From NCBI GenBank assembly GCA_017461865.1, contig JAFTVQ010000119.1, positions 1 through 43,240 on the forward strand: DNA of 43,240 nt. Direction: 5' to 3'. Below are positions 1 to 43,240 of this stretch, one piece after another; position 1 is the first letter of the stretch, and each line of letters opens with the position of its first letter. The notes under the pieces are model-generated. The model had not been told where the DNA came from, made no database searches, and was given only the letters and a program-made list of their open reading frames with translations. Origin of the DNA: Lachnospiraceae bacterium. GTDB lineage: Bacteria > Bacillota > Clostridia > Lachnospirales > Lachnospiraceae. A program made the translations under genes and the position numbers.

Positions 1-122
1 ACCATTATGTTGTCCAGCATGCTGACAAAATTGGTGATTCCGTTCTGAATCATGATCGGAATCGCGATAAATAATACTTTTTTATAAAAATCTTTTGTTC
101 CGATTAATTTTTTCATAATCAT
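1..122 (-). CDS. MATE family efflux transporter, N-terminal fragment
   Basis: Only the first 40 or so residues are inside the window; the gene runs off the left edge. The N-terminus (LIGTKDFYKKVLFIAIPIMI, followed by QNGITNFVSMLDNIMV) is the typical opening of MATE/DinF-type drug/sodium antiporters: a short basic cytoplasmic segment and then the first membrane helix with the QN..TN pattern. Two in-frame ATG codons, at 122 and 116, follow an AGGAGG site at 127-132; the spacing is 4 nt to the first and 10 nt to the second, so the start is uncertain by two codons. It lies downstream of pgi but behind a strong terminator, so it probably has its own promoter or depends on read-through. The family call is fairly firm; the substrate cannot be told. 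Confidence 0.75.
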   Translation of the reverse strand, partial: MIMKKLIGTKDFYKKVLFIAIPIMIQNGITNFVSMLDNIM

Positions 123-141
123 TGTGCCTCCTCTTTCGCAC

Positions 142-187
142 AAAAAGGCCGCGAATTCTTATTCCACGAATAAGAAACCGCAGCCTT
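142..187 (-). terminator. Rho-independent terminator of pgi
   Basis: An inverted repeat with arms around TTCTTATTC/GAATAAGAA, extended outward by GCG/CGC and GGC/GCC, lies between 145 and 187 with a 3-nt loop. Read on the minus strand it is followed by TTTTT (146-142). It sits directly after the pgi stop and before the MATE gene. Confidence 0.85.
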
Positions 188-217
188 TATCATCAAAAAA
201 TCATCTCTCGTAAAGAA

Positions 218-1567
218 TTAAAGTCTCTTTAAGAGTTCCTCTCTCTGTGCTTCAAATCCAGGTTTTCCGAGGAGAGCAAACATATTCTTCTTGTAGCTCT
301 CAACACCCGGCTGATTAAATGGATTTACACCGAGAATATATCCGGAAACTCCGCACGCGAACTCAAAGAAGTAGAACAACTGTCCTAAATAGAACTCATT
401 TACTTCCGGAATGTTTACTTTTAAGTTCGGCACGTTACCGTCTGTATGAGCGAGGATGGTTCCGTTCATAGCTGATTTATTAACGAAATCAACTGTTTTT
501 CCTGTCAGATAGTTTAATCCGTCAAGATCTACCGGTTCTTCCTCAATCAAAATTTCTTCACGTGATGTTTCAATGTCAACTACAGTTTCAAACATATTTC
601 TGGTACCGTCCTGAATGAACTGTCCCATAGAATGTAAATCTGTTGTAAGATCTACGCTGGAAGGATAAATACCCTTCTGGTCTTTTCCTTCTGACTCGCC
701 GTATAACTGTTTCCACCATTCAGCTACAAAGTGGAAGCACGGCTCATAGTTTGCAAGGATTTCAATGGCTTTGCCTTTGCGGTGAAGCGCATTACGAACA
801 GATGCATATAATAAAGCATCGTTTTCTTCATACGGAAGATTGAGGGCATTTTCACGTCCGCTTGCTGCACCTTCCATTAATTTATCAATATCTGCACCGG
901 AAACAGCGATCGGAAGTAAACCTACTGCTGTAAGCACAGAGAAACGTCCTCCGATATCATCCGGAACAACAAATGTTTCGAAACCTTCTTCTGTTGCAAG
1001 ACCTTTTAAAGATCCCTTTGCTTTGTCTGTTGTAGCGTAGATTCTCTTAGCTGCTTCTTCTTTGCCGTATTTGTCTTCCATCATCTTGCGGAATACACGG
1101 AAAGCGATAGCCGGCTCTGTTGTTGTACCTGATTTGGAAATCATGTTGATAGAGAAATCTCTGTCTCCGATGACGTCCATAAGGTGTTTGATATAAGTAG
1201 AGCTGATAGAATTACCAACAAAGTAAATTTCAGGCGTTTTGCGCTGATCCTTCGGAATGTTATTGTAGAAGCTGTGTCTTAAAAATTCGATCGCAGCTCT
1301 GGCTCCGAGGTATGATCCGCCGATACCGATTACTAACAAAACTTCAGAATCATTCTGGATTTTTTCTGCTGCCTTTTTAATACGGGCAAACTCTTCCTTG
1401 TCGTAATTTACAGGAAGATCAATCCATCCAAGGAAATCGTTACCTGCTCCTGATTTGGATACTAACATTTCCTTTGCGTCCATTGTAATGTTTTTCATCA
1501 GAGCTACTTCGTTTTCACTGATGAAGGAAGTTGCTTTTGAATAATCAAATGTTACTTTACTGCTCAT
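218..1567 (-). CDS. pgi: Glucose-6-phosphate isomerase
   Basis: Interconverts glucose 6-phosphate and fructose 6-phosphate in the cytoplasm, in glycolysis and gluconeogenesis. At 449 residues it has the short length usual for Firmicutes. Family signatures are clear: [15 protein letters not shown] near residue 80 (sugar phosphate loop), [10 protein letters not shown] near 145, [14 protein letters not shown] near 205, the catalytic Glu in YGESEGKD near 290, His in [11 protein letters not shown] near 312, and the catalytic Lys in [12 protein letters not shown] near 423. The ATG at 1567 follows AAGGAG with 8-nt spacing. The gene stands alone, with its own promoter (1606-1634) and terminator (142-187). 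All catalytic residues are present and nothing is unusual. Confidence 0.97.
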
Positions 1568-1605
1568 TTTTCTCGCTCCTTTTTATTTTCTTTAGAAACA
1601 GCTTA

Positions 1606-1634
1606 AGTTTAGCAAATGAACTTTCTTTTTGCAA
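1606..1634 (-). promoter_or_regulatory. Sigma-A promoter of pgi
   Basis: On the minus strand TTGCAA (1634-1629), a 17-nt spacer and TAAACT (1611-1606), with a TG one base upstream of the -10 (extended -10). It lies about 40 nt upstream of the pgi start. Called by pattern only. Confidence 0.6.
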
Positions 1635-1701
1635 GCAATTCGTGTAATTTGCACATAAAATGCATATTTTTATAAAAAATACTTTTAAAATATCTTCGTT
1701 T

Positions 1702-1710
1702 TGATATAAT
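1702..1710 (+). promoter_or_regulatory. Extended -10 promoter for the TSCPD-murG-HD-GYP genes
   Basis: TGATATAAT is a perfect TATAAT with an extended TGn, 58 nt before the TSCPD start. No good -35 is seen 17 nt upstream, which fits an extended -10 promoter. The spacer and upstream sequence are very AT-rich, so a chance match is possible. Confidence 0.5.
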
Positions 1711-1768
1711 TGTAATGATTATCCAATTGAGAAAATAATTAGAAAAATCAGAAAAGAGGTATTCTTTT

Positions 1769-2008
1769 ATGAGATACAAACCAAACGGCGTCTGTTCCAG
1801 TGCCATTGACATTGAAGTGGACGGAAATGTCATACGTTCCATCCGGTTTACCGGCGGTTGCAACGGTAATCTTCAGGGTATTTCCAGATTGGTGGAAGGC
1901 ATGAACGTGGAGGATGCCATCTCCAGACTGAAAGGAATCCGTTGCGGATTTAAAAACACTTCCTGCCCGGATCAGTTAGCACAGGCTTTAGAATCACTTA
2001 ACTTATAA
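1769..2008 (+). CDS. TSCPD domain protein (TIGR03905 family)
   Basis: A 79-residue cytoplasmic protein. It matches the small stand-alone TSCPD family: an N-terminal YKPNGVCSSAIDIEVDG strand pair, FTGGCNGNLQGISRLVEG in the middle, and a C-terminal CGFKNTSCPDQLAQAL with the S-C-P-D signature. The same motif occurs at the C-terminus of vitamin B12-dependent ribonucleotide reductases, where it is thought to bind metal; the stand-alone proteins have no settled function. Cys residues at about 13, 32, 60 and 68 could form a metal site (inference). An AGAGGT site precedes the ATG by about 8 nt. It is the first gene of a run with murG and the HD-GYP gene. Confidence 0.85.
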   Translation: MRYKPNGVCSSAIDIEVDGNVIRSIRFTGGCNGNLQGISRLVEGMNVEDAISRLKGIRCGFKNTSCPDQLAQALESLNL

Positions 2009-2035
2009 ATTTTAACAGAATTGGAGCATTCTATT

Positions 2036-3112
2036 ATGAAACGAATTGTTTTGACAGGTGGCGGAACTGCCGGACACGTAACTCCGAATATCGCGCTTCT
2101 TCCTCGGTTGAAAGAGCTTGATTACGATATTCACTATATCGGTTCCTACGACGGAATTGAAAAAAGGCTGATTGAGGATTTTGAAATTCCTTACTACGGC
2201 ATTTCCACAGGAAAGCTGCGTCGCTATTTTGACGTCAAAAATTTTTCCGATCCTTTCCGCGTAATGAAAGGTTATGCGGAAGCCAAAAAAATACTGAAGC
2301 AGATTCAGCCGGACGTAGTATTCAGCAAAGGCGGATTTGTTTCCGTACCGGTTGTGCGTGCTGCAGCATCATTAAAAATTCCATGCATTATCCACGAATC
2401 GGATATGACACCGGGGCTGGCCAACAAGCTCTGTATCCCGGTTGCTTCCAAAATCTGCTGCAACTTCCCGGAAACAATCCAGAGTCTTCCGGAAGAAAAA
2501 GCCGTTCTCACCGGTTCCCCAATCCGCGAAGAATTAAAAAAAGGAAATAAAATTGCAGGACTTGAACTGTGCGGTTTTACCGCAAATCTTCCGGTTATTA
2601 TGGTCATCGGCGGAAGCCTCGGCGCAGCCAATGTCAACAAAGCCGTCCGCGATGCTCTTCCCCAGCTTTTGGAAGACTTCCAGGTTGTCCACCTTTGCGG
2701 TCAGGGAAAGATAGATAACCTGCTCTTAACAACAAAAGGATATAAACAGTTTGAATACGTAAAATCAGAACTGAAGGATTTGTTTGCCATGGCAGACGTT
2801 GTTATCAGCCGTGCCGGTGCCAATGCAATCTGCGAACTTCTGGCTCTGAAAAAACCGAATCTCCTGATTCCTCTTTCCAGCGGAAGCCGCGGAGATCAGA
2901 TTCTGAACGCAAAATCTTTTGAATCCCAAGGATTTTCCATTGTTCTTCAGGAAGATGACATCACAGAAAAACTTCTGACAGATAAGGTCCATGAACTTTA
3001 CTTTACCCGTCAGTCCTATATAGAAAATATGGAGAAAAGCAACCAGCTGGGCTCCATCGACACCATCACTCAACTCATAGACTCCGTAACTACTCAGGAT
3101 GAACAAAAGTAA
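2036..3112 (+). CDS. murG: UDP-GlcNAc--undecaprenyl-PP-MurNAc-pentapeptide GlcNAc transferase
   Basis: Adds GlcNAc to lipid I to give lipid II, the last cytoplasmic step of peptidoglycan precursor synthesis, at the inner face of the membrane. GT-B fold: the N-terminal acceptor domain opens with VLTGGGTAGHVTPN (the GGTxGH loop), then KGGFVSVPVV and HESDMTPGLANKL; the C-terminal donor domain has IGGSLGAANVN, HLCGQG and ISRAGANAICELLALKKPNLLIP. The ATG at 2036 is preferred over an in-frame TTG at 2021, because that TTG lies inside the ribosome site itself (GGAG at 2023-2026, 9 nt before the ATG). That gives 358 residues. It is 27 nt downstream of the TSCPD gene and is followed after 11 nt by the HD-GYP gene. 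It stands alone, not in a dcw cluster, so a second murG elsewhere in the genome is possible. Confidence 0.95.
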   Translation: MKRIVLTGGGTAGHVTPNIALLPRLKELDYDIHYIGSYDGIEKRLIEDFEIPYYGISTGKLRRYFDVKNFSDPFRVMKGYAEAKKILKQIQPDVVFSKGGFVSVPVVRAAASLKIPCIIHESDMTPGLANKLCIPVASKICCNFPETIQSLPEEKAVLTGSPIREELKKGNKIAGLELCGFTANLPVIMVIGGSLGAANVNKAVRDALPQLLEDFQVVHLCGQGKIDNLLLTTKGYKQFEYVKSELKDLFAMADVVISRAGANAICELLALKKPNLLIPLSSGSRGDQILNAKSFESQGFSIVLQEDDITEKLLTDKVHELYFTRQSYIENMEKSNQLGSIDTITQLIDSVTTQDEQK

Positions 3113-3123
3113 AGGACTTTCCC

Positions 3124-4176
3124 ATGCGACGTGTAGGCTTAAATGAACTTAATGACAATATGATACTTGCTAAACCGATTTATCAGGGTACTCGGCTGAT
3201 TTTGGAGCGGGGCATGACAAACCTGCCGAAGTACAAAGGACAGTTAAGTAATCTGGGTGTTCTTTCCCTGTATGTCAAAGATAAAGTTTCAAAAGATATT
3301 GAAATTCCGGACGCAGTCCGCGATGAGACGAGAGAACGATGCCAAAATGCCATCGCTTCCGTCTTTCAGCGTCTGAAAGAACAGGGTAATTTCGATCCCT
3401 CCATTCTCGATGATGCATTGCAGACTCTTATCAATGATATCCTCTCCGAAGAAGATATCATCGCCAGTCTTCACCATATTGCAACGATTGACGATGACAC
3501 GATGGTTCACTGCGTCAACACAACAATTTATGGTATCCTGATCGGAATGCGTAAAGGTTTGTCCAGAAAACAACTTTACTTCCTTGCAAAAGGAGCCATT
3601 TTACACGATATCGGAAAAGTCGATTTGAACGAATCGATTCTTCTGAAAGCATCTTCCCTCACCCCGGAAGAATATTCCCATATCAAAGAACATTCTACGT
3701 TCGGATATGAACTGCTCAAACAAAACGGTATTCTCCCGGAAGAATCCAGACTCATTGCGTTGCAACATCACGAAAGACTGGACGGTTCCGGTTATCCGAA
3801 TAATTTGAAAGAAAATGAAATTCATTTGTACGCACAGATTACCGCAGTGGCAGATATGTATGATGCTCTCACAAGCAAACGCTGTTATCGCAAAAGTATG
3901 AGCAACCGGAAAGCCTATCAGGTTTTAACGGAGGACGCTGCCAACGGCAAATTGAGCCCAAAACTGGTCTCCTGTCTTTTTGATCACGTAGCAGTCTATC
4001 CAAACGGTATTGTCGTTTATTTGTCAGACGGAACCCACGGCATTGTGAAAGAACAGACGCCGGGGCAACCGTTCCGACCGGTTGTCCGCGTCATTGATGA
4101 CACGCAGGGCATTGACAATGTAGCCCTTTATGATTTGGATCTCTCCAAAAATCTTGAAATTTCAATTAAAGAATGA
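3124..4176 (+). CDS. HD-GYP domain protein, probable cyclic-di-GMP phosphodiesterase
   Basis: A 350-residue cytoplasmic protein. The N-terminal ~110 residues are an unassigned domain; residues ~115-270 form an HD-GYP domain with the metal-binding HD in ILHDIGKVDLNE, then HSTFGYEL, QHHERLDGSGYP (the HHE and GYP signature) and ITAVADMYDALTSKRCYR. The C-terminal part (YPNGIVVYLSDGTHGIV and on) is the small beta-rich tail common in clostridial HD-GYP proteins. The family degrades cyclic-di-GMP to GMP or pGpG, and such enzymes usually affect motility versus attachment. That would fit a genome with flagella and Tad pili, although those genes are far away in this window. There is no receiver or membrane segment, so the input signal is unknown. 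AAAGGA precedes the ATG. Confidence 0.9.
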   Translation: MRRVGLNELNDNMILAKPIYQGTRLILERGMTNLPKYKGQLSNLGVLSLYVKDKVSKDIEIPDAVRDETRERCQNAIASVFQRLKEQGNFDPSILDDALQTLINDILSEEDIIASLHHIATIDDDTMVHCVNTTIYGILIGMRKGLSRKQLYFLAKGAILHDIGKVDLNESILLKASSLTPEEYSHIKEHSTFGYELLKQNGILPEESRLIALQHHERLDGSGYPNNLKENEIHLYAQITAVADMYDALTSKRCYRKSMSNRKAYQVLTEDAANGKLSPKLVSCLFDHVAVYPNGIVVYLSDGTHGIVKEQTPGQPFRPVVRVIDDTQGIDNVALYDLDLSKNLEISIKE

Positions 4177-4180
4177 CGTT

Positions 4181-4224
4181 AAAAGAGCAAGACATTTTTT
4201 CATGTCTTGCTCTCTTTTATTTTT
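4181..4224. terminator. Bidirectional terminator between the HD-GYP and HAD genes
   Basis: AAAAGAGCAAGACAT and ATGTCTTGCTCTCTTTT form a long stem, followed on the plus strand by TATTTTT and preceded by A-rich sequence that serves as a T-tract on the minus strand. It overlaps the last codon of the convergent HAD gene (stop at 4217-4219). Confidence 0.85.
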
Positions 4225-5041
4225 CCGGTAATATGAACTTGTCAATCACGGTTACAATTCCGTCGTCATCATTGGAATCCGTGATAAAATCTGCAGATTT
4301 CTTCACTTCCTCCTGGGCATTCGCCATAGCAACTCCCACCCCTGCGTACTGAATCATGGTCATGTCGTTAAATCCGTCTCCGCAACAAATGGTATTTTCC
4401 CGGGTGAGTCCGACCGTCTCCAACATCCGGTCAAGAGAACGGGCTTTATCCACATTCTTTGGCATAATCTCAATAAAAAACGGTTCCGAACGGTAAATGC
4501 TGAGCACATCGCCGTACATTTCCTGCAATTGCTTTTCGTACTGCTGTGCTTTTTCCGGGGGTGCTGTCATAAGACATTTATTCAAACTGTATTCCTTATA
4601 TTGCGGGAAATTTTGCACCTTTTTGCAAGGCATTCCGTTAATCCGGGACTCCAGTTCAATATACTCATCCATCCTCGTTCCGACAATGATATTGTCTCCC
4701 AGATAGGTGACAATTCCTAAATTATTTTTTACTGCAAATTTATATAATCCGGCAATCACATTCGAAGGAAGTATTTTCTGGTATACGATTTCTCCCGTTT
4801 TGCAGTTAATAATTCTTCCTCCGTTAAAGGAAAGAAGATAGCCACCGTATTTTTCAAGCTCCAACTCATCCGAATATCGGCGCATTCCGGGAGTCGGCCG
4901 TCCGGAAGCAAGAATCACCTTGTGCCCTCTTTCCATAATATTTATGATTCCCGCCTTTGTCTGCGGGGTAATTTCTTTTTGGGAATTGGTCAGCGTTCCG
5001 TCAATGTCCAGTACAAGTATTTTTGTATCTTTATCTTTCAT
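4217..5041 (-). CDS. Cof-type HAD-IIB family phosphatase
   Basis: A 274-residue cytoplasmic sugar-phosphate-type phosphatase. Motif I is VLDIDGTLTNS near residue 10 (nucleophile and acid Asp), motif II is ASGRPTPGM near 45, and motif IV is CCGDGFNDMTMIQYAG near 222, followed by GVAMANAQEEVKKSADFIT, typical of the Cof/YidA group. The C2B cap lies between residues ~85 and 190. The start is taken as the ATG at 5041, which follows GGAG with 7-nt spacing; an upstream in-frame ATG (5083) would add 14 basic residues, has no ribosome site, and lies too near the mapped promoter. Single gene with its own promoter at 5074-5102. The substrate cannot be told from sequence. Confidence 0.92.
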   Translation of the reverse strand: MKDKDTKILVLDIDGTLTNSQKEITPQTKAGIINIMERGHKVILASGRPTPGMRRYSDELELEKYGGYLLSFNGGRIINCKTGEIVYQKILPSNVIAGLYKFAVKNNLGIVTYLGDNIIVGTRMDEYIELESRINGMPCKKVQNFPQYKEYSLNKCLMTAPPEKAQQYEKQLQEMYGDVLSIYRSEPFFIEIMPKNVDKARSLDRMLETVGLTRENTICCGDGFNDMTMIQYAGVGVAMANAQEEVKKSADFITDSNDDDGIVTVIDKFILPEK

Positions 5042-5073
5042 CTTTTTTCTCCGTTTCAGTATTTTCATTTTAG

Positions 5074-5102
5074 AAAGTAGCATTATTCATTATATATGTC
5101 AA
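5074..5102 (-). promoter_or_regulatory. Sigma-A promoter of the HAD-IIB phosphatase gene
   Basis: Minus strand: perfect TTGACA (5102-5097), 17-nt spacer, TACTTT (5079-5074) preceded by TGC, giving an extended -10. Transcription would start around 5067, which supports the ATG at 5041 as the start. Confidence 0.65.
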
Positions 5103-5234
5103 TCATTCATTTTTTTATCGTTTGTTTTTCAATCTGTCTTTCCGAATTTTCGTATATATGGTATGATGTACGCATGACGTGGTAAAATATAGTATCATGT
5201 TTGAGAAGGAAAACTATGTAGTGAGGTTAAAATT

Positions 5235-5900
5235 ATGAAGTATCATTTTTTAGGAAAAGTCGTGTTTGAAGACGGCTCTTATCAGATTAGAATCCCATTT
5301 AATGTGTGGGAAGTATGTACCGGACAGGGAAGCTTTCCGGTCGAAGTTATCGCAGAAGGAAAGGAATTTACCTGTGACCTGACGCCTCTCGGAAAAGGAC
5401 TTTATAACATCCCTCTTACCGATGAACTTGCCAATGCGCTTCCGGAGATGTGTGATATAACATTCCGCGTGATAGAACATGTTGCCAATGTAAGCGGAAG
5501 CAGTCCTTATTCTTTGGACAATCCGATCCGTAAAGTAGACAGCATGAAACTGATTACACAGCCAAATGACGGGCTTTGCGGACAGACCTGTATTGCCATG
5601 CTCGCCGGAATCACTCTGGATGAAGCATGTGAAATCATGCATTGCAGGGACTGGCAGGCAAATATGGGACGTATGATTATCTCTCTTGATTATCTCGGCA
5701 TTGCCCATTCTGACGTAATTGAATATGCAAGCGGCAAACATGTACAACTTCCGAAATGTGCAATTTTAATGGAAAAAATGGGACGGTTCAGCCACTATCT
5801 TGTGTGGTACGACGGAACCTATTTTGATCCGACCGAGGGTATTTTGGAAGAATTCGACATGGACAATCTTGTCGGCTATTTGGAAATAAAAACATTTTAA
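5235..5900 (+). CDS. DUF1905 / C39-like cysteine peptidase fusion protein
   Basis: A 221-residue cytoplasmic-looking protein of two parts. Residues 1-85 (FLGKVVFEDGSYQIRIPFNV, then FPVEVIAEGKEF, PLGKGLYNIPL) read as a DUF1905-like small beta-barrel. Residues ~105-221 read as a C39-type papain-like fold: Gln109 and Cys115 in QPNDGLCGQTCIAML match the Q...CG..C.AM catalytic box of C39 bacteriocin-leader peptidases, with His187 in FSHYLVWYDG and Asp198 in YFDPTEG as the other triad members. There is no signal peptide and no ABC-transporter part. A GAGGT site lies 7 nt before the ATG. The substrate is unknown and no bacteriocin precursor is visible nearby. The catalytic assignment is by motif; the DUF1905 call is less sure. 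Confidence 0.7.
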   Translation: MKYHFLGKVVFEDGSYQIRIPFNVWEVCTGQGSFPVEVIAEGKEFTCDLTPLGKGLYNIPLTDELANALPEMCDITFRVIEHVANVSGSSPYSLDNPIRKVDSMKLITQPNDGLCGQTCIAMLAGITLDEACEIMHCRDWQANMGRMIISLDYLGIAHSDVIEYASGKHVQLPKCAILMEKMGRFSHYLVWYDGTYFDPTEGILEEFDMDNLVGYLEIKTF

Positions 5901-5924
5901 TCATCAATCTATGGGGGATTACCA

Positions 5925-6977
5925 ATGAAGAAACACGTAAAATTGTTATTATTTATCTTTTCACTTGCCTTTTTTGTTTCCCAGACAATGCCTGTTATGG
6001 CAGCAAATCCCAAAATGAGCAGAAGCAAACTGTCTCTGATTCCCGGGGAAACATACACGCTCAGCGTGAAAAACACCTCCTCTTCCGTCAAATGGTCTTC
6101 CAGTAAGAAGAAGGTAGCTAAAGTTAATTCCAAAGGAAAAGTCACCGCTGTTTCTCCCGGAAAGGCAACCATTACCGCCAAGGTGGGAGGCAAAAAATAC
6201 AAATGTGTGGTACAGGTTCAGAAAACCGTAGATATCATCGTCTTCGCCGGCCAGAGTAACATGACCGGAGTCGGCAATGCCTTTTCTGCTCCAAAGCTGA
6301 CACATGGTGCCGGTTATGCCTACAATTATGTGACTGCACGCAAAAAATTCACCGTATTGAAAGAGCCTTTCGGTTTCGGACAGGATGATTCCTATTTCTA
6401 TAACGGAGATTATTGCCGCGGCTCTATGGTGACAGCTTTTGTCAACGCATACTATCAGCAAACAAAAACTCCTGTCATCGCTGTCCCGGCTTCCTGTGTA
6501 GGATCCGGAAGTGTCTCATGGAAAGATACACGGTACAAGGGTGTCACGAAAAGACTGAACGCCGCTGTAAAACTTGTGAAAAAGAAAAAGATGAAAGTCG
6601 GCCACGTGTATCTGGTATGGATGCAGGGCGAAAATGATGCCTTTGCCGATATGTCGGCAAGTATGCACAAGGAAAACCTGCAAAGTATGTACAAAAAGAT
6701 CAAGAAAAAAACACCGGTAGAACAGTGTCTGATTATCAGCATTGCCAATTACACAAAACCGAACGATTTTGATCTTACCAAGAAATTTAAGCGCATACAA
6801 AATGCACAGAAAGCTCTGTGCAAATCAAGTAACGATTTTACATTAATTTCAACAAAAGCAACTAAGTTGTCCGACGCTTATTTCCAGGAAGACGGTCTTC
6901 ACATTATTCAGCAGGGTCTGAATACCATCGGAAAAAGCGCTGGAAGAGCTGCAGGAAAATACGCTAATTCTCATTAA
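5925..6977 (+). CDS. Secreted Ig-like (BIG2) / SGNH sialate O-acetylesterase-type protein
   Basis: 350 residues. Residues 1-27 are a signal peptide (basic start, LLLFIFSLAFFV core, cleavage near VMAAN). Residues ~30-100 form a bacterial Ig-like BIG2 domain (KLSLIPGETYTLSV, KVAKVNSKGKVTAVSPGKAT). Residues ~102-345 form an SGNH/SASA carbohydrate-esterase domain: catalytic Ser in VFAGQSNMTGVG, GSGSVSW in block II, WMQGENDA in block III, and the Asp/His pair in EDGLHIIQQG. Such enzymes remove O-acetyl groups from glycans, and secretion fits gut mucin or plant polysaccharide. GGGGG lies 7 nt before the ATG. It starts 24 nt after the C39-like gene. Its terminator lies inside the opposite-strand gene, and the two coding regions overlap by 14 bp. 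Confidence 0.85.
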   Translation: MKKHVKLLLFIFSLAFFVSQTMPVMAANPKMSRSKLSLIPGETYTLSVKNTSSSVKWSSSKKKVAKVNSKGKVTAVSPGKATITAKVGGKKYKCVVQVQKTVDIIVFAGQSNMTGVGNAFSAPKLTHGAGYAYNYVTARKKFTVLKEPFGFGQDDSYFYNGDYCRGSMVTAFVNAYYQQTKTPVIAVPASCVGSGSVSWKDTRYKGVTKRLNAAVKLVKKKKMKVGHVYLVWMQGENDAFADMSASMHKENLQSMYKKIKKKTPVEQCLIISIANYTKPNDFDLTKKFKRIQNAQKALCKSSNDFTLISTKATKLSDAYFQEDGLHIIQQGLNTIGKSAGRAAGKYANSH

Positions 6978-7221
6978 CATATTTTTCCTGATATAATGCA
7001 TTCAGCCAATTCACAGCTTCCTCCTTACCGTCATCGGTAAGGGGGAAGTTTTTTGTTTCCATCGTTTCTTTATCGGCCTTGGAGTAACAGAGGGGTTCCG
7101 GCCATGCAGATACCTCCATTCCCTCCTCGGACTTCCGCATCATAAAGCGCATACCCTGATAGCTCCCGGTGTATTCCACTTTCTTGATATATCCAATAGA
7201 AATTCGATTTGACTCTATCAT
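6964..7221 (-). CDS. Small conserved protein of unknown function downstream of glpK
   Basis: 85 residues (start at ATG 7221), with no signal peptide or membrane segment. The N-terminal half contains [20 protein letters not shown], which looks like a beta-hairpin; the C-terminal end [19 protein letters not shown] looks helical. I do not recognise a named family. The ATG overlaps the glpK stop as ATGA, so it is probably translationally coupled to glycerol kinase; the longer in-frame reading upstream lies within glpK and has no support. The 3' end overlaps the convergent esterase gene by 14 bp, and the plus-strand terminator at 7017-7054 is encoded within it. Confidence 0.7.
7017..7054 (+). terminator. 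Terminator of the acetylesterase gene, inside the opposite-strand coding region
   Basis: A 14-bp stem (CTTCCTCCTTACCG / CGGTAAGGGGGAAG, one G-T wobble) with a TCAT loop, followed by six T on the plus strand. It is 40 nt after the esterase stop and lies wholly within the coding region 6964-7221 of the minus strand, where the same bases encode [12 protein letters not shown]. On the minus strand no T-run follows, so it should act in one direction only. Confidence 0.85.
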
Positions 7222-8741
7222 GATTCTTCCTCCTGAGCCCAGAAAAGTGCTGCCCGGACTGCTTTTTTCCATCCTTTTCTACGCAGACTTCTCTCTTCCG
7301 CAGCCATGACCGGATAAAATTCCTTATCCAGCTGCCAATTCTCCTTAATCTCCTGCTTATCTTTCCAATAACCTACGGCTAATCCTGCCAGATAAGCTGC
7401 TCCCAACGCAGTCGTCTCAATACACTTCGGCCTCATGACAGTGCTGTCCAGAAGATCGGATTGGAACTGCATAAGAAAATCATTTGCACTTGCTCCTCCG
7501 TCGACTTTCACCTGGGTCAAAGAAAGCTTCGCATCCTGCTCCATCGCTGTCAAAAGATCATCCGTCTGATATGCAATGGATTCCATGGTTGCCCGCACAA
7601 AATGTTCCTTTTTACAGCCGCTGGTAATTCCCACCATCATGCCCCTTGCATGTTGATTCCAATATGGTGCTCCAAGCCCTGCAAATGCAGGAACCAGATA
7701 AACTCCTTTTGTATCCGGGACACTCTCGCAAATCTGCTGTGTCTGTGGTGCTTTTTCAATCATTTCAATTCCGTCACGAAGCCACTGCACGGCTGCACCG
7801 GCTACAAAAACGCTGCCTTCCAATGCATATTCCACAGCTCCGCTGAGATTATTTTCGCCCGCACGGCTGGCTGCAATCGTCGTTAAAAGTCCCGCTTTGG
7901 AGCGCACAGCTTCGGTTCCCGTATTCATCAAAAGAAAACATCCGGTACCATATGTATTTTTTGCATCTCCTTTTTCAAAACCACACTGACCAAACAAAGC
8001 CGCCTGCTGATCTCCCGCTGCTCCGGCAATCGGAATATGTTCTCCCAAAGATCCCAAATTCGCATGGCCGTACACACAGCTGCTCGGTTTTACCTGCGGA
8101 AGCATTTCCTCCGGTATACGGAAATAGTCCAGTATCTTCTTGTCCCATGTCAATTTGTGTATATCAAAAAGCATCGTACGGGATGCATTGGTATAGTCTG
8201 TAACATGCACTTTTCCCTTTGTTAAATTGTAAATAAGCCATGTGTCCACGGTTCCGAACAGAAGCTCTCCTCTTTGTGCACGTTCTCTTGCTCCTTCTAC
8301 ATGACTTAAGATCCATGCGATTTTAGACGCAGAAAAATAAGCATCCGGTATCAAACCGGTTTTTTCCGTAATATAAGCACAAAGTTCCGGCTCTTCCTCT
8401 TTCATCCGGTCAATCTGCTCCGCTGTCCGGCGACATTGCCAGACAATAGCGTTATATATCGGCTCCCCCGTTTTTTTATCCCATATAACGGTCGTTTCGC
8501 GCTGATTTGTAATGCCGATTGCTTCTATGCTTTCCTCCTCGGAGAGAAGTGTCAAAGCTTCCGCCATAACCGAATACTGGGAAGACCATATTTCTTTCGG
8601 ATCATGCTCTACCCAACCCGGCTGCGGGTAGATTTGTGTATATTCCTTCTGTGCCTTTGCGCGTATATTTCCCTGTTTGTCAAACAAAATACATCTCGAA
8701 CTGGTCGTACCCTGATCCAATGCCATTACATATTTCTTCAT
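7218..8741 (-). CDS. glpK: Glycerol kinase
   Basis: FGGY-family carbohydrate kinase of 507 residues that phosphorylates glycerol to sn-glycerol 3-phosphate with ATP. Seen: [14 protein letters not shown] at the N-terminus (phosphate 1), [15 protein letters not shown] near 80, the [10 protein letters not shown] substrate region, [23 protein letters not shown] near 240, [15 protein letters not shown] near 262 (phosphate 2), and [18 protein letters not shown]; the C-terminal domain has [14 protein letters not shown] (adenosine site). The ATG at 8741 follows AGGAG. It is one base downstream of the Xaa-Pro peptidase gene. No glpF or glpD is nearby in this window. Confidence 0.96.
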
Positions 8742-8742
8742 A

Positions 8743-10545
8743 TCACTTTACTCCTGTCGTTGTTTTCAGCCATCTGCGCTCTTCCTCATCCAGCTTGTCG
8801 GCAAGTGCCTCGTATACCCTCTGATGATAAGCTGCAAGTAACTTTTTATCGTTTTCCGTCAACATGGTCTCATCAATCGCATCCGCATCAAAAGGAACCA
8901 ATGTCAGCGGCTCAAATTTCAGAAACTGTCCGTACTGCGTCTCTCCGTCTTTCACACAAAGTATCAAATTTTCCAAGCGGATTCCATACTGTCCTTCCAA
9001 ATAAACTCCGGGTTCATCGGAGGTAATCATTCCCTCCTCAAACACACCTTCCTTCTCCTGTCTCATGCGAAATCCGTTCGGTCCCTCATGCACGTTGAGC
9101 AGGTATCCGACGCCGTGCCCTGTGCCGTGATTATAATCCAGCCCCATGCGATAAAGCGGCTCTCTGGCCAAATAGTCTAAATTAGCACCCATTAACCCTT
9201 TCTTAAACCGTGCATCCATCAGTCGCAGATTTCCCTGCAGCACAGCTGTATAGTGCTTCTTTTGCTCCGGTGTCAACGCTCCCATGGCAATCGTTCTTGT
9301 GATATCCGTCGTCCCTTCCAAATAATGTCCGCCGGTATCCAAAAGTAAAAAGCTGCTGTTTTCCAATTTCACATCGGAATCTTCATCCGCACTGTAATGG
9401 ACAATTGCTCCGTGAGGTCCGTAAGCTGCAATCGGCGAAAAACTCGGTCCCAAATATCCTTCCTGCTTCTGGCGCAGTTCTTCCAACTTATCCGCCGCCG
9501 AAAGCTCTGTCGCCGTCTCCTCGCCCGTGCAAATTTTTTCCTTAATCCAATACAAAAATTTAGTGACAGCTACCGCATCTTTTTGATGCGCGTTTCTCAT
9601 ATGTTCCGTCTCTGTTTCATTTTTGACTGCTTTTCGAAGTAAGACAGGATTTTTGCCGATGATCTTTTCACACTGCGCAGGAATGCATCTCATCATGCGG
9701 TAAGCAGCACTCTCATCATCCACCCACACCGTTCTTCCGGCCTCCATATGAGAAAGATCTTTATAAAAATTGTTATAAGGTTTCCGGTCTATCCCACAGC
9801 TTTCCAAATAGTCGCGGATTGCCGGATCCTCACTCTTACAATACAAAAATGCATCCGCTGCTGTTATGATCATGTAAGATAAAAAAACCGGATTATAATC
9901 GATATCATTTCCCCGTAAATTTGTCAGCCATGCGATATCATCCAGCGTGCTCAAAACAAGACAATCTGCATCTTTTGCTTTCATATCATCTCGAATAAGC
10001 GAAAGCTTACTTTTTGCGCTTTGTCCGGCGTACTCTTCTTTCAGAATCCATACCGGTTTATTCGGAAAATCCGGACGCTTATCCTCTTCATCCTCTTCCC
10101 AGATTTTTCCCGCCGGATCCTCCTCGCAAAAAAATGTATGATCTCCCAGTTTCTTTACAAAAGAACCGCTGACCAAACGGCCGTCGAATCCGATTGTTTT
10201 AGATTCTTCCGCGCTTCTTTTTGCCAGATAGGAATTCACATACTCCGCTATGGTCGGAACATTCTTTTCTCCCATCTTTTGAAGGACAATACCGGTTCCC
10301 TCAAGCTGTACCCCGGCCTGGACAAAATATCTCCCGTCGGTCCACAAACAAGTTTCTTCCTCCGTCACGACAAGCGTTCCCGCGGATCCTGTAAACCCGG
10401 AAAAATACCGGATTAGTTTAAAATAATCTCCGATATACTCCGATCCGTGAAAATCATTCATCGGGATAATATAAGCAGCAATATCTCTCTGCTTCATTTC
10501 AACTTTTAATTTTTGCAATCGCTGTTTTATCGCTTCTTTTCCCAT
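8743..10545 (-). CDS. Xaa-Pro aminopeptidase (M24 family, three-domain type)
   Basis: A 600-residue cytoplasmic metallopeptidase that cleaves the N-terminal residue before proline. Two creatinase-type N-domains (residues ~5-300) precede the M24B pita-bread catalytic domain (~320-530). Metal ligands are visible in [19 protein letters not shown] (two Asp), [18 protein letters not shown] (His), [20 protein letters not shown] (Glu, Glu). A short C-terminal domain follows ([16 protein letters not shown]). The length matches the eukaryote-like APP1 group found in many Firmicutes rather than the ~360-residue PepP form. GAGG lies 9 nt before the ATG. It is followed by glpK after 1 nt and preceded by the flippase gene after 12 nt, in the same minus-strand run. 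Confidence 0.94.
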
Positions 10546-10557
10546 GATTATAATCCT

Positions 10558-12186
10558 CTAAAGCAGGTGTAATTTTTTTGCCATTCTCACAATCATAGTG
10601 CCCTTCGGTATATGTTTAAGTTCTTCCTCCGACAACGCCCCCGTCTTGATTACAAGTGTAAAATACAGGATTACCGCCACAAATATCGCCGGAAGCAATG
10701 CAACAACATTCACCGGAATCAACATATGGACCACCTTATAAACATAATAAGCTGCCACTCCCATAACCGCTGCGGAAAGAATCGGTTTCCAGAAAGTTTT
10801 AACCATTTCCTGACGATAATTCAAGGCCTTACGCACGGCAATGTTGTTTAAAAGACACATCAGGAAAGAATATACCACCATCGCCACGGCAAGTGCATAG
10901 AGCGATAAATCCGTATATGCCAGCAACAGCACAAGAACGACCGTCTGTACAATCAACGCCGCCGCCGCATTTATGACCGGTACGTTCACTTTCCCGATTC
11001 CCTGTAATACCGCATTCGTCAGCGTAGAAAGTGCATAAAAAATAATGGATATACTGATGGCACGCAAAAGAGCGGAAGCTAACAAAAGAGACTCCTTCTG
11101 CGGGAACAACAGCTCCGTAATCGGCTGTGCCAGTGCAAGCATGCCGAACGCGCACGGAATCGATATCAGCATCGTCGTTTGTACTGCCACATGCACCTGA
11201 TGTTGGGATTTCTCCCTATCCCCCTGTGCATAGGACGCCGAGATGCTCGGTATCATCGCCGCAGACATAGAAGATGCTATTGCAATCGGAATATTGGAAA
11301 TTACAACTGCCTTCCCGGCAAAAACTCCGTAATTGACCGCAATCTCCGATTCCGCCATATGCATCACATACATCATAACCTTTGTGTAAATCGTCTGATT
11401 CAGTGAAGTGGAAAAATTGTAAATAAACGTACTTAAAATGAACGGCGTTACCATTCCGAAAATAATGCCGAAAATCTGCCCGTAAGAAAGCTCATCATGT
11501 CGCACGTCATTTCGTACTCTCTTTATAATCAGCTTCCGGTTCAATCCGTAAATACCCCACATAAACAAAAGCGCAATTAACACACCGCTTCCGGTTCCGA
11601 GAGCACTTCCTATCGCTCCGTAGATTGCACGGGTTGTCTCTCCCTGATGGATGACAGTCTGAATCAATAAATGTGCGGCCAAAAGACTGACCACTGCGTT
11701 CAAAATCTGCTCCAGTATCTGGGACACCGACGTCTGTACCATTGTTCTGTGCGCCTGAAAATAACCGCGCAAAACACCCAAAAGACCGGAGAGAAAAATG
11801 GTCGGTGCAAATACCTGAAGCACTGCTTTTGAGTTATCCTCCACTAACAGTCCTGCACCGAAAAACGTAAACAGACTGGCAATACCGCCGACAACAATCA
11901 CATAAATAATTGCGCAATGAAAAATACGATGTGCGTTTCTGTACTCACGAAGCGCCAGTCTCTGCGCGATCACCTTAGAGATAGCTGAAGGAATACTGTA
12001 GGACGAAATCAAAAGGATAATCGTGTAAATATTGTAAGCACTGCTGTAATATCCGTTTCCTTCATCGCCGATGATTCCGGTCAGCGGAGAACGATATAAA
12101 ATTCCGATAATACGGACAATAATACCGGCCATAGCCAAAATACCGGCCTGCATCACAAATCCGTCTTTTCTGCTATTCTGACTCAT
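10558..12186 (-). CDS. SpoVB/MurJ-like polysaccharide or lipid II flippase (MOP superfamily)
   Basis: 542-residue polytopic membrane protein with about 14 predicted helices. The opening (FVMQAGILAMAGIIVRIIG, then LYRSPLTGIIGDEGNGYY) and IYTIILLISSYSIPSAISKV are typical of the SpoVB/YtgP/MurJ branch of the oligosaccharide-flippase family, which moves lipid-linked sugars across the membrane. GVLRGYFQAHRTMVQTSVSQ (near 135) and IVQTVVLVLLLAYTDLSLYA support this. Members act in vegetative cell-wall synthesis or in spore cortex formation; sequence alone does not tell which. GGGAG lies 6 nt before the ATG. It lies between the homocysteine methyltransferase gene (41 nt upstream) and the peptidase gene. 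Confidence 0.9.
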   Translation of the reverse strand: MSQNSRKDGFVMQAGILAMAGIIVRIIGILYRSPLTGIIGDEGNGYYSSAYNIYTIILLISSYSIPSAISKVIAQRLALREYRNAHRIFHCAIIYVIVVGGIASLFTFFGAGLLVEDNSKAVLQVFAPTIFLSGLLGVLRGYFQAHRTMVQTSVSQILEQILNAVVSLLAAHLLIQTVIHQGETTRAIYGAIGSALGTGSGVLIALLFMWGIYGLNRKLIIKRVRNDVRHDELSYGQIFGIIFGMVTPFILSTFIYNFSTSLNQTIYTKVMMYVMHMAESEIAVNYGVFAGKAVVISNIPIAIASSMSAAMIPSISASYAQGDREKSQHQVHVAVQTTMLISIPCAFGMLALAQPITELLFPQKESLLLASALLRAISISIIFYALSTLTNAVLQGIGKVNVPVINAAAALIVQTVVLVLLLAYTDLSLYALAVAMVVYSFLMCLLNNIAVRKALNYRQEMVKTFWKPILSAAVMGVAAYYVYKVVHMLIPVNVVALLPAIFVAVILYFTLVIKTGALSEEELKHIPKGTMIVRMAKKLHLL

Positions 12187-12227
12187 AGTTATCTCCCATC
12201 AGTCTCATTGACATACTTTAACCTGTT

Positions 12228-14036
12228 TTATGACAGATCTGTCAGAATTTCTTCTAACATATATACCCTGTTAAACGGAATGGAGTAGTAATATCCATCC
12301 GCAAAATCTTCTGTAATGCGCATAATCTCTTTTGCCAGAGAAATGCCGACGGCTTCCCCCTCCTCACGGGTTTTTGCATCCTGATAGCGGAGCACAATCT
12401 CATCCGTCACCCTCATACCGGTCATCTCATTTTTAATGAAACAGGCATTTTTATAACTGACAAGAGGCATAATTCCGCATAAAATCTTTGCTCCCGTCTC
12501 AGCCTTCATACGTCGCAGGATTTCTGCTTCCTCCGGCGTAAAAACAGGCTGCGTCAGGAAAAACTCAGCTCCCTGCTCCATTTTCTTTCTGATACGGCCG
12601 ATTTCTACCTCCGAATTGAGGCGATTCTGATTGATCGCTCCCCCGTAATGAATTCCGCCTTCCGTAAAGGACTCCTTATTCATTTCCTTTACAAGCTTCA
12701 TCAGCCCTACCGAGTCGAAATTAAATACTCCTTTGATATCTGCTCTCACCATGGTCGGTACCGGATCTCCCGTCACAATCAACAGGTTGCGGATATCACT
12801 AAGGTAAGCGCCAAGTAACTGTGACCGTATTCCAATGGCATTTTTATCCCGGCAACAAATATGCGGCATAACACATAATCCCGTTTCCCGGAAGGCTTTC
12901 GCCGCCATAAGAATGGAATCTGCCCTTGTTCTTCCGGAAGGCGAGTCCGGAAATGTTATGACATCCACATTGAATCGTTTCAGCAGATGTGCTGCATCCA
13001 TAAGTTTCTCATCCTGTGCCGTCGGCGGAGGCGACAGCTCCACGGCAATCAGTTTTTTGTCTTTTTGAAACCATTGCCCTGCTGCCGGCCAGGAAGCTTC
13101 TTTTGGGCTTTTTTCCTTCCCGGCAACCGTTTTCTGATACGCCGTTCTGCTTACCCGGCGCATTTTCATCTCACCGGATTTTTCCTCTTCCTCAATCAGG
13201 TTTGCAACCTTCCTGATGTAATCCGGATTCGTTCCGCAGCATCCTCCCACAATGGAAATTCCCTTAGCTCTTATATCTGAGAGCTTCTGCGCAAAATAGT
13301 CCATATTTTCCAAAAACACAATTCTATCCTGAATAATCTTCGGATAACTTGCATTCGGAAGTGCAGAAAAAAATACATTTTCCGTAAGCTCCAGCTTACT
13401 TAATATCTGCGCCATATGTCCCGGACCGACACCGCAGTTGAGTCCCGTTGCATCAATATCTCCTCCGGCTGCAGCTTCCGATAAAAGCGTTTTTGCACTG
13501 ATTCCTGCGTTGCTGTAGCCTAACTGATTCACGGAAAACTGCACCCATATAAAAATATCACTTTCCCGACGAAGTTCCCTTGCTACGGAAAGAACCATAT
13601 CCGTGTCAGAAAAAGTTTCAAACAAAATTGCATCCGCACCAAGGGAGACAAACTGACGTGCAAGTGCGAGATATTCTTTCCGCAGTTGCTCCTCATCCTC
13701 ATATACTCCGGGTGTAATCGGTCCGATATCTCCGGCGATAAACGCCCTGTCTCCGGCAGCCTCTTTTGCAAGCCAAAATCCCTGCTTTACATTTTCAAGC
13801 ACTGCTGCCATATCACATCCCAGTGTTTTCGTATTACTGGCAAACGTGTTTGTACGGATCAGTTTTGCTCCTGCATCCAAATATGCTTTGTGCACCTGTC
13901 TTACCAGCTCCGGTGCCTCCGTATTGGCCCTTTCCGGAAACATTCCGCCCTGACATAATGTGGAAAAATAAGTGCCGAATGCACCGTCCGAAATAAGTGT
14001 ATGTTCTTTTAAGTATTCCCTGATTGTCTGTTTCAA
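12228..14036 (-). CDS. Bifunctional homocysteine S-methyltransferase / methylenetetrahydrofolate reductase
   Basis: A 602-residue cytoplasmic protein with the domain order of B. subtilis YitJ. Residues 1-~285 form a homocysteine S-methyltransferase domain: LISDGAFGTYFSTLC, RTNTFASN, the first zinc Cys in ATGLNCGVGP and the Cys pair in IVGGCCGTNPDYI. Residues ~320-600 form a MetF-like TIM barrel: VELSPPPTAQDEKLM, LIVTGDPVPTM, FFLTQPVFTPEEAEI, KILCGIMPLVSYKNACF. It makes 5-methyl-THF and transfers methyl groups to homocysteine in the methionine/one-carbon pathway. No cobalamin-binding domain is fused. The start is a TTG at 14036 with only a weak purine-rich site. It is mid-run, so no S-box riboswitch is expected and none is seen. 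Confidence 0.93.
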   Translation of the reverse strand: MKQTIREYLKEHTLISDGAFGTYFSTLCQGGMFPERANTEAPELVRQVHKAYLDAGAKLIRTNTFASNTKTLGCDMAAVLENVKQGFWLAKEAAGDRAFIAGDIGPITPGVYEDEEQLRKEYLALARQFVSLGADAILFETFSDTDMVLSVARELRRESDIFIWVQFSVNQLGYSNAGISAKTLLSEAAAGGDIDATGLNCGVGPGHMAQILSKLELTENVFFSALPNASYPKIIQDRIVFLENMDYFAQKLSDIRAKGISIVGGCCGTNPDYIRKVANLIEEEEKSGEMKMRRVSRTAYQKTVAGKEKSPKEASWPAAGQWFQKDKKLIAVELSPPPTAQDEKLMDAAHLLKRFNVDVITFPDSPSGRTRADSILMAAKAFRETGLCVMPHICCRDKNAIGIRSQLLGAYLSDIRNLLIVTGDPVPTMVRADIKGVFNFDSVGLMKLVKEMNKESFTEGGIHYGGAINQNRLNSEVEIGRIRKKMEQGAEFFLTQPVFTPEEAEILRRMKAETGAKILCGIMPLVSYKNACFIKNEMTGMRVTDEIVLRYQDAKTREEGEAVGISLAKEIMRITEDFADGYYYSIPFNRVYMLEEILTDLS

Positions 14037-14053
14037 TAATTTTTCTCTCTTCT

Positions 14054-14686
14054 CTATAAAATAGCCATCACGACATCGCTAAGCTCCGTCAACGACTGTA
14101 TGCGGTATTTAGCCTGCGGAACCTCTCCGAAACCGTATGCTGCATGTACGAACTCGAGACCGGCTTTTGTCGCCGAAAGGTAATCACCGAGCACGTCTCC
14201 CACATAGACTGCCTTTTCCAAACGATTGCGCTCCGCTACCAGGCGGATATTTGCATCTTTTTCCTGTTTCGTATTACCGAAGCACTCCGTATCATCAAAA
14301 TATTTTTCCAAACCGTGGTGCTTCAAAAAAGCCTCAATATAACCACTCTGACAGTTGCTGACAATCGCTAAAAAATAGTCTTTTGACAGATTCCCAAGCA
14401 CCTCTTCCAGCTGCGGATACAATATTCCGCCCACCTTCTCCAAATACGCATTCTCATAATCCATACACGCCTGAAGAATCTCAAGGGCACGTTCTCTGCT
14501 GACAGTATCAAAATATGTATATGCAATATCATCCATGGTCTTTCCCATGAGCGACTCCATATCCTCCACCGTAATACGTTTGTGAAAATCCGGCATTTTG
14601 TCAATTACCACATTCCACGAATCCACTACAGCCTGTGCGCTGTCCCAAAGTGTTCCGTCAAGATCAAATATAATTCCTTTTTTCAT
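14054..14686 (-). CDS. HAD family hydrolase (phosphoglycolate phosphatase-like)
   Basis: 210-residue HAD-IA phosphatase. Motif I is IIFDLDGTLWDS near residue 7, motif II is LAIVSNCQSGYIEAF near 110, the motif III Lys is near NTKQEKD (~140), and motif IV is VYVGDVLGDYLSATKAG near 165. The C1 helical cap (residues ~15-90) is of the Gph/PGMB size. GGGAG lies 8 nt before the ATG. It is 17 nt upstream of the homocysteine methyltransferase gene and 23 nt downstream of the GNAT gene. The substrate is not predictable; phosphoglycolate, beta-phosphoglucomutase-type or nucleotide phosphatase roles are all possible. Confidence 0.9.
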   Translation of the reverse strand: MKKGIIFDLDGTLWDSAQAVVDSWNVVIDKMPDFHKRITVEDMESLMGKTMDDIAYTYFDTVSRERALEILQACMDYENAYLEKVGGILYPQLEEVLGNLSKDYFLAIVSNCQSGYIEAFLKHHGLEKYFDDTECFGNTKQEKDANIRLVAERNRLEKAVYVGDVLGDYLSATKAGLEFVHAAYGFGEVPQAKYRIQSLTELSDVVMAIL

Positions 14687-14709
14687 TGCATCTTCTCCCT
14701 TTCTGACGG

Positions 14710-15156
14710 TTACTCATCCTCTTTTTTCGGGCGAAGGTACACCATGCGATACTCCACTTCTCCAAGATCCTCATTGACCTGCTCGTCAATTTTCATGAAA
14801 TGCTTATTTTCATAAAAACAAACCGCTCCGTAATTATTCTCAAACACATGAAGTTCCATTTTCTCATAAATCTCGGAAACATAACGCAAAAGCTTGGTTC
14901 CGATGCCCTGTCCGCGATAATCCTTATCCACAAAAAGCCCTTGGATATAGCCGTCCTCCACGCCGATAAAGCCCGCAATAAAACCGTCAATCTCATATAC
15001 ATATACTTCCGAGCGGGGCAAAAATCTTGACACAAATCCAAAATTTCTGTCCCAATAAGAAGAATCCACGAAATCATGTGCTTCCAAATTCCCGTCATAC
15101 CAGATCTTCATGACCCTTTTTAAATCCATATCATAAAAATTACGAATTATATCCAT
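14710..15156 (-). CDS. GNAT family N-acetyltransferase
   Basis: 148-residue acetyltransferase. The acetyl-CoA loop is seen in DKDYRGQGIGTKLLRY (near residue 80), preceded by the beta-strands YVYEIDGFIAGFIGVEDGYI and followed by ELHVFENNYGAVCFYENKHF, the usual C-terminal GNAT arrangement (YjaB/PhnO-like). The start at ATG 15156 is chosen because GGGGAC lies 7 nt upstream; the ATG at 15177 has no ribosome site. It is the first gene of the minus-strand run that ends at 6964. The substrate is unknown. Confidence 0.88.
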   Translation of the reverse strand: MDIIRNFYDMDLKRVMKIWYDGNLEAHDFVDSSYWDRNFGFVSRFLPRSEVYVYEIDGFIAGFIGVEDGYIQGLFVDKDYRGQGIGTKLLRYVSEIYEKMELHVFENNYGAVCFYENKHFMKIDEQVNEDLGEVEYRMVYLRPKKEDE

Positions 15157-15477
15157 AAAAAGTCCCCATTTTTCCATTTTTATCTATCATACCATAAGAA
15201 CGGAAAAAACCCTATTTTTTTTCGTAAGTTTTAGGAAAACGGTCTTAAAATTTAATTGACTAAAAAATAATTGTAAATAAAGCCAATTGCTTATACCATC
15301 TATGTGTTTCCAATTCTAATTATAAAGGAAAATCTCGATGCCTTGATTTTAAAAAGTTAGAAAAGGCATGCGAAAAATACAATTCAAAACAGCTCAAATT
15401 CTCCCATAATTTTCCTAATCCCCCCTCGTATAGTAGAAAACAATCCAAACAATGTATTGTGTAAAAGGAGATTTCTT
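15157..15477. other. Divergent intergenic region between the GNAT and DUF4173-like genes
   Basis: 321 bp, AT-rich, no convincing ORF. For the minus-strand run an extended -10 (TGGTATGAT; core at 15191-15186) is seen without a clear -35. For the plus-strand gene a possible -10 (TATAGT, 15429-15434) has no good -35. A 7-bp inverted repeat ATGCCTT/AAGGCAT (15338-15344 and 15363-15369) with an 18-nt loop is not followed by a T-run, so it is not a terminator; it could be an operator or an RNA leader element. I see no small RNA or riboswitch that I recognise. Confidence 0.5.
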
Positions 15478-16989
15478 ATGAATGAAAAAACTATGAACTA
15501 CGAAACACCAAACCCCAAGCCCGCAATATATGAAAATGAGACGATCCGCAAAATCGTGGAAAACTTTCCGGTATTCGGAATGACCGGCTTTTTGTATGCG
15601 GTCTTCTTCTGTTTTTGTCTGTACAAAAATATGTATTCTTACACTTCATTTCTACTCTGTGGTGTAACGGTTGCCTATTTTCTGTTTTGCTTTAAAAAAC
15701 TGGAGATAACCTCCTGCAAACTGCGGATTTTCTACATAATTTGCATATGCTTACTCGGACTTTCCAACATGCTGACAGCCAGCGGAATATTGATATTTCT
15801 CAACTATGTGGGAATCATCCTGCTTTTATTCTGCTTCCTCATCAACCATTTTTATGATACAGAAAAATGGGATTTTTCCAAATACACGGGCGCCCTTCTG
15901 CAAACCATATTTTCAAGCTTTGCAAGAGTAGATTATCCGTTTAAAAGCTTTAGCCTTTACTACAAGAAAAATCAGAAGCTGAAAAATTCAAAGGTGCTTT
16001 ACGTAATAACAGGACTTTTAATTTCCGTACCGCTTCTGCTTGTGATCATTCCTCTTCTGCTTTCGGCAGATATTGTCTTTTCTGACTTGGTTGATACGAT
16101 TTTTTCAAAGATGTTTGAGGATTTTGATTTCGGTATACTGATGGGAATCACCATGACAACTTTTATCGGCCTGATCTTTTCCCAAGGTATTTTAATCGAG
16201 CTGTGCGGAAAGCATATCAATCCGGAAGTGAAAGAAAAAAAGACAATGGAACCAATTATTGCCATCACGTTTACTTCCGTGCTGACTTTGGTATATCTTT
16301 GCTTCAGTGTTATTCAAATTGTGTACCTGTTTATCGGAAACATGACACTTCCTGACCACTACACTTACGCGCTGTACGCGCGAGAAGGTTTCTTCCAGTT
16401 GCTGTTTGTGTGTGTTATCAACCTTATTCTGGTATTGTTTTGTATGTCACATTACCGCGACAATAAAATTTTAAAAGGAATCCTGACGGTCATTTGCGGT
16501 TGTACTTACATCATGATTATATCCAGTGCATTGCGAATGCTTATGTACATCGGAGAATATCACCTGACATTTCTTCGTGTATTTGTTCTCTTAGCACTGT
16601 TTGTACTGTTCCTGTGTCTGACCGGTGTCGTGATTTCCATCTTCAAGCCATCCTTTAAATTGTTTACATACATGCTTGTTGTGGTCAGTGTCTGCTACAT
16701 TGCATTTTCACTCTCCAGACCGGACACTTATATCGCATCTTATAATATTGTGACAGAAGCCTCTGACATGTATTACTACTATGATCTCAGCCCGGATGCA
16801 GCTCCGATATTGAAGGAACATGGCTATTTGGGAGATCCGGATCTTTATTACGAAACGGAATGGTACTGTGTCTCTAACTATGTTGACCGCTGTAAAGATG
16901 CGTATAAGGACTTAAATTTCCGACGTTTTAACCTCTCTGTATACCGAGCAGGGCAGGCAATCAAAGGAACTCCGGCTACTTTAGAGTAA
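15478..16989 (+). CDS. DUF4173/DUF4153-like multi-pass membrane protein
   Basis: 503 residues with roughly 12 hydrophobic helices between residues 35 and 425, then an extracytoplasmic or cytoplasmic tail of ~80 residues (SRPDTYIASYNIVTEASDM, then YYYYDLSPDAAPILKEHG and a final FRRFNLSVYRAGQAI). The pattern of a conserved Asn/Tyr-rich tail after the helices matches DUF4173/DUF4153 membrane proteins common in Lachnospiraceae, which have no known function. The ATG at 15478 follows AAGGAG by 8 nt; an in-frame TTG 21 nt upstream only covers the ribosome site. It is a single gene ended by the shared terminator at 17021-17080. Confidence 0.7.
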   Translation: MNEKTMNYETPNPKPAIYENETIRKIVENFPVFGMTGFLYAVFFCFCLYKNMYSYTSFLLCGVTVAYFLFCFKKLEITSCKLRIFYIICICLLGLSNMLTASGILIFLNYVGIILLLFCFLINHFYDTEKWDFSKYTGALLQTIFSSFARVDYPFKSFSLYYKKNQKLKNSKVLYVITGLLISVPLLLVIIPLLLSADIVFSDLVDTIFSKMFEDFDFGILMGITMTTFIGLIFSQGILIELCGKHINPEVKEKKTMEPIIAITFTSVLTLVYLCFSVIQIVYLFIGNMTLPDHYTYALYAREGFFQLLFVCVINLILVLFCMSHYRDNKILKGILTVICGCTYIMIISSALRMLMYIGEYHLTFLRVFVLLALFVLFLCLTGVVISIFKPSFKLFTYMLVVVSVCYIAFSLSRPDTYIASYNIVTEASDMYYYYDLSPDAAPILKEHGYLGDPDLYYETEWYCVSNYVDRCKDAYKDLNFRRFNLSVYRAGQAIKGTPATLE

Positions 16990-17020
16990 CGCTTTCAAGC
17001 AACCCTTCACTTATATACCA

Positions 17021-17080
17021 AAAAAGGACCATCCCGGTCGCCGTCTTCTTGGCGGTAACTCTCGGGAAGGTCCTTTTTTA
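17021..17080. terminator. Bidirectional terminator, 60-nt branched stem
   Basis: AAAAAGGACCATCCCG pairs with CGGGAAGGTCCTTTTT (one bulged or mismatched base) with an inner GCC/GGC stem in the loop. It has A-tracts on the left and T-tracts on the right, so it can stop the plus-strand DUF4173-like gene and the long minus-strand Tad run. Confidence 0.88.
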
Positions 17081-17084
17081 TTTC

Positions 17085-17465
17085 TTAATCGTTCAATTCC
17101 TCTACCTGCTTGATAAAACTCTTAATACCCTTGAATGTCTTATCACTTAAAAAGTGCATCATCTTCTTTGCATCTTCCTCTGCAACTGCCTGATCCACAT
17201 CTGCAGTCATCATCAGAAACTGTGTGATGGTCTCCTGTCTGTCTACCAGGCTTTTCGCCAACTTTGTACCTTCTTTTGTAAGAACAAGACTGGTTCCCGT
17301 TCCTTCCTCAAGGTATCCTTCCTCTCTCAATTTGCCCATAGCGCGGCTGACACTCGGTTTGGAAAAAGACAATGCATTTGCGACATCAATTGCCCGCACT
17401 CTTCCGGTTGTCTCTCTCTGTAACAGATATATAATCTCCAAATAGGTTTGTCCTGATTCCTGCAT
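17085..17465 (-). CDS. DtxR/MntR-type winged-helix regulator with degenerate metal sites
   Basis: 126 residues. The N-terminal winged helix (YLEIIYLLQRE, VRAIDVANALSFSKPSVSRA, LREEGYLEEGTGTSLVLT) and the dimerisation helix pair follow the DtxR/MntR family in length and order. The family represses metal-uptake genes when loaded with Mn or Fe. By manual alignment most ligands differ: Gln in LVDRQET where the family has His, Thr in place of the next Glu, and KKMMHFLS where the family has C/E-x-x-E-H; only the last His and the N-terminal Glu of YLEIIY remain. AAGGAG lies 8 nt before the ATG. It is the last gene of the long minus-strand run, 35 nt after the HIT gene. The regulated genes are unknown; it might control this run. 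Confidence 0.85.
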   Translation of the reverse strand: MQESGQTYLEIIYLLQRETTGRVRAIDVANALSFSKPSVSRAMGKLREEGYLEEGTGTSLVLTKEGTKLAKSLVDRQETITQFLMMTADVDQAVAEEDAKKMMHFLSDKTFKGIKSFIKQVEELND

Positions 17466-17500
17466 AATTACTTCTCCTTTGTACTCTGTTTTTATGTACC

Positions 17501-17908
17501 TTAAACAATCTGATTTTTAATGTCTTCCAGTTCTTCCTGAGTCGGAGAGCCCGGTTTCCAACCGATTTTTTGCTGATCTCCCTCATATCTAGGAATTAAG
17601 TGAAGATGGAAATGAAACACCGTCTGTCCTGCTACTTCCCCATTATTCTGTACAAGATTGAAGCCATCGCACGACAGCTTTTCGGTCATTTGCTTCGCCA
17701 TTTTTTTGGCCAACTTCATAACCTTTCCTGCCATCTCCTCCGGAAGTTCATACAGATTTGCATAATGATCCTTCGGTAAAATGAGTGCATGTCCTTTTGT
17801 CGCCGGACCAAGGTCAAGAATTACTCTGAAATCCTCGTCTTCATATAATGTTTTGGATGGAATTTCCCCATTTGCTATTTTACAAAAAATACAATCTTCT
17901 TTTTTCAT
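17501..17908 (-). CDS. HIT family protein (HINT-like nucleotide hydrolase)
   Basis: 135 residues, cytoplasmic. Histidine-triad signature FHFHLHLIPRY near residue 97 (H-x-H-x-H), preceded by QNNGEVAGQTV; the N-terminal DCIFCKIANGEIPSK has the CxxC that, with downstream His, binds zinc in bacterial HINT proteins. Such enzymes cleave adenosine phosphoramidates or AMP-acyl adducts. It is 24 nt downstream of the flavodoxin-SCP2 gene, in the same run. Full length, all three catalytic His present. Confidence 0.94.
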   Translation of the reverse strand: MKKEDCIFCKIANGEIPSKTLYEDEDFRVILDLGPATKGHALILPKDHYANLYELPEEMAGKVMKLAKKMAKQMTEKLSCDGFNLVQNNGEVAGQTVFHFHLHLIPRYEGDQQKIGWKPGSPTQEELEDIKNQIV

Positions 17909-17932
17909 GTCTATTCTCCTTCATCCTATCTA

Positions 17933-18922
17933 TTAAAACGGAAACAGGTCATCGAGAAGACGGAACTGGGTGAAATCACCTTTCATCTTCATTTCTCCGG
18001 TCATAAACGCCTTCTGGAATGTCTCTCTTCCGTTCACAATCTCCTTGAGAACTTCCTCTTTCATACTCATCTCAATGTCTGTTTTCTTTACCTCTTCCTT
18101 GGAACAAATGAGTGTATTTTGATCAATCTGGAGCTGAAGAACCTCTGTTTTTCCTTCCAGCTTGATGCAATATACGGTTTTACATCCCGGCTGCGGATGG
18201 AATTTCGACTCAAATAATTTTTGATATCCGCTGGTCTCCTTCTCCTGAGAAGAACTCATCATACCCTTGAAAAAGCTTGCCAGCTCCTGGATATCTTCCT
18301 TCTGCTTCTGCACATACACTTCATCGGATGCATATTGTGAAAGCTGTTCGGACTCCTGCGGAGTCAGTTCCATTCCTTTTCGGATTGCGACCGTTTTATT
18401 TACCTCTCCGTTACTTGCCGGTAAACTTTTGACTTTCTGGTGAATCGTACGATAGAAATTTTCTGCCTTTTTCTCGATAAGACTCTGATATTCTTTATTG
18501 TTTTCCAAAATGGAAGTTTCTTTTATGTATCCGCAGATTCCGCTGCAAGGTCTTCCGCCCAATATTTCCCATGCGGTGGAAAGATTTAATTTTCCTTCTC
18601 TCTCTCCGTAAGTTGTACTCATAACTACAGGACACATATATATCCGGTTGACCGTCTCTCTGTCTCCGTATAACCAGATAGCATCCAGGAATGTCTGCAT
18701 ATATCCGCCGATACCATACCATTCCACGGTAGTCGCAAGAATAATGCCGTCTGCGGCTTTTAACGTCTGCGGAAGAGTTGTAATGGCATTTTTGATTTCA
18801 TACAAATTGAAGCGCTCCACAGAGACGTTCAATTCCTCCAGCACCTGCTGCATCTTGTCGAGAACGTATACGGTCGGATCATCCACCAGACCTCTGCCTC
18901 CATAATAAATATTTACCTTCAT
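17933..18922 (-). CDS. Flavodoxin-fold / SCP2-like sterol-carrier fusion protein
   Basis: 329 residues, cytoplasmic. Residues 1-~155 read as an NADPH-dependent FMN reductase/flavodoxin fold (MKVNIYYGGRG, GIILATTVEWYGIGGYMQTF, FLDAIWLYGDRE). After a helical linker, residues ~230-329 resemble an SCP2 lipid-carrier domain (TVYCIKLEGKTEVLQLQIDQ, EVLKEIVNGRETFQKAFMTG, EMKMKGDFTQFRLLDDLFPF), a fold with a hydrophobic pocket. Fusion of a flavin domain and a lipid-carrier domain suggests redox work on a hydrophobic substrate (inference). Its ATG overlaps the rhomboid stop as ATGA, so the two are probably translated together. Confidence 0.82.
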   Translation of the reverse strand: MKVNIYYGGRGLVDDPTVYVLDKMQQVLEELNVSVERFNLYEIKNAITTLPQTLKAADGIILATTVEWYGIGGYMQTFLDAIWLYGDRETVNRIYMCPVVMSTTYGEREGKLNLSTAWEILGGRPCSGICGYIKETSILENNKEYQSLIEKKAENFYRTIHQKVKSLPASNGEVNKTVAIRKGMELTPQESEQLSQYASDEVYVQKQKEDIQELASFFKGMMSSSQEKETSGYQKLFESKFHPQPGCKTVYCIKLEGKTEVLQLQIDQNTLICSKEEVKKTDIEMSMKEEVLKEIVNGRETFQKAFMTGEMKMKGDFTQFRLLDDLFPF

Positions 18923-19965
18923 TGCAATCTACCTCTCTCTTTTCCCTTTTTCCGATACAATAAAACAGCAAGTAAAAAACCACCGATCAGACCGCCGACA
19001 TGTGCAGCGTTATCGATATTCGTACTTATGAATCCATTATACAACGAAAATGCGATTAAAAAAATAATTTTCGGGACAGTTGCAAATTCATGGCGTCCCC
19101 GGTTCCGGATTACAATCCAAAGGAGTGCTCCCGTAATACCGAAGATTGCTCCGCTGGCTCCGAGAGACCGCGTGAAGTCTTTGGTCATAACAGAAAATCC
19201 CAAAGATGCAAAATCCGCAATCAGACCGCTTGCCATATAAAAAACAAAATACTTCAGATGACCCATTTCTTTTTCAACCAAATTTCCTATGCCGTACAGA
19301 TAAAGCACATTTCCGCACAAATGGTAGGCATCTCCATGCAAAAAAATACAGGTAAAAAACCGGTACCACTGGCCTTCATTTATAAGAAGCACAGGATCCA
19401 ACGCCCCGAAAGAATAAATGTATTTCCCTGCAAATATACAGGCTAAAAACATAACTAGGTTAGCTGCAAGTAACCCATAATTCACGTAAGAAATGTACTT
19501 CTTTTCCGGTTGCTTATATGCAATTTTTTCCGTTTCCGTACCATCTTCCGGATTTAAATCATGCGCCTCCTCGGGTTCCGTAAGTGCCTGTTGCAAAATT
19601 GCTCTCATACCATAAAAATCTTCGCATTTACCTTCCCCGACAATGAGAGCTTCCTTCTGTATATCCACATACCAGCAAAAACTTCTGTCTCCGCCCAGTT
19701 CTCCGGCATTTTCCAAATCTTCGGCAAAGATTACCGTGAGTGCATGTACATCTATGGTTTCTCCTCCGGGACCTTTCCAATCGGCTTTGGATAAAAAATT
19801 ATCCAAAAGTTCTTTCGTTACCCTTTGCTCTCCTTCGGCATCTACCAGGACCAGTGCATTGATATAACCATATTCAATCATAAAATAGACATCGATTCCC
19901 GGAATGGGCGCATCTAATTTCTGAAATCCTTTTTTTAATAAAAATCTTCCTGTTTTTTCTTTCAT
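18919..19965 (-). CDS. Rhomboid family intramembrane serine protease
   Basis: 348 residues. The N-terminal ~160 residues are a soluble domain, as in B. subtilis YqgP; ~160-345 form the rhomboid core with six or seven helices. Catalytic Ser is in LGASGAIFGITGALLW and catalytic His in DNAAHVGGLIGGF; the oxyanion/loop residues are in FLHGDAYHLCGNVLYLYGIG. Rhomboids cut membrane proteins near helix-breaking sites; here, downstream of a Tad locus rich in single-TM pilin-like proteins, pseudopilins are possible substrates (inference). AAGGTGA precedes the ATG but lies in a 9-bp hairpin (19972-19993). It overlaps the flavodoxin-SCP2 gene by 4 nt. Confidence 0.93.
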   Translation of the reverse strand: MKEKTGRFLLKKGFQKLDAPIPGIDVYFMIEYGYINALVLVDAEGEQRVTKELLDNFLSKADWKGPGGETIDVHALTVIFAEDLENAGELGGDRSFCWYVDIQKEALIVGEGKCEDFYGMRAILQQALTEPEEAHDLNPEDGTETEKIAYKQPEKKYISYVNYGLLAANLVMFLACIFAGKYIYSFGALDPVLLINEGQWYRFFTCIFLHGDAYHLCGNVLYLYGIGNLVEKEMGHLKYFVFYMASGLIADFASLGFSVMTKDFTRSLGASGAIFGITGALLWIVIRNRGRHEFATVPKIIFLIAFSLYNGFISTNIDNAAHVGGLIGGFLLAVLLYRKKGKERGRLQ

Positions 19966-19971
19966 ATGTCA

Positions 19972-19993
19972 CCTTTTTTCTTCTGAAAAAAGG
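19972..19993 (-). promoter_or_regulatory. Hairpin covering the ribosome site of the rhomboid gene
   Basis: A perfect 9-bp inverted repeat (CCTTTTTTC - 4 nt - GAAAAAAGG) ends in the AGG of the Shine-Dalgarno sequence of the rhomboid gene (AAGGTGACATATG on the minus strand). No T-run follows, so it is not a terminator. It may lower translation initiation until the upstream ribosome or a factor opens it. Confidence 0.5.
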
Positions 19994-19996
19994 GTA

Positions 19997-20842
19997 TCAT
20001 TTCTTTTCTTTTATGTCAATGCGATGCACCGTGCCCACGAACATGCCCAAAATGCTCAAAGCCAGGAAAATCAAGGATAGCAAACCATTTTTTGTTTGTG
20101 TTATTTCGAAAAATTTAATATTTTTCTCTCCGAAATACATGAACAAAAGATAGCCTAGGCTAACCAAAAACAACACGGCAAATACGACGAAGGTAACCAT
20201 GTCAAACACAACTTCCTTTTCACCTGCTTCTTCCTCTCCGAAATTTTCAGTCAAAATATCGTTCTCTTCTGCTTCTTCCATCGGCCGATTTTCCTCCGAA
20301 TCCTTTTCCAAAGATAAAGAAAGAACTTCCTCTAAAGACTGTGTTATATTTTTCCCTTCTTTGATCCGGTTGTAAAATTCATAAGAAAGAAAAACAGCAG
20401 CCGCATCCTCATGGTCTGTATATTCAAGCAGATCTTCGACAAAAGCCGATAAGTTTCTTTCCCGAATATCGCACTCTGAAATAACAGGATTGTAGCAAAA
20501 GAAATACGTTTCATCTGCCTTATAAATCATTTCAAACTGCAGTAAAATCCCCTGCGGTTCCAAAAAATATGCATGCAATTCCAAAATCAGACAGCAGAGA
20601 CTCTGCATCAACATACGGATATCCTGTCCTGTCAAAAATCCCTCCTTTTCCTTTGGCAACAAGGGCAGCTTTCCGGAGATATCATAATACAATTTTTCTT
20701 CCCCGTTAAACACTCTTTTTTCCACTGCAAGAAGTCCGCAGATATTGTTTTCCCGCAACATTTGAAGAGCAAATTCATCAAAATCCTGTTCCTCATCCAA
20801 AACAAGAAAATCTTTTCCCCATTCTGTTATCTCTTTCATCAT
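19997..20842 (-). CDS. DUF6382-like protein with C-terminal membrane helices
   Basis: 281 residues. Residues 1-~165 match the N-terminal DUF6382 pattern of Lachnospiraceae Tad-locus proteins (DFDEFALQMLRENNICGLL, GQDIRMLMQSLCCLILEL, LQFEMIYKADETYFFCYNP), a domain of unknown function that is often followed by an FHA domain. Here no FHA is present; an acidic linker (EENRPMEEAEENDILTENF) and two membrane helices (~215-240 and ~255-275) end the protein. The ATG at 20842 follows GGAG by 8 nt and overlaps the stop of the TadE-like gene as ATGA, so it belongs to the Tad operon. The upstream in-frame start has no support. Role unknown. Confidence 0.7.
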   Translation of the reverse strand: MMKEITEWGKDFLVLDEEQDFDEFALQMLRENNICGLLAVEKRVFNGEEKLYYDISGKLPLLPKEKEGFLTGQDIRMLMQSLCCLILELHAYFLEPQGILLQFEMIYKADETYFFCYNPVISECDIRERNLSAFVEDLLEYTDHEDAAAVFLSYEFYNRIKEGKNITQSLEEVLSLSLEKDSEENRPMEEAEENDILTENFGEEEAGEKEVVFDMVTFVVFAVLFLVSLGYLLFMYFGEKNIKFFEITQTKNGLLSLIFLALSILGMFVGTVHRIDIKEKK

Positions 20843-21246
20843 TTTATGTTCTCCAGCCTTTCCATTTCCCAAATGGCAGAAACCGGATGAATCCTGCCCA
20901 TTTTTTCACTCACTTCGTACGTCAAAGTTTGAAACGGTATCCTTTGAGATATCTGTATGGTTACTTTGATATTCGTGCTGCTGATTCCGATATCCCAGCA
21001 AACAGCGTCCGTGAAAATGAGCTTTTGCTCTGTTTCCTCTTTCACGTAAGCGGTAATGACCTTCTCTATGGTCCGTCTGCCCTCCTGTTCCATCTGGGAA
21101 CCTTTTAGCACGGCCAAAGATGCAATTGCCGTGCAAGCTTCCCTGTTGTACATAAAAAAACCCATATGAATGACAATCCATACAACCAAAAACAACAGCG
21201 GGACTACGAACGCCGCCTCTACCGTAAAACTTCCTTTTTGTTTCAC
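20839..21246 (-). CDS. TadE-like pseudopilin
   Basis: 135 residues. The N-terminus (KQKGSFTVEAAFVVPLLFLV) has the TadE-type prepilin signal: a short basic leader, Gly before the cleavage site, Glu at +5 and a long hydrophobic helix. The rest is a small extracytoplasmic domain. In Tad systems TadE/F-type proteins are minor pilins cut by an A24 peptidase. The start is a GTG at 21246 after GGAGGTG; it overlaps the stop of the upstream A24 peptidase gene as GTGA, so processing enzyme and substrate may be co-translated. Confidence 0.85.
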   Translation of the reverse strand: MKQKGSFTVEAAFVVPLLFLVVWIVIHMGFFMYNREACTAIASLAVLKGSQMEQEGRRTIEKVITAYVKEETEQKLIFTDAVCWDIGISSTNIKVTIQISQRIPFQTLTYEVSEKMGRIHPVSAIWEMERLENIK

Positions 21247-21668
21247 AGCACACCTCCGCTTCTCAGTATGATATAGGACAAGGTAAAAAAAGGTACAAAC
21301 GGCAATTCACTTTTTCTGCCGGCTTTTTTACAAACCAGCAGGATTCCTCCGCACAACCCGGCTAACAAAAGTCCGCCCATGAGAACGGTCGCATTTCTTC
21401 CGCCGCCCAAAAAAATACCGCTGACTGCCACGACGATGCTGTCTCCGATTCCCACGGCCCCTTTTGTCAAAAGAGAGAACAAATATAAATATGCTCCGAT
21501 AAATATTCCGCCGATAAGAGAGATCCACTTCGGTTCTTTCTCATATGCAAAAATGATCAAACCTGCCACGGCCGACAAAAGATTAAAAACCACATAGATA
21601 CGGTGCTTTTTAAAATCAGTTACCGTATTCACTCCCAAGAAAATATAATAAACAATGTCGATATACAT
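21243..21668 (-). CDS. A24-family prepilin peptidase (second copy, short)
   Basis: 141-residue polytopic aspartic protease without the N-terminal methylase domain of PilD/ComC. Aspartate 1 is in TDFKKHRIYVV near residue 18 and aspartate 2 in AVGIGDSIVVAVSG (GxGD) near 74; the remaining sequence is five or six helices. It lies between two TadE-like genes and is a likely processor of them. The other A24 peptidase of this locus is at 28489-28923. GGGAG lies close to the ATG. Confidence 0.88.
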   Translation of the reverse strand: MYIDIVYYIFLGVNTVTDFKKHRIYVVFNLLSAVAGLIIFAYEKEPKWISLIGGIFIGAYLYLFSLLTKGAVGIGDSIVVAVSGIFLGGGRNATVLMGGLLLAGLCGGILLVCKKAGRKSELPFVPFFTLSYIILRSGGVL

Positions 21669-21680
21669 GTTACTCCCCTT

Positions 21681-22493
21681 TCAGCTTCCGGATAATCCGC
21701 CGCATAATTTGCACGGTGTCCTTCCCCCTACACGGGAAATTTTTACAACCTGCAAAGTTCTGCTCAGATCGGGGCAATTCAGACTTACATGGTATCTGAT
21801 TCCATAATCTGTAATGTAAAGCGTCCGGCTTTGTATGTCTTTTTTGCTATACCCTTCGCCGCAAACATTACAACCCCTGTATATTTTCCGGTCTGCGTTC
21901 CGCTGCGAAAAAACAGAATGCCCTGCCACTTCCTTTACCGAAATATTTAAACCCTGACAGGTTCTTTTTCTATGATATACTCTTCCGTATTCTGTAATGT
22001 AAACAAACTCCTCTGTCTCCCCGATCCGGTCTCCCCCGGAATCATCATAACCGTTAAAAATATGTACCAGACCCTTCTGTCGGATGAGCACCTGACGGTA
22101 TCTGAATCCCCCGATGGAAAGAGCAACCGGATACAGCAGGTCCATCCTGATACAGTCCCCTTCTCTTCCGGATATAGTGTCCGAAAACATATGCGCAGTC
22201 ACCGCGCCGTTTCTCAATAAATTTTGCTGCCGTATCCGGTGTTCGATTGCTGTTTCCATGACGTCCAAAAAAGAAAGTATTATCATGATGACGGAAAGAA
22301 AAAGCGGCAATATAAGGGCTGCTTCTACTGTCAGACTTCCTCTTTCCCAAAAAAGGGGACAGGCGATATCCCCCTTGTTTCGCTGATTTGCAAACATTAT
22401 TTTTTTTGTTGCGAGGGAATATTCGTATGTCTGGAGAACACTACTCTTTCTTGATTGTGTACGTTGCTGTTTATTTGCAAATAAGGAGGACAT
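21681..22493 (-). CDS. TadE-like pseudopilin with two His/Cys metal-site repeats
   Basis: 270 residues. An unusual ~50-residue N-terminal extension precedes a TadE-type signal and helix (WERGSLTVEAALILPLFLSV). The extracytoplasmic C-terminal half holds two related repeats: YITEYGRVYHRKRTCQGL ... GCNVCG and YITDYGIRYHVSLNCPDL ... PCKLCGG. Each offers H-x5-C and C-x2-C, the layout of Ada-like or nuclease-tail zinc sites. The ATG at 22493 follows GAGGTGA by 6 nt. It is 13 nt upstream of the short A24 peptidase gene. If the extension is cytoplasmic, an A24 enzyme could remove the whole leader (inference). Confidence 0.75.
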   Translation of the reverse strand: MSSLFANKQQRTQSRKSSVLQTYEYSLATKKIMFANQRNKGDIACPLFWERGSLTVEAALILPLFLSVIMIILSFLDVMETAIEHRIRQQNLLRNGAVTAHMFSDTISGREGDCIRMDLLYPVALSIGGFRYRQVLIRQKGLVHIFNGYDDSGGDRIGETEEFVYITEYGRVYHRKRTCQGLNISVKEVAGHSVFSQRNADRKIYRGCNVCGEGYSKKDIQSRTLYITDYGIRYHVSLNCPDLSRTLQVVKISRVGGRTPCKLCGGLSGS

Positions 22494-22520
22494 CACCTCT
22501 CACCTCTTTTCTTTTACAAT

Positions 22521-23987
22521 TTATATATAATAGTAAGTCCGTTTCATCTCTCTGTAATAACCGTATCTGCTTCCGACCGTCGCTTCCATCCGGAGCAGAT
22601 CCACACAATTGCTGAGCGAAAACTGTTGAAAACCCGAATTCTTGCGGACATCCATCTGCGCAATATCCATCATGCGAAGAACCTTCTGTTCTTCTTTCTC
22701 CATAGCAAGAAACAGACGAAGATATTCTTCGTAAGACAACCCATTGCCAATCGGGGTTTCCTGCGTATTTGCAGGTACATTTTCTGATTCTACCTGCAAC
22801 ATACCCTCCAAACTGTAATGCCAATCCGCAGCTGTTTTTATAAGAGGGACTTTCTTGCCGGCCAATAGCAGTTTCACGTCATACACCGACTCCGCGTAAG
22901 CCCACGCAAACAAAAGCGTAATTTTTACCGGCTCAATCAAAACCGGTGCTCCGGCCGCTTCGCACAGAATTGCTGCCAGCGCGCCCGCTTCGGAAACTTT
23001 TGCCTGATCGGCAAACAAATACGTTACATTGCTGATTTCTCTCATCATCAAAAGACGGGTCACAACGGATTTCAGATTATCAATATCATTATTTTTTCCT
23101 GCCAAAACATATTCTGCCTGATATTGCAATTGCCCTGTTTTCTTGGGATTTGTAAAAGTACCGCATTTTTCCAGAATATATCCGTCAAACAAAAATTCCT
23201 CCCATGTGGAAACTCCGTCCCTTTCCGACCGCCCCAATCCTTTTGTTTCAGGCTTTTTACCGGAGATGCAATCCGTAAGATCCGCCGTCTGTTCGGAAAT
23301 TGTTTCCGCATCATTGATCACAAGCAAAAGTATCCCTTTGGAACGCACACCATTCATCTGATCTGCCGGATTATCCACATCTACCTCTTTCACAATGGCA
23401 TTCCCGTTTTCATCCACCTCCCCCGTCGCAATACCGTTTTTCTCAACCTCATCTATTTTTGCATGATTTGCCTCCCTCTCCGGAGAAACATCTTTTGTGA
23501 ACAATTCTTTCTCCTTTGCTGTCTCCAGTTCTTTTTTTATCTTTTCTCCGTATGAAATTCCGTATTTATGTTTCATATAAGCTACGGCCTGTCTCTCAAA
23601 AACTTCTCCGCCGTCGTCCGTGGCATAAGATGCTCCGTCGATATGTACCTGTTCCGTGTAAGCTTTCGTAAAATTAAATACCGGAAATTCCGAAGAAGAA
23701 TCCAAATTTTCATTCAGGTAATACTTCAGATGGTTTTCCGTCCGCGACAGGGAACCCGTTTGTTCCCCGTAAGCAGTATCAATAAAAAAGAGATCGTACT
23801 GCTCAAACAACTCTCTGTTATATTCCGCAAACACCGAGTATACGGCCAGATCAAAAGCACATTCCGCATAAAGACTGACAGCCCTGCATTTTGCTCCTTC
23901 TATCACAGCCAGAAACAGCGACAATATAACAGATAAAACTATACTCATATAAATCGTTACCGCTCCTTTTTCCGATCCCTTTTTCAT
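22521..23987 (-). CDS. DUF5702-like Tad-locus pseudopilin
   Basis: 488 residues. The N-terminus (KKGSEKGAVTIYMSIVLSVI, then LSLFLAVIEGAKCRAVSLYA) is a pilin-like leader and helix; the rest is a large extracytoplasmic domain with an LFEQYDLFFIDTAYG motif near residue 65 that marks the DUF5702 family found in clostridial Tad loci. Residues ~150-215 are charged and flexible. The ATG at 23987 is taken because GGGAG lies 8 nt upstream; the TTG at 24008 would have no ribosome site. It is 17 nt downstream of the Flp pilin gene. Its function is unknown; by place and architecture it may be a tip or minor pilus subunit. Confidence 0.72.
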   Translation of the reverse strand: MKKGSEKGAVTIYMSIVLSVILSLFLAVIEGAKCRAVSLYAECAFDLAVYSVFAEYNRELFEQYDLFFIDTAYGEQTGSLSRTENHLKYYLNENLDSSSEFPVFNFTKAYTEQVHIDGASYATDDGGEVFERQAVAYMKHKYGISYGEKIKKELETAKEKELFTKDVSPEREANHAKIDEVEKNGIATGEVDENGNAIVKEVDVDNPADQMNGVRSKGILLLVINDAETISEQTADLTDCISGKKPETKGLGRSERDGVSTWEEFLFDGYILEKCGTFTNPKKTGQLQYQAEYVLAGKNNDIDNLKSVVTRLLMMREISNVTYLFADQAKVSEAGALAAILCEAAGAPVLIEPVKITLLFAWAYAESVYDVKLLLAGKKVPLIKTAADWHYSLEGMLQVESENVPANTQETPIGNGLSYEEYLRLFLAMEKEEQKVLRMMDIAQMDVRKNSGFQQFSLSNCVDLLRMEATVGSRYGYYREMKRTYYYI

Positions 23988-24004
23988 TGCACTACTCCCT
24001 TCTC

Positions 24005-24172
24005 TCAAACCTTTTTTGCTTCCGATGTAATCGTTTTAAAAATGCTTTCCATCAACGAAGTCAGCTGCTTTTTAAACAAAAGCACCAACCCGATCAGTAC
24101 GACCAGAATCAGGATAATCTCCACGGTTCCGATTCCCTCTTCATCCATCCAGATTTCTTTTAAAAGATTCAT
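24005..24172 (-). CDS. Flp1-type major pilin
   Basis: 55 residues: a short leader (MNLLKEIWMDEEG), then GIGTVEIILILVVLIGLVLL and a helical tail. The G/IGTVE junction and Glu at +5 are the class IVb (Flp) prepilin processing motif. The start is the ATG at 24172 after AGGAGG with 7-nt spacing; an upstream in-frame start overlaps the tadC gene. It is probably the main subunit of the Tad pilus; alternatively it may be a minor pilin, since no other Flp gene is seen. Confidence 0.85.
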   Translation of the reverse strand: MNLLKEIWMDEEGIGTVEIILILVVLIGLVLLFKKQLTSLMESIFKTITSEAKKV

Positions 24173-24189
24173 ATGTTTTCCTCCTTTCC

Positions 24190-25521
24190 TCAAAGCTGAA
24201 ATGATAAAAAAGCCGGAACAATAATAACAGCCATAACTATGACAAGTTGTAACATCATCGGCCCGAGAAGTTTTGTTCCTGCTTCTTCTCCCAATTGTTT
24301 TGCGTGGTTTTTCCGAAGCAAAAAGGCTTCTCCCGCCTCCTTTTCCAGCATAGGGAAAAGATCTCCCGTTCCCTTTTTTATGTTCTGGATAAGAAGTGCG
24401 GAAAATTTCATATACAGTGGATTTTGACTCCGTTTTCCGAACCGGTCCAAAGCATCTTTTACCGATATCCCGTTTTTTATATCCCGTACCAAAAGCTGCA
24501 ATTCCTGTCCTAATTCCTCTCCCAAAGACCGATCCAAGCTCAATTTAAACAGCACTCCCCGGACAGACATCCCGGCACCGAGCAACAAAACAAATTTACT
24601 TACAAACTCAGGGTATTTCAGCTCCATGGCTCTTTTTCTGTGGTCCGTCAACTTTATTAAGTCCTTATCTTTTGCGACAAAAACAAGGATTGCTGCTGCA
24701 ACGGGAAACAAAAACCAGTACCACGCGCCCGTCTTTTTTATTTCCGAATACACAATCTTTTTCCCTTCCACCACTTCCGGAAGCGCAACGGATCCGGTAT
24801 ATTGCTGCTCTTCATCCGCCTTTTTTACTTCCTGTATAATTGCCTTTTCCCAGGCCCGGGCAGGAGTTAAATCTTTTGGATAAACACATACCGGGAAGCT
24901 GTATTCATACTCGGTTTCCCCATAATTCATACATACCGTCAGCTCGGCATATTGTTTCTCCGACAACTCTCCGTTGTTTACGTTTCCGTCTTCATCAATC
25001 AATGTATACGGGTTGCTTTCCCAGGAAAAACTCATCGGATATCCCTCATAGGAATCTCTCAATATAAGCGGGGCTTTTACCTGCTCCAGACTTACATTCT
25101 CACCCTGTATCAGCTTTGCGCACTCCCCTTTAAACTGCGTTACCTTCCGCTCTATTTCTTCCGGTGTACATCTTTGTTCGCCCACCGGATAGGAAAATAT
25201 GACATCCTCCAAAATTCCTTCCGTATCTTTTACACGCAGCATCACCTCCCGATTTTCCGAGACGGCCTCAGCCCTGGAAATGAAATTGCCCGGTTGCAAC
25301 AAAGGCTCACTTTTCTCACTGTAAAAAATTGCGACAGCCAAAAGCATTCCCGGTATCAAAATCTTCATAACAAGCGCTGTTTTGGCTTTATAATAATCCC
25401 GGCATACGTTATTTTCTTCCTGCATCGGATATAAAAACCGCAGCTGCGCCCGGACTTTCTCCGAATACATTTTTTCCATGGGCAATCTTGTAAAAATGAT
25501 ATCTACTAATTTCTGAAACAC
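24190..25521 (-). CDS. tadC: TadC-like T2SS-F platform protein with large extracytoplasmic insert
   Basis: 443 residues. Membrane helix 1 at ~51-66 (KILIPGMLLAVAIFY) and helix 2 at ~266-283 enclose about 200 residues with no hydrophobic stretch, which would face outside. Residues ~300-430 form the T2SS-F domain (ELKYPEFVSKFVLLLGAGMS, GISVKDALDRFG), with a final helix. Ordinary TadC proteins are about 300 residues and have no such insert. The GTG at 25521 is taken as the start: it lies 2 nt after the tadB stop and follows GAGGTG. An upstream ATG in the same frame would overlap tadB by 64 nt without a ribosome site. Confidence 0.85.
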   Translation of the reverse strand: MFQKLVDIIFTRLPMEKMYSEKVRAQLRFLYPMQEENNVCRDYYKAKTALVMKILIPGMLLAVAIFYSEKSEPLLQPGNFISRAEAVSENREVMLRVKDTEGILEDVIFSYPVGEQRCTPEEIERKVTQFKGECAKLIQGENVSLEQVKAPLILRDSYEGYPMSFSWESNPYTLIDEDGNVNNGELSEKQYAELTVCMNYGETEYEYSFPVCVYPKDLTPARAWEKAIIQEVKKADEEQQYTGSVALPEVVEGKKIVYSEIKKTGAWYWFLFPVAAAILVFVAKDKDLIKLTDHRKRAMELKYPEFVSKFVLLLGAGMSVRGVLFKLSLDRSLGEELGQELQLLVRDIKNGISVKDALDRFGKRSQNPLYMKFSALLIQNIKKGTGDLFPMLEKEAGEAFLLRKNHAKQLGEEAGTKLLGPMMLQLVIVMAVIIVPAFLSFQL

Positions 25522-25523
25522 TG

Positions 25524-26261
25524 TTACACCTCTATATTCATAATCTTTCGGGAAAAAATATAAGAGCACAGATATAAGAAAAGACAAATTGACATGACCA
25601 GGATTCCAAAGGGTGTTTTGTAAAGACCGTCAAAATACCCCGGAGAACTCCATCTCATATAACCGATAATCCCTATCGGCACTACATTCATCACCTTTTG
25701 CTCCGCGCGTCTGGCCGCCAGCATCAATGCAATCTCTCTCTTCACCTCAATCTTTTCTCCTATCATGGCAGCCGTATTTTGTACAATTGTATTCATATTT
25801 CCGCCGCTGCGTTTAGCAATGGAGAAAATCGCAGCAAAGTCCCGGATATCACCATGTCCCGATCTCTCTGCAAAATCTGCCATCAGTTCCTCCAAAACCC
25901 GGTTGTTTTGCAGCTGATGGCAAATGTGCCTGCACTCAACAACCATATCCGCCCCCTCTCCGCATATAAGATAAAGATCTCCCGAAGCCTCCGCAAAGGC
26001 ATTTTCCACGGAATAACCGGCTTTTAAAGACGCACTGAATGCCAAAATAAACTGTTTAAATTCCTGTGCCAATCGCTCACGTCTCGCTGCGGCCAAAGTT
26101 TTCCCTTTTGCACGAAGCAAAAACGGGAGAAATACCACCCCGACCAAACCTGCCGGGTAAAAATCATAAAATACCTTTGCCAAAAGCATAAATATCAGCA
26201 AAAAACTTAAACTGTATTTTATCGTTTCTTTCACGGACATACGATATGTACTATAATCCAT
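25524..26261 (-). CDS. tadB: TadB-like pilus platform protein (T2SS-F)
   Basis: 245-residue membrane protein: two N-terminal helices (~15-55), the cytoplasmic T2SS-F helical domain ~70-200 (EFKQFILAFSASLKAGYSVE, FAAIFSIAKRSGGNMNTIVQ) and a C-terminal helix ~215-240. With TadC it forms the inner-membrane platform on which the CpaF motor drives pilin polymerisation. AGGAG precedes the ATG by about 10 nt. It is 4 nt downstream of cpaF and 2 nt upstream of tadC. Full length, nothing unusual. Confidence 0.9.
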   Translation of the reverse strand: MDYSTYRMSVKETIKYSLSFLLIFMLLAKVFYDFYPAGLVGVVFLPFLLRAKGKTLAAARRERLAQEFKQFILAFSASLKAGYSVENAFAEASGDLYLICGEGADMVVECRHICHQLQNNRVLEELMADFAERSGHGDIRDFAAIFSIAKRSGGNMNTIVQNTAAMIGEKIEVKREIALMLAARRAEQKVMNVVPIGIIGYMRWSSPGYFDGLYKTPFGILVMSICLFLYLCSYIFSRKIMNIEV

Positions 26262-26265
26262 GTAC

Positions 26266-27498
26266 TCATATCTCCTTTCCTGAAAATCCTGCTGCCAATA
26301 ACTTATCCAAATGCTGCAGCGATTTCTTTTTTCTCAGCTCACCCGTAATGTTTCCGTTTTCGTCAGTTCCTGTCTCCTCAAACCGGTAAAGCGGCTCCAC
26401 CTCTATCTCACCGTCTTGAAATCCTGTTACCTCCACGATTTCAAGTACTTTTCTGCTCTTATCACGCAATCTTCCGAGATGCACAATAATATCAATTCCT
26501 CCTGCAATCTGTCTCCGTACCGCAGAAAGAGGCATTTCCATTCCCATGAGAATCATAGTCTCCAAACGGTACAACATATCACGGGCACTGTTGGCATGAC
26601 CCGTGGAAAGAGATCCGTCATGACCGGTATTGAGCGCCTGTATCATATCGATTGCTTCCGCGGAACGGACTTCACCGACAATGATCCGGTCCGGACGCAT
26701 ACGGAGAGATGTTTTGATCAGATCCCGGATGGTAATCGGTCTGCAGTCTTCCATGTTGGCATTTCGTGTTTCCAGACGGACCAGATTGTCGATGCCCCGA
26801 ATCTGTAATTCCGCACTGTCCTCAATGGTGATAATTCTTTCTGTCTTAGGAATAAACTCTGACAAAACATTCAAAAATGTCGTTTTCCCGCTTCCGGTTC
26901 CTCCGCTGATAAAAATGTTGTATCCTGCTATAACGAGCTTTTCCAAAAACGCAACCACCTCACGGCTCACGGAACCCATGACCAGCAAATCCTCCACCCC
27001 GATCGGTTTATCCGGAAAACGCCGGATTGTCAGAATCGGCCCGTTCAGCGCCACCGGCGCCAGCACCACATTCACTCTGCTTCCGTTTTCCAGTCTGGCG
27101 TCAACAATCGGAGAACTTTCATTCACTACGCGGTTGGAAGCGGCCACAATCTGCTGAATAATATCCTCCAGTTTTTCTGCAGAAGAAAAATGGTTCTCAT
27201 ATCTGATAAGACCGCCTCCTTTTTCTATAAAAATGCTGTCCGGCCCGTTGACCATAATCTCGGTAATTGCCGTATCCTCTATCAGCTCCTGCAGAACATC
27301 CAGTTTTCGTATGGCATAATAAATTTCGCTGCAGAGTTTTTCTTTTTTCGTATGGGGAATATAACTGTCCTTCCCTTCAGATAAGATCTCTTCCCGGATC
27401 ATTTCAAGAATTTCTTCATCCTCTGTTTCCATACTGTACCGGAGCTTTTCAAACAACCGGTTCTGCACTTTGTTTTTTATTTCTTCATACTGGGTCAA
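26266..27498 (-). CDS. cpaF: CpaF/TadA-family pilus assembly ATPase
   Basis: A 410-residue cytoplasmic hexameric secretion ATPase. Walker A FISGGTGSGKTTFLNVLSEF near residue 200, Asp box (IITIEDSAELQI), Walker B region (RPDRIIVGEVRSAEAIDMIQ) and the His box GHDGSLSTGHANSARDML are all present; the N-terminal domain has ITEIMVNGPDSIFIEK typical of CpaF. It powers Tad/Flp pilus assembly. The start is a TTG at 27498 behind a purine-rich GGAAGG site, overlapping the TadZ gene by 14 nt. Confidence 0.95.
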   Translation of the reverse strand: MTQYEEIKNKVQNRLFEKLRYSMETEDEEILEMIREEILSEGKDSYIPHTKKEKLCSEIYYAIRKLDVLQELIEDTAITEIMVNGPDSIFIEKGGGLIRYENHFSSAEKLEDIIQQIVAASNRVVNESSPIVDARLENGSRVNVVLAPVALNGPILTIRRFPDKPIGVEDLLVMGSVSREVVAFLEKLVIAGYNIFISGGTGSGKTTFLNVLSEFIPKTERIITIEDSAELQIRGIDNLVRLETRNANMEDCRPITIRDLIKTSLRMRPDRIIVGEVRSAEAIDMIQALNTGHDGSLSTGHANSARDMLYRLETMILMGMEMPLSAVRRQIAGGIDIIVHLGRLRDKSRKVLEIVEVTGFQDGEIEVEPLYRFEETGTDENGNITGELRKKKSLQHLDKLLAAGFSGKEI

Positions 27499-28492
27499 TT
27501 TTCTTTCCTTCCTCCATAAGCTGCTTTACAAAATCCGCCAACTCGCTGTGGGTGTACATAGACGCAGCTACCGGAATGTTGTGAAAAACCGGAACGATAC
27601 ACTTGGTCGTACGCTCTAACAGTTTTTCTTTTTTCATGTGATGAAGAAGCCTTTCATACTGGTCCGCTTTTGCCTTGGCCAATCCGTCCTCCGACAGACA
27701 GGTATAAATGTCATCGCACATTTCCAGCAGGGAAAACACTCCCCTTGTCTGTTCCGTCAGATCCAAAAGAAGAACTTCGTAATCGGTCTCTTCCACGATT
27801 CGCCGGATTAGTTTGTGCCAGAGAGTCATATCGATCTCCTCCATATCCGGATGACAAAATACCGGCGGAATATAGTCAAGTCCTCCCACATTTTCCATTA
27901 TGCTCTCCAGTCTCAGCCGAAATTTCCCTTTTTCTTCCTTCAAAAAGAAAAATATGTCCATCAAATCCCGCTTGTATTTTTTTTGCATCATATATTCAAA
28001 TCCCGAGTACGGTTCAAAATTTAAATATAAAACTTTCTTTTCCGCAGCCATAAGCTGTCCCATAGTAAGGGCAAGACAACTTTGGTGCACCGGATGTACC
28101 GGCGAATAAAAGGAAATTATTTTCATATCCCGCCTGCGCTTATAAAATGCACTGTCCTCCGGAAAAACAATTCCTTTATCGCTGCACAATGCCAGCAGAT
28201 CTTTTGTTACCTGTTCCACCGACTGAAATTTGAAGATATGATCCTTTTTTCGCTTTCCGGAAAAATAAAAGACATGCTCCGTTTTCTTTAAAAGCTCTTC
28301 CAGTTCGTAGGACTGCAACATTCCTTCTCCGACAAGGCAAAGGCCGAGATTTCTTTCCGAAGGAATATCCAAAAGCCGATCCACCTTATCAAACGCCTCA
28401 ATTTCAATATCCGACCGGTACTTTTTCCTGAGATATTCGGCAAAAATCTGCACAAATCGAGTCTCCTTATCACATATTGCCACTACCGTCAT
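27485..28492 (-). CDS. TadZ/CpaE-like localisation ATPase with abnormal P-loop
   Basis: 335 residues: a receiver-like N-terminal domain (residues ~1-120, VVAICDKETRFVQIFAEYL) and a MinD/ParA-like domain (~125-320). The place where MinD-type proteins have KGGxGKT/S reads ISFYSPVHPVHQSCLALTMG, with no Lys or Gly, so ATP binding may be lost. TadZ proteins place the Tad machine in the cell, and atypical P-loops are known in this group. The ATG at 28492 follows GGGGAGG by 6 nt and overlaps the stop of the A24 peptidase as ATGA. The upstream ATG at 28507 lies in the ribosome site. Confidence 0.8.
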   Translation of the reverse strand: MTVVAICDKETRFVQIFAEYLRKKYRSDIEIEAFDKVDRLLDIPSERNLGLCLVGEGMLQSYELEELLKKTEHVFYFSGKRKKDHIFKFQSVEQVTKDLLALCSDKGIVFPEDSAFYKRRRDMKIISFYSPVHPVHQSCLALTMGQLMAAEKKVLYLNFEPYSGFEYMMQKKYKRDLMDIFFFLKEEKGKFRLRLESIMENVGGLDYIPPVFCHPDMEEIDMTLWHKLIRRIVEETDYEVLLLDLTEQTRGVFSLLEMCDDIYTCLSEDGLAKAKADQYERLLHHMKKEKLLERTTKCIVPVFHNIPVAASMYTHSELADFVKQLMEEGKKIDPV

Positions 28493-28923
28493 AAAAAACC
28501 TCCCCATATACTTTCACAGATAACTCCCCCCAAAATGGGTATGCTGAAATGAATTACATGTCTGAACTTTTTATTGTTGAATTCTTTGGAAAATTTTAGG
28601 TGATACACCAGAAAAAAAACAGAAATGATTCCTCCGATGAGAAATGTATACAATACTACCGAAACGGCCTTCTCCCATCCGGTAAACAGTGCGCAGACGC
28701 TGAGTAATTTCAGGTCACCGCCTCCGAAGGCCCGTATTTTATAAAAGGGAATCAAAAAGAAAAACAATCCGACGGCAGAAGCCGGATAATAAATCCAAAA
28801 TTGGCCCGCGGGATGAAAAAAACGGTACAGACTTCCTGCGACATATCCCGCCAATATAAGCCGGTTTGGTATGCGAAATGTCCTGACATCAAAAAAAACC
28901 GCCAGAATTAACAAAATATACAA
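28489..28923 (-). CDS. A24-family prepilin peptidase, first gene of the Tad operon
   Basis: 144-residue membrane aspartic protease: aspartate 1 in FFDVRTFRIPNRLILAGY near residue 12 and aspartate 2 in RAFGGGDLKLLSV (GGGD) near 75; five to six helices; no methylase domain. It is taken to be the Flp/TadE prepilin peptidase (TadV-like). No ATG is available. The first usual start codon is a TTG at 28923, 13 nt from the AGGAGG at 28937-28942; an in-frame CTG at 28929 would have the better 7-nt spacing. First gene after the promoter at 29057-29085. Confidence 0.85.
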   Translation of the reverse strand: MYILLILAVFFDVRTFRIPNRLILAGYVAGSLYRFFHPAGQFWIYYPASAVGLFFFLIPFYKIRAFGGGDLKLLSVCALFTGWEKAVSVVLYTFLIGGIISVFFLVYHLKFSKEFNNKKFRHVIHFSIPILGGVICESIWGGFL

Positions 28924-29148
28924 AACCAGTATATCTCCTCCTCTCTTTCTTTATTACATAATAAACGGAAATCGGTTCCGATCTGCCGGGAACCAAGAAC
29001 ATATAACAGGTACCAAAGCGATGCTTCGGCAAGAATTGATTAAGAATGTAAAATGGATTATAACGGAGGGTTTTTTAAATGTAAACCCTTCTTTTTCAAT
29101 TTTTTTATTTTTGGTAATTTTTACTAATGTTTTCTGAATATCTCTCTC
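28924..29148 (-). promoter_or_regulatory. Leader and upstream region of the Tad operon
   Basis: Between BofA and the first Tad gene. It holds the promoter (29057-29085) and a leader of about 120 nt. In the leader two inverted repeats share bases: GGTTCC/GGAACC (28974-28979 and 28989-28994) and ATCGG/CCGAT (28971-28975 and 28978-28982), so only one hairpin can form at a time. No riboswitch class is recognised. No ORF. Confidence 0.45.
29057..29085 (-). promoter_or_regulatory. Sigma-A promoter of the Tad operon, overlapping an inverted repeat
   Basis: Minus strand TTTACA (29085-29080), 17-nt spacer, perfect TATAAT (29062-29057). The 6-bp inverted repeat GGGTTT/AAACCC (29068-29073 and 29083-29088) covers the -35 and half the spacer, a typical repressor position. 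Confidence 0.75.
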
Positions 29149-29184
29149 CAAAAAACAGGCAAACCCCGAGAAATCCCGGAGTTT
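29149..29184 (-). terminator. Terminator after bofA
   Basis: Minus strand: AAACTCCG - 8 nt - CGGGGTTT (one G-T pair) and then TTTTTT after a short gap. It separates the flagellar/bofA unit from the Tad operon promoter. Confidence 0.7.
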
Positions 29185-29218
29185 TGCGTGTCAAACAATC
29201 ATTAATTTTTTCTGACCT

Positions 29219-29488
29219 TCAAAACAAACTGATGCCGAAAAGCAGACAAATTCCCGGAATTCCCAAGATCGCCCCGATCAGCATAGTCCACATATTCATA
29301 CCGACAAACACCGGCACTGACAGGTAAGCAAACAACCGGTTCAGCAGTACAATGGCAATAAAGCTCAAAACACCTCTCTGTACAAACTGCAGAATCAGAT
29401 TATTTTTCCTCCGGAATCCGCCCAAACATAAAACAACCAGACATACGATGATAATGGAAATAAATCCCTGTGAATAGAATGACTGCAC
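29219..29488 (-). CDS. BofA-like inhibitor of pro-sigma-K processing
   Basis: 89 residues, three hydrophobic helices. The N-terminal SIIIVCLVVLCLGGFRRKN and the C-terminal ILGIPGICLLFGISLF with the preceding NMWTMLIGAILG are the BofA pattern. In B. subtilis BofA holds SpoIVFB inactive in the forespore membrane until the checkpoint is passed, so this suggests a spore-forming lineage (established family role, not tested here). The start is a GTG at 29488, 6 nt after AGGAGG. It is 50 nt downstream of fliS with no clear terminator between, so it may be partly transcribed with the flagellar genes. Confidence 0.8.
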   Translation of the reverse strand: MQSFYSQGFISIIIVCLVVLCLGGFRRKNNLILQFVQRGVLSFIAIVLLNRLFAYLSVPVFVGMNMWTMLIGAILGIPGICLLFGISLF

Positions 29489-29538
29489 GATGCACCTCCT
29501 ACCACATTGTATGTCCGGCTGCTCAAAATATTCTTCAA

Positions 29539-30033
29539 TTATACGTAAAATCCTCTGCTGCCACTGCCATCCTCACAGCTGACATTAAGGTTGTTCTTAC
29601 CGTAGGTAAGCCCTGCATACACGGTCTGGGCATGGCCCATAACCGGCGCAGATGTATCGTTTGCTGCATCTGCCTTATAAGTTTCATAGAGCTTTTTCAT
29701 CAATCTTACCGCATCTTCCAGCGGTTCTTTTTTTCGGCTTCCCAAAGCTGCGCCGATTCTTGCACTGACAAAAAAGTACACCTGCAAAATAGACTGCGCC
29801 AACTCCTGTATCTGAGAAGCTTCTGCATTTACGTTGAGGGAGGAAATCAACTCCCCGAGGCAATCGTGCGCTTTTTGCAATTCCTTACAAAATACGGAAA
29901 GTTCCCCGTTTGCATATGCGTTTTCTGCCTCGTCTGTATAGTAAAAAAACAATTCATACAGAATTACTACCAACTGGCTTTGATTTGCCTGAGAAATACG
30001 GAGAGTAAATTCCTGTTTCTTTTCGTCTGTCAT
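29539..30033 (-). CDS. fliS: Flagellin export chaperone FliS-like protein
   Basis: 164 residues. Residues ~1-120 match the FliS four-helix fold (FTLRISQANQSQLVVILYEL, ELSVFCKELQKAHDCLGELI, SLNVNAEASQIQELAQSILQ, YFFVSARIGAALGSRKKE); the C-terminal ~45 residues (DTSAPVMGHAQTVYAGLTYG and on) are an extra low-similarity tail. FliS binds the C-terminus of flagellin and keeps it unpolymerised until export. The gene is 15 nt downstream of the flagellin gene; GAGGTGT precedes the ATG. The tail is not typical and may add binding surface (inference). Confidence 0.85.
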   Translation of the reverse strand: MTDEKKQEFTLRISQANQSQLVVILYELFFYYTDEAENAYANGELSVFCKELQKAHDCLGELISSLNVNAEASQIQELAQSILQVYFFVSARIGAALGSRKKEPLEDAVRLMKKLYETYKADAANDTSAPVMGHAQTVYAGLTYGKNNLNVSCEDGSGSRGFYV

Positions 30034-30047
30034 TCTGACACCTCATC

Positions 30048-31175
30048 TTACTGTAACAACTGTAACATTTCCGACGGTCTCTGGTTTGCCTGTGTCAAAA
30101 TGCTGATTCCCGCCTGATTCAAAACCTGCTGGTTGGTGTATTCTGTCATTTCTTCCGCCATATCCGTATCCATCAATCTGGAGAATGCAGATGTTACATT
30201 TTCGGAAGTAATATCGATGCTGCTCTCCGTATGTTCAAGACGGTTTTCGTACGCACCGATTCGTGCACGGACAGAAGAAATAAATGCATTTGCCTGCTTT
30301 GTCAGCTCAATCGCTTCCTGTGCCCCTTCTTCCGTAGAAATATCAACATCTTCAACGCCCAATGTGCGAAGAGAAACCTCCGGAATACGGATGTCAAGCA
30401 CCTGTCCTTCATTGGCACCGATCTGTACTGTCATCGCGCCCATTCCGGTCAGATCCAATGTCACTTCATTGACGCCTTCTGCCTCAAAAGCATCCGATAC
30501 ATAGAAATTTACTTCAAACTCATTTGCCGCCGTGATTGTCACTCTGTCTCCGTAATAGGAAATGGCAGCATCGGCCGGGAATGCGGTCTCGCTTCCGTCC
30601 ATAAGGAGTGTCACGTCTCCGTCCTGCAGATCAATATTACCGTCTGCATCCCGTCTGAGCGGTGTGGAAATGTTTAATGAATACTCTGCTACCGGGACTT
30701 CGTCGGAATAATAACCGACAGAAATTCCGTTCACATCAGAGTAACCTTTTAAATCGCAATCTCCGTTTAACAGTTTTTTACCGTTAAATTCCGTATCCGT
30801 CATCATACGGTTTAATTCTTCTTTTAATTCCTTAATTTCAGCCTGGATTGCCTGTCTGTCATCGTCTGTTTTCGGCCCGTTTGCCGCCTGAATTGCAAGC
30901 TCATTCATACGCTGAACCATAGACTGCATTTCTGTCAGTGCACCTTCCGCCGTACTTACAACGGAAATCGCGGTGCTGGCATTCTGATTTGCATGCTCCA
31001 AACCTCTGAGCTGTGCATTCATTCTCTTTGCAATGGCAATTCCCGATGGATTTTCCTTCGCATGATTTACTTTATATCCTGTAGATAATCTCTCAGAGGA
31101 TACGTTATATCTTTTTTCATTTACGCCGAGCGCTGCATTGGCAATAATTGCGGATACATTATAATTGATCTTCAT
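30048..31175 (-). CDS. Flagellin
   Basis: 375 residues, exported flagellar filament protein. D0/D1 N-terminal helices: MKINYNVSAIIANAALGVNE, YNVSSERLSTGYKVNHAKEN, PSGIAIAKRMNAQLRGL; D1 contact region MVQRMNELAIQAANG keeps the Arg and Leu of the TLR5-contact motif. Residues ~145-255 are a short hypervariable insert (D2). C-terminal D1/D0: SRLMDTDMAEEMTEYTNQQV, then ISILTQANQRPSEMLQLLQ. The ATG at 31175 is chosen over an in-frame GTG at 31184, which lies inside the AAAGGTG ribosome site. It lies 25 nt downstream of the 1041-residue protein gene and just upstream of fliS. Confidence 0.96.
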   Translation of the reverse strand: MKINYNVSAIIANAALGVNEKRYNVSSERLSTGYKVNHAKENPSGIAIAKRMNAQLRGLEHANQNASTAISVVSTAEGALTEMQSMVQRMNELAIQAANGPKTDDDRQAIQAEIKELKEELNRMMTDTEFNGKKLLNGDCDLKGYSDVNGISVGYYSDEVPVAEYSLNISTPLRRDADGNIDLQDGDVTLLMDGSETAFPADAAISYYGDRVTITAANEFEVNFYVSDAFEAEGVNEVTLDLTGMGAMTVQIGANEGQVLDIRIPEVSLRTLGVEDVDISTEEGAQEAIELTKQANAFISSVRARIGAYENRLEHTESSIDITSENVTSAFSRLMDTDMAEEMTEYTNQQVLNQAGISILTQANQRPSEMLQLLQ

Positions 31176-31200
31176 ATTCTGCACACCTTTCTTTTATTGC

Positions 31201-34200
31201 TTATCCCTCCAACAATGCAATAAATGCTTTTGCTGTCTGATAAAGCTCTTTTGCAGAAGTATGACGTCCCTGTGCTTCTTCTGTCTGTCTCTCTGTTTCA
31301 CCGAGATCTCTCACTCCGGCCTTCATCGGCTTCCCTGCCTGATGTCCGCCTTCATACATACTTTGTTTGATCTCTTCACTATATACAAAATTTATATCGG
31401 CTGTTTTTCCTGTTTCCGATAGGATTTTTTGAACAAAATCTGCTCTTTTTTCCGCAAACTGAGCGGTTTTTTCCTTATCGCTGCATCCCATATATCCGGT
31501 GATAAAATCTCCCTGCAATTTCAATTGTGCCGTGATTTTCTCCCCACCTGCAAGCTCTGCAAAAATGGAAACACTTCCTCTTTCCGCACTGTTTTCAGCG
31601 TCATGCCGGAAACGCACATTGACACTTGTGAGCTGTCCGTCAATCACTGCCGGAAGCTCGTAATTTTCCTCTTTCGCAAGATTTCCCGCCAAAGAAAGCT
31701 GTTTGGAGAGGGAGGAAAGTGCTCTGATATCCAAATAACCCATATCTCCCGACAACATCATTTCTTCCAGACGGTCATTTACAGACTGTTGCACCTCTTC
31801 ATATGCATCCTGCGCATCGGTTGCTGTTGTAAAGTGCTCTGTCATCCGGTTGAGTGCTTCTGTAATATCCGCATCCGCCGATTCCTGCTTTTCGGCAAAT
31901 TCTTTTATTTTTCGGAACATTTCGCCTCTGCGTCCGAGCAGTTTTTCCCCGCCGTGAAGATTGTCCGGCGTAATGGCCTGTCTGTTGGCAAGAAGCATTT
32001 CCACCACCGGATCTTCCGCCGAGATATCCTGTCTCAATAACTGAAGCTGTTCCTCAAGATACGCTCTTTGAAGCTGCTCCGGCGCATCCTGTGTCTGTGA
32101 CAGTTCCATAAGCTCTTCCCATGTGGTATCCATTGTCACATGGTTCTGTGACATAACAACCGGACTCATCATCTCAAGAAGTCCTGTTGCTTTTGTTTCA
32201 TAATAGCGGTTAATCTGATCCGAAATCCGGGTTCCCTTCGCTTCTGCATTCTCAAGCAAACCGAAATTGTCATCCACAACCTGATCGATGCCATGTTTCT
32301 GACCGGTCCGAACTGCGGAAAGCAGGTTTGCAAACGTCAATTCCTGTCCGCTGTTCACAATAGCTCCGATGGCTTTTCCGTCACCTTTTTCTATCTGACG
32401 GATAAGACGGTAAATACCCATATATGTATCCCGTTCCTCGGCAGATATCTGCCCGCTGTGCTCCATTTCATAGAGGAAACGGCTGAATGTTTCCACCCTG
32501 TCTGTCAACTCATTATCCTGTTTTGTAAAATAATCTGTCAGATCGGAAACGGTTTCTTCCAACGGATTGATTCCGTCGCGGATCATCTGTAAGGTAGCGG
32601 ATGGTGTCATTTTATCCAGCAAGAATTTAAGATCTGCATCCGTTGCGCGTACCCGGATAATGTTTTCCCCGGTCAACTCCATCTGATTATATGCAAGTAT
32701 TCTTACCGATCTGCGGTTATCCTCCGTCAGCTCAAAATCTAAATCCTGTAAAATATCATCAATATTGGAAAAAGCATCTTTCAGACGATCTCCCATATCT
32801 GCCCTCGGAGCTGTCATAAGTGCCTCATAACTTTCTCCCGCTTTTTTGTATGTGGATTCTAAAATGCGTCCTTCCTCATACACTCTCTGCAGCGTGAGAT
32901 GTTCTGCCGCGTCCATGACCTTCGGAATTACAGCCGCCGGCATTTGACGGATGGCAGTTGTCTTTTCCATCACATCAAGGAACTGTTCCTGCTTCTGCGC
33001 GTCCCCTGCCGTCAACCCCTGCGTCCGGTTCATCGTCTGTTCTGCCGCTTTTAACTGTTCTACCAGCTTTGTCAGCTCTGCGGTATCGATGGAATAATCA
33101 CTCTTCAATAATATGACATTGGCAGAAACCGTCATCTGTAAGCGCACTTCTTCCAATGTTCTCTGTGCGTGAAGCAAAGCTGCTTCATTTGAAATAACTT
33201 CTGCTTTTCCGCTGTACGCAGCCTGTGCCAGATCTATCTCCCTCTGTGCTCCTGCCAGGTTGCGGATATTTAAAACCTCGCCGGACGATACAACCTGCGC
33301 AAGCGCCTGATCGGAAATACCGTCTACCGTTTCGCGAAGCTGCGCTGCCTGTTTATAAATACCATCCCGGGACAAATCCGCATCTTTCGCCTGTTTTCCC
33401 TCGCGAAGTGCCTGTGCAATATGCGAGAGTGCATCTTCTCTCGTCATCGGAAACTCCATTTTGTTCATACGGTGAAGTTTTTCCAGATTTTCACCGGTAA
33501 GAAGCATTCCTTTGTCCAAAAGCCATTTTGCCTCCGACTGTGTTTCTTCATTAACGGAGAGTCCGGCTTCTTTTATAACCTTTTCAATCTGCGCATTAAG
33601 CTCTTCATAATCGGCTCCCTGCGCCTGTTTTCCGAAATAACCGTTCATATCGTCGGTAAAATAATGCCCGGTTTTTCCGGTATGACTTCCGGATTCCGCA
33701 CTGAATTTTGCCTTATAAATATCGTTAACGGAAAGCTCCGATTCATTTTCAATCAAATACTGTTTCACCGAATCGGAAAGCCCTGTGATTTCCGTGGCAA
33801 GCTCTGACTGTTTCATCGCCTCCGTAACATTTTCCTCGGTAAGCGGAACATCATTTTCCTGAAATGCACCGGCAAGAGACTGCGCATATGCTGCATTTCC
33901 GGCCATGGCTTCCAGCTTCTCCATCGGAATATCTCCGCTGCCGTTAAATCCGGAAACAACGACTCCTGATTTTGCCATCACCGTTTTAATGTGATCCATG
34001 ATCGTGACTGCGTCGCTAACCTGTGTTTTTCCCGGTTTCACGCCCTCTTCCATCATGGAAGAAAAGTCTTCCCCGGACATGGTGGAGGACATGACTGCCA
34101 TATAGTTCTTGTAATCTTCGCCGGAGAGCAGTCCTGCCTGATCTTTCACTTCCTGCGCGCTTTTCGTCTGTTTTCCGTAAGCCTGCTGTTCCTGTGATTT

Positions 34201-34326
34201 TCCGAACAAAACTCCGGACACCCCTTTTGTACTCCGGCTTTTGCCGACATTCTGCGCAGCCGTTTCCGCTGTCTTTGCAATATGATTTGTTTTATTTTCC
34301 TGTAAATGATCAAACGTAATCTTCAT
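31201..34326 (-). CDS. 1041-residue flagellar-locus protein (DUF6240-like), possible FliK-like C-terminus
   Basis: No signal peptide or membrane helix. The first ~60 residues are Ser/Gln/Lys-rich. From ~130 to ~870 the protein is mainly helical with seven or so loose repeats built on (L/I)-T-x-(E/D/F)-N-(L/I/V), for example VPLTEENVTEAMKQ, GMLLTGENLEKLHR, MELTGENIIRVR, GQELTFANLLSAVR and QAITPDNLHGGE. Residues ~900-1000 (LPAVIDGQLTSVNVRFRHDA, SVSIFAELAGGEKITAQL, QGDFITGYMGC) look like the beta-rich hook-length domain of FliK (inference). I recall a family name, DUF6240, for similar Lachnospiraceae proteins, but am not sure. First gene behind the sigma-28-like promoter; flagellin follows. Confidence 0.7.
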   Translation of the reverse strand: MKITFDHLQENKTNHIAKTAETAAQNVGKSRSTKGVSGVLFGKSQEQQAYGKQTKSAQEVKDQAGLLSGEDYKNYMAVMSSTMSGEDFSSMMEEGVKPGKTQVSDAVTIMDHIKTVMAKSGVVVSGFNGSGDIPMEKLEAMAGNAAYAQSLAGAFQENDVPLTEENVTEAMKQSELATEITGLSDSVKQYLIENESELSVNDIYKAKFSAESGSHTGKTGHYFTDDMNGYFGKQAQGADYEELNAQIEKVIKEAGLSVNEETQSEAKWLLDKGMLLTGENLEKLHRMNKMEFPMTREDALSHIAQALREGKQAKDADLSRDGIYKQAAQLRETVDGISDQALAQVVSSGEVLNIRNLAGAQREIDLAQAAYSGKAEVISNEAALLHAQRTLEEVRLQMTVSANVILLKSDYSIDTAELTKLVEQLKAAEQTMNRTQGLTAGDAQKQEQFLDVMEKTTAIRQMPAAVIPKVMDAAEHLTLQRVYEEGRILESTYKKAGESYEALMTAPRADMGDRLKDAFSNIDDILQDLDFELTEDNRRSVRILAYNQMELTGENIIRVRATDADLKFLLDKMTPSATLQMIRDGINPLEETVSDLTDYFTKQDNELTDRVETFSRFLYEMEHSGQISAEERDTYMGIYRLIRQIEKGDGKAIGAIVNSGQELTFANLLSAVRTGQKHGIDQVVDDNFGLLENAEAKGTRISDQINRYYETKATGLLEMMSPVVMSQNHVTMDTTWEELMELSQTQDAPEQLQRAYLEEQLQLLRQDISAEDPVVEMLLANRQAITPDNLHGGEKLLGRRGEMFRKIKEFAEKQESADADITEALNRMTEHFTTATDAQDAYEEVQQSVNDRLEEMMLSGDMGYLDIRALSSLSKQLSLAGNLAKEENYELPAVIDGQLTSVNVRFRHDAENSAERGSVSIFAELAGGEKITAQLKLQGDFITGYMGCSDKEKTAQFAEKRADFVQKILSETGKTADINFVYSEEIKQSMYEGGHQAGKPMKAGVRDLGETERQTEEAQGRHTSAKELYQTAKAFIALLEG

Positions 34327-34355
34327 AAGTCACCTGCTATATTTTTTTACAATAG

Positions 34356-34387
34356 AAAAAGGCGAATGCAAAATGCATTCACCTTTT
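34356..34387. terminator. Bidirectional terminator after glgB
   Basis: AAAAAGG-c-GAATGCA / TGCATTC-a-CCTTTT with a 3-nt AAA loop. On the minus strand TTTTT (34360-34356) follows. It separates glgB from the flagellar transcript, whose likely start lies inside or at the edge of this hairpin. Confidence 0.85.
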
Positions 34388-34414
34388 ATTTCGGTTATTT
34401 TTGACGCTTTCTTA
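34388..34414 (-). promoter_or_regulatory. Sigma-28 (FliA/SigD)-like promoter of the flagellin unit
   Basis: Minus strand TAAG (34414-34411), 15-nt spacer, ACCGAAAT (34395-34388), against the consensus TAAA-N15-GCCGATAT: 3 of 4 and 6 of 8 matches with the exact spacing. It lies between glgB and the 1041-residue protein gene, about 60 nt before that start. Transcription would begin at the foot of the terminator hairpin. Confidence 0.65.
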
Positions 34415-34436
34415 AGAGGTCCCTCACAAACCTGTC

Positions 34437-36365
34437 CTAAAACAGGAAAACTGCTGCCCCATATGCCGGGAGATCAAAAGAAATAGAGTATTCTTTTCCG
34501 TCCCAAGGCTCTGCTTTGGCAGAAATTTCTTTCGGAATCTCTGTTCCGTTTCCTCCGAAACATTCTTCGTCGCTGTTCAAAAGAAGTTTGTATTTTTTCT
34601 TTTTCGGAACGCCGACTTTATAGCCTTCTCTCTTCATCGGTGTCATATTGAGTACAACCAGAATGTTATTTCTTCCGCTCTCAGATTTTCTCATGTAGGT
34701 ATATGTACTGTCTTCGGCATTGTCCGCGTTAATCCATTCAAAACTCTTCCAGTTGTTGTCATTTTCATACATACACGGATATTTGTTGTAAATTTCCAGA
34801 AGCTTGCTCATGTAGTACTTCAGCGAACTGTGTTCCTTATCTTGCAGATAATGCCATTCCAACTCTCTGGCTTCGGACCACTCCTGATCCTGTCCGAACT
34901 CCTGTCCCATGAACAGAAGCTTTTTGCCGCAGTGCGTAAACATATAAGTATATCCCACACGCAGATTTGCAAATTTGTCCACATAGAAGCCCGGCATTTT
35001 GTTCAACATGGAACATTTCAAATGCACTACCTCATCATGGGATAACGGAAGAATATAGTTTTCGCTTTCATTGTAACTCATGGCAAATGTCAGCGCATAA
35101 TGGTTATTTTTGCGGAATAACGGATCCAGCTTCATGTATTCACAGAAATCATGCATCCATCCCATGTTCCATTTAAAGGAGAATCCGAGTCCTCCCTCTT
35201 TCGGATCGCCGGTCACAAGCGGCCATGCGGTCGATTCTTCCGCAATCATAAGTGTTCCCGGATTTCTCTTTTTCATCATGGAATTCAAATGACGGAAAAA
35301 TTCGATCGCTTCCAGGTTCTTATTGTTTCCGTACTCATTCGGAAGCCACTGTCCGTCTCTTCTTCCGTAGTCCAGATAAAGCATGGAAGCTACAGCATCT
35401 ACGCGGAGTCCGTCAATATGGAACTTCTCCACCCAGAACATGGCATTTGCAATCAGGAAGTTTCTGACTTCATTTTTTCCGTAGTTAAAAATCTTGGTTC
35501 CCCAGTCCGGATGCTCTCCTCTCCGGCTGTCCGGATGCTCATACAGACAACTTCCGTCAAATGTTGCAAGTCCGAACTCATCTCTCGGAAAATGCGCAGG
35601 AACCCAGTCAAGGATAACTCCGATATGATTTTTGTGAAGCTTGTTCACAAGATACATGAAATCCGCCGGTGTTCCGTAACGGGATGTCGGTGCATAATAA
35701 CCGGTCACCTGATATCCCCAGGAACCGTCAAACGGATGCTCCGCAATACCCATGAGCTCCACATGTGTATATTTCATTTCTTTACAGTATTCTACAAAAC
35801 GGTCTGCAAATTCACGATAATTGTAAAAACCGGTTTCTTTCTCATCATCACCGGATACCGGATGTTTCATCCAGGAACCGATATGACATTCATAAATTGC
35901 CATTGGTTTTTTGTTGTAATCGGTTGTTTCTCTTTCTTTCTGCCATGCACTGTCTGTCCATGTAAACTCAGCTAAATCAGCCACTACAGACGCATTGTCC
36001 GGTCGAAGCTGCGCATGGTTTGCATACGGGTCTGCCTTATAAAGCTTCTTTCCTTCCGGTGTCGTGATAACATATTTGTACATATCCCCAACCTTTGCAC
36101 CCGGAATAAACAATGCAAAAATACCGCCGTCGCCGAGACGCTGCATATTATCTTTGTAAATATCCCATTCATTAAAGGAACCGATGACATTTACATACTG
36201 TGCATTCGGTGCCCATACTGCAAAATAAACGCCGTCTTCGCCATTTACGGTCGTTTTATGTGCACCGAGTTTTTCATATATTTCATAATGATTTCCCTGT
36301 GCAAATAAATACTCATCATCTTTTGTGATAAAGAGCGGATTTACCTGTTTTTTGTTTTCTGCCAT
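34437..36365 (-). CDS. glgB: 1,4-alpha-glucan (glycogen) branching enzyme
   Basis: 642-residue GH13 enzyme, cytoplasmic; makes alpha-1,6 branches in glycogen. Residues ~20-120 form the CBM48 N-domain (YEIYEKLGAHKTTVNGEDGV, VIGSFNEWDIYKDNMQRLGD). Catalytic (alpha/beta)8 barrel: VILDWVPAHFPRDEFGLATF, GLRVDAVASMLYLDY (Asp nucleophile), LMIAEESTAWP (Glu acid/base), LPLSHDEVVH (third Asp). The C-terminal all-beta domain ends PAYGAAVFLF. GAGG precedes the ATG. It lies 12 nt downstream of the large TPR/AAA-like gene and shares its promoter; no other glg gene is visible in this window. Confidence 0.97.
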   Translation of the reverse strand: MAENKKQVNPLFITKDDEYLFAQGNHYEIYEKLGAHKTTVNGEDGVYFAVWAPNAQYVNVIGSFNEWDIYKDNMQRLGDGGIFALFIPGAKVGDMYKYVITTPEGKKLYKADPYANHAQLRPDNASVVADLAEFTWTDSAWQKERETTDYNKKPMAIYECHIGSWMKHPVSGDDEKETGFYNYREFADRFVEYCKEMKYTHVELMGIAEHPFDGSWGYQVTGYYAPTSRYGTPADFMYLVNKLHKNHIGVILDWVPAHFPRDEFGLATFDGSCLYEHPDSRRGEHPDWGTKIFNYGKNEVRNFLIANAMFWVEKFHIDGLRVDAVASMLYLDYGRRDGQWLPNEYGNNKNLEAIEFFRHLNSMMKKRNPGTLMIAEESTAWPLVTGDPKEGGLGFSFKWNMGWMHDFCEYMKLDPLFRKNNHYALTFAMSYNESENYILPLSHDEVVHLKCSMLNKMPGFYVDKFANLRVGYTYMFTHCGKKLLFMGQEFGQDQEWSEARELEWHYLQDKEHSSLKYYMSKLLEIYNKYPCMYENDNNWKSFEWINADNAEDSTYTYMRKSESGRNNILVVLNMTPMKREGYKVGVPKKKKYKLLLNSDEECFGGNGTEIPKEISAKAEPWDGKEYSISFDLPAYGAAVFLF

Positions 36366-36377
36366 AATTTACCTCTC

Positions 36378-39300
36378 TCAGTCATTCATAAAATCTTTTT
36401 CTCTCAATACAATCATGTCATCCTTGTCGTAACGTTTTGCAAAAATAACATCCATAAAATGAGAAAGATTCTTTTTCTCCGATTTTTCTATTGCCTGCAA
36501 AATAATTTCTTTTACTTCATCTACCGTAACCGCATGCTCGTTGGTCTGTTTTTCCTCAATCCTGTTATAGAGAGCCAGAACACCCATATCATCAATGGTG
36601 TATTCTTTTTCTTTTGCAAACTCTTTTCCGAATTTTACCAGACCGTCATTATCCAACGCACTGATATCCATATGAAGATTGAAATATTCATTCATCTTAG
36701 CATAGCTGCGGGACAATCTTTCCATTCCCGATTTCGTATCAATCAGAATGTAAACAATACCGCCGTTTTCAATCTCGTTACCTGCTTTGATCAGCTTATT
36801 GCATAAATCTGCAGACATATCTCCGGCATTTTCAATAATCAATGCTCCGTTGGCGAGCTGCGCCACAATTGCAAAAATATCTTTTCCGTTGAATTCCTCC
36901 ACGGAAGAAATCTGTGTCTTTCCGGAAAATGCAGGATTGGTCTTTGACAGGTGTAAAACTATATTTTTGGCTACACTCTGTTTATCAATCCCTTTTTCTG
37001 CAGTAATAAAGATATTTCCCGTATAAGGAAGCAGGGAAATATTATCCAGGACATTCGTTACCTTTTCCTGCAACTCTTTTGTCGGAGCAATTCCCCCGAA
37101 CAAATCTTTTTCATCCTTTGTCAGTATACGCGGTCCTGTCGGTTTTTTCTCTGCCGGCACCTCTTTTACAACCGGTTCTGCCGGAGATGCCATCGCAGAT
37201 TCCAAAACTGCTGCCTGCATATTGGCTGTATCATAATGCTGCTGCGACAACGCACCCATCAACTTATCTTCCAGTCCGTTGATTTCTTCTGTGCTGAAAC
37301 TGCTCGGTCTGTCCTCCGTATCCTCTACAGAAGCCTCCTGAGCCGCGCTTCTCGTCGCTGCTTCCTCTGCAGCTTTCATAGCTGCCATCATTGCAATATT
37401 ATTTACCGGAGCGCTTTCGATCGGTTCTTCGGCCGGTTCTTCGGTTACAACCGGTTCCTCAACCATTGCCGCTTCCTCTGTCATAACTTCCGTTTCAACT
37501 GCTGTCGGCTCCTCAGTGGCAACAACTTCTTCTACTTCCATCGGCTCTTCCACCGGAGTTTCTTCACTTTGCGGAAGTTCTTCCACGGCCTCTTCCATAA
37601 GTGCAGTTTCTACTTCCGTCGCCAACTCCTCGGTCTCGGAAAATACATCCAATGTCGGATTTATCATTGCCAAATCCGACTGGACACTGGCTCTTGCCGC
37701 TGCATCAAAATCAGAAAGAAGCGGACCTGTCTGCTCCATCACTCTCTGCTTCATTTCCTGCAGATGTTTTTCTTCATTCGCCTTCTTGGTTTCTTCCCAC
37801 TCTGCCATAATATCGGAAAAACTCAACTGGCCGGTAATTTGTTTTTCTACCATTTCCTGCGGTTCTTCAGAAACAACAGGCGTATTCTCCACTGCCGGAA
37901 CAACTTCCGGTTTCATTTCTTTCATTACTTCGGCGGTTGCTTGTGCTGCCTCCGTGGCTGCCTGTTTTGCCGCTTCCGCTGCTGCCTGTCTGGCTGCTTC
38001 TTTTGCAGCTTCCATGGCAACATTTTGCAACGCCTGGATTACCGATTCCGGTAACGGCTGATTTTGTCCAAATACAATCGGTTCTACTGCTGCAGGTGTT
38101 TCAGCCTGCGGCTCTTCCTCTATTTCAGGAATTTCCTCTGCCTCTGCAATCTCTTCCACTTCAGAGATTTCTTCTGCTTCAGGGATTTCCTCTGCTTCAG
38201 GAATTTCTTCTACCTCAGCGATTTCTTCTACTTCAGGAATTTCCTCTGCTTCGACGATTTCTTCCACGTCCGGAATTTCCTTCGTCTCCTCAAGAGAGAT
38301 TACCTCATTGACTACTTCCTCCTGAAGAGGAATGTTTTCTACATTTTCAATGGAAAGATCCTGGGAAGTTGCTTCAAAAATAGATTCTATCGGCAACGCC
38401 CGGGTCGCATCTGCTGCTTCCATATCTTCCTGAGCAAGCATTTCTGCCAAATTCTTTGCAAGCTCCTCCTGAAGATTGATTGTATTATACTCATCACCTA
38501 CATCGATGGTTTTTACCTGTATGTCATAATCATCTGCGGAATTCACAATTTTCATATCCGCATCTTCATCCATTGGGATTTCTGCTTCGGAAGAATATGT
38601 AACTTCATCCTCATCTGCCGGAATATTTACGTTCTCGTAACCTTCTGTTTCATACGTCTCATAAAGTACCGGCTTTTCCGTTTGGACCATAACTTCTTCC
38701 GTCGGTTCATAGGAAAGCTCTTCTTTCACTTTTTTGCTTGGAATTTCCGCAGTCTTTGCGCGGGTTGCTTCCACGGATTTAATCTCAATGGAAAGAGATG
38801 GCTCTACTTCCTCCGGCGTTGCAGCTTCTTCCTGTGCCTCCGGTGCTGCTTCTGCCACAGGAACCATGAAGCGGGCATTATAAACTTCCTGCTGTTCCGG
38901 AGATAACGGCGCATGAAGCATTTTAAGTTCTAACGCTTTGATAACGTACTTTCCTTCTCCGAACCATAAAATAAGCTCGTCACATTCTTCCACGCAACGG
39001 GTCGCAAGACCGATGCGATGGTATAAATATGCCAGCTCATATGCCCATTTTTCACGATAGTCACGCTTCTTGTATTCTTCAAGAACAGCGATGCGCTCCT
39101 CAAGGCTGACATCCTGTGCTTCATAAAGGCGATATTGCAGGATAAAACGACCGGTATCCCTCGGAGCTATCTTGATAAATTCTTTATAATATTCTACCGC
39201 CTGAACGGTCTCTTCCAATTTAATGGAAAGTTCACAAAGAGAATAAACAATCTTACGGGATTTATTCTGGAGTTCATATGCCATAAGAAGAATTTCTTTG

Positions 39301-39476
39301 CTGTCCTCATAACGTCGGTTCATTTTGTAAAGTTCACTGACTTTACAAAGCATAACAACACTTCGCACTCTTCTCCAATCTATGGTATCTGCAATTTTCA
39401 CTGCCTCCACGTATTGTTTTTTCTCGATAAGATCATTGATTTCCTCTGCCCGGATCCGGTATTCATACTTATCCAA
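36378..39476 (-). CDS. Giant protein: TPR-like N-terminus, acidic repeats, degenerate AAA+ C-terminus
   Basis: 1032 residues, cytoplasmic, no family recognised as a whole. Residues 1-~200 are a TPR-like helical repeat (KKQYVEAVKIADTIDWRRV, YEDSKEILLMAYELQNK, ETVQAVEYYKEFIKIAPR). Residues ~210-780 are Glu-rich and low-complexity, including nine hexads of the form EI(P/A/S/V)(E/D)(V/A/I)E and an Ala-rich stretch (AAKEAARQAAAEAAKQAATE). Residues ~790-1032 resemble a SpoVK/CbbX-type AAA+ domain, with TAEKGIDKQS in place of Walker A and ALIIENAG in place of Walker B. The TTG at 39476 is taken as the start (GAGGTGA 5 nt upstream); TTG 39500 is the alternative. It precedes glgB by 12 nt. Confidence 0.78.
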   Translation of the reverse strand: MDKYEYRIRAEEINDLIEKKQYVEAVKIADTIDWRRVRSVVMLCKVSELYKMNRRYEDSKEILLMAYELQNKSRKIVYSLCELSIKLEETVQAVEYYKEFIKIAPRDTGRFILQYRLYEAQDVSLEERIAVLEEYKKRDYREKWAYELAYLYHRIGLATRCVEECDELILWFGEGKYVIKALELKMLHAPLSPEQQEVYNARFMVPVAEAAPEAQEEAATPEEVEPSLSIEIKSVEATRAKTAEIPSKKVKEELSYEPTEEVMVQTEKPVLYETYETEGYENVNIPADEDEVTYSSEAEIPMDEDADMKIVNSADDYDIQVKTIDVGDEYNTINLQEELAKNLAEMLAQEDMEAADATRALPIESIFEATSQDLSIENVENIPLQEEVVNEVISLEETKEIPDVEEIVEAEEIPEVEEIAEVEEIPEAEEIPEAEEISEVEEIAEAEEIPEIEEEPQAETPAAVEPIVFGQNQPLPESVIQALQNVAMEAAKEAARQAAAEAAKQAATEAAQATAEVMKEMKPEVVPAVENTPVVSEEPQEMVEKQITGQLSFSDIMAEWEETKKANEEKHLQEMKQRVMEQTGPLLSDFDAAARASVQSDLAMINPTLDVFSETEELATEVETALMEEAVEELPQSEETPVEEPMEVEEVVATEEPTAVETEVMTEEAAMVEEPVVTEEPAEEPIESAPVNNIAMMAAMKAAEEAATRSAAQEASVEDTEDRPSSFSTEEINGLEDKLMGALSQQHYDTANMQAAVLESAMASPAEPVVKEVPAEKKPTGPRILTKDEKDLFGGIAPTKELQEKVTNVLDNISLLPYTGNIFITAEKGIDKQSVAKNIVLHLSKTNPAFSGKTQISSVEEFNGKDIFAIVAQLANGALIIENAGDMSADLCNKLIKAGNEIENGGIVYILIDTKSGMERLSRSYAKMNEYFNLHMDISALDNDGLVKFGKEFAKEKEYTIDDMGVLALYNRIEEKQTNEHAVTVDEVKEIILQAIEKSEKKNLSHFMDVIFAKRYDKDDMIVLREKDFMND
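38118..38279 (-). repeat. In-gene tandem repeat, nine 18-nt units
   Basis: Nine consecutive 18-nt units coding for a six-residue unit EI-x-(E/D)-x-E, without gaps. Units differ at synonymous and one or two non-synonymous positions, which implies older copies rather than a fresh expansion. They lie in the acidic linker of the large protein. Confidence 0.85.
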
Positions 39477-39534
39477 TTCGTTCACCTCGTACAATTTCAA
39501 AAAGGTTTGTTTACCCTATGGTCTACTCCGTTTA

Positions 39535-39563
39535 AGTGTAACATACGACACTATTTTAGTCAA
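39535..39563 (-). promoter_or_regulatory. Sigma-A promoter of the large protein gene and glgB
   Basis: Minus strand TTGACT (39563-39558), 17-nt spacer, TACACT (39540-39535). Transcription would start near 39528, about 50 nt before the TTG at 39476. Confidence 0.6.
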
Positions 39564-39584
39564 AAAAATAAGCACTTTTCCCGA

Positions 39585-40433
39585 CTACAAAATATTAGAA
39601 AAATGAGCAAACTGCTCTAACGTAAATGCCTCTCCCCGCACGGAAGGAGAAAGCTCCATTTCAGAAAGGGCTCTGAGCACATCTTCCTTTTTGGCAACTC
39701 CGCCGTTGACCAATCCGTTGACCAGTGTTTTCCGGCGCTGGTTAAAACTGGCTCTGATAATGGAAAACATTTTATGTTCATTGTCCACTTTTACCGGCGG
39801 CTGTTCATAACGGGTCAACCGTATGACCGCACTTCCCACATTTGGCCGCGGAATGAAACAGTTAGGCGGAACATTGGCTACAATTTCCGGTTTTGCATAA
39901 TATTGGACTGCCAGAGAAAGTGCACCGTAATCTTTCGTTCCGGGACCTACCTTCATACGGTCTGCCACTTCCTTCTGCACCATAATCGTGATACTGCAGA
40001 GAGGAACATGACTTTCAAACAACCCCATAATAATCGGTGTTGTTATGTAATACGGAAGATTGGCTACCACCTTAATCGGTTTCCCTTCGTTTCTTTCCTC
40101 CACGATTTTAGCGATATCTACTTTTAAAATATCCTCGTTGATTACCGTCACATTGTCATAAGATGACAACGTGTCTTCCAAAATCGGTATAAGATTTTTA
40201 TCAATTTCAACTGCTATGACTTCCCGTGCATTTTCTGCCAGATACTGTGTCATTGTACCGATTCCCGGACCTATCTCAAGCACACAGTCCTCTTTCGTAA
40301 TCTCCGCAGCGGAAATAATCTTATCCAAAACATGTGGATCAATCAAAAAATTCTGTCCGAATTTCTTCTGAAAATTAAAATTGTACTTCTGCAGGACTTC
40401 TATCGTTCCTGTCGGATTTCCCAAATATGCCAT
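39585..40433 (-). CDS. rsmA: 16S rRNA (adenine-1518/1519) dimethyltransferase
   Basis: 282-residue KsgA/RsmA methyltransferase, cytoplasmic, acting on the 3' end of 16S rRNA in late 30S assembly. SAM motif I VLEIGPGIGTMTQYLAE near residue 50, with KFGQNFLIDPHVLDKI before it; VIAVEIDKNLIPIL; catalytic NLPYYITTPIIM near 123; C-terminal RPNVGSAVIRLTR and ASFNQRRKTLVNGL. AAGGA precedes the ATG. It lies 21 nt downstream of tatD, the common Firmicutes order tatD-rsmA (rnmV, which often lies between, is missing here). Confidence 0.96.
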   Translation of the reverse strand: MAYLGNPTGTIEVLQKYNFNFQKKFGQNFLIDPHVLDKIISAAEITKEDCVLEIGPGIGTMTQYLAENAREVIAVEIDKNLIPILEDTLSSYDNVTVINEDILKVDIAKIVEERNEGKPIKVVANLPYYITTPIIMGLFESHVPLCSITIMVQKEVADRMKVGPGTKDYGALSLAVQYYAKPEIVANVPPNCFIPRPNVGSAVIRLTRYEQPPVKVDNEHKMFSIIRASFNQRRKTLVNGLVNGGVAKKEDVLRALSEMELSPSVRGEAFTLEQFAHFSNIL

Positions 40434-40454
40434 ATGTTTTCCTTTTCTTGTAAT

Positions 40455-41213
40455 TTATATATGAAACAATCTCTCTGTATTTTCACTTGTGATACGGATT
40501 ACTTCCTCTTCACTGATACCTTTCAGCTGTGCCATCACGGCCACCACATGAGGAATATATACAGAAGAATTTCTTTTTCCCCGGTACGGATCCGGTGCCA
40601 GATACGGACAATCCGTTTCAAGCAAAAGCTTATCCATAGGAATATAAGCAACCGCCTCTTTTAGCTTTTTGGCATTTTTAAAGGTAAGAACGCCTCCGAT
40701 ACCGAACGAATATCCCATATCCAAAAACTCGCGCGCGGATTCTTTCGTATAAGAATAGCAATGAATCACACCGGTCAGATCCCCGGCGTACTCTTTTAAA
40801 ATATCAATGGTATCCGCTGCTGCTTCCCTGGAATGGATAATGACCGGAAGCTTTACTTCTTTCGCCAGTTCAAGTTGTCTTCGAAACCATTTTTTTTGGA
40901 TGTCCCGATCCGGCTCGTCCCAGTAATAATCCAGTCCGATTTCCCCGATGGCCACCACTTTGGAAAAAGAGCTTTTTTCTTTCAACCACTCCATATCCGA
41001 TTCTGTCAATTGTCCGGTATCGCTCGGATGAACGCCGATTGCTGCATATATTTGCTCATAAGATTCACTGAGAGCCAATGTTGTTTTACAACTTTCCATG
41101 GAAGCTCCCACATTGATTACTTTCCGGATACCGTTCTCAAACACGGAACTTAACAGCTCTTCCCTGTCCTCATCAAAAGCTTCATCGTCATAATGTGCAT
41201 GCGAGTCGATCAT
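40455..41213 (-). CDS. TatD family metal-dependent deoxyribonuclease
   Basis: 252 residues, TIM-barrel amidohydrolase. Metal ligands: HxH in MIDSHAHYDDEAFD, Glu in VAIGEIGLDYYWDEP, His in VKLPVIIHSREAA, His in TGVIHCYSYTKE and Asp in LLLETDCPYLAPDPYRGKRN, all present. TatD/YcfH proteins are 3'-5' exonucleases linked to DNA repair and RNA turnover. AAGGAC lies 9 nt before the ATG. First gene of the tatD-rsmA unit with its own divergent promoter at 41288-41317. Confidence 0.95.
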   Translation of the reverse strand: MIDSHAHYDDEAFDEDREELLSSVFENGIRKVINVGASMESCKTTLALSESYEQIYAAIGVHPSDTGQLTESDMEWLKEKSSFSKVVAIGEIGLDYYWDEPDRDIQKKWFRRQLELAKEVKLPVIIHSREAAADTIDILKEYAGDLTGVIHCYSYTKESAREFLDMGYSFGIGGVLTFKNAKKLKEAVAYIPMDKLLLETDCPYLAPDPYRGKRNSSVYIPHVVAVMAQLKGISEEEVIRITSENTERLFHI

Positions 41214-41271
41214 TTCTCATGTCCTTCTTTCCGGATAAATTTCTTTTCCTGTCAAAAAATTAAAAAAATGC

Positions 41272-41300
41272 TTGCAAACTACGATTCATTATACTATAAT
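41272..41300 (+). promoter_or_regulatory. Sigma-A promoter of tRNA-Lys
   Basis: TTGCAA (41272-41277), 17-nt spacer, TATAAT (41295-41300). Start near 41307, giving a short leader before the tRNA at 41334. The -10 abuts the tatD -10 on the other strand. Confidence 0.75.
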
Positions 41301-41317
41301 AACTCTTGCGTTGTAAA
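41288..41317 (-). promoter_or_regulatory. Sigma-A promoter of tatD-rsmA
   Basis: Minus strand TTTACA (41317-41312), 18-nt spacer, TATAAT (41293-41288). The leader to the tatD start is about 70 nt. Confidence 0.6.
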
Positions 41318-41333
41318 TAAATGAATATCGCAT

Positions 41334-41406
41334 GCGCGATTAGCTCAGTTGGTAGAGCACCTGACTCTTAATCAGGGTGTCCAGGGTTCGAGCCCCTGAT
41401 CGCGCA
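41334..41406 (+). tRNA. tRNA-Lys (CTT)
   Basis: 73 nt. Acceptor stem GCGCGAT/ATCGCGC, D-arm GCTCAGTTGGTAGAGC, anticodon arm CCTGA-CTCTTAA-TCAGG with anticodon CTT (reads AAG), variable loop GTGTC, T-arm CAGGG-TTCGAGC-CCCTG, discriminator A. CCA is not encoded. Confidence 0.97.
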
Positions 41407-41412
41407 CGAAAG

Positions 41413-41454
41413 CACTGTTTTTGTGAGCATAGCCTCATGGGGATGGTGTTTTTT
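41413..41454 (+). terminator. Terminator after tRNA-Lys
   Basis: A 15-pair stem CACTGTTTTTGTGAG / CTCATGGGGATGGTG, with six G-U pairs when transcribed, loop CATAGC, then six T. It starts 6 nt after the tRNA. Confidence 0.8.
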
Positions 41455-41510
41455 ATTTGCTTTTTTTCAACATTTTTAATTTTTCTTAACAAAATATTCA
41501 TATTTTACCT

Positions 41511-41558
41511 GGATTTTACTTAAAATCCATTGATTTTTCAAATTTACTTTACTATACT
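41511..41558 (+). promoter_or_regulatory. Promoter of the Fn3-like secreted protein gene, with upstream inverted repeat
   Basis: TTGATT (41530-41535), 17-nt spacer, TATACT (41553-41558). Immediately upstream is a perfect inverted repeat GGATTTT-ACTT-AAAATCC (41511-41528), one base before the -35 region; it could be an activator or repressor site. Confidence 0.65.
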
Positions 41559-41601
41559 AAAGATAACTGTAAATTTTTTTAAATTTTAAAGGGAGGATTT
41601 T

Positions 41602-42861
41602 ATGAAAACAAAACAGAACGTTATGAAAAAGCTTATGCTTTTCACAGCTGCGATTGCTTTCTGTCTCGCAATCGTTGCAAAGCCTGTTGATGTGAAAGCT
41701 GCATTGGCTGCGCCATCAGGATTTCAACAGTCAGATTATACTAGCAGTTCTTTCGAGGTAGAATGGCAAGATAATGGTGCTGATCATTATGGACTTGTTT
41801 ATTCTGCAGATAAAGTTAACTGGTCTAAAGAGGTACCTGCTTATAACAATTACAAATATTTTGGTAGTTTAAATGCAGGTACTACCTATTATGTAAAAAT
41901 TCGTTCTTACAGTAGTGATGCAACTAACTCATATGGTAACTGGTCTTCTATCCTTGAAGTAGTGACATGCCCGAAATATGTAACCGATGTTAAATGGACA
42001 GGCGCCGGTGAACAGAGTGTTACTGCATCATGGACTGCTCCGGCAGGTGCAAATGTATATAAAATTTGTATTTCCAGTGACGGTTATAATGAAGTTTTCA
42101 AAGGTTATGCTCCTTCTCCATCTGTAACCTTCAGCGGTTTACCTAAAAATTCTAAGATTTATATTCATGTATACGCAGGAAGAAAGACAACTACAAATAA
42201 AGTTGCTTTAAGTTCAACCGATGATTATTGCTACTGTTATACAGCACCTACGACTCCAAAGACAGCCAGAGTAGGTAATACTTCCATGAATAACAGTAAT
42301 CCGAAGAAAAATATTCTTACATATACATGGACACCTACTTCAACTTATTACAACACAGACGGATATGAAATTGAAGTTTACCAGTTAAAAACAAACGGTA
42401 AAACAAAAAGAATTAAAAAAGGATCCAGCAATTCTTTCTATAGAAACTATGCAGATGTTAAGTCTTCCAGCTTATTTAAATATGCTACCAGATATCGTGT
42501 TCGTGCATATGTAACATTGGATAACGGACAGAAAGCTTACAGCGCATGGTCTTCTTATAAAAACTATGTTCCGCAGGCAAAAGTAAAAAAATTAAAAGCT
42601 TACTCAAAAACAACCGGAAAATTAACATGGAATAAAGTAACCGGTGCTAAAAACTATACAGTTTACTACAAAACAAGTTCAAAATCTTCTGCAAAATGGA
42701 AAAAACTGACAACTGTAAAAGGTACTTCCGCTACAGTTAAGTTGAACTATTACGGAAGAAGTTATTACTATGTAAAAGCGAACAAAGTAAAATTCGGTAA
42801 GAAGAAACTGAATTCCGAAGCTGCAAAGAAAGCTGCTTACTGGAGTTATTACTACTTCTAA
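41602..42861 (+). CDS. Secreted fibronectin type III-like repeat protein
   Basis: 419 residues. Signal peptide 1-33 (MKKLMLFTAAIAFCLAIVAK, cleavage near VKA-AL). About four fibronectin-III-like beta domains follow: ~36-122 (APSGFQQSDYTSSSFEVEWQ, GTTYYVKIRSYSS), ~124-210 (TDVKWTGAGEQSVTASWTAP), ~215-325 (YEIEVYQL, YRVRAYVTLDNGQKAYSAWS) and ~328-400 (KLTWNKVTGAKNYTVYYKTS). No LPXTG or dockerin; the protein ends in aromatic residues (YWSYYYF). The C-terminal third is very Lys/Tyr-rich. Codons are more A/T-ending than in neighbouring genes, which could mean strong expression or transfer. Likely surface or glycan-binding; no enzymatic domain. GGAGG lies 5 nt before the ATG. Confidence 0.82.
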   Translation: MKTKQNVMKKLMLFTAAIAFCLAIVAKPVDVKAALAAPSGFQQSDYTSSSFEVEWQDNGADHYGLVYSADKVNWSKEVPAYNNYKYFGSLNAGTTYYVKIRSYSSDATNSYGNWSSILEVVTCPKYVTDVKWTGAGEQSVTASWTAPAGANVYKICISSDGYNEVFKGYAPSPSVTFSGLPKNSKIYIHVYAGRKTTTNKVALSSTDDYCYCYTAPTTPKTARVGNTSMNNSNPKKNILTYTWTPTSTYYNTDGYEIEVYQLKTNGKTKRIKKGSSNSFYRNYADVKSSSLFKYATRYRVRAYVTLDNGQKAYSAWSSYKNYVPQAKVKKLKAYSKTTGKLTWNKVTGAKNYTVYYKTSSKSSAKWKKLTTVKGTSATVKLNYYGRSYYYVKANKVKFGKKKLNSEAAKKAAYWSYYYF

Positions 42862-42883
42862 TAAAATTAAATTGTAATACAGC

Positions 42884-42914
42884 AAACCCCCGTTTCATAT
42901 GAAACGGGGGTTTT
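42884..42914. terminator. Bidirectional terminator, perfect 30-nt palindrome
   Basis: AAACCCCCGTTTCAT / ATGAAACGGGGGTTT, a 15-bp perfect inverted repeat whose loop must come from the central CATATG, with T-runs in both directions. It lies between the Fn3-like gene (plus) and the rubrerythrin gene (minus). Confidence 0.88.
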
Positions 42915-42948
42915 GTTATATTATCACTTTATTCGTTTGATTTTAATA

Positions 42949-43240
42949 CTAATAATTCTCCGCTTTGATCTGGAAATAGCTTTGCGGATGTGCACATACC
43001 GGACAAACTTCCGGAGCTTTCTTTCCGACACAGATATGACCGCAGTTTGCACACTGCCAAACCATATCGCCGTCTCTTGAAAATACAAGTCCGCCTTCGA
43101 TGTTAGCAATCAGTTTTTTATATCTTTCTTCGTGCTCTTTTTCAATCGCCGCTACACCTTCAAACAATGCTGCAATATCATCGAATCCTTCTTCTCTCGC
43201 TTCTTTTGCAAAAGTTGCATACATATCGGTCCACTCGAAG
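42949..43240 (-). CDS. Rubrerythrin, C-terminal part
   Basis: Cut by the right edge; the reading frame continues to base 43240 (FEWTDMYATFAKEAREEGFD). Residues present: the last ferritin-like helix with the diiron ligands in AAIEKEHEERY, then a rubredoxin-like domain with MVWQCANCGHICVGKKAPEV and CPVCAHPQSYF, giving two CxxC iron ligand pairs. Rubrerythrins reduce hydrogen peroxide in anaerobes and fit a strict anaerobe. An in-frame ATG at 43224 is internal. The start is not in the window. Confidence 0.93.
   Translation of the reverse strand, partial: FEWTDMYATFAKEAREEGFDDIAALFEGVAAIEKEHEERYKKLIANIEGGLVFSRDGDMVWQCANCGHICVGKKAPEVCPVCAHPQSYFQIKAENY

Follow-up and report, generated by a model that had tools for sequence, protein, structure and literature searches.

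CbbX, the red-type Rubisco activase, is a single-domain AAA+ ATPase, and EccA is regarded as a functional ATPase that serves type VII secretion as a chaperone. Together with SpoVK, these proteins make up a clade that Delerue et al. (2023, PMC10659427) define by a sensor-1 Tyr, a sensor-2 Arg, and an Asn preceding the Arg finger. Its members are dedicated activators of single targets, with CbbX acting on Rubisco and SpoVK on the glycosyltransferase MurG; in vivo, SpoVK needs its Walker A, Walker B, and Arg finger (PMC10659427). EccA additionally possesses a TPR N-terminus (PMC10659427). Here, we describe a protein of the Lachnospiraceae whose C-terminal domain descends from this CbbX/SpoVK/EccA clade of AAA+ enzyme activators and which, in half of the genera examined, is encoded directly ahead of a glycogen branching enzyme.

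The gene for this protein (36378–39476, minus strand) was found in a window of 43,240 nucleotides, that is, the whole stretch of Lachnospiraceae DNA that was analysed (contig JAFTVQ010000119.1), and occurs once in the host genome. It begins with a TTG codon at 39476, preceded by an AGGTG ribosome-binding sequence, ends with a stop codon at 36380–36378, and encodes 1032 amino acids arranged as an N-terminal TPR domain, an acidic linker, and a C-terminal pseudo-AAA domain. A gap of 12 nt (36366–36377, minus strand; GAGAGGTAAATT), exactly the spacing given in the first-pass annotation, holds the ribosome-binding site of glgB, which encodes a 1,4-alpha-glucan branching enzyme (34437–36365, minus strand; ATG at 36365) and is the second gene of the putative unit. 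The host genome contains at least three glgB-like genes, this one among them. Upstream of the TPR gene lie ksgA/rsmA (39585–40433, minus strand), the neighbour on this side in the window's clade, and tatD, while a DUF6240 gene and a flagellin gene follow glgB (ksgA, tatD, and flagellin being named from sequence). The DUF6240 protein (1041 aa; 31201–34326, minus strand), located between glgB and flagellin, has homologues in the same place in about 30 genera and is possibly a flagellar protein. The sole Rfam match within the window is a tRNA gene (41334–41406, plus strand), and no Rfam elements were found in the leader of the TPR gene.

The Lachnospiraceae rank among the dominant gut bacteria of mammals. 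With a TPR-domain profile, the protein was detected, nearly always in single copy, in 283 of 299 Lachnospiraceae genomes, nearly all of different genera, and in 236 of the 245 genomes of good quality. No TPR-domain match was obtained in the sister families of the order (0/24), and a class-wide draw of 291 genomes returned only members of the family and one divergent homologue (genome G488, E = 1.5e-17). The protein belongs to the near-universal, single-copy core of the Lachnospiraceae and is almost absent elsewhere. No curated family covers its full length, and the literature searches made yielded no paper on its name or function. TPR clusters have been reported to separate gut-restricted Lachnospiraceae from others (PMC3971600); because the TPR-pseudo-AAA protein is family-wide, it is probably different from that set. 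At one locus (L059), fission of the domains into two genes was considered and rejected, as the linker seems to run on in another frame, probably owing to a frameshift. At two others (L060 and L252), the C-domain is missing from the TPR protein, and an adjoining protein of about 1000 aa with a weak AAA match may carry it; these loci are possible natural two-gene versions.

The TPR domain (aa 1–205; 38862–39476, minus strand) is the best-conserved part of the protein, with 99% identity to the nearest relative and 85–77% to more distant ones. A Pfam scan of the window's single sequence gave no TPR match; nevertheless, TPR_19 was matched in 23 of 24 family members scanned, and the family profile of the domain retrieved consensus TPR proteins from the PDB (best E = 3e-22), bearing out the TPR-like repeats that the first-pass annotation had recognised. 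The same annotation described an acidic linker of about 550 residues. This linker (aa 206–791; 37104–38861, minus strand) in fact spans 586 aa of low complexity, presumed disordered, and contains 157 Asp and Glu residues against 34 Lys and Arg, for a net charge of about −122. It is the least conserved part of the protein: in relatives whose TPR domains are 77–85% identical, the linkers share 35–42% identity with many gaps. An 18/36/54-nt tandem repeat within it (38115–38281, minus strand) encodes units of the EEIPEVEEIAEA type. A short stretch, GQLSFSDIMAEWEETKKANEE (37770–37832, minus strand; family form GQxSIEDILAEWExxK), is nonetheless conserved, with the strict pattern present in 64 of 142 proteins as opposed to 0.1 in shuffled sequences. 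At the other end of the protein, the conserved tail KRYDKDDMIVLREKDF (36390–36437, minus strand) ends in ExDF in the family, and [ED]-x-[DHNQ]-[FI] occurs close to the C-terminus in 131 of 142 proteins. Because the end of the G488 protein has a counterpart of this tail, the element may be an ancient component of the AAA domain and not a ligand gained later.

The C-terminal pseudo-AAA domain (aa 792–1030; 36387–37103, minus strand) has a CbbX-like fold. When its profile was compared with the PDB, CbbX was the best match (E = 5e-19), and EccA1 was matched as well (E = 4.9e-11). An AlphaFold2 model of the full-length protein built from the single sequence was of no use (pLDDT 40); a model of the C-domain reached a pLDDT of 88.8, and CbbX was again the best structural match (Foldseek E = 1.6e-10; VIA-align Z = 16.1). 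The likeness to CbbX (PDB 3zuh/3syk) extends over most of the length of the domain, and the proposal of an AAA+-like C-terminus thus stands by sequence profile and by predicted structure alike. A weak Pfam match to the sigma-54 activator domain (E = 0.0022) was discarded, CbbX being far better.

Residue counts were made on 114 family sequences aligned with CbbX, comprising 31 from the window's clade and 83 from other genera, and depend on that alignment. The Walker A position of the window reads AEKGIDKQS (aa 826–834; 36975–37001, minus strand), and the intact form GxxxxGK[ST] was found in none of the 31 members of the clade, as compared with 68 of the 83 sequences from other genera. At the Walker B position, LIIENAG (aa 879–885; 36822–36842, minus strand) stands where CbbX has FIDEA; the catalytic Glu is Asn in the window and is retained in 12 of the other 83. 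The first Arg finger is likewise Asn in the window and Arg in 11 of 83, and the Asn four residues ahead of it, which is Tyr in the window, is kept in 12 of 31 sequences of the clade and 45 of 83 from other genera. The aromatic-hydrophobic-Gly pore loop, YIG in CbbX, falls in a gap in all 114 sequences, again an alignment-dependent observation. The sensor-1 GY pair is gone from nearly all of the 114, with the Tyr column occupied by Thr in the window and mostly by Thr, Glu, Gln, or Asp in the family, and the sensor-2 Arg column holds Asp in the window and Ala, Thr, Glu, Gly, or Ser in most other members. The first-pass annotation had quoted these Walker motifs correctly and called them weakened; that term is too mild, since several catalytic positions have been lost throughout the family. 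Given these losses, ATP hydrolysis is unlikely across the family, as is nucleotide binding in the window's lineage, where Walker A is never intact. On these counts, an active motor was rejected for this lineage, for which an ATPase assay should be negative. In the majority of genera, where Walker A survives, nucleotide binding and perhaps weak turnover are conceivable.

Viewed against its relatives, the family differs from CbbX in the loss of the pore loop, catalytic Glu, sensor-1 GY pair, Arg finger, and sensor-2 residue, and in the addition of a TPR domain and an acidic linker. EccA1, of the ESX-1 type VII secretion system, shares the combination of a TPR N-terminus with a CbbX-type AAA domain; however, in the present family the AAA domain is degenerate and preceded by a long acidic linker, and no type VII secretion genes were recognised among the annotated clusters of genes neighbouring the TPR gene. 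SpoVK (stage V sporulation protein K) belongs to the same AAA clade and gave a weak NCBIfam match to the C-domain (E = 2.8e-5), but the three elements on which it depends in vivo (PMC10659427) are degenerate here. The divergent homologue from G488, a genome of another clostridial family, carries a homologous N-terminal TPR domain with four CbbX-type AAA domains in tandem behind it (locus L253). Unlike in the present family, the last of these, when read through, has its Walker A, FIDEA, AGY, and NARGVRN motifs intact, suggesting that the ancestor of the family was probably an active TPR-AAA protein.

The first-pass annotation would have been refuted by a glgB link limited to this genome. Instead, a survey of gene neighbours found the link conserved: in 71 of 141 Lachnospiraceae genus representatives, the TPR gene is immediately followed on its own strand by glgB, with a median gap of 31 nt, and glgB directly follows it in all 74 of the 80 nearest species that had enough contig. 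While glgB stays at +1, the gene at −1 changes repeatedly, being ksgA, an AI-2E transporter gene, an SMC-like gene, or one of many unique genes. On a tree of the TPR domain (FastTree, 200 columns, with many weak forks), the glgB state changes seven times by parsimony. The link could be ancestral to a clade of 105 genera, where it may represent one ancestral event kept by inertia. Other genes of alpha-glucan metabolism recur nearby: glgP lies at −1 in 8 genera and, on a separate branch, at +1 (L052), while about 7 genera have a neighbouring GH13 gene of the cyclomaltodextrinase-like kind, with or without glgB. Adjacency to ksgA arose twice as well, on separate branches: ksgA occupies the −1 position in 24 loci and the +1 position in 16. 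This signal almost equals that for glycogen in strength. Contexts of the TPR gene other than glgB include recR-dnaX, ksgA, transketolase, and the SMC-like gene. The SMC-like protein (1469 aa; L046:11206-15612 and 10 more loci), which has no Pfam match, is encoded ahead of the TPR gene, chiefly on deep branches, and its gene often occurs with that of a partner of about 197 aa. In genomes lacking the link, the GlgB nearest to that of the window (57–64% identical in most) is encoded elsewhere. A divergent glgB-like gene (G000:C210, L287; 42% identical) adjoins genes for a RACo-type ferredoxin protein and a ClpB-like protein, with no glycogen operon around it.

The TPR gene has its own putative promoter, TTGACT-N17-TACACT with an extended −10 TG (39535–39563, minus strand), although this match by itself would not exceed chance in the scan of the window. 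Its significance emerges from the family, in which the consensus is TTTTGACA-N15/16-T(A/G)TGnTAnACT, with TAnACT an unusual −10 element. Specificity was judged on about 3.4 Mb surrounding the TPR gene in many genomes. A loose pattern (TTGAC..TGnTAnnnT) precedes the TPR gene in 88 of 141 genera, as opposed to 0.26 in shuffles, but lies ahead of only 4 of 423 other neighbouring genes and of none of 78 glgB genes. The strict form (TAnACT) stands ahead of 78 TPR genes, with 2 occurrences elsewhere in 1.96 Mb; in near relatives, it precedes 53 of 80 TPR genes, compared with 2 other sites in 1.40 Mb. The pattern is missing where the TPR gene sits behind recR. Because it is kept in the absence of glgB too, the promoter belongs to the TPR gene.

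Across the 71 linked loci, the extended −10 pattern lies before the TPR gene in 55 and before glgB in none. An intrinsic terminator with a 14-bp stem follows glgB in the window (34357–34387, minus strand), and terminator-like hairpins occur after glgB in 45 of 73 loci, versus 4 of 73 shuffles, and in 2 of 74 gaps before glgB. With a promoter ahead of the TPR gene, none ahead of glgB, and a terminator behind glgB, a two-gene unit is well supported. The co-transcription that had been suggested for the window is thus probable: the two genes are a probable operon in the window's clade and are probably transcribed together in about half of the genera surveyed. In this clade, the promoter located downstream of ksgA and ahead of the TPR gene would make ksgA a separate unit.

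Linkage to glgB is not accompanied by dependence on it. Of the 245 good genomes, 12 have no glgB, yet each of them encodes the protein; conversely, glgB is present in every one of the 9 from which the protein is missing. No co-occurrence signal exists between the two, and strict dependence on glgB was rejected. Moreover, in three genomes from different genera (G242, 95% complete; G280, 99%; G213, 86%), glgA, glgB, glgC, and glgP were undetected while the TPR and AAA domains were kept, which excludes a dedicated glycogen protein found only with glycogen genes. The protein must therefore have at least one role independent of glycogen. Of the earlier suggestion of a scaffold for glycogen granules, the conserved glgB link and the recurrent alpha-glucan neighbours speak in its favour, but such scaffolding cannot be the only role, given the three genera without glgA, glgB, glgC, or glgP.

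The explanation that we tentatively favour, while holding it at less than even odds, is that the protein acts as a scaffold or adaptor without ATP hydrolysis and that GlgB is a client of it in the window's clade. In its favour count the family-wide distribution, the CbbX-like origin of the C-domain and its lost catalytic residues, the homologue in G488, the AAA-clade relatives, which are dedicated activators of single enzymes (PMC10659427), the TPR-AAA layout of EccA, the probable operon with glgB at +1 in half of the genera, and the recurrent alpha-glucan neighbours. Against it count the missing co-occurrence with glgB, the three genera in which the protein outlasts the glycogen genes, the two origins of ksgA adjacency, the possible inertia of the glgB link, and the intact Walker A of most genera. 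In such a scaffold, the TPR domain and the linker motif would bind client enzymes, and the pseudo-AAA domain would hold the complex together or, where Walker A survives, sense nucleotide. GlgB would be one client in this genome, its place possibly being taken elsewhere by GlgP or a GH13 enzyme, and co-transcription would set a fixed ratio of scaffold to GlgB. Close behind in plausibility is a housekeeping scaffold unrelated to glycogen, with glgB merely carried along behind a strong conserved promoter and retained through common descent. This fits the retention of the protein without any of the four glycogen genes, the lack of co-occurrence with glgB, a promoter kept with or without glgB, and the recR-dnaX, ksgA, transketolase, and SMC-like contexts. 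It fits less well with the persistence of glgB at +1 across a large clade despite repeated changes upstream, and with the further origins of alpha-glucan adjacency represented by glgP on two branches.

Two other possibilities carry far less weight. That the protein is an active CbbX-type chaperone, remodelling or activating GlgB through ATP hydrolysis, might be expected from its homology with the dedicated activators CbbX, SpoVK, and EccA (PMC10659427) and from the intact Walker A of most other genera. It is nonetheless very improbable in view of the pore loop missing from every aligned sequence, the absence of an intact Walker A from the window's entire clade, a catalytic Glu that is absent from the window and infrequent outside its clade, and the lack of a sensor-1 GY pair and, in the window, of a sensor-2 Arg. 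Just as slight is the chance of a ribosome maturation or translation factor linked to KsgA/RsmA: ksgA adjacency on separate branches points that way, whereas the promoter between ksgA and the TPR gene splits the two units in the window's clade, many genera have no ksgA nearby, and no RNA-binding domain was recognised in the protein. Returning to the scaffold with GlgB as client, a broader version can be sketched, although we consider it rather unlikely as a whole: a dead branch of the CbbX/SpoVK/EccA clade would have become a multivalent cytosolic scaffold, with a TPR head, an acidic tether, and a pseudo-AAA hub, organising the enzymes of carbon storage along with something further on which nearly all members depend, and driven by a promoter near-unchanged across the family.

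Three new results stand out as the firmest: the core status of the protein throughout the family, the loss of its AAA motor, and its conserved dedicated promoter. The family offers an example of an enzyme-activating AAA+ domain without its motor, in which genera that have kept Walker A can be compared directly with those that have lost it. Likewise, the genera without glycogen genes provide a natural test for separating a glycogen role from a general one. For the Lachnospiraceae themselves, the conservation of the TPR-pseudo-AAA protein and its dedicated promoter suggest that the protein is of importance to the cell.
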